A stretch of 64,000 nt of DNA from positions 992,001 through 1,056,000 of the forward strand of contig NZ_CP053661.1 in assembly GCF_013177315.1 (NCBI RefSeq), given 5' to 3'. This document shows, in pieces, positions 1 through 64,000 of this stretch; the first letter of the stretch is position 1; each line of letters starts with the position of its first letter. Both the position numbers and the translations under genes were made by a program. Origin of the DNA: Thermoleptolyngbya sichuanensis A183 (GTDB taxonomy: Bacteria > Cyanobacteriota > Cyanobacteriia > Elainellales > Elainellaceae). The notes under the pieces are model-generated. The model had not been told where the DNA came from. It did not search any database and worked only from the letters and a program-made list of their open reading frames with translations.

Positions 1-1039
1 CAGCCACTTCGGCCGTCCCAAGGGCGACGACTTTGCGGCCCGCGCTACGGACAAGAACCGCCTCACGCCCGTTGCCGCCCGCCTGTCGGAACTGCTGGGG
101 CAAACCGTCGCCAAGCCGAGCGACTGCATTGGACCAGAGGTCGAAGCCGCCGTTGCCGCCATGCAGCCCGGCCAGGTGATTTTGCTAGAGAATGTCCGCT
201 TTCACCCCGAAGAGGAAAAGAACGACCCCGAATTTGCCAAACAGCTTGCGTCGGTGGCGGATCTATATGTTAATGATGCCTTTGGCACGGCGCACCGGGC
301 CCACGCCTCGACGGAAGGGGTGACCCACTATCTAAAGCCCTCCGTTGCGGGCTACCTGATCGAAAAAGAATTGCAATATCTGCAAAGTGCCATCGAAGAG
401 CCGAAGCGTCCCCTAGCGGCGATCATCGGCGGCTCCAAGGTGTCGAGCAAAATCACCGTGATCGAGGCGTTGCTAGAAAAAGTAGACAAGCTGCTGATCG
501 GTGGCGGCATGATCTTCACCTTCTACAAGGCCCGGGGGCTGAGCGTTGGTAAGTCGCTGGTGGAAGATGACTTTATCGAACTGGCGAAGTCGCTGGAAGC
601 CAAGGCCAAAGAGAAGGGCGTGGCGCTGCTGCTGCCGACCGACGTGGTGGTGGCCGACAACTTCGCCCCCGATGCCAATGCCCAGACCGTCAGCGTAGAA
701 GCCATTCCCGACGGCTGGATGGGGCTGGACATTGGCCCCGACTCGGTGAAGGTGTTTCAGGAGGCGCTGGCGGACTGCAAGACGGTGGTGTGGAACGGGC
801 CGATGGGCGTGTTCGAGTTTGACAAGTTTGCAGCAGGGACGGAGGCGATCGCCCGCACCCTGGCCGACATCACCAAAACTGGCGCAACCACCATCATCGG
901 CGGCGGCGACTCTGTGGCGGCGGTGGAAAAAGTGGGCGTGGCCGACCAGATGAGCCACATCTCCACAGGCGGCGGGGCCAGCCTGGAACTGCTGGAAGGC
1001 AAGGTGCTGCCAGGAATTGCGGCGCTTGACGAAGCTTAG
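1..1039 (+). CDS. pgk: Phosphoglycerate kinase, 5'-truncated by window edge
   Basis: This is the glycolytic and Calvin-cycle enzyme that transfers phosphate between 1,3-bisphosphoglycerate and ADP in the cytosol. The reading frame is open from base 2, and its first residues are SHFGRPKG, the substrate-binding segment found about 60 residues into the family. About 55 residues therefore lie upstream of the window and 345 are present. Other visible family signatures are GGSKVSSK, the WNGPMGVFE segment and the C-terminal [10 protein letters not shown] and [13 protein letters not shown] glycine-rich nucleotide-binding loops, all intact. The internal ATG at 161 (MQPGQV) is not the start. The gene converges on the transaldolase gene, and a 90-bp palindromic element lies between the two stop codons. 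Identification is certain; only the start is missing. Confidence 0.97.
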
Positions 1040-1126
1040 GAGTGGGGGTTGGGGGTTTGGGTTGCAGGGGGATCGCTGCATCCTAAACCCCTATTTCAGA
1101 ACTCTGAATACCTTAGGGCTTACACA

Positions 1127-1216
1127 AGGGCTTACACAGTTGGGCAATTTCTCGTGGGCGCAGCCCGCGAGAAATTGCCCAAAATCCAGCTAGCTTATCG
1201 CAAGTGCATAAGCCCT
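1127..1216 (+). repeat. 90-bp inverted-repeat element, copy A
   Basis: First of seven 90-bp copies in the window. The outer ends are AGGGCTTACACA and TGCATAAGCCCT, which are imperfect inverted repeats. A central hairpin of about 18-bp arms has a 3-base GCA loop, with GGGCAATTTCTC pairing to GAGAAATTGCCC. A second partial left end (AGGGCTTACACA, starting at 1115) sits directly upstream. It lies between the convergent pgk and transaldolase genes, where the hairpin could also end transcription. Confidence 0.85.
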
Positions 1217-1304
1217 GACCGAAACGTCCCGGCGAGTTGTGTTTGATGGAGGGCGATCGCCGGGATGTTGCTTAGGATGCAAGTGACTAGAAACGTTCGG
1301 GCAG

Positions 1305-2474
1305 CTAAACGCCGGCCAGCAGCGCCCCGCCCAGCCCTGCGTGGACTTCTTCCGGCGTAATTTTGCCGTCTTTGTTTTCGTCCAGCGCGTCGAACACCGC
1401 ATCAGTGCCCAGCCACTCTTCGCGGGTAATGAAGCCGTCACCGTCTAGATCGTAGGCTTTGAACAGATCCTCAGCGGCGTGGTTCACCAGCGCTCCGCCT
1501 TCGATTTGTGCCAGCCGCTTGGCCAGCAGGGCTTCCAGCGTTTCCAGCGCTTTGGTAAAGCCCTTGATGCCTTCGTCCAGCTTTTCCGAAGCCATGCGGT
1601 CTTCGGCGTGCATTTTGTCGAAGGTGGCTTTGTCGATGGTGATCTTTTCAATGTCCATCGCGGCGGCCTTGGCGGGGTCGAGCTTGCGGGGCAGGTCGCC
1701 TTCGGTAGATTGCAACTCCGCCAGCAGCGAGGGCGAAATCGTCAGCAGGTCGCAGCCCGCTAGTTCTGTGATCTCGCCAATGTTGCGGAAGCTCGCGCCC
1801 ATCACCTCAGTTGGGTAGCCAAACTTTTTGTAGTAGTTGTAAATCTTGGTGACGGAGAGAACGCCTGGATCTTCGGCGGGTGCGTAGTCCCGTCCGGTTT
1901 CCTTTTTGTACCAGTCGAGAATTCGGCCGACGAAGGGCGAAATCAGCGTCACGCCCGACTCAGCGCAGGCGATCGCCTGATGTAGCCCAAACAGCAGCGT
2001 CAGGTTGCAGTGGATACCCTCTTTCTCCAGCACTTCAGCGGCTTTGATGCCTTCCCATGTGGAGGCGATTTTGATCAGAATGCGATCGCGCGAAATGCCC
2101 GCCGCTTCATATTGGGCAATCAGTTCGCGCCCCTTGGCGATGGTGGCTTCGGTGTCGTAGGACAGGCGGGCATCCACCTCGGTTGAGACGCGCTGCGGCA
2201 CAATCGCCAAAATCCGCTTGCCAAATTCTACCGCCAGGCGGTCAAACGCCAGCGTCGCCACCTGCGAGTCCGTCGCGCCAGAGCCCGCATCTGCCTTGGC
2301 CTGCTTCAGCGTTTCATCCACAATTTCTTGATATTGCGGCATTTGCGCGGCCGCCGTAATCAGCGAGGGGTTGGTGGTTGCGTCGCGGGGCTTAAACTTT
2401 TCAATGGCCTGAATGTCGCCTGTATCCGCGACGACGACCGTCATCTCGCGCAGTTGATCGAGTAAAGTTGCCAT
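1305..2474 (-). CDS. tal: Transaldolase with C-terminal EF-hand domain
   Basis: Transaldolase of the non-oxidative pentose phosphate pathway, 389 residues. The catalytic barrel spans about residues 1-325. The Schiff-base lysine is K135 in the segment [11 protein letters not shown], and the downstream [15 protein letters not shown] and [13 protein letters not shown] segments are typical of the TalB-type family. The last 50 residues carry two EF-hand loops, [12 protein letters not shown] near 342-353 and [12 protein letters not shown] near 364-375, both with acidic residues at the calcium-coordinating positions. An EF-hand tail on transaldolase is known in cyanobacteria. Calcium regulation of the enzyme is inference. 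The start is supported by an AGGAG-type ribosome-binding site ending about 5 bases upstream of the ATG. Confidence 0.96.
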
Positions 2475-2754
2475 CCGTTTCTCCTGGCAAGTTCAAAAGG
2501 GTCAGGTTGGATTTTCAAGGAATCCGTCGGTTAATCCGTCGGTCTATGAATAGCGTCTGGTGTTGCGTCTAGGCCGATCCTACTCTGAGATTTCTGATGG
2601 GGATTGTAGAGTACGGAAAGCCTTAATCTGCGTGTCGGAGAATTCATGCCTGAGCAACCGCGTGGATGGGTCGAGCGGAGGGAAAAGGTGGGACAAAGGT
2701 AGGGCAAAGATGGGGCGATCGCCCGCCCCGATTTTTCCTTTTCCCGATTCACCA

Positions 2755-2844
2755 AGGACTTACGCAGTTGGAGAATTTCTCGCGGGCGCAGCCCGCGAGA
2801 AATTCTCCAAAACCCAAAGAGCCTGTCGCAAGTTCGGAAGTCCT
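2755..2844 (+). repeat. 90-bp inverted-repeat element, copy B
   Basis: The ends are AGGACTTACGCA and GGAAGTCCT. The central palindrome has arms GGAGAATTTCTCGCGGGC and GCCCGCGAGAAATTCTCC around GCA and is perfectly paired. It lies between the 5' end of the transaldolase gene and the 3' end of the next minus-strand gene. The rest of the 408-bp gap (2475-2882) holds no gene that I recognise. Confidence 0.87.
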
Positions 2845-2882
2845 GTCACGATTGTGGAGCGAGTCGGGAAAACTGTCCCCCA

Positions 2883-4511
2883 TCAGGAGTCGCTGTCCGA
2901 TTCACCCCGCAGCCACCGCCACAGGTCTGCCAGCCGGGTTTCCAGCCAGACAATGCTCCGATCGATCCAGTCCAACACCGCCTCTAGGGGGTGCTTTTCG
3001 TAGCGGACGAGGGTGGCGGGAGTGTCGATGCAGGGCGGCTGGGCAGTGTGCGCGTGAGGGGGCACGTGAGGGGGCGCGTGGAGTGAAGCGTTTGGGGATT
3101 GGAGAGTGGGAGAGCTGGGGGGCTGGGGCGTGAGGGGGCTGGGATCTTGGCGGCTGATGGTGAGGATGACGCTGTGTGCGTCGGGCATCAGGTCGGCGGT
3201 GGGAACAAGAGGGGCGATCGCCCTTGCGTTGGCCAGCCGCTCTGCAGAGATGACCTCTGTGGAGAAGTTAGGGGGGACGTGAGTCGGTCGCTCCGCAGGT
3301 TGCCCAGTAAATTGCCCAGTAAATTGCCCAGCAAATGGTTCTGTGAATGGCTCCGTAAATGGCTCTGCGGGCTGCTCCGCCAAGAGTTGCAGCAAAATTT
3401 CGCCGGGGGAGTGGGGGCGCAGATGGGGCGGAATCGTTGGCGAGAGGGACGGTGCAATGCCTGATCGGGTGGGTGCGGAATGGGGCAGATGGGCTGTGCC
3501 TGGGAACGGTGCGTCGGGACGGGGGTCGGGTTCCGGCGGTGGAAAGTACACGGCCAACGCGGCTTCCTGGAAGAGATTGGCGGCGATCGCCACTGGCCCC
3601 GTCTGCACCCACGCCATCAGTTGATAAAACGCCTTCACAGGCGGGGCGGCGGTTTCTCGCGGCAGGGGCACGGGCAGCATCCGAGGCAGCCGGCCCCTTT
3701 GCGAGGAAGCCAGGGATCGGGGTGGCGGGGCTGCGAGGTCGGCGATCGCCCCATCGATCGCTCCACTGCCCAGTTCCCCAGCCGAGCGGCGACCCGTCAA
3801 TCCTGCCCGCCGCAGCCAGCGCCGCCGGGCCCGGCCATCATTCGCCAGTTCCCAAATGATCTGCTGCTGAAGCCAGCGCTGCTGCTGGGGCGACAGGTCG
3901 ATGAGGGCGTTGGTCGTGGTCACCAATACCAGCATTCGGCTATCCAGCCGTGAGGCAATGCCGCCAATGTCTGCTGGGGCCTGGTTGCCCAGTGTTTGAT
4001 CAGCCTGGGGGGGCAGGCGGGTGGCTTCGGCGGCGGTGAGCGCCGATGCTTCGCGGAATGTTAGCGGGGCGGGGTCGTCCTCAGGGCAGGGCGGCGGGGC
4101 CAGGTTTGATGGAGGACGGAGGGCGATCGCCCGCGAATCTGGGGAGGTTGGTGGGGCGGCTGGTGCGGCAGTCAGCGCGTTGGCAAAACCCGCCGAGCGA
4201 ATGGCCCGAAGCGTTTTGTGAATGGGCGCATCGGCAGGCGGCGGCGAGGCGGGCAGCGCGGGTTTGCCCTGGACGCTGCGCTTGACATTTTCCAAAAACA
4301 GCCCCACGCGCTGCGCTGCGGGCCCCATCTGTCGCCCCGCCAGCCGCATCGACTGAAACGCTACATAGACCGGATACAGCACTACCTGCGCCCCCAGCGC
4401 GATCGCACTTTGGGCCTGGCGCATCCAGCGCGATGTGCGATCGCCCAAACGCAGCCGCTGCCGAGACAGATAGCTCAGCAAGCGACTTTGGAAGCGACCA
4501 GACGAAGGCAT
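2883..4511 (-). CDS. Hypothetical protein, proline/alanine-rich, low-complexity
   Basis: Protein of 542 residues that I do not recognise. The first 75 residues are basic and partly hydrophobic (ALGAQVVLYPVYVAF). Residues about 85-180 are rich in proline and alanine. A more ordered segment near 190-310 includes QQQRWLQQQIIWELANDG, WLRRAGLTGRR and YQLMAWVQTGPVAIAANL. The region near 385-405 contains three- to five-residue reiterations (EPFTEPFTEPFAGQFTGQF) encoded by 12-bp near-tandem DNA repeats at about 3297-3365. The C-terminus (LDWIDRSIVWLETRLADLWRWLRG) looks like an amphipathic helix. There is no signal peptide. It reads in the same direction as the phosphodiesterase gene upstream, 29 bp away, so the two may be co-transcribed. 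Plausibly a cyanobacterial lineage-specific protein; function unknown. Confidence 0.75.
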   Translation of the reverse strand: MPSSGRFQSRLLSYLSRQRLRLGDRTSRWMRQAQSAIALGAQVVLYPVYVAFQSMRLAGRQMGPAAQRVGLFLENVKRSVQGKPALPASPPPADAPIHKTLRAIRSAGFANALTAAPAAPPTSPDSRAIALRPPSNLAPPPCPEDDPAPLTFREASALTAAEATRLPPQADQTLGNQAPADIGGIASRLDSRMLVLVTTTNALIDLSPQQQRWLQQQIIWELANDGRARRRWLRRAGLTGRRSAGELGSGAIDGAIADLAAPPPRSLASSQRGRLPRMLPVPLPRETAAPPVKAFYQLMAWVQTGPVAIAANLFQEAALAVYFPPPEPDPRPDAPFPGTAHLPHSAPTRSGIAPSLSPTIPPHLRPHSPGEILLQLLAEQPAEPFTEPFTEPFAGQFTGQFTGQPAERPTHVPPNFSTEVISAERLANARAIAPLVPTADLMPDAHSVILTISRQDPSPLTPQPPSSPTLQSPNASLHAPPHVPPHAHTAQPPCIDTPATLVRYEKHPLEAVLDWIDRSIVWLETRLADLWRWLRGESDSDS

Positions 4512-4540
4512 TTGCGGGGTTAGGGGTTAAGGATCTGAAG

Positions 4541-5935
4541 CTAGATGGGAAGGATGTTGCCGCGTAGATTGGCGGGGGGCTGGAGGCCGTAGCGGTGTAG
4601 CAAGGTGGGCAGGATGTCGTAAAGCGTCGCGCCCTCTAGAACCTGACCGCCCTTGGGCTGGCGCGGGTCGTGGAAAATCATCAGCCCAAAGGGGGCATGA
4701 TTGGCATCGTCGGGCCCAGTGTCATTATTTGTAGTGTAAAGCGAGCCGTCCCCGACTGTGCCTACGGAGCGCCAGGCCAGTTCGTCGAAATAGGCAATCA
4801 GGTCAGGAGCCACGCCGCGCACCTTCTGGTAGATTTGCTGCGGCTTCATGATGCGGTTGGGCATGGGCTGTCCGTCTGGCGTGGGGATGCTGGTCAGGAG
4901 GTCGGCTAAGCGCGATCGCTCTTGCTCGTATTGCGCCAGGGGAATCACGCCCTGCGGTTCTCGTCCCTGCATGTTCATAAAAATCCGCCCATAGTAGCCG
5001 CCTGCGCCCCAGGCTTTGGTCTGGCTCCAATCCACCTCGACCTGATCCAGCGGCAGCGGTTCCGAGGGGGGCTGCTTTAGCGTCAGATAGCCCCACTTGA
5101 TTAGCCACTCATTGACGCAGATGCCGCCCATCATCGGCCGCGCCCCGTGATCTGACACCACCAGCACAGCGGTTTCTTCGTCGCACCTTGCTAATAGGTC
5201 GCCGATGCGCTGATCCACATGGCAATAGTAGTTGTGAATCGCGTTGGCAAAGGGCGACCCCGGCTCGTGCTGCGGGTGGGTGGGGTCCATCGGCTTCCAG
5301 AAGGAGTGGTGAATCCGATCCACGCCCATGTCTACCAGCATCAGAAAATCGGGCTGGTCGCGCTTGATCAGCTTTTCTGCCAGGTCAAACCGCTGGTTGC
5401 AGAGGTCGTAGATGTTTTGCAAGATTCGCGCTTTTTCCTCGGAGCGAAACTCCGGCACGTCCAGCAAAAAGTCGGGCATCCATTCGGCAATTTGCGCGGC
5501 CAGGCCTTGCGGGTGCGTGTAGGGCACATCGCGGCTGGGCGTAAGGAAGCAGGATACGAGGGAGCCGTTCACTGGATAGGGTGGCGAAGTGCCCGGAACG
5601 CTGAGAACCGCCACCGTCCAGCCCGCATCGCCCAGCAAGTCCCACAGGCGCGGAACCTTGACCGCTCGACCGTCGGCGATCGCCATCTTGCCATAGCTCC
5701 GATCGGCCCGGTTGCGAAATCCATAAATCCCCAGTTCCCCCGGATCGCGTCCACTCATCATGCAGCTCCAGGCGGGGACGGTGATGGCGGGAATGCTGCT
5801 CTCCATGCGTCCATAGCTGCCCGCCGCCATCAGCCGCGACAGGTTGGGCAAGTCAGACCGCCAGCGGTCAAACACCAGCGACGGCTCCATACAGTCGAGT
5901 CCGATGATCAGGAGGCGGGGTTTGGGGGAAGACAT
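4541..5935 (-). CDS. Alkaline phosphatase superfamily / type I phosphodiesterase-nucleotide pyrophosphatase-like protein
   Basis: Protein of 464 residues from the ATG chosen here (PRLLIIGLDCMEPSLVF). An in-frame GTG 78 bases upstream would add 26 poorly conserved residues. The family signs are an N-terminal metal-binding aspartate in IIGLDCMEP, a probable nucleophile segment in SIPAITVPAWSCMMSG, the metal-site sequence VDMGVDRIHHSFW, VVSDHGARPM with Asp and His ligands, and a late histidine in DANHAPFGLMIF. This arrangement fits hydrolases of phosphomonoesters or phosphodiesters. The natural substrate cannot be told from the sequence. No signal peptide is visible. It lies 118 bp downstream of dprA on the same strand, and short spacing to the next gene suggests a small operon. 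Confidence 0.88.
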   Translation of the reverse strand: MSSPKPRLLIIGLDCMEPSLVFDRWRSDLPNLSRLMAAGSYGRMESSIPAITVPAWSCMMSGRDPGELGIYGFRNRADRSYGKMAIADGRAVKVPRLWDLLGDAGWTVAVLSVPGTSPPYPVNGSLVSCFLTPSRDVPYTHPQGLAAQIAEWMPDFLLDVPEFRSEEKARILQNIYDLCNQRFDLAEKLIKRDQPDFLMLVDMGVDRIHHSFWKPMDPTHPQHEPGSPFANAIHNYYCHVDQRIGDLLARCDEETAVLVVSDHGARPMMGGICVNEWLIKWGYLTLKQPPSEPLPLDQVEVDWSQTKAWGAGGYYGRIFMNMQGREPQGVIPLAQYEQERSRLADLLTSIPTPDGQPMPNRIMKPQQIYQKVRGVAPDLIAYFDELAWRSVGTVGDGSLYTTNNDTGPDDANHAPFGLMIFHDPRQPKGGQVLEGATLYDILPTLLHRYGLQPPANLRGNILPI

Positions 5936-6053
5936 GGGCAGCAGGGAAACGAGAGAACGGGTTGGGGGGATGGGAAGTGCGCCAGTCGTCGTCACCCCAA
6001 AATACCTCTTCACTCTATCGCCTCAGCGCGTAGATTACCCTCTCGAAAAATGG

Positions 6054-7190
6054 TCATCCCGCTCGGCAATAGCGCATTCCGGGCAGTTGCGAAACCACGC
6101 CCAGCATTTCTAGCTCCAGCAGGGCGGCGAGGAGGTTGCTGGTGTCGAGTTGGGTGGTTTGTACCAGGGTGTCGAGGGCGATCGCCTCTGGTGGAATTGC
6201 CTGGAAAATCGGCTCCAGGTGAGGCGGCAGATCGAGTGCGGGTGGCTTGGCTGGGGACAGATTTTGGGAAGGCGCAGAGTGTTTTAAAAGGGTGTCTAAT
6301 GGAGGAATTGCGCCGAGGGATTGCAATAGCGAGGCTTCGTCGAGGATGAGCTGTGCGCCGCCTGCGATCAGCTCCAGGCACCCGCGGGACTGGGGCTGGT
6401 CGAGAGATCCGGGGAGGGCGTAGACTTCGCGGCCATAATCGTTGGCGACGCGGGCGGTGATTAGCGCTCCCGATTTGGAGCCTGCCTCGATGACCAGGGT
6501 GGCGCGGCAGAGTCCGGCGATGATGCGATTGCGGCTGGGGAAGTGGGCGCGGTCGGGGCCGGTGCCCCGGGGATGTTCGCTGAGAATCAGCCCTTTGCGG
6601 TCGATCTGCTGGGCGAGGGCGCGGTTGCTGGCGGGATAGACGCGGTTGACCCCGGTTCCCAGGACGGCGATCGTGCGGCCGCCCGCATCCAGGCAGGCTT
6701 GGTGGGCGATCGCATCGACCCCTTCCGCCAGCCCAGAGACGATGGTAAATCCTGCCTGCACAAGCGCTTCCACTAGGCGATACGTCCACTGTTTGCCATA
6801 GCTAGAGGGGTTGCGGGTTCCCACGATCGCCACCAGCCCCACTTCCCCCCGGTTTTCTGCCAGCGCCACTTGCCCGCGATAGTAGAGCAGCGGCGGCGGG
6901 TCGGGAATTTCTGCCAGCAGGCGCGGATAGTCGGCATCGGCGGGTGTCCAAACGTCGGGATTGTCGCGCTGATGTTCTGCAAATAGGGTTGCAGGGTTGA
7001 GCGAGGCGCGGATTTTGGCGATCGCCCCTGCCGTCACTCCGCCAATGCCCTCTACTGCATCCAGGGCAGCCAGATCAGCATCCCAGGCCGCCGCCAGCGA
7101 CCCAAAGTGTCGATAGATCCGCATCAGCAGCGTCGGGCCCACGCCCGCGATCTGGCTCCAGGCCAGCCAGTAGGCTCGTTCGTCAGTCAA
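6054..7190 (-). CDS. dprA: DNA processing protein DprA (Smf)
   Basis: DprA binds incoming single-stranded DNA during natural transformation and loads RecA. The N-terminal helix-hairpin-helix-like part (WSQIAGVGPTLLMRIYRHFG) is followed by the Rossmann-fold core with VAIVGTRNPSSYG, FTIVSGLAEGVDAIAH, TIAVLGTGVNRVYP, FPSRNRIIAGL and VIEAGSKSGALITA. A C-terminal winged-helix-like segment ends near residue 375. The start is uncertain. The frame stays open upstream to a possible start at 7298, but those residues are encoded by a 90-bp dispersed element and do not look like protein. The TTG at 7190 (LTDERAYWLAW) fits where family members begin. No good ribosome-binding site decides it. Confidence 0.93.
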   Translation of the reverse strand: MTDERAYWLAWSQIAGVGPTLLMRIYRHFGSLAAAWDADLAALDAVEGIGGVTAGAIAKIRASLNPATLFAEHQRDNPDVWTPADADYPRLLAEIPDPPPLLYYRGQVALAENRGEVGLVAIVGTRNPSSYGKQWTYRLVEALVQAGFTIVSGLAEGVDAIAHQACLDAGGRTIAVLGTGVNRVYPASNRALAQQIDRKGLILSEHPRGTGPDRAHFPSRNRIIAGLCRATLVIEAGSKSGALITARVANDYGREVYALPGSLDQPQSRGCLELIAGGAQLILDEASLLQSLGAIPPLDTLLKHSAPSQNLSPAKPPALDLPPHLEPIFQAIPPEAIALDTLVQTTQLDTSNLLAALLELEMLGVVSQLPGMRYCRAG

Positions 7191-7220
7191 GGTGAGGGGT
7201 AAGGATTTGGGAATACAAGT

Positions 7221-7310
7221 AGGACTTACGCACTTGCGACTCAACTTTCTGAGTTTTGGACGATTTCTCGCGGGCGTCGCCCGCGAGAAATCGTCCAACT
7301 GCGTAAGTCA
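7221..7310 (-). repeat. 90-bp inverted-repeat element, copy C
   Basis: Reverse-orientation copy with end AGGACTTACGCA and a central hairpin GGACGATTTCTCGCGGGC / GCCCGCGAGAAATCGTCC around the loop GTC. The last bases (GTAAGTCA) have one change from the usual end. It lies 30 bp upstream of the preferred dprA start, and its reading frame is open into dprA, which artificially lengthens that gene. Confidence 0.86.
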
Positions 7311-7405
7311 TAACGAGAATACGGGAGTTTGGGTAGGCGCAGGCCACAGCGCTCATGCCTGATACCTGCATCTCTAACTTCCAGTATTCTCCGGCAGGCT
7401 CCGGC

Positions 7406-8344
7406 TCATGCGTAGGCTGCTAGGATTTCTTCGTCCAGGGAGAAGTCGATTTCGGCTTTGTCGCGGCCGCTGGCGAGGTAGTCGTGTTGGAACGAGTCGG
7501 CCAGGCCGGAAACTAGGTCAAACTGGGGCTGCCAGCCTAGCTCGGTCTTGGCTTTGTGGATGTCGGTGAAAAAGTGCTGCACGCGCATGGGAAAGGCTTT
7601 GCGCTTGCCAAAGTCAAATTTTTTGGGGTCGTAGTGGACGATTTTGAGGGTGGTGGGGTCTTTGCCAGCGGCGGTGGCGCAGGCGCGGGCCAGCCCGTCG
7701 AAGGTGACAGCGCGATCGCCCGATATGTTGTAGATCTGCCCGATGGCCCGATCGTTGCCTAGCACAGCGGCCATGGCAGCGGCTAGATCTTGGCAATGCC
7801 CAAACTGGGTGAGCGCCATGCCGTTGCCGGGAATTGGGACGGGGCGATCGCGCACGATGCGGTCAAAGAACCAGGCTTCCAGGTCGTTGTAGTTTTGCGG
7901 GCCGTAGATATAGACCGGGCGAATGGACGTGAAGGGAACGCCGGATTCTGCCAGATAAGCCTCGGTTTCAAATTTGCCCTTGTGGCGGCTGTTGGGATCG
8001 ACTGCATCGCCCTCGACGTGGGGCATCTGGTCTGACTTGAGGTACACTCCGGCAGAACTGACGTAGACGAAGTGCTGGATTCGCCCTTTGAAGATTTCGG
8101 CGAGGGGCTGGGTGTCGCTGAGTTCGCGGCCGTTGTTGTCGAACACGGCATCAAAGGATTCGCTAGAGAGGCTGGTTTTGAGCTGGAGCGGGTCAGTGCG
8201 ATCGCCCACAATCTGCCGGATGCCCGCGACGGGTGCGGGTTTGTTGCCCCGGTTAAACAGCACGACTTCGTGGCCCTGCGCCACTAGCAGCCTTGTCAGG
8301 TACACGCCGATAAACCGGGTTCCGCCCATCACCAACACGCGCAT
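7406..8344 (-). CDS. NAD(P)-dependent epimerase/dehydratase, CSP41-like
   Basis: Short-chain dehydrogenase of the extended (sugar nucleotide epimerase) type, 312 residues. The dinucleotide-binding glycine motif is at residues 7-13 (GGTRFIG), followed by the HFVYVSSAGVYLKSD segment holding the active-site serine region. The C-terminal part is sugar-epimerase-like (GQIYNISGDRAVTFDGLA). The overall style resembles the cyanobacterial relatives of the plastid RNA-binding protein CSP41, so an RNA-related role is possible besides sugar chemistry. The start at 8344 is supported by GAGAGGA about 6 bases upstream. An in-frame start at 8428 would add 28 residues that look non-coding. Confidence 0.9.
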   Translation of the reverse strand: MRVLVMGGTRFIGVYLTRLLVAQGHEVVLFNRGNKPAPVAGIRQIVGDRTDPLQLKTSLSSESFDAVFDNNGRELSDTQPLAEIFKGRIQHFVYVSSAGVYLKSDQMPHVEGDAVDPNSRHKGKFETEAYLAESGVPFTSIRPVYIYGPQNYNDLEAWFFDRIVRDRPVPIPGNGMALTQFGHCQDLAAAMAAVLGNDRAIGQIYNISGDRAVTFDGLARACATAAGKDPTTLKIVHYDPKKFDFGKRKAFPMRVQHFFTDIHKAKTELGWQPQFDLVSGLADSFQHDYLASGRDKAEIDFSLDEEILAAYA

Positions 8345-8433
8345 GTGTCGTCCTCTCAACCTGCGATTGCAAACTGTGCTTTTCGATCCTATGACGGAAT
8401 GAGGACAGTAAATCTTGATCCGAGCCAACAGCC

Positions 8434-8484
8434 TTGGGGGATATCCCCCAAACCCCCTTTTGCAGGGGACGAAGCGTCCCCCAC
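8434..8484. repeat. Paired short palindromes in the epimerase-OsmC gap
   Basis: The 18-base perfect palindrome TTGGGGGATATCCCCCAA at 8434-8451 is followed by a second hairpin, GGGGACGAAGCGTCCCC, near 8467-8483. They lie downstream of the minus-strand OsmC-like gene and upstream of the epimerase gene. C/G-rich hairpins like these occur elsewhere in this window (23.1 kb and 42.1 kb). A role as a terminator is possible, but there is no clear T-run. Confidence 0.5.
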
Positions 8485-8599
8485 ACCCCCTCCTAAGGGG
8501 TCACTGGTGGGCCTAAAAGGTTTCGATGCGTGCGACTTGCTGGTTTGCTTGACGTGGCTCAGTTTGTGGGTGTGTCTTCCTTTTTGTTTCAGGGTTATT

Positions 8600-8992
8600 T
8601 CAGGGTTGTCTGAGGGTTGTCTGGATCGGCAGGCTGTGGCTTAGAAGTTTGTGAACTGGGCAGCGATCGCCAATTTCTTTCATTCGCTGGCGCTGTTCGT
8701 CGGTGAGGTTGCCTTTGAGGGTGAGCAGCGCGTTGATTTGAGAGCCGTCGGGCGTTTTTTCCAGTGTGACATCGACAGAGATTTTTTCGACGGGCCAGCC
8801 TTTGCGCTCAGCGTACATCTGGATGATCATGGTTTTGCACGCGCCTAGCCCTGCCAGGACGTATTCGGTTGGGGTGGGGTCGGTGTCTGCGCCACCGACT
8901 TCGATAGGTTCATCGGCGGCAAACTGGAACTGGCGAATGCCGATTTTTTGCTGATAGTGAGATCCGGTGGAAGACACCCGAATGGGCAGCAT
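8600..8992 (-). CDS. OsmC/Ohr family peroxide-related protein
   Basis: Small protein of 130 residues in the OsmC family, whose members reduce organic hydroperoxides with two cysteines. The first cysteine is C52 in the helix segment LAGLGACKTMIIQMYA, and the second is C111 in the terminal RCPVHKLLSHSLPI. Both are in the expected positions. Length is normal for the family. The next gene upstream on the same strand, 83 bp away, encodes a peroxiredoxin-like protein, so the pair may belong to an oxidative-stress unit. The substrate is not decided by the sequence. Confidence 0.92.
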   Translation of the reverse strand: MLPIRVSSTGSHYQQKIGIRQFQFAADEPIEVGGADTDPTPTEYVLAGLGACKTMIIQMYAERKGWPVEKISVDVTLEKTPDGSQINALLTLKGNLTDEQRQRMKEIGDRCPVHKLLSHSLPIQTTLRQP

Positions 8993-9075
8993 GGGGAGGC
9001 TCCTGGGGGGCGATTGTGGATTTTAGATTGGGGATTTTGGGGATTTTGGAGGACTCATTCGGGGGCTTGCAAGGC

Positions 9076-9846
9076 TCACAGTTGGAGAAACTGGAGCGGG
9101 TTGCTCATGGTTTTGGCGAAGCCCAAAATGGCGCGATCGCGATGTTCGTACAGTAATTCGCCCTGAGCGTCGAACAAAAACGTTGCGCCGCGCTGGGTGA
9201 GATAGGCGGCATCGGGCACGTAGGTCTTCCAGTGGCGCAGCACTTCGCCCATGTTTCGCAGGCGCAGGGTGGCTAGCTCAAACGGGCGCTGGAAGCCGCG
9301 ACCGCCTGCCCAGCGAAAGAAGGAACCTTTGAGGGGCGGCAAGGGAAACGCCTGAATTTCTTCGTCGTCGGCAATGAGCTGGGGCGCAGTGCGGTCGCCC
9401 CGATAGCCGCGAAACACCTCCGCCAGCGTGCCCGGACTGCCGATCCCCGCACACATCAGCATCAGGTTGAGCCAGCTATTTTGCGCGGGTGAGAGGACGG
9501 GGAGTTTCAGCGACAGGCCGCGATATAGCCCCAGCGCTTGGTGTAGCGATGCGTTGGGGTCGATGAACAGATGGTCGGCCGGAAAGTCGGTATACTCGCA
9601 GAATTTTTGCCCTGATGGGCGATCGCCAATACCCACCGCCCGCACCGCGATGCCCGCTGCCTGAAGCTGCGCCGCCTGCCGCCGAATCCACCAGGCATAT
9701 TCCAGGCTGTCAAAGTCGCCCAGTTGCGGCCAGATCAGCATGAGGATTTGTGAGGCAGCGCCGCAGTCCGCCAGAATTGGGGCGATCGCCCCGTCGCCGA
9801 CTCGCTCGCGGGTTGTTTGAGCTAGTAGAGAGTAGGGATTCATCAA
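9076..9846 (-). CDS. Peroxiredoxin-like (AhpC/TSA-related) family protein
   Basis: Protein of 256 residues with a thioredoxin-like fold of the cyanobacterial peroxiredoxin-like (AhpC/TSA-related) type. Visible signs are ASQILMLIWPQLGDFDSLEYAWW, the strand-helix segment AAQLQAAGIAVRAVGIG, FIDPNASLHQALGLYRG and the C-terminal RGATFLFDAQGELLYEHRD. The canonical peroxidatic CxxC or TxxC motif is not present at the usual place; the only nearby cysteine is in ILADCGAASQ. A redox activity is therefore uncertain. It starts with two consecutive ATG codons, and either is possible. It sits upstream of the OsmC-like gene on the same strand. Confidence 0.82.
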   Translation of the reverse strand: MMNPYSLLAQTTRERVGDGAIAPILADCGAASQILMLIWPQLGDFDSLEYAWWIRRQAAQLQAAGIAVRAVGIGDRPSGQKFCEYTDFPADHLFIDPNASLHQALGLYRGLSLKLPVLSPAQNSWLNLMLMCAGIGSPGTLAEVFRGYRGDRTAPQLIADDEEIQAFPLPPLKGSFFRWAGGRGFQRPFELATLRLRNMGEVLRHWKTYVPDAAYLTQRGATFLFDAQGELLYEHRDRAILGFAKTMSNPLQFLQL

Positions 9847-9982
9847 TCGTCAGAATGGAGCGTTGAACTCTTGGCGGCGCATTCCTGTCGCGTCCATCAG
9901 AGTCAAGCCGCTGCCAATTGCTGATCCCGGTCTTCGACCAACAGACTAGCCTGAAAACTCACCAGAAACCTGAGAGCCTGCC

Positions 9983-10657
9983 TCAGGATGCTCGGCGGTT
10001 GGACTGCGCGAAGCTGAATGCGCCCAAGGTCAATTGTCCGTCAAAGGTGTAGAAGGTGACGCGAGAAATCTGGCGGCCTGTCAGCGTCATTTCTAAATTT
10101 GGGGCGTGGCTGGAGTCGGAGCCTGCCAGGTTGGCGGCTGGGGTCTGCGTTTGGGCAACGGGGCGGTTATGCTCATCAAAAGCTGCCATCACCGTCGGGC
10201 GAGAGCTGGTGATGTGTCCGCTGACGCGCTGCACAGGCTGGTCAAAGGTTGCCTCTAGCCATCCGCCCTTGGGACAAGCCATCAACACCAGTTGCCCAGT
10301 GTGGGAGGGAAATGCTGGATTAGAGGGCACAAGGGCGACTGCATTGGCAAAGGTCACACCCAGATGATGAAACTGGGTGCTAACCGTTTCAAAGGTGTGC
10401 AGTTCGTCGAAATCTAGCTCAACGTCGTCTAGCGCGTCCTCAGAAACGGGCGATCGCGCGGCAGTTAGCTCAGACCCAGCCGCAACGCCGAGCGGGCGTG
10501 CTTCAAACGCAACAGCGCGAGCCACAGGCTCAAAAAAACTCGGCTCAACTAACTCAGACCCCGATCCAAAGTCCAGTTCAGCTTCAGCCTCTAATGGTGC
10601 AGATTCAGCATAGAAGGAAGATGAGGGGGCAACCGGAACATCAGGATACTCTTCCAT
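9983..10657 (-). CDS. Hypothetical protein with C-terminal beta-rich domain
   Basis: Protein of 224 residues from the ATG at 10657 (MEEYPDVPVAPSSS), which has a weak AGGGA upstream. An in-frame start at 10732 is possible. The first 100 residues are acidic, low in complexity and probably disordered. Residues about 105-215 look like a beta-sandwich domain: TVSTQFHHLGVTFANAVALV, then SRPTVMAAFDEHNRPVAQTQT, and finally ISRVTFYTFDGQLTLGAFSF. This pattern resembles small carbohydrate-binding or PEP-CTERM-type exported domains, but no sorting signal or signal peptide is visible. Function unknown. Confidence 0.72.
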   Translation of the reverse strand: MEEYPDVPVAPSSSFYAESAPLEAEAELDFGSGSELVEPSFFEPVARAVAFEARPLGVAAGSELTAARSPVSEDALDDVELDFDELHTFETVSTQFHHLGVTFANAVALVPSNPAFPSHTGQLVLMACPKGGWLEATFDQPVQRVSGHITSSRPTVMAAFDEHNRPVAQTQTPAANLAGSDSSHAPNLEMTLTGRQISRVTFYTFDGQLTLGAFSFAQSNRRAS

Positions 10658-11381
10658 AAGATTTTTCCCTGAAGAATTTTCTCGTTTACTCGGTCGAAGA
10701 TGCTGCCGAAACAAAGGCGCAATTGAAGGCAACTAAACCAAGATTGCTCAGGCAAACTCACGAACACTCAACGAACAGGGAGCCATCCACACACCCAGTT
10801 ACGAAGCTCAGAACGAGGCTCAGACAGAAATTACGAACGATTTAACAATTCCCAACAGCGTCGCTAGGCTAGTAGCTATCACGCCACTACAAGGCCTACA
10901 GGTCGCCTTATCGGAATAGATTGCTCCGCCCAACTATCTTCATGAAATCAGGTTCAAAGACTGCCTCGCATGAAGCCAAAATAAACTCCAATCTTGAGCA
11001 GGACCCATAGCCCCGTTTAGGCAATCTTGGGCAAGCGAAATCCAATCCCGATATACCTAGTCCATCCTCAAAACACGTTAAGTATCCGTAAATATGTCAC
11101 CAACTTCATGAAGGCTTTAAGTTTTGCAAGGCTAGCTCATGGTTTCTTTACACATAACAATCGGACACTGCTGGAATTTCGTCAATAGGGATCGCAGCTA
11201 TCTTTGCAGTCATCTGGGTTAGTGCATCTTTCCGTGATTTCTCTGCTCTCAGTAGCTTCTTCAATTTTCAAACATTCTTCACTGAGATTACGTATCACAG
11301 GTATCTCTCCTCCTATTCCCCTATAACCCATAGCCATCCGTCTGCCTTCTGTCACTCCTCCTCGTCAAATTCCCCAGTCCC
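10658..11381. other. Long intergenic region, no gene recognised
   Basis: This 724-bp stretch separates two divergent genes (9983-10657 minus and 11382-12497 plus), so it must contain both promoters. It is less GC-rich than the genes on either side and has no HIP1 octamer. I see no tRNA, riboswitch or repeat-family copy in it. Confidence 0.5.
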
Positions 11382-12497
11382 ATGCCAAACTTTTTTTACA
11401 TCGCTGCGATCGCCTCCACCCTGCTCCTGCTAGAGGGCTGCCGCTGGGATAGTGCTTCTCGTTCTCGCAGTCCTGAAAATCTTGCTCTGACCCCTGTTTT
11501 GTCTTCTGACTCTGCCATGACCGATTCCCAAACCCTAGCCCAATCTGATGCGGAGCTTTCCTTTGACCAGGCTGCCGATTTTTCTGAAGGGCTAGCGATG
11601 GTGCGCCGGGGCGATCGCCTCCTGTTTATCGACCTGACGGGCAACGTGGCGATCGCTGTCGATCCCAACATGGACGGAGCGGCCGACTTTTCCGAAGACC
11701 TGGCGCTGGTCAAGGCAAACGGGGTCTATGGCTATATGAATCGGGCGGGTGAAGTCATCGTTCCGCCGCAATATCTGGGCGCGGCCTCTTTTTCGGGCGG
11801 GCTGGCGGCGATTCGCGCTGGCACGCGCTACGGCTATATCAATCCCGCCGGAGAGGTCGCCATCGAGCCGCAGTTTGACCTGGCAGGGAGCTTTGCCGAA
11901 GGGCTGGCGGCGGTGAAACTGGGCGATCGCTACGGGTTTATTGCACCGACGGGCAAACTGGTCATCGATCCCCAGTTTGAAGATGCATGGCGACTGTCTC
12001 AGGGGCGGGCGGCAGTGCGGCAGGGCGGCCGCTGGGGCTATATTGACCCGACTGGAGCGCTCGTCATCGATCCCCAGTTTGATGGGGCGTTTCGGTTTGC
12101 AGACGGGCGGGCGCGGGTGCGGCAGGGCGGCGACTGGGGCTTTATCGACTTGCAGGGCAATCTGGCGATCGCCCCCCAGTTCAGCTTTGCGTCGGACTTT
12201 GCTGAAGGGCGGGCAGCGGTGCTGGTGGGTGCGAAATGGGGTTACGTAGATCGCCAGGGACAGATGGCGATCGCCCCCCAGTTTGACTATGCCGCCGACT
12301 TTTCCGAGGGGTTGGCCGCCGTCAAACAAGGCAACCGCTACGGCTATATCAACCCCACCGGAACCTGGGTCATCGCCCCCCAATTTGACGATGCTGCTGC
12401 CTTTTCAGAGGGCTGGGCCCGCGTCAAGCTCGGCAACCAGTGGCGCTACGTTAATCGCCAGGGACAGTTCCTCAAGGCATCGCCGCTGCTGCGATAG
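11382..12497 (+). CDS. WG-repeat lipoprotein
   Basis: Protein of 371 residues beginning with a lipoprotein signal. The hydrophobic stretch IAAIASTLLLLEGC places the lipidated cysteine at position 20. The rest consists of about nine WG-type repeats of roughly 40 residues. Each has the pattern F-x-E/D-G-x-A-x-V, then W/Y-G-Y/F-I-D/N-x-x-G, then V/A-I-x-P-Q-F, for example RWGYIDPTGALVIDPQF. The last unit is degenerate (QWRYVNRQGQFLKAS). WG-repeat proteins are common surface or envelope proteins whose partners are mostly unknown. The first unit lacks the tryptophan or tyrosine before glycine. Confidence 0.9.
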   Translation: MPNFFYIAAIASTLLLLEGCRWDSASRSRSPENLALTPVLSSDSAMTDSQTLAQSDAELSFDQAADFSEGLAMVRRGDRLLFIDLTGNVAIAVDPNMDGAADFSEDLALVKANGVYGYMNRAGEVIVPPQYLGAASFSGGLAAIRAGTRYGYINPAGEVAIEPQFDLAGSFAEGLAAVKLGDRYGFIAPTGKLVIDPQFEDAWRLSQGRAAVRQGGRWGYIDPTGALVIDPQFDGAFRFADGRARVRQGGDWGFIDLQGNLAIAPQFSFASDFAEGRAAVLVGAKWGYVDRQGQMAIAPQFDYAADFSEGLAAVKQGNRYGYINPTGTWVIAPQFDDAAAFSEGWARVKLGNQWRYVNRQGQFLKASPLLR

Positions 12498-12613
12498 CGG
12501 CCGGCCCCTCGCTTCAGATGCGCTCGTTCTAGGCGCACTCGTTCCAGACGTGACAATCCATTGCAAACTCTTTTCAAGACTCAGGCCAGCCTGCAAGTCT
12601 AATAGTCACACTT

Positions 12614-12703
12614 AGGACTGACACAGTTGGACAATTTCCTGCGGGCGCAGCCTGTAAGAAATTGTCCAAAGTTTAGACATCTTATCGTAAGTGCGTAAGT
12701 CCT
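12614..12703 (+). repeat. 90-bp inverted-repeat element, copy D
   Basis: The ends are AGGACTGACACA and TGCGTAAGTCCT. The outer hairpin pairs are kept (GGACAATTTC / GAAATTGTCC), while the inner stem has several mismatches (CTGCGGGC against GCCTGTAA). This is the most decayed forward copy, yet it is still exactly 90 bp. It lies between the WG-repeat gene and the thioredoxin-fold gene. Confidence 0.8.
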
Positions 12704-12750
12704 GACACTACCAGTCACACGTTTCGTATCAGCATTTGGTGAACCCCGCT

Positions 12751-13068
12751 ATGAATCCCACTGTGATTAAGTTCTCCTCCGAAGACTGCGGCCTCTGCCA
12801 CAAAATGTCGTTCTATGACCAGAAAGTGGCAGCCGAACTGGGGCTAGAGTTTGTCGATGTAAAAATGCAGGACACCGCCACCTACCGCAAGTACCGCAAG
12901 ATCCTCCTGGCGCAATATCCCGATAAAGAAGGCATGGGCTGGCCGACTTATATCATTTGCCAGGAGCCGGAAAGCGACTTCAAAATTTTGGGTGAAGTCA
13001 AAGGCGCACATCCCAAAGGCGAGTTTCGCGAACGGCTCCAGGAGATTGTGGCGGCGGCGGCAACCTGA
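12751..13068 (+). CDS. Thioredoxin-fold protein with CxxC motif
   Basis: Small protein of 105 residues from the ATG at 12751 (MNPTVIKFSSEDC). A TTG 15 bases upstream would add five residues. The active-site-like motif CGLC lies at residues 13-16, followed by HKMSFYDQKVAAELGLEFVDV. A cis-proline segment, GWPTYIICQ, comes later. This is the layout of a thioredoxin- or glutaredoxin-like disulfide protein. The sequence between the motif and the cis-proline is longer than in classical thioredoxin. The redox partner is unknown. Confidence 0.85.
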   Translation: MNPTVIKFSSEDCGLCHKMSFYDQKVAAELGLEFVDVKMQDTATYRKYRKILLAQYPDKEGMGWPTYIICQEPESDFKILGEVKGAHPKGEFRERLQEIVAAAAT

Positions 13069-13253
13069 ACCGGCCAAACCGCCACAGGCTGGACAATCCG
13101 CAGCAGGACGGTCGAACCCAACCGAATCATCCCCTAGATGGGAATACTTGAGGTAACTTAGGTAAGGGCTTTCACGCCCTCTATCTCGCCCTCCATGCTG
13201 AGCGTTTTCAGCAAGCGTCTCCAGCGACTTCTACCCCTGCACCTCCGGATTTA

Positions 13254-14081
13254 ATGAACATTCTCACCGACCTCCTCCCGCAAGCCATCAACTCGCCCCG
13301 CGTCCGCAAGCAAAGCCGCAGCGTTGAGATCAAGTCCGCCCGCGAAATCGAAATCATGCGTCAGGCTTCTCGGATCGTGGCGACGGTGCTGAAGGAAGTC
13401 TCGGAGATAGTGCAGCCAGGAATGACGACGGCCGATCTAGATGCCTATGCCGAGAAGCGCATTCGGGACATGGGCGCAACGCCGAGTTTCAAAGGCTATC
13501 ACGGGTTTCCAGGGTCTATTTGCGCCTGTATTAATAATGAAGTCGTGCATGGCATTCCCAGTCGCCGCAAAACGATCCGCCAAGGCGATGTGCTGAAGGT
13601 AGACACGGGCGCATATTTCGAAGGCTTTCATGGCGATTCTTGCATCACGATTGGCGTGGGCAAGGTAACACCCGCCGCCGAAAAGCTGATTCGGGTCGCC
13701 GAAGAAGCCCTCTACAAAGGCATTGAACAGGTCAAAGCTGGGGCCTTTTTGCTCGACTTGGCGGGCGCGATTGAAGATCACGTCAAGGCCAATGGCTTTA
13801 GCGTGGTGGAAGATTACACGGGGCACGGCGTAGGGCGCAATCTGCATGAAGAGCCGTCAGTGTTCAATTTCCGCACGCACCAGATGCCGAATGTGAAGCT
13901 GCGGGCGGGCATGACGCTGGCGATCGAGCCGATTGTGAATGCTGGGTCAAAGCTGACGCGGGTGCTGGGCGATCGCTGGACGGTGGTGACGTGCGATCGC
14001 GCTCTATCCGCCCAGTTCGAGCATACGGTGCTGGTGACGGAAACAGGCTACGAAATCCTGACCGACCGCAATTTGGTATAG
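13254..14081 (+). CDS. map: Methionine aminopeptidase, type I
   Basis: Removes the initiator methionine from new proteins, 275 residues. The five metal ligands of the family are visible: Asp in [16 protein letters not shown] (two aspartates), His in [11 protein letters not shown], Glu in [11 protein letters not shown] and Glu in [10 protein letters not shown]. The catalytic-domain histidine segment [19 protein letters not shown] is also intact. The first 20 residues form a short extension before the usual start of the domain ([17 protein letters not shown]), so a slightly later start cannot be excluded, although no better start codon is seen. Downstream lie the psbH terminator and psbH in convergent orientation. 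Confidence 0.97.
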
Positions 14082-14154
14082 CGCAGCAGATGACTGCATT
14101 GCAGCGCTTGAGGTGCCCAGGACGAGCCATCAGCTAAAAACCATCAAATAAACA

Positions 14155-14187
14155 TAAAAAAAAGCCCTGGCATGACCGGGGCTTTCT
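14155..14187 (-). terminator. Rho-independent terminator after psbH
   Basis: A GC-rich hairpin, AAAGCCCCGG paired with CCAGGGCTTT around a short loop, is read on the minus strand. It is followed by a run of T residues. It is placed 24 bp past the psbH stop codon and could also stop transcripts coming from map. Confidence 0.85.
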
Positions 14188-14210
14188 CATAATCGAGCGT
14201 GATCCTAAAA

Positions 14211-14414
14211 CTAGCCGCCGAGGCTGCGCCAGTCCACATTCACATCTTCCAAAATCAGCGAGGAATTGTAGATCTGCAAAATAATCAGCAGAAATACGAG
14301 AAACAGCGCCATGAAAACTCCCATCAGCGGGGTTGTGCCCCAACCGGGAGCCACCTTACCGTATTCAGCGTTTAAGGGGCGAAGGATATCTCCCAAGCGA
14401 GTGCGTTGTGCCAT
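14211..14414 (-). CDS. psbH: Photosystem II reaction centre protein H
   Basis: PsbH is a single-span thylakoid membrane subunit of photosystem II near CP47, needed for stable assembly. The protein has 67 residues: an N-terminal stromal part [20 protein letters not shown], the membrane helix [18 protein letters not shown] near residues 31-48, and a short lumenal tail. Length and sequence match the family throughout. It diverges from psbN, which begins 79 bp away, the conserved cyanobacterial and plastid arrangement. A strong terminator follows. Confidence 0.98.
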
Positions 14415-14492
14415 GGGTTACCTGCAAGCAATCGTTAAATTTAACTTTATGTAATATTCTAGGGGAATGTGACTCATAAATTAGATCGACTC

Positions 14493-14624
14493 ATGGACTC
14501 TGCAACAGTTCTTAGTATTTCCGTTACCGCGATCCTGATCGGCATCACCGGAGCCGCGATCTACACCTCCTTTGGCCCGCCGTCTAAGCAGTTGGACGAT
14601 CCCTTTGAAGACCACGAAGATTAG
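14493..14624 (+). CDS. psbN: Photosystem II assembly protein PsbN
   Basis: Protein of 43 residues starting at ATG 14493 with MDSATVLSISVTAILIGITG, a single N-terminal membrane helix, then YTSFGPPSKQLDDPFEDHED. The FGPPS and D-D-P-F-E-D-H segments are diagnostic of PsbN, a thylakoid protein needed for assembly or repair of photosystem II rather than a subunit of it. It is divergent from psbH, as is usual. The stop codon TAG ends at 14624, exactly where a 163-bp mobile element begins. Confidence 0.96.
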   Translation: MDSATVLSISVTAILIGITGAAIYTSFGPPSKQLDDPFEDHED

Positions 14625-14787
14625 GGCACTAATATACTTCACGCAGTAATTTCAGCCCTCACCCTAAATCCCTCTCCCAGAGCGGAAGAGGGACTTCAAG
14701 CCTGTATCTGGCTCCCCTTCTCCCCGCTTGGGAGAAGGGGGTGGGGGATGAGGGCAGTGAGTTTGCTGTTTCAAGTATGTCAGTGCC
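14625..14787. mobile_element. 163-bp miniature inverted-repeat element, copy 1
   Basis: The ends GGCACTAATATACTTCA and TCAAGTATGTCAGTGCC are imperfect inverted repeats. The inside contains a C/T-rich hairpin region (CTCCCCTTCTCCCC ... GGGAGAAGGGGG). AAGATTAG precedes it and AAGATTAA follows, which is an 8-bp target-site duplication with one change. It has no coding capacity. A second full copy lies at 33859-34021 and a fragment at 29651-29700. Confidence 0.85.
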
Positions 14788-14792
14788 AAGAT

Positions 14793-14936
14793 TAAGAGCT
14801 AATTTGTAAAGGAGCCTGAAAGCCTTGTTAATCAAGGATTTCCGAGAAACCGCTTTTCCTGGGCAAACATGACCTCAAAGCCACACATGCCAAGAGTTTC
14901 AGGCTTCTTAAGATTTGCTTCATAAATTAGCTCTAA
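14793..14936. mobile_element. 144-bp miniature inverted-repeat element, copy 1
   Basis: The element is bounded by TAAGAGCTAATTT and AAATTAGCTCTAA, which are inverted repeats. By eye it is identical, base for base, to the copy at 59038-59181. There is no coding capacity. Its right end overlaps the alpha-mannosidase gene and supplies that gene's stop codon (14933-14935). It begins five bases after the end of the 163-bp element, so the two elements form one block between psbN and the mannosidase. Confidence 0.88.
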
Positions 14937-17900
14937 GGCTTGGGCGCAGGCTGGAGCGTCAGGCGGAGGGTAAGAACCTGCCACGGCTGGAGGGCGATCG
15001 CCCCTCTTTCATTCTCTACGGCATTGGCATCTGCTAGCAGATTGGCATTTTCTAGCAGATTTGTGGGGACGGCGCGAACCACCTGGGCGATCGCCCGTTG
15101 TTCTGGAGAGCCACCTCCTGGAGAGCCACCTCCTAAAAAGCGAATTTCTCCTGACGCTCCCTGCGACTCGTAGCACCGCATAATCCAGTCTCCGGAGCCG
15201 TCTTCAGCAGGCTTGAGGGCGCTCACCACGGCTGAGCCAGCGTCGAGGTGGAGCAGCGAACCCACAGGCGGCAATGCAGCCTGGGAAGGCGTGGCGGTTG
15301 CCGGGTCAACGACGCGCACCCGCAAAGGCTGGTTTTGCTCGTAGCCGTGCTGCACCGTTTCTGCCGCCTGCCAGCAGCCGGCGTGGGGATACAGCGCGTA
15401 GGTGAATTCATGATGCCCCAAATCGGCAGCGGGGTTCGGCCACGCTGCGCCGCGCAGCAGCGTTAGGCGAATTTGGCTAGGGCGACTGTCGTAGCCATGC
15501 TTGCTGTCGTTGAGCAGGCTCACGCCATAGGGAACGGCCTCCGACGCATCGGAACTGGTCAGGTCGGCCCAGCGCAGGGCAGGCACTTCCCACTGAGCCG
15601 CCTCGACAGAATTCTTCGGCTGGGTGGGTCGCTGGATCACGCCCCCTGGAATTTCGCAGGTCAGGAAATCGGCCGTTAGGTTTAGCGGAAACGCCGCTTT
15701 CACCAGGACGTGTCGCTCTTGCCAATCGACCCAGGTACGGATTTGCAGCAGTGGCGACCCGGTTTGCAACTCGTAGCGCTGGCGAAATGTAGACCGACCG
15801 AGCGATCGCACGATCTCCACTGTCTGGGCGATCGCCCCATTGTTCACCCAGCGAATCGCCTCAAGCTGCGGCGGCGGCAAGGGATAGCTTTCGTAGGCTG
15901 GGTCGATATTCCACGCATCCCAATATTGCCCACCATCTTGAAACGCCTGAAGCTGATTGCCCGGCCCCGCCAGCACCTCCCGCTGCTGCGCCTTATCGAA
16001 CACGCTAGCCAGATTGCCCGTAGCCGGGTCAACTGCCACCCGCAGAAACTCATTTTCCAGAACGAAGGAAGCCGTCGGCTGGAGCGGCTCCGCAGCCAAA
16101 GAGTCCCCCTCAACTGGGCACAGCCAGAAGCAGGCATAGCCCAGCGCAGAAACGGCTTCGGCCCGAAACGCAATCTCCCAATGCTCGTCGTCATCCGCCT
16201 CCAGCACCCACTGAGCAGCGATCGCCCGTCCGTCCAGCCCGCGAACCTCCCAGTTCAATTTTCGATTTTCGATTTTCGATTTTCGATGTTCTTGACCCTC
16301 CATTTTTCGTTTTTCGTTTTTCGTTCTTCGTTCTTCCCCCCCCACTCGCACCACCGCCGAGCGTGACCAGTTTAGCGGGTTAAACACCAGCACCGCCCTG
16401 GCCTGGGAATGGGGCGCGGGCGGTAGGGCAATGTAACGGGCGATCGCCCCCAGCGCTGCATCAATCGCGTCTTTGGCGCATTCTGCCGCCGCCGCCCACT
16501 CTCGATTGGCCTCTGCGTACACATCAGGAATCGCCGATCCCGGCAAAATATCGTGAAACTGGTTAAACAGCACCTTTTTCCACGCAGTTTCCAGGGCTGT
16601 TGCAGGGTAGGGCAGTCCTAGGGCCAGCGTCGTCATGGCTGACCACAGTTCCGCTTCGGAGAGCAGCGCCTCACAGCAGCGGTTCCACCGTTTTTGGTCG
16701 GCATGGGTGGTGTAGCAGCCCCGATGGAATTCGAGGTAGAGATCGGTCTGCCAGCAGGGGGGTTGGGGCGTTGGGGGGTTGACGTTGACACTGGGATCAT
16801 CCCATTCCCGCAGCGCTTCTAGGTAGGATTGTGCCGTGGAAAACTGGAGGCGCGGGAAGAAGGGCGATCGCCCCCAGCGCTGGGCCAGGTGCAGCATATC
16901 GCGGGTAGGGCCGCCGCCGTGGTCGCCCACGCCAATCAGCCAGAGGGCATGGGGATAGCCCGTTTTTTGCTCGAACTGGGTGGCGTAGCGGGCCATCTTG
17001 AGTGGGTCGAAGCCTTCGCCGATGGGGGCAGAGTGCAGGCTAAAAATGCGGCTGCCGTCGGGCCCTTCCCACCAAAAGGCTTCGTGGGGAAATTCGTTGG
17101 TGTCGTTCCAGCGGAGCTTTTGCGTAACGAAGAATTCCACACCGCCCTGGCGCAAGAACTGGGGCAATTGCCAGCAAAAGCCAAAGGTGTCGGGCAGCCA
17201 GGCGATCGCGCTGATGCGCCCAAATGTTTCCTGCACATAGCGCTGGCCGTAGAGAATCTGGCGGGCGATCGACTCGGCGCTGATCAGGTTCAATTCCGGC
17301 TCCACCCACAGCCCAGCGGCCACCTCCCAGCGCCCTGCCGCCACCTGCGCCCGAATTGCCTCAAACAGTGCCGGACGGTTCGTTTCCATCCAGGCATAGA
17401 GCGCGGGCGAAGAGTGGGTAAAGATCAGGTCTGGAAACTCCGCCTGGAGACTCAACACCGACTTGAACGTGCGCTCGGCCGCGTCCCAGGTTTCCGCCAC
17501 GGGCCACAGCCAGGCCAGATCCAGGTGCGCGTGTCCCAACAGGGAAATCTGCCGCTGCCGAATCCACTCGCCAAAGGGCAACAGGCGCTGCCGCAGGTCG
17601 CAGAGCGCTTGGTCAAAGGCGGCTCGGTTGGCAAGCTGGCTCCAGTCGAGCGGGGCTACGGCGGCCGCCAGGTCTCCTAGCTGCGCTGGTGCAAAGGTTT
17701 CGACGTAGTGCTGCACGACATCCAGCTCGTCTGCCACAAATCCCGGCTCTGGGCAAGGCTCCAGTCCATACTGGGGGCGCTCGTAAATACAGTGCGATCG
17801 CACTAGGGCCCCGTCGTCATGCCCCGGACTGACCAGCCGCAGCGCCACCGGAATCCGCTCTCCTGGCAGCACCTGCTCCCGCAGCACGACCCGCGCCGAG

Positions 17901-18271
17901 CAGTCAAACAGATCGCCCGCCTGCACCAACTGCCCATCTACAAAAATCTGCGCGTCCTCTGCCCACCAGGTCAGCGCCAGGCGCAGTGTCAGCCCTGTCA
18001 GTGGATATGCCTCTAGCGCATCGGGCACGACGATTTCCTGCGCCAGCCACAACACCTGCCGTCCTTTCGTCCAGGGAAGATGTCCCTTGGCATTCAGCGG
18101 AATCTTGCCCCAGTCCGTCCAGGTTGCAGGGTCGAGGGCATGGCTTGGGTCGCCTGCTGTGGCACACCAGTCCCCCAGGCAGTCGCGCTGGGTTTGCCGA
18201 CGCAGGCGATTCGCGAAGCGATCCCTACGGGAATCGCCCACCAGCGACGGAGTGTAATCGGAAACATTCAT
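14933..18271 (-). CDS. Alpha-mannosidase, glycoside hydrolase family 38
   Basis: Large enzyme of 1112 residues that releases mannose from alpha-mannosides. The family 38 core begins near residue 240 with ISLLGHAHLDLAWLWP (zinc-binding His and Asp), followed by WEVAAGLWVEPELNLISAES, the nucleophile region LPDTFGFCWQLPQFLRQGG, and IGVGDHGGGPTRDMLHL. The C-terminal beta-sandwich domain follows from about residue 640. Two oddities are visible. A lysine/arginine/asparagine-rich stretch near residues 645-675 is the translation of a heptamer-type DNA repeat at about 16258-16338. A later GGGSPGGGSPE stretch comes from a short tandem duplication. The stop codon lies inside a mobile element, so the C-terminal end may be altered. 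No signal peptide is seen, suggesting a cytosolic enzyme. Confidence 0.92.
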   Translation of the reverse strand: MNVSDYTPSLVGDSRRDRFANRLRRQTQRDCLGDWCATAGDPSHALDPATWTDWGKIPLNAKGHLPWTKGRQVLWLAQEIVVPDALEAYPLTGLTLRLALTWWAEDAQIFVDGQLVQAGDLFDCSARVVLREQVLPGERIPVALRLVSPGHDDGALVRSHCIYERPQYGLEPCPEPGFVADELDVVQHYVETFAPAQLGDLAAAVAPLDWSQLANRAAFDQALCDLRQRLLPFGEWIRQRQISLLGHAHLDLAWLWPVAETWDAAERTFKSVLSLQAEFPDLIFTHSSPALYAWMETNRPALFEAIRAQVAAGRWEVAAGLWVEPELNLISAESIARQILYGQRYVQETFGRISAIAWLPDTFGFCWQLPQFLRQGGVEFFVTQKLRWNDTNEFPHEAFWWEGPDGSRIFSLHSAPIGEGFDPLKMARYATQFEQKTGYPHALWLIGVGDHGGGPTRDMLHLAQRWGRSPFFPRLQFSTAQSYLEALREWDDPSVNVNPPTPQPPCWQTDLYLEFHRGCYTTHADQKRWNRCCEALLSEAELWSAMTTLALGLPYPATALETAWKKVLFNQFHDILPGSAIPDVYAEANREWAAAAECAKDAIDAALGAIARYIALPPAPHSQARAVLVFNPLNWSRSAVVRVGGEERRTKNEKRKMEGQEHRKSKIENRKLNWEVRGLDGRAIAAQWVLEADDDEHWEIAFRAEAVSALGYACFWLCPVEGDSLAAEPLQPTASFVLENEFLRVAVDPATGNLASVFDKAQQREVLAGPGNQLQAFQDGGQYWDAWNIDPAYESYPLPPPQLEAIRWVNNGAIAQTVEIVRSLGRSTFRQRYELQTGSPLLQIRTWVDWQERHVLVKAAFPLNLTADFLTCEIPGGVIQRPTQPKNSVEAAQWEVPALRWADLTSSDASEAVPYGVSLLNDSKHGYDSRPSQIRLTLLRGAAWPNPAADLGHHEFTYALYPHAGCWQAAETVQHGYEQNQPLRVRVVDPATATPSQAALPPVGSLLHLDAGSAVVSALKPAEDGSGDWIMRCYESQGASGEIRFLGGGSPGGGSPEQRAIAQVVRAVPTNLLENANLLADANAVENERGAIALQPWQVLTLRLTLQPAPKP
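16258..16338. repeat. Short tandem repeats inside the mannosidase gene
   Basis: Tandem units of 9 bp (TCGATTTTC) run into tandem TCGTTTT and TCGTTCT units of 7 bp, all within the coding frame. The same kind of array lies outside genes at 24.2 kb and 25.5 kb. The reading frame is not broken, and the segment encodes basic low-complexity sequence. Confidence 0.8.
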
Positions 18272-19276
18272 AGTGGCTTGAATTCAAATAAAAACCAGTC
18301 GAATAGGTTTATAAACCAAATAAACCAAACTTTCGGACGATTCCCTGGTGGGTGATTTACTAATAGATAGATTGGTGAGCCGTATCAAAAACTGTCAAAT
18401 TCAGAAGCATTTAGACTGGCGCAGGCATGGCAATCCTTACAAGAACGCAAAAGAAAGCAAAAGACAGTAAAACATCGCACGACAAATAGAACAATGGGCG
18501 GAACCCCTCAGTGAGTGATCCAGGTTAAACTCTGTAAAGAGTATGCAAAGCTCTATCATTTTTGCCTGATTCCCTCAATCGCCCAGTATCAGCCCCCTCG
18601 GGCCGCTCGCTATAATTGGAGCCTTGCATGACCTCCAGCCATTGCAAGGCTCTCTGCAAAATTTTCCCAGACCATTTCTCCCAGACCATTAATGCTGTAT
18701 CTATGGGCTGTCTGGCGTGTGACCAGAGCAGTTCAATTGTGAAGCATCAGGGAAAAAGAGGAAGCGTTGTATCAGGGTATCAGAAGGGCTTTGAATGGAG
18801 GGGCATTGCATAGAGGGGGCATTGCATAGAGGGGGCATTGCATAGAGGGGGCATTGCATAGAGGGGGCATTGCATGGAGGGGAGCGCTGCATAGGGAGCC
18901 GCGAGCTGCCAATAAATTCTGGCAACTCTGGCAATTCTGGCAAACTATGGCTGGTGAAGGGGGAGTGATCCTAGTAACCGAGACGACTGGCGATCGCCCT
19001 CCTGAATCGCCCTCCTGAGAGGAGCTATCCCTCGGTTCAGACAGCGCCAGCGCGACCGAACAGCGATCGCGCTACTCCCCTGAATTGCTCACCACAACGG
19101 GTGACTCTTGTGGCATCGTTCGTAAACTGCACTCCTTCTCTTGTATTCCTCCCATGAAGTAGACAGCCTGCTAGCCCGTGCGCCAAGCCGCGCCTTGCCC
19201 ATCGGGGCGATCGCCGCTCAATTTTGAAAATCCAGACCCGCCGACCGCAGTTTCTAGTTTCAACTGAGCATTTTAG
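18272..19276. other. Intergenic kilobase with a 16-bp tandem repeat
   Basis: A 1005-bp region between the mannosidase start and a plus-strand gene, so promoters for both should lie here. It holds the 16-bp tandem repeat at 18803-18882 and several short duplicated words, such as CCAGACCATT near 18667-18690. The small open frames in it translate repeats (for example CNAPSMQCPLYAMPP on the minus strand) and look spurious. No RNA gene was recognised. Confidence 0.55.
18803..18882. repeat. Five-copy 16-bp tandem repeat
   Basis: The unit is GCATTGCATAGAGGGG, repeated four times exactly and a fifth time with one change (CATGG). Units are adjacent with no spacers, so it is a minisatellite, not a CRISPR array. 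It lies about 400 bp upstream of the gene at 19277. Confidence 0.92.
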
Positions 19277-20722
19277 ATGGTTGTGGAAAAACTGAACGAG
19301 GGCTATCAACCGCAGCCACGAGGACGAGCCAATCGTTTTCAGCGGAACATTCCAAAAGCGCAGGAGGTTATCTACAACTACCTGCTGGAAATAGTGAAGG
19401 AGTGGTCGCCGGAGGAGGTGCTAGCAGAATTTCGGCATCTCTTCATTCACCACGTCAACACCATTAGCTCCCATACGCTCCCCTCGCTCTACGAAATTGT
19501 CTTTGCCAACCAAGAAACCGAGTTTCGTAACACGCTCAAGCGTTCCTGCTACATTCTCATCAACAACTGGGATCTCAGCCGCAGCCACGACTCGATTCGG
19601 GGGCTGGTGCAGCTTTTCTATGACCCCATTCTCGACAAGCCCACCATGTCGCCCACGCTGCGGCGGCTGCGCGGCTGGCTGAAGAATTTTGTAGAAAGTG
19701 AGGATTTCCAGGAGCTAAAGCTATTTGCCTCGCGCTACGACGATCAGCGCAAGCACTGGTCAGACCGCTACACGTCTTACCTGCTGGTGCCGCAATACAT
19801 CGACCTGAACAACCCCATCGAACAGCGCAACGCCGCCCGCACCCTTTCTAAGCAGCTTAAGGAACGGTTTAAGTTTGAACTGGCGATGTACACAGCGCGA
19901 TCGCAGAGCAACACCGTTCCCGCGCTGAAGCCCAAAAACCCCACCATTATGGGTGACGACGTGCTGCGCTTGGTGAAAATGATCGTGGCGAAGCGGGGCA
20001 ACTTTAGCTACGCTAACCTGGCACATATTTTTCTGAACCAAACGCGGGGACTCCGCTATCAGGAGTTCAAAGAGAGCCTGAAAAAATACCTGGTGTTTTC
20101 GTCGGCCTCCCAGGAACAAGCGCGATCGCTCAACGCACAGGTTGCCGAAAAGCTGGATGCCCTCTACGTCATCCACCATGACAAGCCGCTCGACGACGCG
20201 CTGCTGCTGCGAACCGTGAACCGCATTGTCAGCCACCTAACCACCGAAAATCAGCAAGACCCATCCCCTTTGTTCGTGCAACTGCTGATGGACGGCAACC
20301 CGCTGACGCTGGTGATTGTGCTGCTGAAGCTGGTGCTGATTTGCCCCTATGCCCGCACCCATCTAGAAGCCCGCATCGCGGACCTGGTGCAGTTTTATAA
20401 AGCCTATCCAGAGGACGAGTGCCGCTGGGTCATCAACTTTTTCGAGATTTTCGATATTACGATGGCGATCTACGCTGAAAATATCGAATTTAACCTAGTA
20501 GACATGAGCAGTAAGAGCAGCGGGCGACAGAAAGAGATTAATCCGGCAACCCTTGACGCTTATCGCGTGTTTTCCCAGATCAAGCACAGCATGGATGCAA
20601 CAGAAGACCTAGAGCAGATGGAACAGGTGCTTTCAGACCTGATGGCAGACGATGACTCGCTGACCCCAGAGGAAATTACGGAACTGTCCGAAGCGGCGCT
20701 GGCTGAGTTGGACGAGCTATAG
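19277..20722 (+). CDS. Conserved hypothetical protein, helical
   Basis: Protein of 481 residues that I cannot assign to a characterised family. It looks mostly helical and soluble, with no signal peptide or membrane span. Notable segments are the basic start QPQPRGRANRFQRNIPKAQ, then NYLLEIVKEWSPEEVLAEFRHLF, the aromatic-rich YDDQRKHWSDRYTSYLLVPQYI, and an acidic tail (DATEDLEQMEQVLSDLMADD) ending in DSLTPEEITELSEAALAELDEL. The even codon use, HIP1 sites in frame and low repeat content suggest a well-conserved cyanobacterial gene. It converges on the minus-strand gene that ends 26 bp downstream. Confidence 0.85.
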   Translation: MVVEKLNEGYQPQPRGRANRFQRNIPKAQEVIYNYLLEIVKEWSPEEVLAEFRHLFIHHVNTISSHTLPSLYEIVFANQETEFRNTLKRSCYILINNWDLSRSHDSIRGLVQLFYDPILDKPTMSPTLRRLRGWLKNFVESEDFQELKLFASRYDDQRKHWSDRYTSYLLVPQYIDLNNPIEQRNAARTLSKQLKERFKFELAMYTARSQSNTVPALKPKNPTIMGDDVLRLVKMIVAKRGNFSYANLAHIFLNQTRGLRYQEFKESLKKYLVFSSASQEQARSLNAQVAEKLDALYVIHHDKPLDDALLLRTVNRIVSHLTTENQQDPSPLFVQLLMDGNPLTLVIVLLKLVLICPYARTHLEARIADLVQFYKAYPEDECRWVINFFEIFDITMAIYAENIEFNLVDMSSKSSGRQKEINPATLDAYRVFSQIKHSMDATEDLEQMEQVLSDLMADDDSLTPEEITELSEAALAELDEL

Positions 20723-20747
20723 GCGCGAACCTTCGTCGCAACCCGTT

Positions 20748-21137
20748 TCAGGCCTGTGGCGCAGCCTGCTCGACGAGTTCCCGACAGCCCGCTAATCCGA
20801 GTTGGGGCTGCTGTCGATAGGCTTCATCGGCGACCCAGATGTGAAGCGTGCGATCGCCCCGAATTTCGTATAGATATTGCACCGTCGGGTCGAACTCGGT
20901 GCTGGCCTTCAGGTTTGAGAAATCGTCCTCACAAAACTCAAACCCCAGCCGCACAATCACCTGCGCGGCCAAACAGGCGGGCGTGTCACCCTGTTCGCCC
21001 ACCAGCCCCCGCTCCTGCCAAAAGGTGTCTAGAAACGGATTCAAAATCGGCAGAAGGCGCTCAGGCGTGCCATTCCGGCTGGCGTAGATGACAATCGGGC
21101 TGCCCTCGATCAGAATATGACAGGGTGTAGCAGACAT
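20748..21137 (-). CDS. Conserved hypothetical protein
   Basis: Protein of 129 residues starting at an ATG (MSATPCHILIEGSP). It has alternating strands and helices: a strand HILIEGSPIVIYAS, then RLLPILNPFLDTFWQERG, the segment CLAAQVIVRLGFEFCEDDFSN, and later TVQYLYEIRGDRTLHIWVADEAY. I do not recognise the family. It lies 23 bp upstream of the larB stop-side boundary on the same strand, so the two are probably transcribed together, with larB first. Confidence 0.75.
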   Translation of the reverse strand: MSATPCHILIEGSPIVIYASRNGTPERLLPILNPFLDTFWQERGLVGEQGDTPACLAAQVIVRLGFEFCEDDFSNLKASTEFDPTVQYLYEIRGDRTLHIWVADEAYRQQPQLGLAGCRELVEQAAPQA

Positions 21138-21160
21138 AGCAGCACTTGGAGATGACTTAG

Positions 21161-21961
21161 TTAGGGTACTCCTTTGGGGGGGGTGGATTCAACTGTAATC
21201 CGTGATGCGGTTCGCAGGATTTGCCCCGCCAACACCGCGGCCCCAAAGCCGTTGTCAATGTTCACCACGCCGATGCCTGCCGCACAGGAGTTGAGCATGG
21301 TCAGCAGGGCCGCCAGCCCGTCGAAGCTGGCACCGTAGCCGACGCTGGTGGGCACGGCAATCACGGGACAATCCGCCAGACCCGCTACGACGCTAGGCAG
21401 TGCCCCCTCCATGCCCGCCACGACGATCAGCACGTCCGCCGTTTGCACAAAATGGCGATTGTTTAGCAGGCGGTGGATGCCCGCCACGCCCACGTCCCAG
21501 AGCCGCTGTACCTGGAATCCAGCGAGTTCTGCCGTAATCGCTGCTTCTTCTGCCACTGGCAAATCTGCTGTACCTGCCGATAGCAGCGTGATTGTGCCGG
21601 GATGGACAGGTGTGAGCGTGAGGGGGGCGATCGCACAGATCCGCGCCATTGGGTAATACACTGCGTCTGGAACGAGCGATCGCACCTGGTCATACACGGC
21701 TGGCTCGATGCGCGTCGCCATCACCACCCGGCTGCGCTGGCGCATGGTCTGCATGATCTGGGCGATCTGCTCCGGCGTTTTGCCGGGGCCCCAGATGGCT
21801 TCAGGGAAGCCCGTCCGCAGCGCCCGATGGTGGTCGATTTTGGCAAACTCTTCGACGGGTTCAAAGTCAAAATATTTCAGCTTTTCGAGCGCCGTGTCAG
21901 GGCTGACTTTGCCCTGGGCAACGGCATTGAGCAACTGGCGGAGCGCTTCGGGTGTAGACAC
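21161..21961 (-). CDS. larB: LarB, nickel pincer cofactor biosynthesis carboxylase/hydrolase
   Basis: LarB carboxylates nicotinic acid adenine dinucleotide at the start of nickel-pincer cofactor synthesis, the cofactor of lactate racemase. The protein has 266 residues. The first 100 are specific to the family (DTALEKLKYFDFEPVEEFAKIDHHR, then GFPEAIWGPGKTPEQI). The rest is a PurE-like domain with ITLLSAGTADLPVAEEAA, DVLIVVAGMEGALPSVVAGL, VIAVPTSVGYGASFDGLAALLTML and NIDNGFGAAVLAGQI. The start is GTG at 21961. No larA, larC or larE is visible in this window. It diverges from the Uma2 gene. Cyanobacterial LarB-type proteins are often isolated, so the true partner is uncertain. Confidence 0.93.
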   Translation of the reverse strand: MSTPEALRQLLNAVAQGKVSPDTALEKLKYFDFEPVEEFAKIDHHRALRTGFPEAIWGPGKTPEQIAQIMQTMRQRSRVVMATRIEPAVYDQVRSLVPDAVYYPMARICAIAPLTLTPVHPGTITLLSAGTADLPVAEEAAITAELAGFQVQRLWDVGVAGIHRLLNNRHFVQTADVLIVVAGMEGALPSVVAGLADCPVIAVPTSVGYGASFDGLAALLTMLNSCAAGIGVVNIDNGFGAAVLAGQILRTASRITVESTPPKGVP

Positions 21962-22197
21962 AGAAAAGACCGAGTGACAGAGGGCTGGAGCAGGGAAATA
22001 ACAGAATGATAGAGGTCAGGCGCAACGGAGCTAATCTAGCACCCCCTTTAACCTAGACTAGCGGCTTGATGGCGGAAGGGGGGCGATCCTCCCGGCGCAT
22101 CTTCTCGGCGCGTCTTCTCGGCGCGTCTTCTCGGCTCATCTCGGCAAATCTTCTCCGCTACACTAGAGCAAAACGCACTGGCAAGATATAGATTCCC

Positions 22198-22941
22198 ATG
22201 TCGGTTCCGACGACTCCTGCGACTCCCTCTGCGCCCGAAGCTGCTCTCGATTTCTTCGAGCAGGCGCAGTTGGATGGCGTGACCTTTCCTCCCGGCGACC
22301 TCTACAGCGACGAGCCTCCCTTGGAAACCGATTTTCACTTGCAGCAAATGCTGCTGCTAATCAAATGCTTGGACTGGTTTTGGCGCGATCGCCAGGATTT
22401 CTACGTCTCCGGTAATCTCACGATCTACTACAGCCCAAACCAGAGTAAATCGAAGGATTTTCGTGGGCCTGATTTCTTCGTCGTCCTCAACACAGAGAAG
22501 CGTCCCCGCAAAAGCTGGGTCGTTTGGGAAGAAGACGGCAAGTACCCCAATGTCATTATCGAACTTTTGTCGCCATCTACCGCCAGCACCGACCGGGGCC
22601 TCAAAAAGCAAATCTATCAAGACACCTTCCGCACGCCAGACTACTTCTGGTTTGACCCGACCACGCAGGAGTTTCAGGGCTTTCATCTGTTGGATGGAGT
22701 CTATCAAGCGTTGTCGCCCAATGATCAGGGACACTTGTGGAGCCAGCAGTTGCAACTCTGGTTGGGCGTGGTGGCGGGGCAACTCCGATTCCTGACACCT
22801 GCGGGGCAACTCGTCCCCACGCCAGAAGAATCGGCCCTAGCAGAACAGCAGCAGCGACTGGCAGAACAGCAGCAGCGGGAAGCTGCCGAAGCCCTGCTGG
22901 CTCGATACCGCGATCGCTTTGGCGAGTTGCCGCCCGAATAA
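22198..22941 (+). CDS. Uma2 family restriction-endonuclease-like protein (DUF820)
   Basis: Protein of 247 residues of the Uma2/DUF820 family, very numerous in cyanobacteria. The PD-(D/E)xK-type core is visible as FRGPDFFVVLNTEKRP followed by NVIIELLSPSTASTDRGLKKQIYQ, with the acidic residue, the E and the lysine in order. Residues about 215-235 are glutamine/glutamate-rich repeats (LAEQQQRLAEQQQREAAE) forming a short helical tail. No active nuclease or target has been shown for most members. A 14-bp near-tandem repeat (TCTTCTCGGCGCG) fills the upstream region near 22096-22150. Confidence 0.9.
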   Translation: MSVPTTPATPSAPEAALDFFEQAQLDGVTFPPGDLYSDEPPLETDFHLQQMLLLIKCLDWFWRDRQDFYVSGNLTIYYSPNQSKSKDFRGPDFFVVLNTEKRPRKSWVVWEEDGKYPNVIIELLSPSTASTDRGLKKQIYQDTFRTPDYFWFDPTTQEFQGFHLLDGVYQALSPNDQGHLWSQQLQLWLGVVAGQLRFLTPAGQLVPTPEESALAEQQQRLAEQQQREAAEALLARYRDRFGELPPE

Positions 22942-23037
22942 GCGTCTTTTCAGGTTTCAGGTTTGCAAGCTGAACCAGCTAAAGCTAACGATATTCCCCC
23001 TGTCATTCCCACCGTCATTCCTACTGTCCATCTCTAA

Positions 23038-23271
23038 GAGGATGTTTGAAAAGTCCTACTGTTTGTAGCAAAGCGTGCAAGATCCTCCTAAATCCCCCTT
23101 CAAAAGGGGGACTTTAAGGCGGTTTCCCCCCCTTTTTAAGATCTGGCTCACGCCTGAAGGCTGCTGGGTTGTAGACAAGGGGGACTTTAAGGCGGTTTCC
23201 CCCCTTTTTGGGGGGCTAGGGGGGATCTCTGAGTGCTTAACATTACAGGCGATACCTTTTCAAACACCCTC
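23038..23271. mobile_element. 234-bp miniature inverted-repeat element
   Basis: The ends GAGGATGTTTGAAAAG and CTTTTCAAACACCCTC are inverted repeats with one mismatch, flanked by a 3-bp target duplication TAA (23035-23037 and 23272-23274). Inside are two copies of GGGGGACTTTAAGGCGGTTT, each near a hairpin of C and G runs. It has no open frame of interest. A 3-bp TNA duplication fits mobilisation by an IS5/IS1031-like transposase, which is inference. Confidence 0.75.
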
Positions 23272-23395
23272 TAAACGCCTGACTGGGCAAAACGGATTAG
23301 TTCCAGGGAGTTTGGCGCGGGCCTGTATCGCAGTTCCTAGACAAGTAGCGGAACATGCTCTAGAAAAATATCCAACGTTCGTATTCTGAGAGCTT

Positions 23396-24229
23396 GTGCT
23401 GTATTTTTTAATCGCGGCGCTGCCGATTTTGACGGTGTTTGTGCTGCTGCTGGGGGCGCGGCTGCCTGCGGGACGGGCCATGCCGATTGCCTATCTAGTC
23501 ACGGTGGCGATCGCCCTCTGGATCTGGCGCGTTCCACCAGTTTGGGTGGCAGCTTCTAGCATCCAGGGCTTGTTCATTGCGCTGGAAATTCTTTACATCG
23601 TGTTTGGGGCGGTGCTGCTGCTGAACACGTTGCAGGCATCGGGCGCGATTCAGGCGATTCGGCGGAGCCTGCTGTCGATTTCGGGCGATCGCCGGGTGCA
23701 GGTGATTATCATTGCGTGGCTCTTTGGCAGCTTTATCGAGGGGGCATCGGGCTTTGGCACGCCTGCGGTAATCTGCGTGCCGCTGCTGGTGGCCATTGGC
23801 TTTCCGGCAATGGCGGCGGTGCTGGCGGCGCTGATTATCCAGAGTACGCCCTCCACCTTTGGCGCAGTGGGTACGCCCGTGCTGATCGGCATCGACGCGG
23901 GGCTGGCGGGGGTGGACGCGGTGCAGACCCAGGTGGACGCGCTGGGCCTGAGCTACGCCCAATACCTCAAGGCCATTGGAACCGTGGCAGGGATGCTGCA
24001 TGGCATCGTGGGCACGTTCATTCCGCTGATTCTCTGCGTCATGCTGACGGTCTTTTTTGGCGATCGCCCCTCGATTCGTCAGGGGTTGGCGGCGTGGAAA
24101 TTTGCGCTGTTTGCGGGGCTGGCCTTCACGGTGCCCTACGCGCTGACGGCACGGGTGCTGGGGCCAGAGTTTCCCACGATTATTGGTGGGCTGCTGGGGC
24201 TGGTGTGGCAGGTTTGGGGGGGCGGGTGA
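23396..24229 (+). pseudogene. L-lactate permease, N-terminal half only
   Basis: The reading frame encodes 277 residues from a GTG start. The family is normally about 550 residues. The match covers the first half only: [14 protein letters not shown]-like start, [23 protein letters not shown], the signature [23 protein letters not shown], and [21 protein letters not shown]. It ends at [16 protein letters not shown], where the next membrane half should begin. Exactly there the sequence turns into tandem GAAGAGG and GAACGAA repeats. No second half is found in the window. It is best read as a truncated gene, probably caused by recombination at the repeats. A functional half-transporter is unlikely but not excluded. 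Confidence 0.82.
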
Positions 24230-24377
24230 AGAGGGAAGAGGGAAGAACGAAGAACGAAGGACGAAGAACGAACAGGGAAGAACGAAGAGGGAAGAGGGAA
24301 GATTTGGATTGGGAGGTTGGTTCAACATCTAAAGCCGCAAATCAAAAGTCGCAAATCCAAAATCGCAAATCTAAAGT
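24226..24377. repeat. Short tandem repeat arrays at the broken permease
   Basis: From 24226 to about 24303 there are tandem words of the type GAAGAGG, GAAGAAC and GAACGAA. From about 24335 to 24377 the words are AAATCGCAAATC and AAATCAAAAGTC. The first array is the mirror (reverse complement) of the array at 25523-25591, so csaB is bracketed by inverted low-complexity repeats. Confidence 0.8.
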
Positions 24378-24382
24378 CGAGA

Positions 24383-24520
24383 CTTGGATGTCGGAGGAGT
24401 TGGGCGAGCAGGTCGCGGTGGATGGCAGCGCGATCGCCAATGGCGGCAATCGAGGCTTGGATATCAGAGGAGTTGGGCGAGCAGGTCGCGGTGGATAGCA
24501 GCGCGATCGCCAATGGCGGC
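24383..24520. repeat. 73-bp tandem duplication at the csaB 3' end
   Basis: Two units of 73 bp start at 24383 and 24456 and share AGGAGTTGGGCGAGCAGG, GTGGAT and a HIP1 site. The csaB stop codon (24464-24466) lies within the second unit. The first unit is therefore a non-coding copy of the last codons of csaB. Confidence 0.85.
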
Positions 24521-25498
24521 GAGTTGGTCGGTCGATAGCCCGTCTCCGTTGGCGTAGAGGTCGATCCAGGTGCGGCTGATGGCGGTGGCATCGTCGGGCA
24601 GGTGATCCAGTTCCCAGCCAGGAAGCTGATATTCGTCCATCAGGCGGCTCACCTTGGGGTCATAGCTGATGGCAAAGCAGCGGCACTGATGGGCAGCGGC
24701 CATAATCAGCCCGTGCAGACGCATAGCGATCGCCAGTTCCACTCCCTGAAACAATCCAGCAAGCTGGAGCGGATCGGTGAGCGTTAGAACGGTGCTGTGG
24801 TCGGGCAGGTGGCTGTGCAGCGTTTGGGCGATCGCCCCATCCTGCACGGGCTGGAAGGGAACCAGCAGCACATGGGTTTGGGTCGCCTGCTGAAACATGG
24901 CCAGGGCCCGGCCGAGGGTGTGCAGCCGAGCCTCGGTCAATGCGGCGTGGGGCCGCAGGGCCACGGCCACTCGCGGCGCGGGCAAATCCCACAGCCCCGG
25001 CACCGGACGACCCTGTAATGCCCACACGGGGTCAGGAGCCAGCGTCACAGGAACCCCCCAGGCGGTGAGCAGTTCCGCAGAGGGGCGATCGCGCACACTC
25101 ACTCCCTGACACCCGACAAACGCTTGCCGAGCCAGCCACCGACTGGCAGCACGGTGCAGCGGCCCCACGCCTTGGGCCCAGGCAATGGTTTTTAGCCCCA
25201 TGCGCTGGGCCGTCAGCATCAGCCCGCCATAATACCAGGGATTCACGGCGCTGGTCGCGTCTTGCATGAGGCTGCCGCCGCCCCAGATAAAGGCATCCGA
25301 CCGACGGAGTGCTTGCAGAACTTGTGCAGCATTCATGCGATCGCACACCTCCACCCCAAACCGAGTCGCCGTCTCCGCCGGATTGCCCGACAGCACCAGC
25401 GGCGTTACCTGGGGCGGCAGCATTTGCAGCAGCGCCGCCAACAGCGCCTCGTCGCCGCCATTTCCCTTGCCATAGTAGCCACACAAAACCGCCCGCAT
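24464..25498 (-). CDS. csaB: Polysaccharide pyruvyl transferase CsaB
   Basis: CsaB adds pyruvate ketal groups to cell-wall polysaccharide, which anchors S-layer-homology proteins to the surface. The protein has 344 residues. Family features are the N-terminal CGYYGKGNGGDEALLAALL, the AFIWGGGSLMQDATSAVNPWYYGGL segment, IAWAQGVGPL, SVRDRPSAELLTAWGV, and the late histidine/arginine region IAMRLHGLIMAAAHQCRCFAISYDPKV. The start ATG at 25498 begins directly with MRAVLCGYYGKG as in the family. The last 15 residues (AAIHRDLLAQLL) come from a tandemly duplicated 73-bp unit, so the C-terminus may have been remodelled. Confidence 0.94.
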   Translation of the reverse strand: MRAVLCGYYGKGNGGDEALLAALLQMLPPQVTPLVLSGNPAETATRFGVEVCDRMNAAQVLQALRRSDAFIWGGGSLMQDATSAVNPWYYGGLMLTAQRMGLKTIAWAQGVGPLHRAASRWLARQAFVGCQGVSVRDRPSAELLTAWGVPVTLAPDPVWALQGRPVPGLWDLPAPRVAVALRPHAALTEARLHTLGRALAMFQQATQTHVLLVPFQPVQDGAIAQTLHSHLPDHSTVLTLTDPLQLAGLFQGVELAIAMRLHGLIMAAAHQCRCFAISYDPKVSRLMDEYQLPGWELDHLPDDATAISRTWIDLYANGDGLSTDQLAAIGDRAAIHRDLLAQLL

Positions 25499-25522
25499 GG
25501 ATTGTTTATACTAAACCTTGAA

Positions 25523-25591
25523 CTTCCCCTCTTCCTTTTTTCGTTCTTCCCTCTTCCTTCTTCTTTCTTCCTTCTTCCTTCTTCCCTTCTG
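25523..25591. repeat. Short tandem repeat array upstream of csaB
   Basis: Tandem CTTCCCTC, TTCGTTC and CTTCTTC words lie between csaB and the DUF2499 gene. This is the reverse complement of the array at 24226-24303. It overlaps the place where the promoters of the two divergent genes should be. Confidence 0.8.
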
Positions 25592-25633
25592 TTCCCCCAA
25601 AAATCATGCCACGAGTTGTCCCCGGTTCTGCCT

Positions 25634-25939
25634 ATGCACGCCCTCTCAATTCCCACCTGGATCATTCACATTTCGAGCGTGGTGGAATGGATCGCCGCCA
25701 TCTGGCTGGTCTGGGTCTATGCTGACGTGTCGCAGCAGCCCGCATGGCGATCGCTCTCCTGGGGAATGTTGCCCGTGCTGATTAGCGCCATGTGTGCCTG
25801 CACCTGGCACTTTTTCGACAACGCGCCCCAGTTGGAGTGGCTGGTGACGGTGCAGGCAGCGACGACCGTTCTGGGCAATGTTACGCTTTGCATTGCGGGC
25901 TGGTGGATCTGGCGATCTACTCGACCTGCCAAGGAATAG
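25634..25939 (+). CDS. DUF2499 family membrane protein
   Basis: Protein of 101 residues from the ATG at 25634 (MHALSIPTWIIHISSVVEW). The frame is open further upstream, but that part translates the repeat array and csaB and is not coding. Three hydrophobic segments are seen: the start up to YADVSQQ, WGMLPVLISAMCACTWHFF and LVTVQAATTVLGNVTLCIAGWWIW. It matches DUF2499, a small membrane family found in cyanobacteria and plastid-bearing plants. Function unknown. The downstream gap (25940-26112) has a duplicated word, ATTAGGGCAAAGAGATTG, and AAATCCAAAATC repeats. Confidence 0.88.
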   Translation: MHALSIPTWIIHISSVVEWIAAIWLVWVYADVSQQPAWRSLSWGMLPVLISAMCACTWHFFDNAPQLEWLVTVQAATTVLGNVTLCIAGWWIWRSTRPAKE

Positions 25940-26112
25940 GGTAGAAAAATTAGGGCAAAGAGATTGGGGTAAGAAAAATTAGGGCAAAGAGATTGAGGCA
26001 AAAAATAAGGGCAAGGGGCGATCGCCCAACTCACCCTCCAGCGCTTTCATCAAACTCCCAAAATCCAAAATCTAAAATCCAAAATTCTGAGAGCCGGGGC
26101 TATCCCTCACAA

Positions 26113-26616
26113 CTACCCCTCACTACTTTTAGACTGTCCCCGCTGCGTGAAATCCTCTGGGCGCAGGTTCGAGAGAAAGTCGCGGAAAGCCTGACGCTCT
26201 GCTTCGTCGGCATCCGTGTCCACTGGGTAAGACGCATCCGCCACCACCTCCTCCATCACCCAGATCGGGCTGCGCGTGCGGATTGCAATCACGATGGCAT
26301 CGCTGGGGCGAGCATCGATTTCCTTTCGCACCTCGCCCTGGCGAATGGTCAAAATCGCGTAAAACGTATTGTCTTGAAGCGAGTGAATCACGACCCGTTC
26401 TACCATCAGGTCGCATTCATCTAGAATGTTGACCAGCAAATCGTGGGTGAGGGGACGGGGCGGAGTCTGGTTCTCGATCGCGCTCATGATGGCGCGAGCC
26501 TGATCGTGGGCGATATAGATCGGAAGCTGGCGTCGTTCGGATGCGTCTCGCAGCAGCACCAAGGGGCTGCGGGAGGCTGCCTCTAGGGCAATTCCAGCGA
26601 CTTTCATCTCAATCAT
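26113..26616 (-). CDS. Bifunctional nuclease domain protein (DUF151)
   Basis: Protein of 167 residues of the DUF151 family; plant and bacterial members have nuclease activity on DNA and RNA. The family pattern is complete: MIEMKVAGIALEAASRSPLVLL, RRQLPIYIAHDQARAI, RPLTHDLLVNILDE, VVIHSLQDNTFYAILTI and RKEIDARPSDAIVIAIRT. The C-terminal 45 residues are acidic and then polar. It reads away from the riboflavin synthase gene across a long intergenic region. Confidence 0.9.
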   Translation of the reverse strand: MIEMKVAGIALEAASRSPLVLLRDASERRQLPIYIAHDQARAIMSAIENQTPPRPLTHDLLVNILDECDLMVERVVIHSLQDNTFYAILTIRQGEVRKEIDARPSDAIVIAIRTRSPIWVMEEVVADASYPVDTDADEAERQAFRDFLSNLRPEDFTQRGQSKSSEG

Positions 26617-27463
26617 TCATCTAGCCTCTAGAATCCGTTCAGCAAAGGGATGGAAAGGCGGGGACTGGAGCTTTGAAACCCTTGAGCTTGATATAGCCTA
26701 GCACCAAGCCCAAGGGATCAGGCGGGTCGTTGAGACACGAAATTAGAAGCCAAAACCCAGTCAAAACCAGATCAAAACCTCTAATGTTTGAGATGCCTTC
26801 TGAGATGCCTTCGAGTGTTGCGGGAGAATGGTATGACGCATCTTGAGAATTAAGCTCTTGAGAATCAAGCACTCAGTTCTTAAGCACTCAGTTTGCGATC
26901 GCCAGCATTGAAGCAACTTCCCAGATCCTAGCCTCAGTCCAGTATGACAAGATCAGCTAATGAGTTCAATTCGTGAATTCTCAATTCGTGAATTCTTAAT
27001 TCGTAAAGTCAATAGTTCAATTGGCTTTTGGGGCTATCCGGTCGGTTTGAGAGTCGGTTTGAGAGTTGGGTTCAGTCGGGTTTAAGTCGGGCTTACAGCC
27101 GGGTTCATAGCAGTCGGAACCAAAGTTGTCATCAGATCAGCGCCAGTTTGAGGGAGCCAGAGGTCGCTGAACGGCGGGTTGCAGTGTTATCTTAGTTCAA
27201 GCGTACCAGGTTTTCCAGGAAAAAGTCATCTCCTCAACGGTTGGATTGAACTCCAGTATGCCCTGAAGCACCGGCGAATCGACAGCCCCAATGCTGAAGG
27301 TTTTCCAAAAAATGTAAGGTCAAAAAATGTAAGGTTAAGACCGTGCAGATAAAGGCTGGCAGATCAGACGGCACAACGCTTGACAAGGGTGACCCGTTGG
27401 CTAGACCTGTCCCGCTCCCCCTGTCCCTTTTTTAACCCGTCCCTTTTCTAAGGAGATGTTGCT
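26617..27463. other. 847-bp intergenic region rich in short duplications
   Basis: No protein gene is recognised. The region contains many two-copy words: GAGATGCCTTC near 26795, AATTCGTGAATTCT near 26968-26995, GTCGGTTTGAGAGT near 27042-27070, and AAAAAATGTAAGGT near 27307-27335. I looked for an FMN riboswitch upstream of ribE and did not find its conserved core. Promoters for the nuclease gene and ribE must lie here. Confidence 0.5.
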
Positions 27464-28144
27464 GTGTTCACTGGACTGATTCAAACGCTCGGAACCCTGT
27501 CTGCTCTCAGCGAGACGGAAGTGCAAGTCACCTGCACCGATGCTCGCCTGCTCCGTGATTTGGAACTGGGGGACAGCGTGGCGGTAGACGGCGTTTGCTT
27601 GACGGTGATGCGCTGTTTGGCGGATGGCTTTGTGGCGGCTGTTTCGCCGGAAACGCTCGACCGCACAGCGCTGGGGCGGCGGAATGTTGAAATTCCGGTC
27701 AACCTGGAAGCCTCTCTGCGGGTGGGCAGCAAGCTGGGCGGGCATTTTGTGACGGGGCACGTAGACGGGGCGGGCTACTTAGAATCCGCTGTCCCCACGG
27801 AAACCTCCTGGGAGATGCGGTTTTCGGTGCGCGATCGCCGCGTGGCCCGCTACATCGTGCCCAAGGGCAGCATCGCGGTTAACGGCATCAGCCTGACGGT
27901 GGCCGATTGTGACGCGGCGGGCAGTTGGTTCACTGTGGCAGTGATCCCGCTGACCTATACTGAAACGAACTTGCAGCACCTCAAACCGGGCGATCGCGTC
28001 AATCTGGAAGGCGACATCCTGGGCAAGTACGTAGAAAAGTTTCTCTGGCTGGGAGATGCCACCCCATTCGATGCTAAGGGAACAGAAGATGCGTTACCTG
28101 ATTCGCTCACGCCTGCTTTTTTGGCAGAACACGGCTACTTATAG
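27464..28144 (+). CDS. ribE: Riboflavin synthase, alpha chain
   Basis: Converts two molecules of 6,7-dimethyl-8-ribityllumazine to riboflavin and the pyrimidine precursor. The protein has 226 residues in two lumazine-binding barrels, about 1-95 and 98-195. The first begins at the characteristic MFTGLIQTLG and includes DSVAVDGVCLTV. The second includes GHFVTGHVDG and GSIAVNGISLTVAD. The C-terminal helix KPGDRVNLEGDILGKYVEKFL is the trimerisation segment. The start is GTG, 10 bases after AAGGAG, which decides the start. It converges on proB. Confidence 0.97.
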   Translation: MFTGLIQTLGTLSALSETEVQVTCTDARLLRDLELGDSVAVDGVCLTVMRCLADGFVAAVSPETLDRTALGRRNVEIPVNLEASLRVGSKLGGHFVTGHVDGAGYLESAVPTETSWEMRFSVRDRRVARYIVPKGSIAVNGISLTVADCDAAGSWFTVAVIPLTYTETNLQHLKPGDRVNLEGDILGKYVEKFLWLGDATPFDAKGTEDALPDSLTPAFLAEHGYL

Positions 28145-28148
28145 CTAA

Positions 28149-28258
28149 GTGTTTGTGGATAGCCAGATTGTTCGCAGTTTGAGATTACTTGGGTTGATCC
28201 GCAAACAAACTACCGAAGAGGTGTTTGTGGATAGCCAGCTTGTTCCCGGTTTGAGATG
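28149..28258. repeat. Direct repeat between ribE and proB
   Basis: Two copies, at 28149 and 28221 (72 bp apart), share about 38 bases beginning GTGTTTGTGGATAGCCAG and ending GTTTGAGAT, with four differences. They fill the gap between the convergent ribE and proB genes. Confidence 0.8.
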
Positions 28259-28270
28259 GAAGGGAGCGAG

Positions 28271-29428
28271 CTAATTACTCAGCACCAGGTTGTCGCGATG
28301 CACCACGGTTTCTGCGCCTGCATAACCCAGGATTTTGGGAATGTCGTCGGAGTGGCGGCCGCGAATTTGCTGGAGTTCGGCGCTGCTGTAGTTGACGATG
28401 CCACGGGCGATTTCTTGACCGTTTTGGTCACAGAGCTGCACTGCGTCCTGGGGCTGAAACTCGCCCTCTACTTCGGCGATGCCCGCCGCCAGCAGCGATC
28501 GCCCTGCCTGCCGAATGGCGTTGACTGCGCCTTTGTCTAGATAGAGCTTGCCTGCGGGAACCAGTCCGTGGGCGATCCAGCGCTTGCGGGCATTAAAGGG
28601 CTGGTCTTCTGGCTCGAACTGAGTGCCGAGGGAAGCTCCGGCGAGGATTTGGGCAATATTGTCGGGCGATCGCCCTTCGGTAATCACCGTCCGCACGCCC
28701 GCCGCTGTCGCAATCTTCGCCGCCGAGATTTTCGTCACCATGCCGCCCGTGCCCCAGTTCGTGCCGCGATCGCCCACCTCCACCTGTTCTGCCAGCGCGG
28801 CGATATCGTCTACCAGGCTGATGGGCTGCGCCTCTGGGTGATAGCGCGGGTCAGCGGAATAGAGCCGATCGACATCTGTCAGCAAAAACAGCCAGTCTGC
28901 CTCGACCAGGCTAGCCACCAGCGCCGACAGCGTATCGTTGTCGCCGAACTTGAGTTCCTCGACGGCCAGCGTGTCGTTTTCGTTCACAATCGGGATCACG
29001 CCCAGCTTCAGCAATTGCCGAAAGGTGCGGTAGGCATTGACATAGCGGCTACGCTGCACTAGGTCGCTGCGGGTCAGCAATACCTGGGCAATGGGCTGAT
29101 CGAGGGAGGAAAAAAAGTCGTCATACACCCGCATCAGCCGCCCTTGCCCTACCGCCGCCACGGCCTGCTTCATGGCGATGGTGCGGGGGCGTTCTGTCAT
29201 CCGCAGCCGCGCACAGCCCACGCCCACTGCTCCAGAGGAGACGAGGATCACCTGATGCCCCTGTTGCCGCAGTTGACACAGCGCCTCGACCAGCTTGGCA
29301 ATGGTGGCGATCGCCAGATATCCGGTTTCAGGCTGCGTCAGACTGGAGGTGCCAATTTTCACCACAATTGTCTGCGTTGCAGGCTGGGAAACGGGTTGGG
29401 AACCGGGCTGGGAAACCGTTTGGGTCAT
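28271..29428 (-). CDS. proB: Glutamate 5-kinase with PUA domain
   Basis: First enzyme of proline synthesis, phosphorylating glutamate. The protein has 385 residues. The amino acid kinase domain spans about 20-280 and starts with [12 protein letters not shown], then [54 protein letters not shown] and the [19 protein letters not shown] segment. A PUA domain covers the last 100 residues ([22 protein letters not shown] to [13 protein letters not shown]). The first 20 residues ([14 protein letters not shown]) are a small-repeat extension that is unlikely to be functional. The start could therefore be slightly later, although no better start codon is obvious. Confidence 0.96.
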
Positions 29429-29543
29429 GGTTTGAGAACTGCGGGAACAAGAAAAGCTCTATGGAGAAAGGCTGAAAGCGCGATCGCGGGAATTCCATGC
29501 CTGAACTCTCCCACAACATTATTCCGTAATCTCAATTCCGTTA

Positions 29544-29633
29544 TGACCTACGCACTTGCGATTAAATTTTCTGGGTTTTGGAGGATTTCTCGCGGGCGCA
29601 GCCCGCGAGAAATCCTCCAACCGCGTAAGTCCT
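29544..29633 (-). repeat. 90-bp inverted-repeat element, copy E
   Basis: Reverse-orientation copy. The central hairpin is GGAGGATTTCTCGCGGGC / GCCCGCGAGAAATCCTCC around GCA and is perfectly paired. The outer ends are changed (GACCTACGCA against CGCGTAAGTCCT). It lies upstream of proB. Nearby at 29651-29700 is a fragment of the 163-bp element (CTGGCTCCCCTTCTCCCGAC and onwards). The remaining intergenic sequence to 30143 includes the tandem word GCAATGCTCTGTGT near 30018-30050, and no gene. Confidence 0.86.
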
Positions 29634-29650
29634 ATCCGTAATTCGCAGAT

Positions 29651-29700
29651 CTGGCTCCCCTTCTCCCGACCTGGAAGAAGGGGCTGGGGGATGAGGGCAG
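29651..29700. repeat. Fragment of the 163-bp element
   Basis: Fifty bases match the internal part of the 163-bp elements at 14625 and 33859 with a few changes. Both inverted-repeat ends are absent, so this is a relic. It sits 17 bp from a 90-bp element. Confidence 0.7.
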
Positions 29701-30143
29701 ATTGAAAGCCACACGCCGCGTTCAATAACGGTCAATAAAATCAATAAAAGAGAGCGCCAACTCCCGTATGACTCGGAAACCGACGCTCTTGGCTTTAACA
29801 ACTAGATTTATCGTCCAGGGACTTTATTACGCTGTCCCCGTCTGCTCACTTATTAGATTCACAGGCTTTCTCAGAGTTTCCACGATTTCTAATGTTTTCT
29901 TTATATTTCAGATCGTGGAGTCAGGTTTCAAGATGTAACAGTTTTGTTACCTCGATTTCGTTACCTCGATCTGGCAAACTTTTTGCAGTGGAGTCGCCAG
30001 AGTTCGCTACCATCTACGCAATGCTCTGTGTGCAATGCTCTGTGTGCAATGCGCTCTGGCAACTGCGTCCGACCGCCTGGGCGATCGCCCAATTTCGAGT
30101 CGCTGGCTGTCCCGTCTCTTGAATACCGCTGTAGATATTGCTC

Positions 30144-32402
30144 ATGACGCGAGACTCCTTACCACCGCGTGATTCTGCCCATCGAGACGCTTTTTACATC
30201 AACGGCTTTCGCTCGACTGTTCGCCAGCCGCTTCAGGACAGGGCTGAGTCGCGGATGCTGCCCACTGGGCGCGTGGAGGAGTGGGTAGGGGGCGATCGCC
30301 TGCTGCCGAGTGCGTTCCAGGTTCCAGCAGGTCGGCTCACCCCCAGACAGCGTGCCCGTCGCGCCCGCAAAGCTTCGTTAGCAACGGCCGCTTCTCGCCC
30401 CACTTCTCGTTCTGCAACGTCGCCTACGACCAAAACTCGCTCTACGGTTCTGGTGTCGCCCGGTCTGCCGCGCCAGCGTCGTCCCCGACGAGGGCGATCG
30501 CCTTCGCCGCTCCACGGCTTTTGGCAATGGCTGAATCGTCCTGTGGCGTGGCAGCGCTATCGGCAATTGGGGCGATCGCTGGCATGGTCGCTGCTGTGGG
30601 TGCTGACGTTTTGCGGGCTGGCGGGGTTGGGGATTAAGTCGCTGGAGTGGCTGACGCGCCTGCCAGAGCCGCCCAACTGCGCCAAAATCACCTTTGCGGC
30701 GGCCGATGCCGAGCGGCTCTTTTGTGCGCGGGAGGCGGCAAAGTCGGGACATCTCGCCGACCTGACGGCAGCCGTGAATCTGGTGGCCGCTTGGCCGGCC
30801 GATCACCCGCTCTATCGAGAAGGGCAGTCGCTATTGGCGGAGTGGTCGGCGCAGATTTTGGACGCGGCCGAGGCGCGACTGGAGAGCAGCGGTGTGCAGG
30901 AGGCGCTGTCGGTTGTGCGACACATTCCCCCCAATAGTCCGCTCTATGCCGAAGCGCAGGCGGCGATCGCCCAGTGGCAGGCGCAATGGCAGCAGGGCGA
31001 GGCAATTTGGAACAAAGCGCAGGAGGCGCTGCGGAACCAGGACTGGAATCTGGCGGCGGAGCAAGTCACTGTGTTGGGGCAGGTCGAAAGCGAATACTGG
31101 CGGACGCACCGCATGGAGGCGTTGACTCGGCAGATTTTGCAAGAGCAGACGGCGCACAAGCTGCTGACCCAGGCGCAGCAGGCGGCGGGCGACCAAACTC
31201 TTGCCAACCTCCAGGCGGCGATCGCCCTGGTGCAGCAGATCGATCCGCAAACCCTGGCGTGGGAAACGGCTCAGGCTGATTTGCAAGCTTGGAGTGGGGC
31301 GCTGCTGGATCTGGCGCTGCGGCAATGGCAGGCGGGCGATCGCAGCGGGGCGCTGGCGCTGGCGCAGCAAGTTCCGCCCGATTTGGTCAATCACCTCACG
31401 GGAGAGGGACAAAACCTGCTGCGGCTGGCCCATGCCCAGCGGCTGATTGCTGAACCTGCGACCCAATGGCTGCCGTCGCTGCGCCAGGTTTGGAGCGTGC
31501 GCGAGGCGATCGCCGCCCTCAGCGAGATCCCCGCCAGCAGCACCTTTTACGCGATCGCCCAGACCGAACTAAACACCCAGCACGCGGTTCTCGAAGATCT
31601 GCGCCAGTTGCAGACCGCGGGACTGGTGGCCAGCCTGGGCCAGCGCACGACGTTGGACTGGGCCAGCCGCCTCGCTCAGCAGATCGCGCCCGACCGCCCG
31701 CGCCGTCTCCAGGCGCAAACTCTAGCCGCCCACTGGCAGCAGGAAACCCAGCGGATTCAGGACATGCCGCAGTTTTTGCAGGCACAAGCCCTGGCCGAGC
31801 CAGGACACATTGCCGACCTGCAAGCGGCCATCGCTGCCGCCCGCCAAATTCCCCGCGATCGCGCCCTGTGGACCGAAGCGGAGCAGGCGATCGCCACCTG
31901 GAGCCGTCAGATCCAAACCCTGGAAGATCGCCCCATTTTGGAAGAAGCCACCCGCATTGCCCAGAGCGGCGACCTCTCTCGCGCCATCCGCACGGCAGAG
32001 AAGATTGGCCGCAATCGCACCCTCCATGCCGAAGCGCAGGCTGCCATCCAGACCTGGAACGCAAAGCTGGAAGAGGTTCGCATTGCCGAAGACCGCAAGC
32101 ATCTGGACGAAGCCCGCGCCCTAGCTGCCCGCGTGCGCCTGTCGCAAGCCATCGACACCGCTGCCCAGATCGCCCGCGATCGCCCCCTCTATGCCGAAGC
32201 CCAAGCCGCGATCGCCCAGTGGCGTGCCCAGCGCGACGAAATCCTGGGCAGCCGCCGCGCCCAGGAAGCCGAAGCCACCAACAGCGAAGCGACTAGGGAC
32301 GAAGCCGCCAGAACCGACTATGCACCAGCCGAAGGGGCGATCGCTCCCGAACCCTATCCTTCTGAACCTGCCTACGTCTACGAAGCACCACCGCCCTACT
32401 AG
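30144..32402 (+). CDS. Membrane-anchored protein with repeated helical units
   Basis: Protein of 752 residues from ATG 30144 (MTRDSLPPRDSAHRD). The first 135 residues are basic and low in complexity (arginine, serine, threonine, proline). A single membrane span, LAWSLLWVLTFCGLAGLGI, follows near 148-170. Beyond it come at least seven degenerate units of about 55-75 residues. Each ends in a signature like RPLYAEAQAAIAQWRAQ or SPLYAEAQAAIAQW, with the core A/I-x-x-I-x-x-x-x-x-L-Y/W-x-E-A-x-x-x-I-x-x-W. The last 50 residues are acidic and proline/tyrosine-rich. The likely topology is a cytosolic basic head and a large helical periplasmic or lumenal part. I do not recognise a named family; similar proteins are sometimes labelled ATPase-like, but no Walker motif is present. 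Confidence 0.85.
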   Translation: MTRDSLPPRDSAHRDAFYINGFRSTVRQPLQDRAESRMLPTGRVEEWVGGDRLLPSAFQVPAGRLTPRQRARRARKASLATAASRPTSRSATSPTTKTRSTVLVSPGLPRQRRPRRGRSPSPLHGFWQWLNRPVAWQRYRQLGRSLAWSLLWVLTFCGLAGLGIKSLEWLTRLPEPPNCAKITFAAADAERLFCAREAAKSGHLADLTAAVNLVAAWPADHPLYREGQSLLAEWSAQILDAAEARLESSGVQEALSVVRHIPPNSPLYAEAQAAIAQWQAQWQQGEAIWNKAQEALRNQDWNLAAEQVTVLGQVESEYWRTHRMEALTRQILQEQTAHKLLTQAQQAAGDQTLANLQAAIALVQQIDPQTLAWETAQADLQAWSGALLDLALRQWQAGDRSGALALAQQVPPDLVNHLTGEGQNLLRLAHAQRLIAEPATQWLPSLRQVWSVREAIAALSEIPASSTFYAIAQTELNTQHAVLEDLRQLQTAGLVASLGQRTTLDWASRLAQQIAPDRPRRLQAQTLAAHWQQETQRIQDMPQFLQAQALAEPGHIADLQAAIAAARQIPRDRALWTEAEQAIATWSRQIQTLEDRPILEEATRIAQSGDLSRAIRTAEKIGRNRTLHAEAQAAIQTWNAKLEEVRIAEDRKHLDEARALAARVRLSQAIDTAAQIARDRPLYAEAQAAIAQWRAQRDEILGSRRAQEAEATNSEATRDEAARTDYAPAEGAIAPEPYPSEPAYVYEAPPPY

Positions 32403-32505
32403 CCAGCCAAGCCTCGGCGGTTTCCATCCGGCGGTTTCCCTTAAGATAATCGCGGAGACCTGCGATCGCACTCAATTCCCTTCATCCGGCGACTAGATAA
32501 AGCCC

Positions 32506-33801
32506 ATGAAACTTGGACAATGGATCGGTCTGCTGGCCCTGATTGCTGCCATCTATATTCTCTGGTCGATTCAGCAACTGCTGCTGCTGATGTTTGTCGG
32601 CATTGTCTTTGCCACAGCGCTGAATCGGCTAGTGCGCTGGATGGGCAAGCATGGCGTTCCACGGGGGGCCGCGTCGATTTTCTCCATTGTGGGTCTGCTG
32701 CTAATCATGACCCTGTTTGTGGCGATCATCGTGCCGCCGTTTCTGGATCAGTTTCAACTGCTGACGGAGCTTGTGCCCCAGGGGTTGAACCAGCTTCGGC
32801 TGGGGTTGGACTGGCTGACTGAGCGGCTTCCGGGTAGCGCATCCGAACTAGTGCCCAACTTCAACGAGCTATTTAACCAGCTTCAGCCGTTTGTGTCGGG
32901 GCTGGCAAATAATTTTTTCCGGGCGTTTTCTGGGTTCTTTAATGTCGGTGTCAGCTTCCTGTTTGTGCTGATGCTGACCATTATGCTGCTGCTCAACCCC
33001 CACCCCTATCGCCAGGGATTTTTGCGGCTCGTGCCGTCGTTTTATCGCCGCCGCGCCGACGAGATTCTGACGCTGTGCGAAGAAGATCTGGTGGGCTGGA
33101 TTATTGGAACGCTGATCAACATGGTGGTGATTGCCATCGTCAGCGGCATCGTGCTGCAAATTCTCGGTGTAAAGCTGGTGCTGGCCAATGCGCTAGTGGC
33201 GGGGCTGATGGAGGCGATTCCCAACCTAGGGCCGGTGCTGAGTACCATTGCGCCCGTGGCGATCGCCCTGATCGATTCCCCCGTCAAAGCCCTAGGCGTG
33301 CTAATTGCCTACGTCCTGATCCAGCAGCTTGAGCAGTTTCTCCTGGTGCCCGTGGTGATGGGTCAGCAGGTGTCGCTGCTGCCTGCGGTGACGCTCCTGG
33401 CGCAGTTTGCCTTTGCGTCCTTCTTTGGGTTTTTGGGTCTGTTTCTGGCGATTCCGCTGGTGATTATCGTCCGCATCTTGCTGCGCGAAGTGGTCATTCG
33501 CGATGTGCTGGATCAGTGGACGAATCCTGAATTTGAGCATCGGGAACAAGAAAGCCACTTGTTAGAAAACCAAGAGGGGGCGATCGCTCCTGCGGTCTGC
33601 TCATCCGGCTTTTCTACCCATACGCTTTCCCATAGCGCCACCGCCGCTGAGTCTCCAGACGCAACCCACCCGCCGAAGAACCCGCCGAAGAATCCGTCCG
33701 ATGCGATCGCTGAAACCGGCTATATCGCTAGCAATCCAGGCTGTTCAGACCCTTCGGCGGAGTCTGGCTCCCCAGACGGAAACTCCGAGCAAAGCGATTA
33801 G
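32506..33801 (+). CDS. AI-2E family (PerM-like) transporter
   Basis: Membrane protein of 431 residues of the AI-2E/PerM exporter family. About eight hydrophobic segments are seen, starting with IGLLALIAAIYILWSIQQLLLLMFVGIVFA. The family signature lies in the second half: LVGWIIGTLINMVVIAIVSGIVLQILGV, NALVAGLMEAIPNLGPVLSTIAPV and QQLEQFLLVPVVMGQQVSLLPAVTLLAQF. The C-terminal 85 residues are polar, acidic and probably disordered, longer than in most members, with small duplications (PPKNPPKNPSD). What it exports cannot be told; quorum-signal transport is not implied in a cyanobacterium. Confidence 0.93.
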   Translation: MKLGQWIGLLALIAAIYILWSIQQLLLLMFVGIVFATALNRLVRWMGKHGVPRGAASIFSIVGLLLIMTLFVAIIVPPFLDQFQLLTELVPQGLNQLRLGLDWLTERLPGSASELVPNFNELFNQLQPFVSGLANNFFRAFSGFFNVGVSFLFVLMLTIMLLLNPHPYRQGFLRLVPSFYRRRADEILTLCEEDLVGWIIGTLINMVVIAIVSGIVLQILGVKLVLANALVAGLMEAIPNLGPVLSTIAPVAIALIDSPVKALGVLIAYVLIQQLEQFLLVPVVMGQQVSLLPAVTLLAQFAFASFFGFLGLFLAIPLVIIVRILLREVVIRDVLDQWTNPEFEHREQESHLLENQEGAIAPAVCSSGFSTHTLSHSATAAESPDATHPPKNPPKNPSDAIAETGYIASNPGCSDPSAESGSPDGNSEQSD

Positions 33802-33858
33802 CCATCTTTTCCCGGGCCTTCCCAAAACCATTTCTCCCAGACTGAGTGCCCAAATTTG

Positions 33859-34021
33859 GGCGCTAGTATGCTTCACGCAGCAATTTCAGCCCTCACCCTA
33901 AATCCCTCTCCCAGAGCGGGAGAGGGGCTTCAAACCTATGTCTGGCTCCCCTTCTCCCCGCTTGGGAGAAGGGGTTGGGGGATGAAGGCAGTAAGTTCGC
34001 TGTCTCAAGTATGTCAGTGCC
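33859..34021. mobile_element. 163-bp miniature inverted-repeat element, copy 2
   Basis: Same family as 14625-14787, same length. The ends are GGCGCTAGTATGCTTCA and TCAAGTATGTCAGTGCC. A perfect 8-bp target-site duplication CAAATTTG flanks it (33851-33858 and 34022-34029), which fixes the element boundaries. It lies between the PerM-like gene and the next small gene. Confidence 0.92.
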
Positions 34022-34139
34022 CAAATTTGCCCCAAAACGCCATAAAACGTTAAAGATGAAATAAGTTACCGGGGGAGATGGGTATAAATGCGATACCATC
34101 TCACGTAACCTGCAAACTGTGTAAAGTGCAATACGGTCA

Positions 34140-34499
34140 ATGGAGCAAGAGTCTCTACCCACTGAGGTTATTCTCAGCCACCCGCGCCAGACCATCGGCA
34201 GTCTGAAGCTGGACTGGAACCCACAGCCGGGAACCTATCTCGATGTTGAGGGAGAAACCTACGCTGTTCTGGAGCGCCACCACTGCTATCAATACAAGCG
34301 GGGCAAATATCGGCTGCACAAGATCGCGCTATACGTGCAGGCGGCTCCCCGACCCGAAGAACGAAGCTGGTTTCAGGGGCGCTGGGTGTTGGGCAATGCC
34401 AACTGTGCCTATAGCGCCCATTCTGAACTGGTGCGCTGTGCAGTAAATCCCGACGGGCCGTGTCAGGGCTGCCGCTTTTTTGAACCCACTGCTCAGTAA
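34140..34499 (+). CDS. Small cysteine-cluster protein (possibly DUF6464)
   Basis: Protein of 119 residues conserved in style among cyanobacteria. The N-terminal part looks like a small beta domain: IGSLKLDWNPQPGTYLDVEG, then TYAVLERHHCYQYKRGKYRLHKIALYVQ. The C-terminus carries a cysteine cluster, CAVNPDGPCQGCRFFEP, which with the cysteine in GNANCAYSAHS could bind zinc. A similar CxxCRFF element occurs in the gene at 57816. The assignment to DUF6464 is from memory and not certain. It ends 34 bases before the next start codon, so the downstream permease may be co-transcribed. Confidence 0.8.
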   Translation: MEQESLPTEVILSHPRQTIGSLKLDWNPQPGTYLDVEGETYAVLERHHCYQYKRGKYRLHKIALYVQAAPRPEERSWFQGRWVLGNANCAYSAHSELVRCAVNPDGPCQGCRFFEPTAQ

Positions 34500-34533
34500 C
34501 CGCTCAAGCTTAACGAAAAAAAGGCTAGCAAAA

Positions 34534-35400
34534 ATGGATCAGCAACTGGTGCAGCTTTTGGTAAATGGCGTGGCGGTGGGCAGCGTCATTGCGCTGGCGG
34601 CGGTGGGGCTGACGCTGACCTACGGCATTTTGCGGCTGGCAAACTTTGCCCACGGTGACCTGATGACGCTGGGTGCCTATCTGACGCTGACAGCCAATCT
34701 CAATGGCGTGAATATCTGGCTGTCGATCTTGATTGGGGCGGTGCTGACGATTGGGGTGGCGTTGCTGTGCGAAAAGCTGCTGTGGTCGCCCATGCGCGAT
34801 CGCCGCGCCTCGTCTACCACGCTGATTATTATTTCCATCGGGCTGGCGCTGTTTTTGCGAAACGGCATTACGCTGCTGTGGGGCCCCGAAAACCAGCGCT
34901 ATGACCTGCCCGTGGCGACGGCGCTGGATGTGTTTGGCGTGCGGATTGCGCCGACGCGGCTGATTGTGGTGGGGCTGGCGATTTTGGCGATCGCCGCTCT
35001 GCACTACCTGCTGCAACATACCAAAATTGGCAAAGCCATGCGGGCCGTTGCTGACAACACCGACCTGGCGCGGGTATCCGGCATCAACGTCGATTGGGTG
35101 GTGATTTGGACGTGGGTGCTGGCGGCGGGGCTGACGGCGATCGCCGGGGGCATGTTTGGGCTGATTACGGCTGTGCGGCCAAACATGGGCTGGTTTTTGA
35201 TTATGCCGATGTTTGCCTCGGTGATTTTGGGCGGCATTGGCAATCCCTACGGGGCGATCGCCGGGGCTTATATCATCGGCATCGCGCAGGAACTTAGCAC
35301 CTACGTTTTGCCCTCGGAGTATAAGCTGGGTGTGGCGCTGATGGTGATGATTCTGGTGCTGCTGGTGCGGCCGCAGGGGCTATTTCGCGGCATGATCTGA
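34534..35400 (+). CDS. Branched-chain/neutral amino acid ABC transporter permease (LivH/NatD type)
   Basis: Inner-membrane permease of 288 residues. It has about eight membrane spans, with the family signatures GLTLTYGILRLANFAHGDLMTLGAYL near the N-terminus, the cytosolic coupling loop KIGKAMRAVADNTDLARVSGINVD, and the late VILGGIGNPYGAIAGAYIIGIAQ. This loop docks to the ATPase in the complex. The match is to LivH; in cyanobacteria the counterpart is NatD of the neutral amino acid system. No other subunit of the system is nearby, which is common for Nat genes. The start at 34534 is chosen because upstream residues (NPLLSNRSSLTKKRLAK) overlap the previous gene and do not look conserved. Confidence 0.93.
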   Translation: MDQQLVQLLVNGVAVGSVIALAAVGLTLTYGILRLANFAHGDLMTLGAYLTLTANLNGVNIWLSILIGAVLTIGVALLCEKLLWSPMRDRRASSTTLIIISIGLALFLRNGITLLWGPENQRYDLPVATALDVFGVRIAPTRLIVVGLAILAIAALHYLLQHTKIGKAMRAVADNTDLARVSGINVDWVVIWTWVLAAGLTAIAGGMFGLITAVRPNMGWFLIMPMFASVILGGIGNPYGAIAGAYIIGIAQELSTYVLPSEYKLGVALMVMILVLLVRPQGLFRGMI

Positions 35401-35477
35401 GTCGATTGACTATCTGAGATTGACTATCTGAGTTGATTGACCTGAGTTGATTGACCTGAGTCGATTGACCAAATTGA

Positions 35478-36890
35478 CTAAATTAATTGCTCCAGCGCCG
35501 CTTGCAGATCTTGCGTGAGTTCCGCAACGGCCCGCTTTGCTGAGGTGTGATCCCGCTGATAGTCCGAATGGCGATCGCTCACACAAATCGGCGTTCCCAC
35601 CGTCACGCGGCTCTGTCGCCAGCCCAAACGCGGACGGGCAGGCATGTCGTCGCCCTTGATCCGCGCCACCAGGTCAAACATCAGCAGCGCCATTTCGGCA
35701 AAGCGCTCCGCCGTGGGCTGTTCCTGGAGATAGTCGGCCGTCACTGCCACAAAGCTTTCCACCAGGCGCATGTGCCGCAGGCGAATTTCGGCTTCCTCCG
35801 CGCCCCAATCAGCCAGTCCGCGCTGGAATGGGGACAGAGCCGCGAAATCTGCGGGCAGGTCTTCTCGATAAATCGCGTTCCAGCCTGCTTCCTCTAGCCG
35901 ACGACAGCGGTCGATAATCGTGCCCTGCGCCTCCAGCCGAAAATGCGCTTCGGCAGCGCGGAGGGCGGCATCCAGCAGCGTCTCCAGCCGCCGTATCAGG
36001 TGTTGATTTGCGCTCTCGTCTAGTTCTGGCTTGGAATCGGCTTCAGGCGTTAGATACTGCGGATAGAAGCGATGATAGAATCCCTCCATTTCCGTCAGCA
36101 AGTGATCCGCCAGCCGCAGCACGCGCCGATAGCGAACGTCCTCCGTTGGTGTTTCGTCCTGCACCAGCGGCGGCAAGCCCGTGTCCTGCTCTAGCCGACT
36201 GAGCAGCCGATCGAGCTTTGGCCAGATGGGCTGCGGGTAGGTATAGCGAATGCCAATCGGCACGATGTAGACCTGTTCCGATCGCCCCTTCTTTCGCAAA
36301 TCCTCCGCACACCAAAAGCCCAACTGCGCCACGCCGGGTTCTAGCGGGCTGACGACTTCGCTATGCCCGTTGGTTGCGCCTTCGGGGGCGATCGCCAAGG
36401 GAAACTGTCCGTTGAGCAATAGCTCCCGCGCCGCCCGCAGACCTGTGCGATCCAGCCGCTTGCCCCGGTGAATCGGGATACCGCCCAGCCGCGAAAACAG
36501 CCAGCCCAGCCAGTCGCCCGCCCAGATGGTCATGCCCCGGTCGTAGATGAAGTGGGAATGCACGGGCGATCGCAGCGGAATGTCATGCTCTCGCGCCGCT
36601 TTGGGGACACCGCTGGACAGCAGATACAGCATAGAAAACGGATCGTCTACTTCTGGATGGCGGAATGCCAAGATGAATCGAACTTCACCCGCCTGAAACC
36701 GCTGATAAAGCAACGCCAGTTCTTTGGCGTTCACAACCTCGACATGGGAAATTCCCGTCGGCAGCCACGGACGAACACGGAGCCGAAACAAGAGCGGTAA
36801 TGCCGCTCGCATCGCCATTAGCACCGCTGGATTGAAGCGCTGGGGAATAAACAAAAGCGCCGGAAATGCACGATGTTTTGAACAAGACAC
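35478..36890 (-). CDS. PlsC-type glycerolipid acyltransferase
   Basis: Protein of 470 residues with an acyltransferase domain at about 70-260. The HxxxxD catalytic motif is seen as RHPEVDD, followed by the IPIHRGKRLDRTG block and the APEGATNGHSE block, the phosphate-binding part of the family. The C-terminal 210 residues are a helical extension (RLETLLDAALRAAEAHFRLEAQG, FVAVTADYLQEQPTAERFAEMALLMFDLV) longer than in simple PlsC enzymes. It probably acylates a lysophospholipid or glycerol phosphate at the membrane. Which step it performs is not clear. The start is GTG at 36890; a start at MAMRAALPLLFRLRV is an alternative. Confidence 0.88.
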   Translation of the reverse strand: MSCSKHRAFPALLFIPQRFNPAVLMAMRAALPLLFRLRVRPWLPTGISHVEVVNAKELALLYQRFQAGEVRFILAFRHPEVDDPFSMLYLLSSGVPKAAREHDIPLRSPVHSHFIYDRGMTIWAGDWLGWLFSRLGGIPIHRGKRLDRTGLRAARELLLNGQFPLAIAPEGATNGHSEVVSPLEPGVAQLGFWCAEDLRKKGRSEQVYIVPIGIRYTYPQPIWPKLDRLLSRLEQDTGLPPLVQDETPTEDVRYRRVLRLADHLLTEMEGFYHRFYPQYLTPEADSKPELDESANQHLIRRLETLLDAALRAAEAHFRLEAQGTIIDRCRRLEEAGWNAIYREDLPADFAALSPFQRGLADWGAEEAEIRLRHMRLVESFVAVTADYLQEQPTAERFAEMALLMFDLVARIKGDDMPARPRLGWRQSRVTVGTPICVSDRHSDYQRDHTSAKRAVAELTQDLQAALEQLI

Positions 36891-36967
36891 GTTCTTTCTG
36901 ACCTTTGGCTTATGCGAAGCGCGACGTGAGCTAGGTTAACAATACTGGATCAAAACCGTTGTCAATA

Positions 36968-37003
36968 CAAGGCCCCACGCTTCTGTCAGAAACGGGGGCC
37001 TTG
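36968..37003 (-). terminator. Terminator-like hairpin after the coiled-coil gene
   Basis: A 9-bp perfect stem, CAAGGCCCC with GGGGCCTTG, and an 18-base loop lie 31 bp beyond the stop of the minus-strand gene at 37034. The following bases on that strand are only weakly T-rich, so termination strength is unclear. Confidence 0.6.
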
Positions 37004-37033
37004 AGGGTGTCAGAGAATCAGTCGGCTCAGCGA

Positions 37034-37792
37034 TTAGCGCAGGGCGCTGTTCACGATTTGCTGCAGTTGGGCTTTAATTTCGGCTTCTTTCTGCGCGATA
37101 GTTGTGCCCAAGTCAGCGGCTTTTTCTTCCAGTTCCACTTGCTTGAAGTGTTTTGCCTCGTTGCCTAGGGTTTCGCCTTTGGTTTTGGCGTTGGCATACC
37201 AGGTTTGCGCCGTTTCAAGCTGACGCTTCACTTCTTCGTAGCGATCGCCATAGCGCTCTTGCAGACGACTATCTAGTTCTGCAAGCTGCTGCTTCAGATG
37301 GTTATAGCGCTGCTGAAAAATATCAAACACTTCTCGCTCCTTCACTGCGTTTACAACCAGATCAATTAGCACCTTGAAGGGGGTTTTGGTGGTGGCTTCG
37401 GCCTCTGGCAGATCAACGGTTGCCAGGGCCACGGTGACTTCCTCTTCAAACTGGCGATCGGTTTGATCCAGTGTTTGCTGGAGGTCGTCGATCTGGGTTT
37501 GGGCCTGGGCGATCGCCTCTCGGTGAAATTCGCCAATGCCTTCTACCACGCCTTCCACCGAGGCCGCCATCTCTTCGGTGCGGGTCGTCGCGCGATCGCG
37601 CACCACGGCAAACACCGCTGTCAAAGCATCTTTGGCGATCGCCTTCAGTTCGCCTGTCCCTTGAGACACTTCTGCCGCTGCTTCTGAAACCGCAGCCTTC
37701 ACAATCTCCCGAATCCGCTCTGCCCGCAGGCCGCCCTCAGACTTGGCCTTTTGCAAATCTTCCTGAATGCGCTCTTTTAATGAATTTGTCAT
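37034..37792 (-). CDS. Coiled-coil hypothetical protein
   Basis: Protein of 252 residues from ATG 37792 (MTNSLKERIQEDLQKAKSEGG), with GGGAAAA upstream. Almost the whole length is predicted helical with heptad-like spacing. It has an alanine-rich part (VKAAVSEAAAEVSQGTGELKAIAKDALTAVFAVVRD), a second coiled segment (AQTQIDDLQQTLDQTDRQFEEEV), and a third segment (QQRYNHLKQQLAELDSRLQERYG) before the closing TIAQKEAEIKAQLQQIVNSA. There is no membrane span or signal. I recognise it as a cyanobacteria-type conserved hypothetical that is sometimes mislabelled histidine kinase, but no kinase motif is present. Confidence 0.8.
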   Translation of the reverse strand: MTNSLKERIQEDLQKAKSEGGLRAERIREIVKAAVSEAAAEVSQGTGELKAIAKDALTAVFAVVRDRATTRTEEMAASVEGVVEGIGEFHREAIAQAQTQIDDLQQTLDQTDRQFEEEVTVALATVDLPEAEATTKTPFKVLIDLVVNAVKEREVFDIFQQRYNHLKQQLAELDSRLQERYGDRYEEVKRQLETAQTWYANAKTKGETLGNEAKHFKQVELEEKAADLGTTIAQKEAEIKAQLQQIVNSALR

Positions 37793-38001
37793 GGCTTTTC
37801 CCAACCAAACGCAACGTCATCATCGGGCAGACGCAAATCCCGCAGTTCTCTACCCAACAGATCCATCCTGGCGCGTTTATGGGCTGAAAGGGCTGATTTT
37901 GCATTAGGGATAGCCCTACTGAGGAGGGGGGAAAGCCGATGGAGGTTTTGGATTTTGGGTTTTGGATTTTGGGTGCTGGATTTTGGGTGTTGGATTTTGG
38001 C

Positions 38002-38091
38002 AGGACTTACGCACTTGCGATAAGTCTTCTGGGTTTTGGACGATTTCTCGCGGGCGCAGCCCGCGAGAAATCGTCCAACTGCATAAGTCCT
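38002..38091 (-). repeat. 90-bp inverted-repeat element, copy F
   Basis: Best preserved reverse-orientation copy. The ends are AGGACTTACGCA and TGCATAAGTCCT. The hairpin is GGACGATTTCTCGCGGGC / GCCCGCGAGAAATCGTCC around GCA. It lies between two divergent genes (37034-37792 and 38348-40120). The 555-bp gap also contains tandem ATTTTGGGT words at about 37947-37995, a weak duplicated TTCAAGCGCATCTGG near 38320-38349, and no gene. Confidence 0.88.
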
Positions 38092-38347
38092 ATTTAGATT
38101 TTGGGGTTTGGATGTTGGAGGCGTTTGGCTGGAGCGTTGAAGGGAAAAGGGATTGGGCGCTCGTTCTTTGAGCCGTCAAAGTATTTCTTTACAAAAAATT
38201 CTGTTTTCGATTGTGAAAGCTGTATGAAGCTTGCAGTTCCCGTTACATTTTTTCACGCCTGAGCCAAAAAGAAATCTGTGCGGTTCTCTGATGCGTACTT
38301 TGGCGTAGGGCACACAAATTCAAGCGCATCTGGTTCAAGCGCATCTG

Positions 38348-40120
38348 GTGAATCAACAGTCACAGCTTGCAATTTCTACTGCAACCTCAACTGCAATCTC
38401 AACCAATCTCAACAAGGTGAAAGCGCCCATGCAAAATAGCCAATCGGTCTGGCAACAGCTCAAGCAGCAGCAAATCACCTGTGAGCAGGCGCTTGGTCTG
38501 CTGGTCAATCGACAGGGAATCGTAAATTTGCGGCTGCTCGACCCGGAAGTGAGTACGCGCTTTTGGCGAGGGTTTGGCGATTGCACGCAGGCCCCGCCCG
38601 TCGTGCCACTGCTGCTCTGGCGCAATTGCTACTACCTGGGTAGCCCCATCGCGCCAATGCCGGAAGTGGTGCAGCAAATGGGCGATCGCCTCAATGCCAG
38701 CATCGAAATCATCCCCATCGCCGAAAAGAGCTATCGCCAGTGGTATCGCCTGCAAGCCCTCACTGCCAAGCGCATGAGCAAATCGGGCGCGATTCATCTG
38801 GCGGCCGGGCAATCGGACACCGAAGATCTGACCGAAGTCGCCGAACTGCATCTGTCGCATGTCAACAACCAGATCGAGCGCATCCGCACGCTGATCGCCA
38901 GCGCCCTCCGCAACCGCGCCAGCGACATCCACCTAGAACCCTCTGCCGACGGGCTAGCGGTGCGCTTTCGCATTGATGGCATTTTGCGACACGTCACCAC
39001 GCTGCCGCCCGACATCAGCCGCAAGGTCATCGTCGCTCTCAAGGTAATGTGCGAAATGGACATTGCCGAGAGCCGCCGCCCCCAGGACGGGCGCATCAGC
39101 GAAAAATACATGGCTGGACAGCAGGAAGAAGGGCTGGATCTGCGCGTCAGCACGCTGCCCTGCATCAGCGGGGTAAAAACAGAACCCAGCGAAAAGGCGG
39201 TGCTGCGGCTCTTGCGCCAGCAAAACACCTTCCAGACCATTGCCGATTTGGGCTTTTCGGACACCGCACGGGAGATTTACGAAAGCTGGCTGCGGGAGCC
39301 GCAGGGGTTGGTCATCTTCACGGGCCCTACTGGATCGGGCAAAACCAGCACGCTGTATACGAGTCTGCTGGCGATCGCCACCGAATCCGTCAACATCGTT
39401 ACCGTCGAAGACCCGGTGGAATACGTCCTCCCCGGCATCACGCAAACCCAGGTGCATGAGGCCGCAGGCATGACCTTCGCCGCCGGCCTGCGGGCCATCC
39501 TGCGGCAAGACCCCGACATCATCATGGTGGGCGAAATCCGCGACAGCGAAACGGCAGAAACCGCCGTCCGCTCCGCCCTCACCGGCCACTTGGTTCTCAC
39601 CACGCTGCACACCAACGATGCCATCGGCGCGATTCCCCGCCTGCAGGACATCGGCCCCGACCCTGGCCTGATCAGCGACGCGCTGCTGGGCATCGTGGCT
39701 CAGCGCCTCGTCCGCAAGGTCTGTCCCCACTGCGCCGAACCCCACACGCCTACGCCTGCTGACCTGAAGCTGCTGGGCCTGCGCCCCGACGAGGCCAACC
39801 TCCAGGGCTGGCGAAAAGGGCGCGGCTGTGTCCAGTGTTTCCAGTCGGGCTATTTGGGACGCGAGGCGGTGATCGAGCTACTGAACGTAGACGACACTGT
39901 GCGGCAGATTATCTACGAAGGCAACCTGACCCAACTGCGCCGCTATCTGGCAGAGAGCCAGTTTGAGTCGTTCCGTGTGGCTGCGATTCAAAAGGTGACG
40001 CAGGGCATCACCACGGTCGAAGAGGTGCGGCGGGTGCTGCCCCACAGCGCCTTTTTCCGTCGAGTTACTCAACCCCTGCCGCCGCGTCCGGCTGGTGCGT
40101 CGCTGTTGAAAACGGGGTAA
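38348..40120 (+). CDS. GspE/PilB-type secretion ATPase
   Basis: Hexameric ATPase of type IV pili or type II secretion, 590 residues. The N-terminal domain covers about 30-150. The ATPase core has the Walker A motif GPTGSGKTST at 326-335, the Asp-box region VNIVTVEDPVEYVLPG, the Walker B segment DIIMVGEIRDSETAETA, and the His-box HLVLTTLHTNDAIGAI. A zinc-knuckle with two CxxC pairs follows (CPHC and CVQC). Its length and a shortened N-domain resemble the second PilB-like paralogue of cyanobacteria rather than the main pilus motor, so the partner machinery is uncertain. The start is a GTG; an internal ATG (MQNSQSVWQQL) at 38429 is an alternative, since the first 27 residues are threonine/serine repeats. 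Confidence 0.94.
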   Translation: MNQQSQLAISTATSTAISTNLNKVKAPMQNSQSVWQQLKQQQITCEQALGLLVNRQGIVNLRLLDPEVSTRFWRGFGDCTQAPPVVPLLLWRNCYYLGSPIAPMPEVVQQMGDRLNASIEIIPIAEKSYRQWYRLQALTAKRMSKSGAIHLAAGQSDTEDLTEVAELHLSHVNNQIERIRTLIASALRNRASDIHLEPSADGLAVRFRIDGILRHVTTLPPDISRKVIVALKVMCEMDIAESRRPQDGRISEKYMAGQQEEGLDLRVSTLPCISGVKTEPSEKAVLRLLRQQNTFQTIADLGFSDTAREIYESWLREPQGLVIFTGPTGSGKTSTLYTSLLAIATESVNIVTVEDPVEYVLPGITQTQVHEAAGMTFAAGLRAILRQDPDIIMVGEIRDSETAETAVRSALTGHLVLTTLHTNDAIGAIPRLQDIGPDPGLISDALLGIVAQRLVRKVCPHCAEPHTPTPADLKLLGLRPDEANLQGWRKGRGCVQCFQSGYLGREAVIELLNVDDTVRQIIYEGNLTQLRRYLAESQFESFRVAAIQKVTQGITTVEEVRRVLPHSAFFRRVTQPLPPRPAGASLLKTG

Positions 40121-40150
40121 AGCGGCGTGGAAAGGGGCAGGAGTCTGGGG

Positions 40151-41293
40151 TCAGGAGGCCTGGGTCAGGAGTTGGTTGAGCGTTTGGTTGAAGGTGTCGC
40201 GGCCGTAGCGGGCGATCGCCCTTCGCCTTAGTTCGGCGGGCTGGTAGAGCAGCGGGTTGGGGTAAGCGCCCTGCAAGATCTGGATCAGGGTGCGGGCGAT
40301 CGCCTCGTGATCTGTTGGGTCTACCAGCGCCCCCAGTTCTCCCTGGGCCAGCGCATCGGTTGCGCCGTCTTGGTTGCCGCCTAGGGCGGGTTTGCCGCAG
40401 GCGATCGCCTCCAAATACACAATCCCAAAGCCCTCGCCCTGGCTGGGCATGGCAAATACGTCGCACAGGTTGTAGTGGTCGCAAAGTTCGGCATCGGGCA
40501 CAAACCCCGCCAGCGTGACGCAATCTTGCAGCCCCAGTTCTGCAATTCGCGCCTCGATGCGGGGGCGATCGCCGCCTTTGCCCACCAGCACATAATGCAC
40601 CTGCGGCAGCACCCGGCGAACGAGGGGCAGCGCAGACAGGACAGCTTCGTACCCCTTGTGGCGATCGCCGCCCACCAGCCGCGCCACCGTCAGCACGACG
40701 GGCTGATCTGGCTGCAACCCGTAGCGCTGGAGTAGGTAATCGGGCTTGGGCGCGGGGCGAAATCGCTGCGCGTCGATCGTGCAGGGCAAAAGGGCAACCC
40801 TGGCGGGGTCAAGCTGCTGTTCTCTGAGCAGGCGATCGCGCGTGTAGCCGCTGATGGAAACAATCCGGTCAGCAGCGTGCAGGGCGGCTTTTTGCAGCGG
40901 ATTTTGCACGTTCCACGCATCAATGCCGTAGGTAAAAATCCAGTAGGGGATGCCCGCCAGTCGCCGCAGCATCAGCGCCACGGGCGCGAAGTGCAGGTGG
41001 CCACAGAGAATCAGATCGGGGCGATCGCCCAGCGCCGCCGTCATTAGGCTTGCGGCAAACCCTGGTGTTTTCGCTGCATCGGGCAGCGCTCCAAAATAGC
41101 GAAAAGTAAGATTGGATAACTTATCCAGGTCGCCATTTCCCGCCCGATCGCGCTTGTTGAAGACGATCGTGTGGCAATAGGGCTGGCTGGCGATCGCCCG
41201 CAGCAGGTCTTGCAAATAGCGCTGGATGCCGCCCTGAAACTCGAACAGGTTGGGAACCCAGCAGTGGAGCCGCTGTTCTGCTTCAGGCTTCAC
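40151..41293 (-). CDS. Glycosyltransferase, family 4 type (GT-B fold)
   Basis: Protein of 380 residues starting at GTG 41293 (MKPEAEQRLHCWVPNLFE). The frame is open further upstream but there overlaps the methyltransferase gene and is not coding. The GT-B signs are the N-terminal GGIQRYLQDLLRAI, the acceptor-domain CGHLHFAPVALMLRRLAGIPYWIFTYG, and the donor domain with VVLTVARLVGGDRHKGYEAVLSALP, then VGKGGDRPRIEARI, and MPSQGEGFGIVYLEAIACGKP, which contains the Glu-x7-Glu motif of family 4. Substrate unknown; a role in exopolysaccharide or lipid glycosylation is likely. The start overlaps the stop of the methyltransferase by GTGA, so translation is probably coupled. Confidence 0.92.
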   Translation of the reverse strand: MKPEAEQRLHCWVPNLFEFQGGIQRYLQDLLRAIASQPYCHTIVFNKRDRAGNGDLDKLSNLTFRYFGALPDAAKTPGFAASLMTAALGDRPDLILCGHLHFAPVALMLRRLAGIPYWIFTYGIDAWNVQNPLQKAALHAADRIVSISGYTRDRLLREQQLDPARVALLPCTIDAQRFRPAPKPDYLLQRYGLQPDQPVVLTVARLVGGDRHKGYEAVLSALPLVRRVLPQVHYVLVGKGGDRPRIEARIAELGLQDCVTLAGFVPDAELCDHYNLCDVFAMPSQGEGFGIVYLEAIACGKPALGGNQDGATDALAQGELGALVDPTDHEAIARTLIQILQGAYPNPLLYQPAELRRRAIARYGRDTFNQTLNQLLTQAS

Positions 41294-41958
41294 TTGCGGA
41301 TGACCCAGTGAAAAATGTGCCAGAACTTTGCTTCGCCCAGCGCTGTGGTTCCTGGATGCGCCTCTTCCTCGAATTGCTCGATGGTGAAGGACTGGAGCAG
41401 CGCTTCCGCCTGCGGCCGCGTGAGGTGGGTCATGTGGTCGTAGGCGGCCCAGGAGTCGCGATCGCCAAATAGCTGCCCACACATCCGCCCGCCAGGTCGC
41501 AGCGCGTGGGTTAGCGTTTGCCAGAGGGCAGGAAACTGATCCGGTGGGCAGAAGGGCAGGCAAAAGCTGGCGTTAATCAAGTCTAGATCAGCAGGTAAGA
41601 TAAGCTGCTCAAACCGCTGTACGTGAGTTTCCAGGCGAAGTTCGGCAAGCGCTGCCTGGAGGTCTGGGCGCGACTGCAAGCGGGCGATCGCCTCCGGTTC
41701 CCCATCTACCGCCAGCACGCGCCAGCCCCGCCGCACCAGTTCCACCGTGTCGCGCCCTTCGCCGCAGCCCAAATCCACCGCATACCCTACAAAGCGTTCA
41801 ACTCTAGCCTCTTTCGCCTCCGCATCAAACAAACTGAGCGATCGCAGCAGCGTTTCTCGCGGCGGACGACCCGCCATCAGGTCGTAATAGTCGCTCCAGG
41901 TGTGGGGACTGTCGGGATGGCTAACGGGCAGCGGGGCAGCGTTGGGCGGGTTGGCCAT
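41290..41958 (-). CDS. SAM-dependent methyltransferase
   Basis: Protein of 222 residues from the ATG at 41958 (MANPPNAAPLPV). A longer version would start at 42057 but the added residues look unrelated. The class I methyltransferase motif I is AVDLGCGEGRDTVEL near residues 58-72, followed by acidic motif II in RVLAVDGEPEAIARL. The post-motif segment FEQLILPADLDLINASFCLPFCPPDQFP is typical of small-molecule methyltransferases. The target is not evident. The stop codon TGA overlaps the GTG start of the glycosyltransferase that follows, so both act in one unit, perhaps sugar modification. Confidence 0.9.
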   Translation of the reverse strand: MANPPNAAPLPVSHPDSPHTWSDYYDLMAGRPPRETLLRSLSLFDAEAKEARVERFVGYAVDLGCGEGRDTVELVRRGWRVLAVDGEPEAIARLQSRPDLQAALAELRLETHVQRFEQLILPADLDLINASFCLPFCPPDQFPALWQTLTHALRPGGRMCGQLFGDRDSWAAYDHMTHLTRPQAEALLQSFTIEQFEEEAHPGTTALGEAKFWHIFHWVIRK

Positions 41959-42059
41959 AGATTTGGAGGATTCAGAGCAAACGGCGTGAACATCCTGGTT
42001 ATAGCATTGCCGCTTCCCCTGTGATTCTCTACAGCGTAAACACAAGTCTATACTCATCG

Positions 42060-42181
42060 GCGATGCTGTGTCCCCCCTGACCCCTTGAAGCAGGGGGAGC
42101 CGAACCCGGCGTGGCTCGAAGCAGGGAAAACTGGATCGGAAGTCCCCCTTATCAAGGGGGATTTAGGGGGATCTTTCAAAG
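42060..42181. repeat. GC-run hairpin repeats upstream of the GH108 gene
   Basis: Hairpins built from runs of C and G occur here. One is TCCCCCTTATCAAGGGGGA at 42143-42161, followed by GATTTAGGGGGATC. The words CCCCTTGAAGCAGGGGGA near 42079-42100 form another. Similar sequences occur in the 234-bp element at 23.1 kb, so this may be a relic of that family. No gene is present. Confidence 0.5.
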
Positions 42182-42225
42182 CCTTACGCAAAAATCGAGA
42201 TGTGTGTACACGGTAGCCTGTGATT

Positions 42226-43338
42226 TTAGGGCTGCTTCTGGGGCTGAATATACCTCAGCAGGTCGTTGTCCCGATCCAGCCAGCCTTGCAGAAACACGCG
42301 CTGGGACGGGTCGCGGGTGACGCGGCGATAGCGATAGTCCGTGCGGGCCTGGCAAAGCCGCTGGGCGAGATCTAGATGGGATGCCTGGGCAGTCGCCTGC
42401 TGGGTAACGGGGCCAAAGACGCGATCCACCCGCAAGCCCAAGATTTCTTGCAAAAACATCGTCGCGCCGCCCACGCCAAAATTAACCGCCGTGTCGAAAT
42501 GGGCGATCGCCAGTGGCCGCTGCATCATGCTACATTGCGCGGGCTGCCAGTAAAGCTGCTCATAAATGTCCCGCACTTCGTCTTCCGTAATCAGCCGCAC
42601 ACTCTGCACTGGCAGCCCTCTGCTCTGGCGATAGGCGCGATAGGTGGCAGTGGTGATGCCAAAATTCGTCTCGCCGCCGCAATCGGCTGGATGGTTCACA
42701 TAGCCCCCTTCCCACCGCAGCGTAAACCGCAGCGCCTCCTGAAAAACTTGTGCTTCCGTCAGCACAGGGCTGGGCGCAGGACGAAGGACGGGTTGGGGTG
42801 CAGGCTGGGCGATTGGCGCAGGGGTTGGATTGGGCGCGGGTTGGGCAATCGGCACGAGGCGCGAGGCAGGGATAGGGCTGGGCGCAGGCTGGGCGATCGG
42901 TGCAGGGGTTGGGTTGGGCGCGGGTTGGGCGATCGGCGTGGGGCGCGAGGCAGGGGTAGAGGTAGGGGCGGATTGGGCGATCGGCGCGGGGCGGGCGGCG
43001 GGAGCCGGACTGGTCGCGGGCGTTGGATTTGGGGCAGGTTGGGCGATCGGGGCCGGACTGGGCGCGGGTGCGGGCGGGGTGTGAACCGTGGGCAGGCTCA
43101 GCAGCAGGCTGGCCAACCGGGGCGATAGCTCGTCGGGGGGCAGCTGGTGTTGGGCAGCGAAGGCGCGGTAGGCCGCCTCCGTATGGGGGTTCCAGTCGCC
43201 TGTGGCAGTTCCAACCGGGTGCCCAATCCGGTTCAGCGAGGCCTGCACCGACTGCACCAGCGCCCGATTGCTGCGAATCGAGCCGATGGCGTAGCTAATT
43301 GTGTCGGCGGCGATCGCCCGCAGCGTCAGTCCATCCAT
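42226..43338 (-). CDS. Glycoside hydrolase family 108 muramidase with repetitive linker
   Basis: Protein of 370 residues. The N-terminal 95 residues resemble a peptidoglycan-binding fold (QSVQASLNRIGHPVGTATGDWNPHTEAAYRAFAAQHQLP). Residues about 105-190 are a proline/alanine linker with six units around PIAQPAPNPTPA. The C-terminal 170 residues are a GH108 lysozyme-like domain with the catalytic glutamate in RWEGGYVNHPADCGGETNFGIT, then LYWQPAQCSMMQRPLAIAHFDTAVNFG, and ending with a PG_binding_3-like part (ILGLRVDRVFGPVTQ). The domain is typical of phage endolysins, but no other phage gene is nearby and no signal peptide is seen. The likely role is cell wall remodelling or a domesticated endolysin. 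Confidence 0.9.
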   Translation of the reverse strand: MDGLTLRAIAADTISYAIGSIRSNRALVQSVQASLNRIGHPVGTATGDWNPHTEAAYRAFAAQHQLPPDELSPRLASLLLSLPTVHTPPAPAPSPAPIAQPAPNPTPATSPAPAARPAPIAQSAPTSTPASRPTPIAQPAPNPTPAPIAQPAPSPIPASRLVPIAQPAPNPTPAPIAQPAPQPVLRPAPSPVLTEAQVFQEALRFTLRWEGGYVNHPADCGGETNFGITTATYRAYRQSRGLPVQSVRLITEDEVRDIYEQLYWQPAQCSMMQRPLAIAHFDTAVNFGVGGATMFLQEILGLRVDRVFGPVTQQATAQASHLDLAQRLCQARTDYRYRRVTRDPSQRVFLQGWLDRDNDLLRYIQPQKQP

Positions 43339-43351
43339 CGGAACCGCCCTT

Positions 43352-44593
43352 CTAGGTCGTATATTCTGCGTTGATCTTCACATAGTCGTAGCTGAGGTCG
43401 CAGCCCCAGGCCATGCCCATTCCAGGGCCACTGCCAATGCTGACGGATACCAGCACCGTGTCGGTTTTCAGGTATTCCCCAGCAGCGGCTTGCTTCATGT
43501 AGTTGCTGGCGGCGGGGCGATCGAAGGGCAGCGGCTGTCCGTGATCCATCAGCAAAAAGTCGCCCAGCTTGACTTGGAGTTCGCCCTGGTCGAAGGGCAC
43601 CCCGGCTCGCCCAGCGGCGGCGGCGATGCGACCCCAGTTTGGGTCGCGCCCAAACACTGCCGATTTGAACAGGGACGACCCGGCAATCGTGCGGGCTACC
43701 TGGCGGGCGGCTGCGTCGTCTGGTGCGCCGCTGACTCGAATTTCCAGCAGGCAGGTTGCGCCTTCGCCATCGCGGGCGATCGCCTTGGCCATCCGCATAC
43801 ACACCTCCGTCAGCATTCCCTCTAGCCGCTCGGCATCGGGGCCCGGCTCGGTGATCGCGGGTGTGCGGGATTCGCCGTTGGCCAGCGCCAGCAGCGTGTC
43901 GTTGGTGCTAGTATCGCCGTCTACCGTGATCTGGTTAAAGCTTTTATCGGCGGCGCGGCTTAGCATTTGCTGCCAGAGATGGGGCGAAACGGTCGCGTCG
44001 CAGGTGACAAAGGCCAGCATCGTCGCCATGTTGGGGTGGATCATGCCAGATCCCTTGCAAATGCCGCCAATTCGCACCGGGCGACCGTCCAGCGTCGTTT
44101 CCAGCGCCACGCTCTTGGTCACTAGGTCGGTGGTAATGATGGCTTTGGCAGCGGCATCGGAGCCGTCGGGCGTGGCGGCGGCCACCAGATTGGGAATGCC
44201 CGACCGTAGCTGCTCCATGCGGATGCGCTGCCCAATGACTCCCGTCGAAGCCACCAGCACTTGCTCGACTGGAATATTCAGCGCTGTCGCCAAAAGCTGG
44301 GCACTTTCCAGGGCATCCTCCCAGCCCTGAGAACCCGTGGCTGCATTCGCCTGACCCGCATTGCACAGAATAGCCCGCGCCGTCGCCTTTGCCTCTAGCC
44401 GCTGACGGCAATAGTCTACGCAGGCTGCCTTCACCTGGCTGGTGGTAAACACTCCAGCGGCGATCGCCTCCACTTCTGAATAAATCAGCGCCAGATCCGG
44501 CGCACCTGACGGCTTTAGCCCTGCGGCAATGCCCGCTGCCCGATAGCCCTTCGGCGCAGTTACGCCACCCGGAATTTCGTGCCACTCAGCCAT
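43352..44593 (-). CDS. argJ: Bifunctional glutamate N-acetyltransferase / amino-acid N-acetyltransferase
   Basis: ArgJ makes N-acetylglutamate and recycles acetyl groups from N-acetylornithine in arginine synthesis. The protein has 413 residues from the ATG at 44593 (MAEWHEIPGGVTAPKGY). It is made as a precursor and cleaves itself before a threonine. The site is visible as GICKGSGMIHPNMATMLAF, with the new N-terminal T191. The oxyanion-hole threonines are in ASTGVIGQR. The C-terminal ACT-like part contains FGRDPNWGRIAAAAGRAGV and VSIGSGPGMGMAWGCDLSYDYV, fully typical. Both halves are intact. It lies 14 bp from the GH108 gene on the same strand, an unusual but possibly fortuitous pairing. Confidence 0.97.
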   Translation of the reverse strand: MAEWHEIPGGVTAPKGYRAAGIAAGLKPSGAPDLALIYSEVEAIAAGVFTTSQVKAACVDYCRQRLEAKATARAILCNAGQANAATGSQGWEDALESAQLLATALNIPVEQVLVASTGVIGQRIRMEQLRSGIPNLVAAATPDGSDAAAKAIITTDLVTKSVALETTLDGRPVRIGGICKGSGMIHPNMATMLAFVTCDATVSPHLWQQMLSRAADKSFNQITVDGDTSTNDTLLALANGESRTPAITEPGPDAERLEGMLTEVCMRMAKAIARDGEGATCLLEIRVSGAPDDAAARQVARTIAGSSLFKSAVFGRDPNWGRIAAAAGRAGVPFDQGELQVKLGDFLLMDHGQPLPFDRPAASNYMKQAAAGEYLKTDTVLVSVSIGSGPGMGMAWGCDLSYDYVKINAEYTT

Positions 44594-44744
44594 ATTTAAC
44601 CCCTGCTTGATGCGGAAACAACTCAACAGATCAACTCAACAGATCGAAAGATCAAAATCTACGGAATCACACGGATCAAAGGCTAAAGGATAAATCAGAA
44701 ATGGACTGTGTAGCGGCGATCGTTCATAAACGTATATGGAGAAT

Positions 44745-44996
44745 TCAATTGCGCTGGCGTTCTTTCCCTTTGGCAGAAGCGTCCAAAAAATTTGGCGATC
44801 GCCGCTTTGCCCCTGCCGTTGGCATAGGTGGTGGATCAAAAGCGATCGCCCACTGCGCATTCTGCACCAAGTGCCGCACCGCAACTAGATACATCTCTGC
44901 ATCGTTGCGCCGCCGAAACCGAGCCACGGCAATCGTTTGACAATTGGGCAGCAGACGATAGACCACCCACGGATGAAGCTGGTCGTAATAGCTCAT
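44745..44996 (-). CDS. Small conserved hypothetical protein
   Basis: Protein of 83 residues from the ATG at 44996 (MSYYDQLHPWVVYRLLPNCQ). An in-frame start 51 bases upstream is possible. The compact part, HPWVVYRLLPNCQTIAVARF followed by RRRNDAEMYLVAVRHLVQNAQWAIAFDPP, looks like a small alpha/beta domain. The tail is basic and low in complexity. I recall such short single-domain proteins from other cyanobacteria, but not a name or function. It is divergent from the regulator gene at 45136. Confidence 0.72.
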   Translation of the reverse strand: MSYYDQLHPWVVYRLLPNCQTIAVARFRRRNDAEMYLVAVRHLVQNAQWAIAFDPPPMPTAGAKRRSPNFLDASAKGKERQRN

Positions 44997-45135
44997 AGTA
45001 TTTTTGTTAGGAGAAATGAGACACTGAGGCAGGACAGCCCGCTGCAACTTTGGGCTGTTCTCTGCCGTTAAACATGAACGCCATTGTGACGTGCCAATTA
45101 GGCGTGTGTCAATATGGCGTGTGAAATTTGAATGG

Positions 45136-45375
45136 ATGAGTAAAGATAAGCGACCGCAAGACAGTGACTCCCCAATTGAAAAACTCAGGATTCAGCGCAC
45201 GAATTTGTCGCAGGCTGAATTTGCTGTTCACTGCGGTATTCCGCTACGAACCTATCAGCGTTGGATATCTGGAGAGACAGAGGCAAAGCTTACTCCGCAA
45301 CAGTGGAAGACGCTTATGCAAGTCTTAAATGTCCAGTCTGTGGATGAAATCCCTGACAACTTCGCGTCAAGTTAA
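45136..45375 (+). CDS. Helix-turn-helix regulator, XRE-like
   Basis: Protein of 79 residues from the ATG at 45136 (MSKDKRPQDSDSPIEKLR). The helix-turn-helix core is LSQAEFAVHCGIPLRTYQRWISGETEAKLTPQ, the pattern of XRE/Cro-type DNA-binding proteins, and it ends with LMQVLNVQSVDEIPDNF. There is no effector domain. The start at 45091 is less likely because its extra residues (MPIRRVSIWRVKFEW) are not typical. No toxin partner is seen next to it, so an antitoxin role is not supported; its targets are unknown. Confidence 0.85.
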   Translation: MSKDKRPQDSDSPIEKLRIQRTNLSQAEFAVHCGIPLRTYQRWISGETEAKLTPQQWKTLMQVLNVQSVDEIPDNFASS

Positions 45376-45576
45376 TTACTTGCCTCATCGCATCAAAGCC
45401 TTGCGGGGCGGTGCGTTACGGCTACGCCTAACAGCACCCTACAAGTCAACTTGTCTATGGCTCCCAGCTTAAAAGCGCTCTGAACATGTATGTCTGTGCA
45501 ACGGGTATCCCGGCTATCCCAAAGGCGCAAGGCTGACTCTAAAATCGAGAAGCGAATCATCAACCTGCGCTTTTAA

Positions 45577-47685
<2,109 letters not shown>

Positions 47686-47724
47686 GCGTTTTTCCAAAGC
47701 CGACCTACGCCAACTCCTGAATCA

Positions 47725-49674
47725 ATGCCCGTGCCTCCTGGTTTGTTTTCGTCTGCCCTGTCCGTTCGACGCTGCCTGCGCCGATGGATTGCGGGCGTGG
47801 CTGGCCAGCAGGTTGGCAATAGCGGCGCACGCGGGCTGAGGGTTGGGCGATCGCCACAATTTTTGCCAGCACATCTGCTAGCTCAGAATCAGAAAGGCGC
47901 ACGCGGGCTAAGGGTCGGGCGATCGCCACAATGCCACCCCAGACATCGCATTTGCAGCAATAAACGCTGGCGGCGGGCCCTGCTTGCATCCGCCTTTGCT
48001 CTGCCCCTAGCGCTCGTCGCCCCGCCCCTCCGCGCAGCCGAGCGAGTGCTGGTGTCGCTGGGTCCGTTTGAGCGCTCAATTTCCGTCCGCGCCCTGCGGA
48101 TTTATGCCGAAGAAGGGCGCTATACTGAAAATCTGCGGGTTTATGCCCGGCACTATGCCACAGAAGAACAACTCCAACAGCTCGAACAACTCCTCAAAAA
48201 CCGGCTGGAGCTAAACCTGACCCCCTGGGCCGTGTCCCAGTTTCTCTATTCCGACCAGGGCGAACTGTTGCTACAACGGCTGGGCGAAGTCGTTCGCACC
48301 GGGTCGAACCTGTCGGGCAAGCGGGCACTGCGGTCGGCCCTGGTGCTGGCGGCGGCCGATGGAGAAAACGGTCTAACGCCGCTCAACGTGCTGGAGCATT
48401 TTCCAGTAGACACGATGCGCATTGACCTGACCCGCGCGTTTTCTATTATTTCGTCCATCGAGCGGCTGGTGAACCAGACCAAGCAGGCCATTGATGCGAT
48501 CGCCCTGATTTCCGAAGACAATGCCCGCCTAGAGCCAGTGGTTTCCACGTCCCAGATCAATCCGGTGCGTCCCGGCCGCTACACGGTTTCGCTTCAGACC
48601 CTCACGCAGGAACAGTTTCGCGGCTGTTTAAGTACCCCCGCTAGTCTGTATTCCCCTGCGGATCATAGCCTGGTTTATACAGGACGACGCTTTGGCAATC
48701 GCCCGCTGGAGGTCGATCTCTACCTGCCTGTCGCAGATCGCCAAAATCAGCCGCCCAATGCCATGCCGCTGGTGGTCATCTCCCACGGGCTAGGCTCCAA
48801 TCGTCTCACCTTCAGCTACATTGCTCAACATCTTGCGTCCTATGGCTTTGCGGTTGCGGTGCCAGAACATCCCGGCAGCAACACCAAACGCCTGGAAGAC
48901 CTGATTGACGGGATTGTTCGCAACGAAACTGAACCCGCTGAATTTGTCCAGCGCCCCCAGGACATTACCTGTCTGCTCAACACGCTAGAGCGTGACCCCC
49001 GGTTCAAGAACTTGATCGATACCGATCAAGTAGGCGTAGTTGGACAGTCGCTCGGTGGCTACACAGCCTTTGCCATTGCGGGCACCCCGATTGATCTCAG
49101 TCGGCTAAACCAGGAATGCAGGCTTGATGAAACCCTGAACCTGTCGCTGCTGCTTCAATGCCGCCTGCAAAACTGGGTGCTGGATTCCAACAACCTGCGT
49201 GACCCCAGGGTAAAAGCCATTATCGCCATCAACACCCTGGGCAGCAGCCTGTTTGGGGAAGAAGGCTATGCGGCGCTAGATGTGCCCACGCTGATCGTTT
49301 CCAGCGGAGCCGATACGGTCACCCCTGCGCTGCCGGAGCAAATTACGCCCTTTACCTGGCTGACCACGCCTCATCGCTATCTGCTGCTGCTGCAAAACGC
49401 GACCCACTTTTCCGCGATCGATGTACCCGCAGAAGACAATGTAGCGGTTAACCTGCCGCCGGAAGTCGTGGGACCCGATCCGGCGATCGCCCATTACTAT
49501 CTCCGCACCGTTAGCCTCGCCTTTTTCCAAACCTATCTGAATCAGGACGATACCTACCGCCCGTTTCTCAGCGCCCGCTACATCGAGCAACTCCAGGATG
49601 ACCAGCTACCCCTTAGCATTGTGGAGCGCTTCACTCCCGATCAACTCGCCCAGGCGAATGCTCGGAAACCCTGA
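47725..49674 (+). CDS. DUF1400 / alpha-beta hydrolase fold exported enzyme
   Basis: Protein of 649 residues. After a basic, duplicated N-terminus, a hydrophobic signal-like segment (ALLASAFALPLALVAPPLRAAE) near 84-105 suggests export to the periplasm. The DUF1400 domain follows (RVLVSLGPFERSISVRALRIYAEEGRYT). The alpha/beta hydrolase part begins near 330 with PLVVISHGLGSNRLTFSYIAQHLASYGF; the nucleophile serine is in VGVVGQSLGGYTAFA, and the histidine is near ATHFSAID. The first 75 residues contain a 24-residue duplication (GARGLRVGRSPQ twice) and are probably not conserved. The true start could not be fixed. Substrate unknown; a lipase or dienelactone-type hydrolase is plausible. Confidence 0.87.
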   Translation: MPVPPGLFSSALSVRRCLRRWIAGVAGQQVGNSGARGLRVGRSPQFLPAHLLAQNQKGARGLRVGRSPQCHPRHRICSNKRWRRALLASAFALPLALVAPPLRAAERVLVSLGPFERSISVRALRIYAEEGRYTENLRVYARHYATEEQLQQLEQLLKNRLELNLTPWAVSQFLYSDQGELLLQRLGEVVRTGSNLSGKRALRSALVLAAADGENGLTPLNVLEHFPVDTMRIDLTRAFSIISSIERLVNQTKQAIDAIALISEDNARLEPVVSTSQINPVRPGRYTVSLQTLTQEQFRGCLSTPASLYSPADHSLVYTGRRFGNRPLEVDLYLPVADRQNQPPNAMPLVVISHGLGSNRLTFSYIAQHLASYGFAVAVPEHPGSNTKRLEDLIDGIVRNETEPAEFVQRPQDITCLLNTLERDPRFKNLIDTDQVGVVGQSLGGYTAFAIAGTPIDLSRLNQECRLDETLNLSLLLQCRLQNWVLDSNNLRDPRVKAIIAINTLGSSLFGEEGYAALDVPTLIVSSGADTVTPALPEQITPFTWLTTPHRYLLLLQNATHFSAIDVPAEDNVAVNLPPEVVGPDPAIAHYYLRTVSLAFFQTYLNQDDTYRPFLSARYIEQLQDDQLPLSIVERFTPDQLAQANARKP

Positions 49675-50252
49675 GTAAGGCTTACCTCAGCTTAGTTTGC
49701 AGCTTTGCAAAGCCGTGATGCACTTATCCGACTGCTGATGACTTGTGGCGAACGGTTTCCTGGTGCTATTACGGAGATTGAAATGTATTAAAAGAGATCA
49801 GTGCGATCGCCAAATGGTGGGAAAACACATAAGCTCAGCTTATGCAAAAAACTCTCCAACGCCAAAAAATACTGTATTAGCGATTACTGAAGAATCTCTT
49901 AAAGAGTCCTACGTGTCTGATTGCCAGGATGAACTGTTGCAAAAGACACAAGTTACAACCTAACTTTACATTCTTCAGTTTATATTATAACATTCTTCAG
50001 GTTATATTATATGTCCTTGTAGAAAACTCGAAAAGCTGATAAAAGATGTGCATGTGAATAAGTGATTTCACTTAGGAGCCGAAAGGATATCAGCTTTACA
50101 TGATCTTCACAAAAGGAGTGGTCTATAGAGCTTGACAAGCTTGGAACCTTATTCGCATTCGGTTTTGTTTCTGGAGAATTACTGCGTTGGATAAGGTTTC
50201 ATGACTGTTTTATGACTTCAAGGCTCTGTCTCTGAAGGTTTTCTATTAGGAG
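49675..50252. other. AT-rich region at the left edge of the IS island
   Basis: This 578-bp stretch marks an abrupt drop in GC content. It has only one HIP1-like site near 49804. A 22-bp tandem word (ACATTCTTCAGTTTATATTATA, with variants) is present at about 49968-50011. Short open frames (for example 49745-49963) have no recognisable similarity and are not called. Confidence 0.55.
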
Positions 50253-50756
50253 CTATAGCAATTTCTAGCCTAGTGAGGCGTATTTTGATATAATCTATTC
50301 AGTGAATTTACTTTACCCTTAACTCAAATGCGACCCTACTCACTAGATCTTAGACAAAAAATTATTGATGTCTACATTGAAGGGAATACGTCGCAACGTC
50401 AAATCGCTCAACAATTTCGAGTTGCTTACAGTTTCGTGCGAAAGCTGATCAAACAATATCGGGAAACAGGTGAGATTGCCCCCAAACGCCGCACTGAGCA
50501 AACGCCAACCAAATTAAGTAATGAGCAACTAGAGATCCTAAAAACGATTGCTGAATCAAATCATGACGCGACATTGGCAGAGTTGTGTGACTTGCTGGAA
50601 CAAAGGGTCGGTGTTTGGATTGGCGTTTCGACGATGTTTCGTATGTTAGAGAAACTGAACTTAACCCTTAAAAAAAACGCTGTATCCCGACAAAAAGGAA
50701 ACTGAACGGGTGCAAATCGAACGAGTCAAATTTTGGCAACTGGTTCGAGGATTCCA

Positions 50757-51916
50757 GGAGCATCCCACTTTCGATGAAACAGTCAACTGGCGAGCTGTCC
50801 ATTGAGGTAGGCACAGCGCAGACTCAACATGGCATTAACGGAGGCCGTATTCCAGCGAGCACCCGAAATTTGGAGGCGTCGCCCAATCTGTTTGACAGCC
50901 GATTCTACGGCTCCTGATCCAATAGAACAGAGTTGCTCAGCCTGGTAGAACCCATAATTCACGATGCGAGAGCGATGGGTGCTCAGATAGGCTTCAAAAT
51001 TGCGGGCTTGCTTGCGCCGACAGTCGGCAAAGAGGGCCCTGGCGGCTTCCACTTGACCTTGCCATAACAGCATTTCCGCCGCTGCTAAGCGCTTGAGCGA
51101 CCCACCGACTTTGTAGAGGTTTTCTTTGAGATGGTACCAATCGAGGATTTCCCAACGGGTCTCAACGGTGGTGAGTTGAGCAAACAGATTCCACACCCCA
51201 GCGTGACCATCGCCCAGACAGACCAGTGGGGAGAGCAAGCGTTGAGCGCTGAGATAATCAATCAAGCTGTCATTGTCTTGGAAGAAGGCGTTGTAATCAA
51301 TCCCCTCCACCCGCACCGCTTTGTAGTCTCGCCACGGGCTATCGGACTCTAGCAGGTCACGCAGACGGACTTTGCCGCCATCAATGCTGACCTCACTGAC
51401 GCCTTGTTTAGCCTCGGCAGACTCGAACGACTGACGCCCCACCAGACGTTGTTGGGTCGAGTGCCCGACCCGCATCCCGGTCAGGGCTACGATGTCATCC
51501 TCTGCATCTTGAAACGATTCGTTGGCACTTAAGCGTAGGTTGGCTTTCTCTAGGCCACCACTGAGACGGCTGTAAGCCTTTACGCCTAACCGTTCTGCCT
51601 GACTTTGACGAATCTCAAGGACCCCTACTAAACTCTTCAATCGGCGAACCCGGCCTCGGGCGGGGTAGGCTTTCTGGTTGACAAAAAAAGGGCAACTCGA
51701 GGGCTCACCTCCTCTAGCATTTGCCGTCGTACAGTCTGCTCGATGCCTTCTAGACTATCGAGCCCCTCTCGGTTGCTATTGCGATACAAAATCTCGGCGA
51801 TCTCTGCTGTACAAGTTTCCAATCGCTTTTGGTCTTCAGGTGTCATGGTGAGTCATCCCTGGGGCTACCCTCCCATTCTCACCCTTCGCACTGTTTTCGC
51901 GAAAGTGGGATGCTCC
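50757..51916 (-). mobile_element. ISKra4-type insertion sequence, copy 1
   Basis: The element is 1160 bp, with ends GGAGCATCCCACTTTCG and CGAAAGTGGGATGCTCC in perfect inversion. The flanks CGAGGATTCC at 50746-50755 and 51917-51926 are a 10-bp target-site duplication, separated from the left end by one base (A). It lies inside the IS630 element. By eye it is the same as copy 2 at 53694, in opposite orientation. Confidence 0.93.
50783..51846 (-). CDS. ISKra4-family transposase, two frames joined by -1 frameshift
   Basis: Two frames encode the protein. The first (51637-51846, 69 residues) begins MTPEDQKRLETCTAEIAEIL. The second (50783-51640, 285 residues) begins SLVGVLEIRQSQAERLG and contains VSIDGGKVRLRD, YHLKENLYKVGGSLKRL and GSGAVESAVKQIGRRL. 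A -1 slip in the T7 run (CCTTTTTTTG) near the end of the first frame joins them through FVNQKAYPARGRVRRLKS, which is how single-frame relatives of the family read. The second frame also has a TTG start overlapping the first stop (TTGA). The same arrangement in both copies supports a programmed event rather than a mutation. Confidence 0.9.
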
Positions 51917-52529
51917 CGAGGATTCCTGGCTCAAGACTTAATCTTTATTGACGAATCAGGAGTGAACCTGGCTTTGGCTCGACTCCGGGCACGTGCCCCG
52001 AAAGGAAAACGAGCCCATGGTAAGCGTCCCAGCAAACGAGGGAAACGGGTCTCGATTCTTGGTGCAATTAGCCTTAAAAAGGTAATTACCTATTCCAATC
52101 TCATCGGTTCAGTCGATGGACTTACCTTTGAAGCCTTCATTTCCCAGAGACTCGTTCCTAAGTTGTGGAAAGGGGCATGTGTCATCATGGATAACTGCTC
52201 GATTCATCTTGGTGAAGAAGTTAGGAGGTTGATTGAGGATGCAGGTGCTAAACTGATGTTTCTACCGCCGTACTCGCCGGACTTTTCACCCATCGAGAAT
52301 TGCTTTTCAAAGATTAAGAGTATTCTGCGCTCCCTTGGGGCACGGAGCTATCTTGATCTAGACAAAGCCATTGAGGAGTCCTTCTTCCAAGTGTCATTGA
52401 ATGACCTACAGAATTGGTTCTCCCATTGCTGTTACTATGCCTCGCCAGAATGAAAAACGCTATAGTTTCTTGTCTAGTTGCTTCCTTTCTTTTTTTGGTG
52501 CATTACCCATCTGAATTGACCTCGTAAAT

Positions 52530-52838
52530 ATGGTGCAAAAACTTCAGCTTGTGGGTACGGCGGAATTTGTTCCTGTGCATAGATCAGCGCATTCCGTTGT
52601 GAAACGTTCTGTCGATTTGGTGGGTGGTTTTGTGGGGCTTGTTGTATTGGCAATTGTGTTTCTACCTGTGGCGATCGCGATTAAGATGGATAGTCCGGGC
52701 CCGATATTTTTTAGGCAAGTGCGTTGCGGACTTGCGGGTCAGCCGTTTACCCTCTACAAATTTCGTTCCATGATCACGGGTGCGGACGCTCTGAAGCACC
52801 TTGTCAAGAACGAGAGTGTTGGTCACCTGGTTGCCTGA
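52530..52838 (+). pseudogene. Bacterial sugar transferase, N-terminal fragment
   Basis: The frame encodes 102 residues matching the start of undecaprenyl-phosphate sugar transferases (WcaJ/EpsL type): VKRSVDLVGGFVGLVVLAIVFLPVAIAIKMDSPGPIFF, then RQVRCGLAGQPFTLYKFRSM. The membrane helix and the first conserved block are present. The family continues for at least another 100 residues that carry the catalytic Asp-Glu and DELPQ blocks, and these are absent. The frame ends at HLVKNESVGHLVA followed by TGA. It is therefore a remnant of an exopolysaccharide gene, joined to unrelated sequence. Confidence 0.85.
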
Positions 52839-52882
52839 CACAAGTCCCGAAAGCCCAGAAAATTCGTTGTCTTGGGATCGAA

Positions 52883-53092
52883 GCCCATAGCTCCTGAGTT
52901 GGAGCCGGAGGGCTTGGTCAGAGGAGCTTTTGGGCCAGCGTCCCCTACGAGAAATCAGGGGTTTCCAGAGATGTGTCAGGCAGTCAGGCCCATAGCTCCT
53001 GAGTTGGAGCCGGAGGGCTTGGTCAGAGGAGCTTTTGGGCCAGCGTCCCCTACGAGAAATCAGGGGCTTCCAGAGATGTGTCAGGCAGTCAG
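52883..53092 (+). repeat. 105-bp direct repeat, two units
   Basis: Two adjacent units, starting at 52883 and 52988, are nearly identical over 105 bp (GCCCATAGCTCCTGAGTTGG ... GTGTCAGGCAGTCAG). The visible changes are at the start of the units and in CAGGGGTTTCC against CAGGGGCTTCC. The length is a multiple of three, and both units keep the frame. Its origin is not recognised. Confidence 0.9.
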
Positions 53093-53693
53093 TCCTGTAC
53101 CTTCAGATGAAAATCTAACAATTTTCTTTGAAATTGTGCCCGGTACAGCCCAGCCTATAGAAGATTATGTTTACGAATCTGTTACGGCAACATTTGATCC
53201 AAAAACAGGCATTTACACCGACACCGCATCACTTCCGAGCGGGTTCTCTGCTTCTGGAATTCCAATTCAGATTGTCAGAGATGGATTAGTTGAAGGCAGC
53301 GAGACCTTTACGATTAATATCACTGCCGTCGATTCCCCAACCTATCAGATTGGTGAAAAAAGCTCGATTTCTGTCACTATTGAGGATGGATTGACGGCAG
53401 ACACGACGTATATTGAGGACGGAAACACGCCTCTTAATGGACTGATTGGGCATGTGCCGGGTGCATATGACATCGTGGTTGGCGTAGTTGGTAATGTTGA
53501 TCGCCTTTTGGCAGATGGACTCGGAGAAGCGCCATTCCGATTTGAGCTAAATGATGAGCTTCTCTTTGATCCTTTTCAGAATTCTCCTTTAAGTGAATTG
53601 ATAGATTTGAAGCTGGTCTCGAAAAAGATTGCAGTGGCTGAGACTAATCTGGATACAGATGCCATAGGGACAGTGCTGGGGGTACATCAGTAG

Positions 53694-54867
53694 GGAGCAT
53701 CCCACTTTCGCGAAAACAGTGCGAAGGGTGAGAATGGGAGGGTAGCCCCAGGGATGACTCACCATGACACCTGAAGACCAAAAGCGATTGGAAACTTGTA
53801 CAGCAGAGATCGCCGAGATTTTGTATCGCAATAGCAACCGAGAGGGGCTCGATAGTCTAGAAGGCATCGAGCAGACTGTACGACGGCAAATGCTAGAGGA
53901 GGTGAGCCCTCGAGTTGCCCTTTTTTTGTCAACCAGAAAGCCTACCCCGCCCGAGGCCGGGTTCGCCGATTGAAGAGTTTGGTAGGGGTCCTTGAGATTC
54001 GTCAAAGTCAGGCAGAACGGTTAGGCGTAAAGGCTTACAGCCGTCTCAGTGGTGGCCTAGAGAAAGCCAACCTACGCTTAAGTGCCAACGAATCGTTTCA
54101 AGATGCAGAGGATGACATCGTAGCCCTGACCGGGATGCGGGTCGGGCACTCGACCCAACAACGTCTGGTGGGGCGTCAGTCGTTCGAGTCTGCCGAGGCT
54201 AAACAAGGCGTCAGTGAGGTCAGCATTGATGGCGGCAAAGTCCGTCTGCGTGACCTGCTAGAGTCCGATAGCCCGTGGCGAGACTACAAAGCGGTGCGGG
54301 TGGAGGGGATTGATTACAACGCCTTCTTCCAAGACAATGACAGCTTGATTGATTATCTCAGCGCTCAACGCTTGCTCTCCCCACTGGTCTGTCTGGGCGA
54401 TGGTCACGCTGGGGTGTGGAATCTGTTTGCTCAACTCACCACCGTTGAGACCCGTTGGGAAATCCTCGATTGGTACCATCTCAAAGAAAACCTCTACAAA
54501 GTCGGTGGGTCGCTCAAGCGCTTAGCAGCGGCGGAAATGCTGTTATGGCAAGGTCAAGTGGAAGCCGCCAGGGCCCTCTTTGCCGACTGTCGGCGCAAGC
54601 AAGCCCGCAATTTTGAAGCCTATCTGAGCACCCATCGCTCTCGCATCGTGAATTATGGGTTCTACCAGGCTGAGCAACTCTGTTCTATTGGATCAGGAGC
54701 CGTAGAATCGGCTGTCAAACAGATTGGGCGACGCCTCCAAATTTCGGGTGCTCGCTGGAATACGGCCTCCGTTAATGCCATGTTGAGTCTGCGCTGTGCC
54801 TACCTCAATGGACAGCTCGCCAGTTGACTGTTTCATCGAAAGTGGGATGCTCCTAGTGGGATGCTCC
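53694..54867 (+). mobile_element. ISKra4-type insertion sequence, copy 2
   Basis: The 1160-bp element runs from GGAGCATCCC to GGGATGCTCC (53694-54853). Its right end is followed by a second copy of the last 14 bp (AGTGGGATGCTCCT, twice at 54841-54868). The flanks CATCAGTA at 53685-53692 and 54869-54876 are the 8-bp target-site duplication. It interrupts the Calx-beta-type frame near its 3' end. It is inverted with respect to copy 1. Confidence 0.93.
53764..54827 (+). CDS. ISKra4-family transposase, two frames joined by -1 frameshift
   Basis: Both frames are the same as in the copy at 50783-51846: first frame 53764-53973 (69 residues), second 53970-54827 (285 residues). The T7 slippage site near 53923-53929 precedes the stop of the first frame. 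No residue difference from the other copy is visible, which indicates that both insertions are recent or homogenised. Confidence 0.9.
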
Positions 54868-54943
54868 TCATCAGTATGGGCACGCTATCAGCCTGGACAG
54901 CATTCAACTGGTTCCTGTGGCACCGTTGGAGTTGCTGTTGTAA

Positions 54944-55469
54944 ACCTCTCTTCTAAACGTAGGTAGACCAAATTAAAAATCATCTCTTAAGACCTTGCGC
55001 CGCCTATGCCGCGGGCAGTATAGGATTTTTGGTTTGATGTTTTGTGTCCATCTACTGATTGGATTTGGGATTCGCTCAAAGACTCTCTGGTTGAGCAATT
55101 TCTAACGCAAAACTCTCTAGAAAAATTGAAAGCGAGATGATTGGGAAGCGAGGCTTATCCTGCCCTAGTTCTCATGGGATTCTTAGGTCACTCCCAGCAA
55201 CACTCTGGGTAAAGGAGTCTAGGATGTGGGGGGCGTAAAGGATTAGAGGGCGATCGCTCTTTGGGGGCAGGGCTTCTTTCTCTAGTATTTTCCAGTGTTT
55301 TATTGTTGCGGTACTATGAGAGAAGAAGTAAAGAAGTATGAATTCTCTGCGCCCTTGATTTGGGAGTGCCTGATTAAAGCGCTAGGTCGTTCTGCTGGAC
55401 TTTTACTTCTTATTGAAAGTGATCTGTATGCTTCTCTTGCACACTTCTAGAGACAGTTGGTAAACCGCT
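54944..55469. other. Right edge of the IS island, no recognised gene
   Basis: A 526-bp stretch of lower GC content with one HIP1 site near 55251. A 44-codon frame at 55316-55450 starts MREEVKKYEFSAPLIWECLI but has no recognisable family, and it may be a relic. The promoter of msrA is expected near the right edge. Confidence 0.45.
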
Positions 55470-56126
55470 ATGGTGCTATTTGGGTTTGGTAAAAAGCTGG
55501 CGCTGCCGACTCCTGAAGAGGCTTTGCCGGGGCGATCGCAGCCAATGCAGATTCAAAATCGCCACTTCGTCAACGGCAACCCGCTTCAGCCCCCATTCCC
55601 CGACGGGATGGAGCTAGCGCTGTTTGGGCTGGGCTGTTTTTGGGGCGCAGAGCGAAAGTTTTGGCAGCAGGAAGGCGTATACAGCACATCCGTGGGCTAC
55701 GCAGGGGGCATCACGCCTAACCCCACTTATCAGGAAGTGTGCAGCGGTCTGACAGGGCATAACGAAGTCGTGCGCGTCGTATACGCCCCGTCGGTGATTT
55801 CCTACGAAGACCTGCTCAAGGTGTTCTGGGAAAGCCACGACCCCACCCAAGGAATGCGCCAAGGGAATGACGTAGGCACGCAGTATCGCTCTGGAATTTA
55901 TGTTTATTCTGAGGCCCAGCGGCAAGCCGCCGAAGCCTCTCTCCAGCGCTATCAGGCTGCTCTCAAATCAGAAGGCTATGGCAGCATCACCACTGAAATT
56001 CTGGATGCGCCAGAGTTCTATTATGCGGAGGACTATCACCAGCAATATCTTGCCAAAAATCCGGGGGGCTATTGCGGACTGGGCGGCACCAAGGTCTGCT
56101 ACCCGCCGACGACCGCCAGTGTATAG
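55470..56126 (+). CDS. msrA: Peptide-methionine (S)-S-oxide reductase
   Basis: Repairs oxidised methionine (S-sulfoxide form) in proteins. The protein has 218 residues. The catalytic motif GCFWG contains C56, followed by [56 protein letters not shown] and [27 protein letters not shown]. The last segment has the recycling cysteines. The first 40 residues are an extension common in cyanobacterial and plant plastid forms. The start at ATG 55470 has no strong ribosome-binding site. It is followed 10 bp later by the RluA-type gene. Confidence 0.96.
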
Positions 56127-56136
56127 CTTGTGAGCC

Positions 56137-57813
56137 TTGCTGAGCTTGTATTCTGAAGCGATCGCCCACACGCTCCACCCGCTACCATCCTGCGCTAAAG
56201 CGTCTCTTGCAGATGCAACTGTGACGGGCTGGTATGGTGGGGTGTGTCCGCGTTCGGGCAGGTGGCTGTGTCTGCCCCGAACCCGCCTTTCAGAGGCGAT
56301 CGCCCACGCTCTTATGCAGGAACTCGCAGCCTGTGAGGACTGCAACCGTGAAGGCAAGATGTACGGCGTTTTGCTCGTCAAAGCGCAGGCTGATGAACTG
56401 TATTTTCTCAAAGCGTTTTCTGGATTGCTCAATGGCAGCAGCACACAAGAAGGATGGGTTCCGCCAATTCCAGGGCGCGATCGCATTGCTGCATTAGAAC
56501 TAGAAACACTGAATGCGCTGCAAGCAATCAAGCAGGAATTGATCCAGCTAGAAACCCTGTCGGTTCGTCAGGTTTATCATGCTGAAAAACTCAAGTTTGA
56601 CTATGAACTAAAGCAGCTTTCGGATCTGCACCAGAACCGGAAGCAAGCCCGCGATCGCACTCGGCAGCAGTTACGCCAGCGTCCTGAAGACGACACAGTG
56701 GCGATCGCACTTCAGGCGCTTAATCATCAAAGCCAGCAGGATGGCATCGAGCGCCGAAACTTGAAAGCAAAGTGGAACGCTGTCCTGCATCCACTACAGC
56801 AAGAAATTGACCGGGCAAACGCACGGATTGCAGAACTGAAACAGCAGCGTAAAAGTCTATCTCGACAACTCCAGGCAGAATTTTACACTGCTCATCATCT
56901 CACCAACTTTGCAGGCGACTCTCAACCCCTGCAAGCGCTGATGCCGTCTGGTTTTTTGCCCACCGGGACGGGCGACTGCTGCGCCCCAAAACTTCTGCAT
57001 TATGCAGCAACCCACGGACTAACGCCGATCGCCCTGGCGGAGTTTTGGTGGGGGCCGTCGCCTGCGCGAGAGCATCGGGTGCAAGGACAATTTTATGAAG
57101 CCTGTGCAGAGCGCTGTCAGCCGCTGATGGGGTTCTTGCTGTCGGGCTTGTCGGCTCAGGTATTGAAGACCGCTGCACCGGAACCGCTGGAGATTCTATA
57201 CGAAGACCCGTGGCTGTTGGCTGTCAATAAGCCCAGTGGACTGCTGTCGGTGCCCGGTCGCTATGGACAAGATAGCGCGATCGCCCGACTCTCAACCCAC
57301 TCACGGCTCTATCCCGCGCATCGGCTCGATCAAAATACCTCTGGCGTGCTGCTGCTGGCAAAAGACGCAGAAACTCACCGGGCGCTCCATCAGCAGTTTC
57401 AGCAGCGTCAGGTGCAAAAGGTTTACGAGGCGCTGCTATCTGGCCGTCTAGCGTCCGTTCCTGATGAAATTTGTCTGCCGCTGTGGGGCGACCCGGCCGA
57501 GCGTCCCCAGCAGCAGGTCGATTGGCAGCGGGGCAAGCCCAGCCAGACTCAGGTGCGCCTGCTCAGACAGGAACGCTGTGAATTCGATGGGGTATGGCGC
57601 AGTCGGGTAGAGCTAGTGCCTGTGACCGGGCGCACGCATCAGCTCCGGGTTCATGCGGCAGACGCGGCGGGTTTGGGAACGCCGATTTGGGGCGATCGCC
57701 TCTACGGTTGTCCAGCACACGCGCCCCGGCTCCATCTGCACGCTCACCAGATGACGGTCAAGCATCCGCAAACGTATGAAACGCTAACGCTCAAAGCTCC
57801 AGTACCGTTCTAG
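56137..57813 (+). CDS. RluA-family pseudouridine synthase with long N-terminal extension
   Basis: Protein of 558 residues; typical RluA enzymes have about 220-330. The catalytic domain covers about 350-558, with VNKPSGLLSVPG, the active-site HRLDQNTSGVLLLAK (catalytic aspartate), RQVQKVYEALLSG and VTGRTHQLRVHAA. The N-terminal 340 residues contain a CPRSGRWLCLPRT block, a REGKMYGVLLVKA block, a long coiled-coil (ALQAIKQELIQLETLSVRQVYHAEKL to ELKQQRKSLSRQLQAEF) and a CCAPKLLHYAATHGL block. This architecture recurs in cyanobacteria and other bacteria, so it is a real fusion. The start is TTG at 56137 or earlier; the repeated EAIAH words come from HIP1 sites in the DNA. Confidence 0.9.
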   Translation: MLSLYSEAIAHTLHPLPSCAKASLADATVTGWYGGVCPRSGRWLCLPRTRLSEAIAHALMQELAACEDCNREGKMYGVLLVKAQADELYFLKAFSGLLNGSSTQEGWVPPIPGRDRIAALELETLNALQAIKQELIQLETLSVRQVYHAEKLKFDYELKQLSDLHQNRKQARDRTRQQLRQRPEDDTVAIALQALNHQSQQDGIERRNLKAKWNAVLHPLQQEIDRANARIAELKQQRKSLSRQLQAEFYTAHHLTNFAGDSQPLQALMPSGFLPTGTGDCCAPKLLHYAATHGLTPIALAEFWWGPSPAREHRVQGQFYEACAERCQPLMGFLLSGLSAQVLKTAAPEPLEILYEDPWLLAVNKPSGLLSVPGRYGQDSAIARLSTHSRLYPAHRLDQNTSGVLLLAKDAETHRALHQQFQQRQVQKVYEALLSGRLASVPDEICLPLWGDPAERPQQQVDWQRGKPSQTQVRLLRQERCEFDGVWRSRVELVPVTGRTHQLRVHAADAAGLGTPIWGDRLYGCPAHAPRLHLHAHQMTVKHPQTYETLTLKAPVPF

Positions 57814-57815
57814 AA

Positions 57816-58118
57816 TTATCCCCACCTTTGCGGCTCGTAGTCTGCACAATTCATCGCCTCTTCCGACAGCGCTCGCTCCGGATGTACCGTGCATTTCAAG
57901 TGATAATCGCCCGTAAAAAATCGACATTCAGAACAGGGAATCTTGTGCATTTGTTGCGCCTGGGCCAGCCCGTCTCGCCCTGCCGAAATCAGGTTCCAGG
58001 CAACCAGCCCCACCATGCCCCAAGCCATTACAAAACAAACTGGAACCAGCACCAAATGCACCAGCCACAATGCTCCCTGTATCCCTTCGCGTAAACCCGT
58101 GTAGAGCAGTTCAGACAC
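57816..58118 (-). CDS. Small membrane protein with cysteine cluster
   Basis: Protein of 100 residues from an ATG at 58118 (MSELLYTGLREGIQGALWLV). A single hydrophobic stretch, LVHLVLVPVCFVMAWGMVGLVAWNLI, lies near 20-45. The C-terminal half carries four cysteines, CSECRFFTGDYHLKCTVHP and NCADYEP, arranged as in a zinc knuckle. The CxxCRFF element also occurs in the gene at 34140. The stop codon is two bases from the stop of the RluA-type gene, so the genes converge tightly. Function unknown. Confidence 0.8.
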   Translation of the reverse strand: MSELLYTGLREGIQGALWLVHLVLVPVCFVMAWGMVGLVAWNLISAGRDGLAQAQQMHKIPCSECRFFTGDYHLKCTVHPERALSEEAMNCADYEPQRWG

Positions 58119-58364
58119 GACGGTAGTTTGAGTAGTAAAAACCTTAACTAGCTTAGGGCATCTTGGGAATCCTGCTGACAGAATGCTACATATTGCAATA
58201 ACCGTCTTGGAATAACCGTCTGCCGTCTCAGGGCATGAGGCTTTACTAGAAATAAACTATATTAGAAACTCTACCAGAAATAAACTGGAGCAGGCTGTAT
58301 AGGTTCCTCAGGGTTTGGCAATAGGTTTTGGCTGGTAGAGTTTGGCGATCGCCCGCAAGGTTCT

Positions 58365-58949
58365 ATGGCTCAATCCTCTGGAACAACAAGCTGCTTGGGC
58401 TGCTTGGGAACTCTCTTTTTCATCGTGTTTGTCGTACCTTCGATTATCTCTGGGCTATTTGCGGTCTTTCGCGGAGAAGCCTCGCTGGGGATAAAAAACT
58501 GCTCGTTTAATATTACGAATGGCTCCTTTAGCTGTAAACCAGAAATTACTGCTAAGTATCAATTCTTGAACATTACAAATCTAAAAGTAAAGCAAGATGA
58601 AATTATAGACGCGATTCAAAAATTTCATGCCCAAGTCAACCAGGCAGACTGTCTTTCTGTTTATGAACAGTCTAGTGAAACGTTTCAAAAAGCCAATTCA
58701 CTGCCTCATTTCTTAATGTACTGTGACGCAATTCAGCGCAACTCTGGTAAAACAAGTGCATTCGAGATCCTCGGCTGGGAATGGCTTCCATCCGATCATC
58801 AGGCGAATGAATTTATCCGCGTTCATTTATGGGTTCACGGTCAGCGTTCTAACCGGGAGGAACTGCTGGTTTGGCAGATGCAGGGCCCAAACGTGCAGCT
58901 TGTGAGCCATGCCTATGGACTCATCCCTACTCAATTTGGGGGACGCTAA
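58365..58949 (+). CDS. Membrane-anchored hypothetical protein
   Basis: Protein of 194 residues beginning MAQSSGTTSCLGCLGTLFFI. The hydrophobic span CLGTLFFIVFVVPSIISGLFAVF near 13-35 anchors it, with the rest outside. The body has KYQFLNITNLKVKQDEIIDAIQKFHAQVNQADCLSVYEQSSETFQ, then FEILGWEWLPSDHQANEFIRVHLWVHGQRSNREELLVWQM. This resembles small extracytoplasmic DUF4864-like folds, but I am not sure of the family. It has lower GC content than its neighbours. An overlapping start at 58328 in another frame is not supported. Confidence 0.72.
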   Translation: MAQSSGTTSCLGCLGTLFFIVFVVPSIISGLFAVFRGEASLGIKNCSFNITNGSFSCKPEITAKYQFLNITNLKVKQDEIIDAIQKFHAQVNQADCLSVYEQSSETFQKANSLPHFLMYCDAIQRNSGKTSAFEILGWEWLPSDHQANEFIRVHLWVHGQRSNREELLVWQMQGPNVQLVSHAYGLIPTQFGGR

Positions 58950-59037
58950 TGGTCTTGCAAGAGTCTTGCCAAACCTCAAGATTGATTCTTGAATCGTCGC
59001 TTGATACAGTGAGATTTTCTAGTGAGATTTCCTGCTT

Positions 59038-59181
59038 TAAGAGCTAATTTGTAAAGGAGCCTGAAAGCCTTGTTAATCAAGGATTTCCGAGAAACCGCTT
59101 TTCCTGGGCAAACATGACCTCAAAGCCACACATGCCAAGAGTTTCAGGCTTCTTAAGATTTGCTTCATAAATTAGCTCTAA
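59038..59181. mobile_element. 144-bp miniature inverted-repeat element, copy 2
   Basis: By eye identical to 14793-14936, in the same orientation. The ends TAAGAGCTAATTT and AAATTAGCTCTAA are inverted repeats. It lies between the membrane-anchored gene and pyrD, 89 bp after the stop codon of the former. The lack of any visible change between copies 44 kb apart indicates recent movement. Confidence 0.88.
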
Positions 59182-59191
59182 TTCTTGCTTT

Positions 59192-59251
59192 GTGACTTAA
59201 TCACAAGTGGCTTAATCACGAGTGGCTTAATCACAAGTGGCTTAATCACAA
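59192..59251. repeat. Four-copy 15-bp tandem repeat
   Basis: The unit is GTGGCTTAATCACAA with small variants (GTGACTTAATCACAA, GTGGCTTAATCACGA). Each unit is itself a partial palindrome (GTGaCTTAATCAC). It lies 62 bp upstream of the pyrD start, so it could be in the promoter region or leader. Confidence 0.9.
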
Positions 59252-59313
59252 TTTGTGACTCGGCAGAATGCTCTTGCAGGGAAGCCTGATGATTCAGCAC
59301 CAAGGAAACATCC

Positions 59314-60486
59314 GTGGAGCTTTATAAAGTGGATCTTTATAAACAGGGGCTACGTCCGCTGCTGTTTAGCGGGCTGCGGGCTGACCCAGAATGGCTACAC
59401 CGTCGGCTCATCGACACACTTAGCGGGCTTGCCGAGGCAGACGCAACCCGCAATCCGCCGCTGGCCTCCTGGGTGCGACAGCAGGGTCGGCGGGCCTTTT
59501 GTAGCGCCCATCCTGCCCTCAGCCAAACGCTCTGGGGCCTGAGTTTTCAGAATCCGGTGGGGCTGGCGGCTGGATTCGACAAGGACGGACGGGTCGCCCA
59601 CCTGTGGCAGGATTTTGGCTTTGGCTTTGCGGAACTCGGCACTGTTACGCTCCATGCCCAGCCCGGAAATCCCCGACCCCGCCTGTTCCGCCTGCCTCAA
59701 GATTTGGCGGCGCTCAACCGCATGGGGTTTAACAATGAAGGGGCCGCTGCGATGGCTGCCCGCCTGAGCGTGTCTGCTATGCCCCTTCAAGACGCTGACC
59801 CCTCTGCGTTGCGGTTCCCCCTGGGGATTAATCTGGGCAAGTCCAAAGTGACCCCGCTGGAGTCTGCGGCGGAGGATTATCTCGGCAGTTTCCGGCTGCT
59901 TCAGAATTGCGGCAATTACTTTGTGGTGAATGTGTCCTCGCCCAACACGCCTGGATTGCGATCGCTCCAGGATGCCGACCAGCTTGACCGCATTTTGGGG
60001 CTATTGCAGCAAGAAAATGCAGGGCAAAAACCGCTGCTGGTGAAAATTGCGCCGGATCTCGACGAGGGGGAGATCGCCGATATTCTTGCCCTCTGCCAAA
60101 CCCATCACCTGGCAGGGATCATCGCGACTAATACAACCGTTCAGCGCGATCGCCTCCACACCCAGCGCCTCCCTACAACGGGGAAATTGCTCACAGAAGA
60201 GGCCGGCGGTATCAGCGGCGCACCCCTCCGCCAGCGCTCCACCGAAATTATCCGACTGATTTATCAGAAGACCAGCGGGACTCTACCCATCATTGGGGTT
60301 GGCGGCATTTTCACCGCTGAGGATGCCTGGGAAAAAATTACCGCTGGCGCAAGCCTGGTGCAGGTCTACACGGGCTGGTTTTATGAAGGACCGTGGATGG
60401 TGCGCCGCATCCTCGACGGCCTCGCCCAAAAACTAGAGGCGCACGGTTTGAGCCACATCGCAAGGGCGATCGGGTGCAAGGCTTGA
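59314..60486 (+). CDS. pyrD: Dihydroorotate dehydrogenase (quinone)
   Basis: Membrane-associated class 2 enzyme of pyrimidine synthesis that passes electrons to quinone. The protein has 390 residues. The N-terminal helices ([29 protein letters not shown]) are the membrane-binding part of class 2. FMN-site features follow: [44 protein letters not shown], the serine loop [31 protein letters not shown], and the phosphate loop [16 protein letters not shown]. The start is GTG at 59314. All are intact. Confidence 0.97.
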
Positions 60487-60537
60487 AAACCCCAACCTCC
60501 TTGCAGAGATGACTCATTTCGCTCACTTAGAAAGTCT

Positions 60538-60627
60538 AGGACTTACACACTTACGATAAGCTTTTTGGATTTTGGACAATTGCTCGCGGGCCCAGCTGGT
60601 GAGAAATTGTCCAACTGCGTAAGTCCT
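60538..60627 (-). repeat. 90-bp inverted-repeat element, copy G
   Basis: Reverse-orientation copy with ends AGGACTTACACA and TGCGTAAGTCCT. The outer stem pairs are kept (GGACAATT / AATTGTCC). The inner stem is disturbed (GCTCGCGGGC against GCTGGTGAGAA, loop CCA). It lies between pyrD and the DUF3531 gene. Confidence 0.8.
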
Positions 60628-60707
60628 GAAAGTCGTATGCTGAATGAGGTATGAGATGCACCTTTCCCCTCACCTCATTTCTCTGATACTCCAACACCTC
60701 AATCCCC

Positions 60708-61166
60708 ATGCGCGTCGAATTTCGAGAATGCGACTTTTTCAACCTGTGGATTTGGTTAGAATTCACGCTGCCGCCTTCTGCAATGGAGCAGCAATACATC
60801 GATGAGATCTTTAACTCCTGGTTTTTCCTGGGCAAGCTGGGCGGGTTCAATGCCGAAAACTTGCAGGTTCAAGATACTGGGCTGGATATCAGCTATCTGG
60901 ACTACGACAATGACCAGGCCGATGAAAGCCTCATGTCGCTGATGCACAACATGGGCGAGGTGGAGTATGAAGGCAACTGGGCCCGCTGCTGGATCGATAT
61001 GGGGACGAGCGATGCCCTGGCGCTGGACGTGTTAATCAACAGTCTGAAACAGTTCAGCAAGGACTATGTGACGATCGAGCGGCTCATTATTGGCGGCGAA
61101 AACGCAGACTGGAAAATTCCCGCCCGCAGCAACCCCGGCTTTGTAGACGAAAACTACAACAATTGA
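60708..61166 (+). CDS. DUF3531 family protein
   Basis: Protein of 152 residues of a family found in cyanobacteria and plants. Conserved segments are VEFRECDFFNLWIWLEF, IFNSWFFLGKLGGFNAENLQVQD, SLMHNMGEVEYEGNWARCWIDMGTSDALALDVLINSL, and the terminal GGENADWKIPARSNPGFVDENY. It is soluble with no signal. Function unknown. The start is the ATG at 60708, which fits the family's beginning. Confidence 0.9.
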   Translation: MRVEFRECDFFNLWIWLEFTLPPSAMEQQYIDEIFNSWFFLGKLGGFNAENLQVQDTGLDISYLDYDNDQADESLMSLMHNMGEVEYEGNWARCWIDMGTSDALALDVLINSLKQFSKDYVTIERLIIGGENADWKIPARSNPGFVDENYNN

Positions 61167-61227
61167 CGCGGGTGAATTGAGGCGGGTGAATTGAGGTGTG
61201 TGAATTGAGGCAGGCGGTTGGTTTTAA

Positions 61228-62745
61228 CTTTAGTTTGGACTAACTGGCATCACAATAATGCTCAACAGGATGCCATAAAGAATCTGCTCAACCGTTCATA
61301 ACAGTTGAACTTAAGGAATTGGATACAATCCTGCTCGCAGTTAAGCTGCTGTTGCAACCGGACTGTTCAGGGATTGTTCGGATGTCTTGCGTTTCGAGGC
61401 TCGTTTTTTGACCATCGGATAGCAGGGACGAGGAGTTGGCTTGTGCCCCTTGCCTCGTCCTGGCGATTTACCACGAGGTTTAGGCGCAGGAGCAGGGGTG
61501 CCAATCGCTGCCAAAATGCCTGCAAACGCTTGTGCGACCCGACCCGGAGTCAACGTTTCTTGCGGTGCCTGCCAGGGCAAGGGGTGGTCAGTACAGTCCT
61601 TTCGCGCTAACCACAACTGCCAACTGAGCAACGGCATCAGGCTGCTCCACTGTTCGGTTGCCGATACAGAACTGAACTGGGGATGTGTCCAATATAGCCT
61701 CTGCTTGGCAAAGCGATACCAGTGTTCAATGGCAAAGCGACGGAGGTAGTGCAACCACAGGGTTTCTAACGGAGGCATCTGCTCACCCAGCCAAACTAAC
61801 CACAAAGGAGCCAAGCGTCGCGTGCTGCTCTGTGTCTCCAGCACCTCCACGCGCAACACTTCCATTGCCCGTTTGGGGGATTTGCGGAAATGGTATGCAC
61901 TCCAACGACTGACCCGCACTCGTCCCCAGTTGGGATCATCGACTTCAACGGTTTCGACCGGGACACTCCAAGTGTCAGGGTCATTGAGTTTCATCTTATG
62001 TCCATGCTTGGCAGGTGCGCCTCGCCCTCGATACGCTGGGGGCGCGCCATAGACACATCGATTGGATGTAACCCGCAGCAGCAAGTCTGCCTCAATCCCT
62101 GCCGTTTGGTTGACAAAACTGGCATTGCCGTACCCTCGGTCGTAGATCGCCAACGGACGCACCGCTAACTGCCGAGTCACTTGTTTGAGTTGGAATGCCG
62201 CTTTACTGGCGGGTGTTTCAAAGCTGGTGATGCGCTCATGCCGCAATGGTAATGCCCAACTGCCCCTGTCTTCAGCAATCCAGGCTAAGGTACTGTAGTT
62301 TTGTCCGGCTATCGGGGCATGTCCTGTTCTGCCTGATAAGGTGCGGTCTTTCAAACGCCTGGCAGCAGGACGGTTCCACCGACTCGCATCACCTGCCAAC
62401 AACGGTTGCTGCTGAGTCGGTATCTGCTGCACCAACAGCTTCAGCACCTTTGATCGGGGTAGGCGGCTATCGCGCAACGCTTCATAGGTGCTCGACCACT
62501 GGCGACGAAAGACAGGACTCTGCGATAGCCTCACAAACGACACGATGCACGCACTCACTAACACGGCATCCATCAGATCAAACAGGGCATCTCTGGCGTT
62601 TCCCAAGCTGGCATACAACGTTTGGCGAAATTGCTGAAGTTCGTTGAAAATCATGGGGTCAATGTTGGTTGTACTTCATTGACCTTACGGCAGTCGGTGC
62701 TTCTCATTGACTGCCTTCCTCTTCACCATTAGTCCAAACTAAAGT
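61228..62745 (-). mobile_element. IS4/IS701-like insertion sequence
   Basis: The element is 1518 bp. The ends CTTTAGTTTGGACTAA and TTAGTCCAAACTAAAG are perfect 16-bp inverted repeats. A 6-bp duplication TTTTAA flanks it (61222-61227 and 62746-62751). It contains one complete transposase gene on the minus strand. It lies in the gap between the DUF3531 gene and rpoC2, just outside the rpoC2 terminator. Confidence 0.93.
61341..62654 (-). CDS. DDE transposase (IS4/IS701-like)
   Basis: Protein of 437 residues. The DDE residues are likely in LLAGDASRWNRP, AIYDRGYGNASF and RFAIEHWYRFAKQRLYW, with the expected spacing and the YREK-like block around the glutamate. The N-terminus (DALFDLMDAVLVSACIVSFVRLS) is the helical DNA-binding part. 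The basic C-terminal tail (RGKSPGRGKGHKPTPRPCYPM) is unusually long. The gene is complete and the element has intact ends, so it may still be active. The exact family (IS4 or IS701) was not resolved. Confidence 0.88.
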   Translation of the reverse strand: MIFNELQQFRQTLYASLGNARDALFDLMDAVLVSACIVSFVRLSQSPVFRRQWSSTYEALRDSRLPRSKVLKLLVQQIPTQQQPLLAGDASRWNRPAARRLKDRTLSGRTGHAPIAGQNYSTLAWIAEDRGSWALPLRHERITSFETPASKAAFQLKQVTRQLAVRPLAIYDRGYGNASFVNQTAGIEADLLLRVTSNRCVYGAPPAYRGRGAPAKHGHKMKLNDPDTWSVPVETVEVDDPNWGRVRVSRWSAYHFRKSPKRAMEVLRVEVLETQSSTRRLAPLWLVWLGEQMPPLETLWLHYLRRFAIEHWYRFAKQRLYWTHPQFSSVSATEQWSSLMPLLSWQLWLARKDCTDHPLPWQAPQETLTPGRVAQAFAGILAAIGTPAPAPKPRGKSPGRGKGHKPTPRPCYPMVKKRASKRKTSEQSLNSPVATAA

Positions 62746-62781
62746 TTTAAGCCATCTACGGATTTAGCAAAGGAATTTAGC

Positions 62782-62820
62782 AAAAAGGGGGAGATGAAGG
62801 CAATCCATCTCCCCCTTTTT
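62782..62820 (-). terminator. Rho-independent terminator of rpoC2
   Basis: A long perfect hairpin, AAAAAGGGGGAGATG with CATCTCCCCCTTTTT around eight bases, ends in a T-run on the minus strand. It is about 100 bp after the rpoC2 stop, the end of the rpo operon. Confidence 0.9.
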
Positions 62821-62920
62821 GAATTTGGTTTGAATTTGGTATTTGAATGAACTGGGCGCTTGGACTTGGCATTTGAGCTAGGAGAAGCACTTTGCAGGCA
62901 CTCTATGCTTCTCCTACGCC

Positions 62921-64000
<1,080 letters not shown>

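Follow-up and report, generated by a model that had tools for sequence, protein, structure and literature searches.

In yeast genes, template switching at inverted repeats has been described as leading both to the homogenisation of the arms and to the inversion of the spacer (in the part of PMC8604942 on which we draw), and in RNA genes it has been put forward to explain compensatory changes and, in rare cases, loop inversion (in the part of PMC8794818 on which we draw). Small inversions in plastid hairpins have been presented as repeated flips (PMC6824564, likewise in part). Here we analyse a 90-letter repeat of the hot-spring cyanobacterium Thermoleptolyngbya sichuanensis A183 that occurs seven times in the window, by which we mean the whole stretch of 64,000 nucleotides under study. 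The repeat is a MITE. We hold with good, though not full, confidence that it is a non-autonomous element moved by transposases of the IS701 type (NCBIfam NF049921), and that its palindrome is being rewritten by template switching linked to replication.

Copies, ends and target sites

A covariance model was built from the seven window copies and run against the host genome, a single contig of 5,525,100 bp. Each of the 150 listed copies matches the whole model with an E value of at most 1.5e-17, 61 of them lying on the plus strand and 89 on the minus strand. A scan for the hairpin, covering 1,256,081 of the 5,525,100 bases (the surroundings of the copies and 40 spaced samples), returned 177 hairpins, 27 of them outside the 150 listed copies; among these 27, ends resembling the terminal inverted repeats (TIRs) are present on both sides in 22, on one side in two and on neither in two, while the remaining one lies at an edge. 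The genome therefore carries at least 172 copies (the 150 listed and the 22 further hairpins with both ends), and the seven that had been noticed from the letters are the window's share of these. A 44-bp remnant that has kept both TIRs and lost the hairpin lies at chromosomal positions 253556-253599 (L171 501-544), in the same genome as the intact copies.

The window copies are given below with their terminal bases, their target-site duplications (TSDs) and, where it was found, the empty site in the relative genome G001.

1126-1217, plus strand: copy 1, hairpin at 1140-1182 with loop GCA; no clear TSD
2754-2845, plus strand: copy 2, hairpin at 2768-2810 with loop GCA; TSD TCACC/TCACG (4 of 5 matching)
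7220-7312, minus strand: copy 3, 91-bp form, hairpin at 7256-7298; TSD ACAAG/ACGAG (4 of 5 matching); empty site in G001
12613-12704, plus strand: copy 4, hairpin at 12627-12669; TSD ACACT at 12608-12612 and 12705-12709; empty site in G001
29542-29634, minus strand: copy 5, 91-bp form, hairpin at 29578-29620; TSD TCCGT, exact
38001-38092, minus strand: copy 6, hairpin at 38036-38078; TSD TTTGG/TTTAG (4 of 5 matching)
60537-60628, minus strand: copy 7, hairpin at 60572-60614 with a decayed inner stem; 6-bp direct repeat AAAGTC

All seven copies named in the preliminary description are present, three on the plus and four on the minus strand. Its statement that each measures exactly 90 bp has to be amended for the copies at 7221-7311 and 29543-29633, which are 91 bp long, and the duplications that it called unclear are exact over 5 bp in two window copies, 6 bp long in one, matching at four of five positions in three and absent in one. 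It had also proposed a search for empty sites in relatives: of the four window sites that were compared with G001, those of copies 3 and 4 are empty there, with the alignment spanning the junction. For copy 1, the corresponding region of G001 has diverged and gives no match. The intergenic region of copy 2 contains in G001 a different, decayed copy (L212 2817-2902) with a tail of the G001 type and other flanks, a result of the model search that rules this site out as an empty one. Copy 1 is preceded by a tandem duplication of its left TIR at 1115-1126, and a similar partial duplication stands before the chromosomal copy at 469451.

The same structure extends over the genome. The unit comprises 92 bp with its terminal bases and is bounded by the TIR YAGGACTTACGCA, which is 12-13 bp long in the 150 listed copies; one extra base belongs to each end, namely a T before AGGACTT in 131 of the 150 copies and a G or A after AAGTCCT in 146. 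Without the terminal bases, 119 of these copies measure 90 bp, 23 measure 91 bp, five 89 bp, two 87 bp and one 88 bp. An exact 5-bp TSD flanks 87 of the 150, against a mean of 0.89 in shuffles, and with up to one mismatch the 5-bp flanks agree in 114, against 4.4 when shuffled; a 6-bp duplication at the same offsets was seen in seven. The element is short, numerous, devoid of coding capacity and mostly intergenic. Its insertions avoid genes, 24 of the 150 sites falling inside an open frame of at least 450 nt in comparison with 240 of 300 control points placed 450 nt away. Near-identical copies with intact TSDs are also present in G001, and these sequences point to recent movement.

Other repeats occur in the window. 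Those at 14792-14942 and 59037-59187 form a 151-bp pair that is 99% alike, and those at 14620-14793 and 33854-34027 a 174-bp pair that is 90% alike; a 52-bp core is found again at 29649-29700. These 151-bp and 174-bp repeats are possibly further pieces of mobile elements. Positions 52883-53092 hold a 105-bp tandem duplication (99% alike) within an open frame.

Full-length relatives and the wider group of ends

In genome G018 the ends TAGGACTTACGCAGTTG enclose a unit of 1,045 bp (1,047 bp with the terminal bases) that is flanked by the TSD TTCCA and encodes a transposase of 332 amino acids. This transposase (the L161 protein) obtains 363 bits against the NCBIfam model NF049921 (IS701 family), whose cut-off is 250, and 79 bits against the older model NF033540, whose cut-off of 150 it does not reach. 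Around homologs of the transposase, 14 of 30 loci are bracketed by TIRs when bracketing is defined by AGGACTTACGCA ends with up to two mismatches, and these 14 correspond to 13 distinct elements of 1,045-1,140 bp, all in the same bacterial family and some with broken transposase genes. Seven of the 13 have an exact 5-bp TSD. One further homolog locus, with a 1,380-bp TIR pair, was left out of the count. Classical IS701 elements generate TSDs of 4 bp; in the MITE and in the full-length elements the TSD is of 5 bp, and the class that we claim is the group filed by NCBI under IS701 and no more.

A protein search found no homolog of the G018 transposase in the host genome or in G001, and in the two genomes of the genus the model NF049921 yielded nothing above its cut-off, the seven weak 24-bit matches in the host genome being those of another element. 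Because of these two results, the MITE family of the host and of G001 may be orphaned, or else may be served by a transposase that such searches do not recognise. A parent element within the host genome was also considered and set aside, since none of the 30 DDE_Tnp_1 loci checked out of 44 is bracketed by TIRs with two mismatches allowed. From the ends and the TSD length only, we infer that a transposase of the NF049921 type would be the one moving this MITE. The preliminary description had kept the repeat apart from a simple MITE on account of its fixed length and unclear duplications, a separation that gives way before the TIRs, the 5-bp TSDs, the two empty sites and the full-length insertion sequences with the same ends.

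The ends are shared far beyond the host. Exact AGGACTTACGCA...TGCGTAAGTCCT pairs spanning 76-106 bp are present in 74 of 388 genomes from the class; for the reversed control, the matches listed include none. Among 85 elements listed for 25 other genomes, 70 have a length of 90-92 bp, and the count takes in all but one of the 86 places listed beyond the host genome and G001. A scan for lengths of 90-120 bp returned at least 114 stretches, and the 80 that were examined comprise 52 labelled as cyanobacteria (including one Caenarcanales bin) and 28 with other labels, among them Poribacteria and Burkholderiales. These 80 stretches contain 126 elements, which fall into 43 clusters whose interiors are unlike, and 91 of the 126 show an exact 5-bp TSD, compared with 1.4 when shuffled. 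The modal length is 90-92 bp in 13 of 40 clusters (p 6e-5 against a flat spread), and a constraint other than the interior seems to act on the length. A helical-phase limit is said to have been described for IS50 by Goryshin in 1994; by analogy, a limit of that kind is a possible cause of the shared length. Helical periodicity of the lengths (about 91, 101, 110 and 120 bp) was tried as well and remains no more than a lead, being strong in the raw counts but not significant once redundancy and the 90-92 peak are removed (p 0.07-0.12 if each interior cluster contributes a single value, p 0.16-0.42 under looser de-replication).

Elements of 114-116 bp in G009 (L226, L232, L237) have the same TIRs around a different, imperfect and GC-rich palindrome. 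Different cyanobacterial genomes repeatedly have, enclosed by these TIRs, interiors such as GTAGGGGTAATTCATGAATTACCCCTAC, CATTGCGA...AAGCAATC and CACAGAGGCACAGAG (L303, L319, L320 and others), some of which resemble repeats known elsewhere in bacteria. Elements of 100-101 bp with this TIR are found in a bin labelled as a Klebsiella pneumoniae MAG (L346, L356, L377), a label that may be wrong, and the same length is found in Undibacterium and Burkholderiales records. In Poribacteria the lengths of elements with this TIR are 119-120 bp in L335, L336, L344, L359 and L364, and 90-92 bp in L339, L341 and L379.

Paired changes, loop inversion and the candidate origin

Columns 14-33 of the repeat pair with columns 56-37, forming a hairpin with 20-bp arms and a loop of 3 nt. 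In the stems of the 150 listed copies we counted 109 compensated cells of 16 types, where permutations have means of 34 and 6.2 and maxima of 46 and 11. The paired variants of the stem, the central claim made from the letters, consequently stand, and they stand beyond chance (16 types against 6.2). Pairs 19 and 20 supply 83 of the 109 cells, and without these two pairs there remain 26 compensated cells of 12 types, as compared with 4.9 and 3.8 in the permutations. The 12 pairs of the TIRs served as a control and gave three compensated cells of two types against 2.5 and 2.2, which places the covariation of the outer ends, also claimed in the preliminary description, at the level of chance. The permutations leave the relatedness of the copies in, an effect that is offset by the TIR control and by paired types that occur in single copies. 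Paired transversions include C-G to G-C in 11 copies, as well as two kinds that were seen in one copy each, A-T to C-G and T-A to G-C, and the copies of G001 carry paired transversions different from those of the host.

Changes on one side of the stem were examined by kind, by arm and by zone. They amount to 75 G-U cells and 75 A-C cells, and to 87 on the left arm and 90 on the right. With G-U and A-C equally frequent, the stem gives no indication that one strand or the other is under pressure to pair as RNA; such a symmetry is not automatic, as one-sided changes in the TIRs comprise 66 G-U and 36 A-C. By zone, pairs 14-20 have one-sided changes in 48 of their 1,050 cells, pairs 21-26 in 10 of 900 and pairs 27-33 in 120 of 1,050, while the TIRs have them in 159 of 1,800. 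The inner stem beside the loop (pairs 27-33) is not efficiently kept, since its one-sided changes equal or exceed those of the TIRs, and homogenisation is inefficient there. At least one stem pair is not Watson-Crick in 89 of the 150 listed copies.

The loop reads GCA in 68 and TGC in 61 of the 150 listed copies, these being reverse complements, and ACA, GTA, TGT, TAC or others in the remaining 21. Tests on the loop use the GCA and TGC copies only, that is 129 of the 150 listed copies or 148 of the 177 hairpins, the 19 such hairpins outside the 150 being used whatever their ends. When each copy is compared with its nearest neighbours, namely the copies most alike outside the hairpin, 59.9 of 129 share the loop, against 64.1 when shuffled (sd 4.9). 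Arm variant 20 is shared by 99.6, against 66.2 when shuffled, a value reached by none of 500 shuffles. Arm variants 19 and 25 give no signal (88.4 against 90.2 and 113.2 against 119.6); either the neighbour test is weak for rare variants, its power being limited, or these two variants also recur. In G001, where 43 of at least 145 copies were examined, mostly the top-scoring ones, and the loops were counted in the 40 of 90 bp, 11 otherwise identical copies have the loops GCA (8), TGC (2) and ACA (1), a group of 10 otherwise identical copies has TAC (4), GCA (3) and TGC (3), and a group of four has TGC (3) and GCA (1). Elements with other arms vary in a similar way, those of G004 having TTC in L223, L239, L243 and L246 and GAA in L229 and L234, and those of G016 having TAA in L220, L227, L238 and L242, TTA in L233 and L245 and TGA in L248. 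A folding program for DNA assigns the same energy to both loop directions. GCA, GAA and GTA are loops of the GNA type that are stable in DNA if closed by C-G, a property that could bear on a bias in direction.

Read on the plus strand of the chromosome, the loop is not evenly distributed. The best arc in a scan, 465,624-1,535,538, has GCA in 32 of 34 copies as compared with 45% elsewhere, and was equalled in none of 200 permutations. Independently of this, only one of 40 samples of 20 kb (800 kb of 5.5 Mb) had three or more DnaA-like boxes: six TTTTCCACA boxes start at 414,820-414,997 and one at 416,061 (L443, 414820-416069). Judged from these boxes, the cluster at about 415 kb is a candidate for, and probably is, the replication origin. 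Within 1.2 Mb of the cluster the plus-strand loop is GCA in 36 copies and TGC in three on the right side, and GCA in nine and TGC in 24 on the left side (Fisher p=1.4e-8). In the frame of the copy itself, plus-strand copies of the right arc have 16 GCA and no TGC, and minus-strand copies two GCA and 16 TGC (p=7e-8); taken by itself, the left arc gives a weaker result (p 0.10). Near the cluster, the direction of the loop on the chromosome hence varies with the side of the probable origin and not with the orientation of the copy; a loop tied in this way to the lie of the element in the chromosome cannot simply have been inherited from a source copy.

The position of the switch was sought over the whole circle in steps of 20 kb. 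With spans of 1.2 Mb, a width picked after the arc scan, the best switch point is at 420 kb, and none of 300 permutations reaches this maximum. Spans of 2.7 Mb also give 420 kb, those of 0.6 Mb give 440 kb and those of 0.8 Mb 460 kb; the best point is 320 kb with 1.0 Mb (where the cluster itself outscores every step), 300 kb with 1.5 Mb and 60 kb with 2.0 Mb. The same scan of the chromosome shows no such switch for the strand of the element, for arm variant 20 or for the loop in the frame of the copy. Copies with a perfect inner stem have GCA to TGC ratios of 15:0 on the right and 3:13 on the left, and those with inner mismatches 17:2 and 6:10. Among the 19 informative copies outside the 150, six lie within 1.2 Mb, and five of the six agree with the polarity. 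Beyond 1.2 Mb from the cluster no overall polarity is found (p 0.62 in the frame of the copy), the right side being reversed in sign from +1.2 to +2.0 Mb (4:11) and then 12:7 from +2.0 to +2.8 Mb. Any dependence on replication direction is therefore pronounced up to 1.2 Mb from the probable origin and inconsistent farther out, all of this in one genome.

Two other correlates of loop direction were tried and rejected. Smoothed GC skew from the 40 samples, considered as an independent marker of the replichores, has no significant link with the state of the loop (circular-shift p 0.23-0.29). The direction of neighbouring genes, for which 132 of 148 copies could be classed, has no link either where the neighbouring open frames are in tandem, with GCA to TGC ratios of 22:21 for two plus-strand frames and 18:17 for two minus-strand frames. 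Between divergent frames the plus-strand loop is GCA in 21 copies and TGC in seven, and between convergent frames 13:13, a difference for which we have no explanation.

Proposed template switching, its rivals and described systems

Paired changes together with an inverted spacer at an inverted repeat are the footprint of template switching, and both are present here, in a palindrome whose 20-bp arms and 3-nt loop are a favourable substrate for it. In the reading that we prefer, the replication polymerase would switch template between the arms of the palindrome. A switch within one strand would copy one arm onto the other and so produce apparently compensatory changes, and a switch between strands would invert the loop; since the leading strand is not equivalent to the lagging one, a single loop direction would win, and a copy would thereby indicate which way its replication fork travels. 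The preliminary description had left the choice between selection on pairing, in RNA or as a DNA cruciform, and the copying of one arm from the other. It is the copying of arms that is best supported, because G-U and A-C changes are balanced in the stem and because the loop is inverted in about half of the copies and follows the polarity near the origin, whereas selection on pairing alone misses the loop inversion.

A wider proposal, which we advance tentatively and with somewhat less than even confidence, is that each copy would be a reversible recorder of fork direction that maps the origin and the replichores and, separately, that the group sharing these TIRs would be gauged in length (mode 90-92 bp) by the joining of its ends. 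The loop would have to be turned in place often enough to reach the state set by the leading or lagging strand, and the scattered loops of a single assembled genome would then map its origin, its replichores and the zones without a fixed fork direction. As regards length, the transposase would have to join two ends at a set helical distance.

Other processes could account for part of these observations. Selection on RNA structure, under which the repeat would be transcribed and its hairpin kept for mRNA stability or termination, can appeal to a strong predicted fold (z between -4.9 and -11.1 across the seven window copies) and to covariation in the stem that is real. We nevertheless give it hardly any credence, as Rfam has no match at its gathering thresholds anywhere in the window, G-U is no more frequent than A-C in the stem (75:75), the repeat is found in both orientations (61 plus, 89 minus), and 89 of the 150 copies contain a stem pair that is not Watson-Crick; nor would it predict a loop inversion that follows a polarity, and the direction of tandem genes is without effect. 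Compensatory variants could also be no more than inherited differences between subfamilies, with no process acting from arm to arm, and the share of pairs 19 and 20 in the compensated cells (83 of 109) is what this would lead one to expect. Such an explanation appears very improbable given the excess that persists without these pairs (26 cells and 12 types against 4.9 and 3.8) and the paired transversions in single copies, different ones being seen in G001.

A requirement for DNA structure in transposition, for instance a hairpin that brings the ends together, would allow only paired variants to multiply. It would suit the elements of relatives, which are nearly equal in length, have the same ends and hold in the same place a palindrome of other sequence with a 3-nt loop, and it would suit the shared paired variant (arm variant 20) that defines subfamilies. 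Elements with the same ends and without an obvious long palindrome, as judged by eye, multiply too, however, and loop inversion and its polarity around the origin are left unexplained; we consider this somewhat unlikely as the explanation, although such selection can act alongside template switching. The loop direction might instead have been fixed once, at insertion, by transposition coupled to the fork, which would likewise link the loop, the orientation of the element and the side of the origin. This we regard as rather improbable, for it needs an intermediate in which the hairpin alone is turned and not the ends of the element, and copies with inner mismatches are less polarised on the left (6:10 against 3:13), a weak contrast that fits continuing turnover. 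Template switching linked to replication thus remains the reading that we favour.

Covariation is routinely taken as the mark of a selected RNA structure, and here real covariation is better explained by a mutational process, in a large natural set that brings its own internal controls (the TIR pairs, G-U against A-C, and loop inversion). If the polarity holds, the loops of the repeat can be read as markers of fork direction in this cyanobacterium, where the sampled GC skew is weak, and the bias of template switching between strands can be measured in a natural setting. The length shared by MITEs of unlike interiors leads in turn to a testable claim on how these transposases bring their ends together.

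In the open-licence literature we found no cyanobacterial paper on this TIR and no description of this MITE or of fork-polarised natural template switching. The mechanism of template switching is already known, and the frequently turning, origin-polarised loop is a variant of it for which we found no description. The MITE shares the TIR core AGGACTTACGCA and the 5-bp TSD with the insertion sequences of 1,045-1,140 bp recognised by NF049921 (IS701 family) in the same bacterial family; unlike these and MITEs in general, it has a long palindrome as its interior, and no full transposase was found in its host. It resembles the type II (orphan) MITEs of Anabaena sp. 90, which are cyanobacterial and have ends matching no insertion sequence of the same genome (in the part of PMC3542288 used here, where folded structures are drawn), a likeness at the level of description. 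As in the small inversions of plastids, the orientation of a loop between short stems changes repeatedly, which makes it a weak phylogenetic marker there; the plastid cases are single loci followed across species, with no link to fork direction in the part of PMC6824564 used here. There is a likeness in process with template switching at perfect inverted repeats, where arms are homogenised and short spacers inverted. The parts of PMC8604942 and PMC8794818 used here list events one by one (ten spacer inversions in yeast), whereas in this MITE about 150 similar palindromes lie in one genome, and their loops are frequently inverted and polarised around a probable origin.
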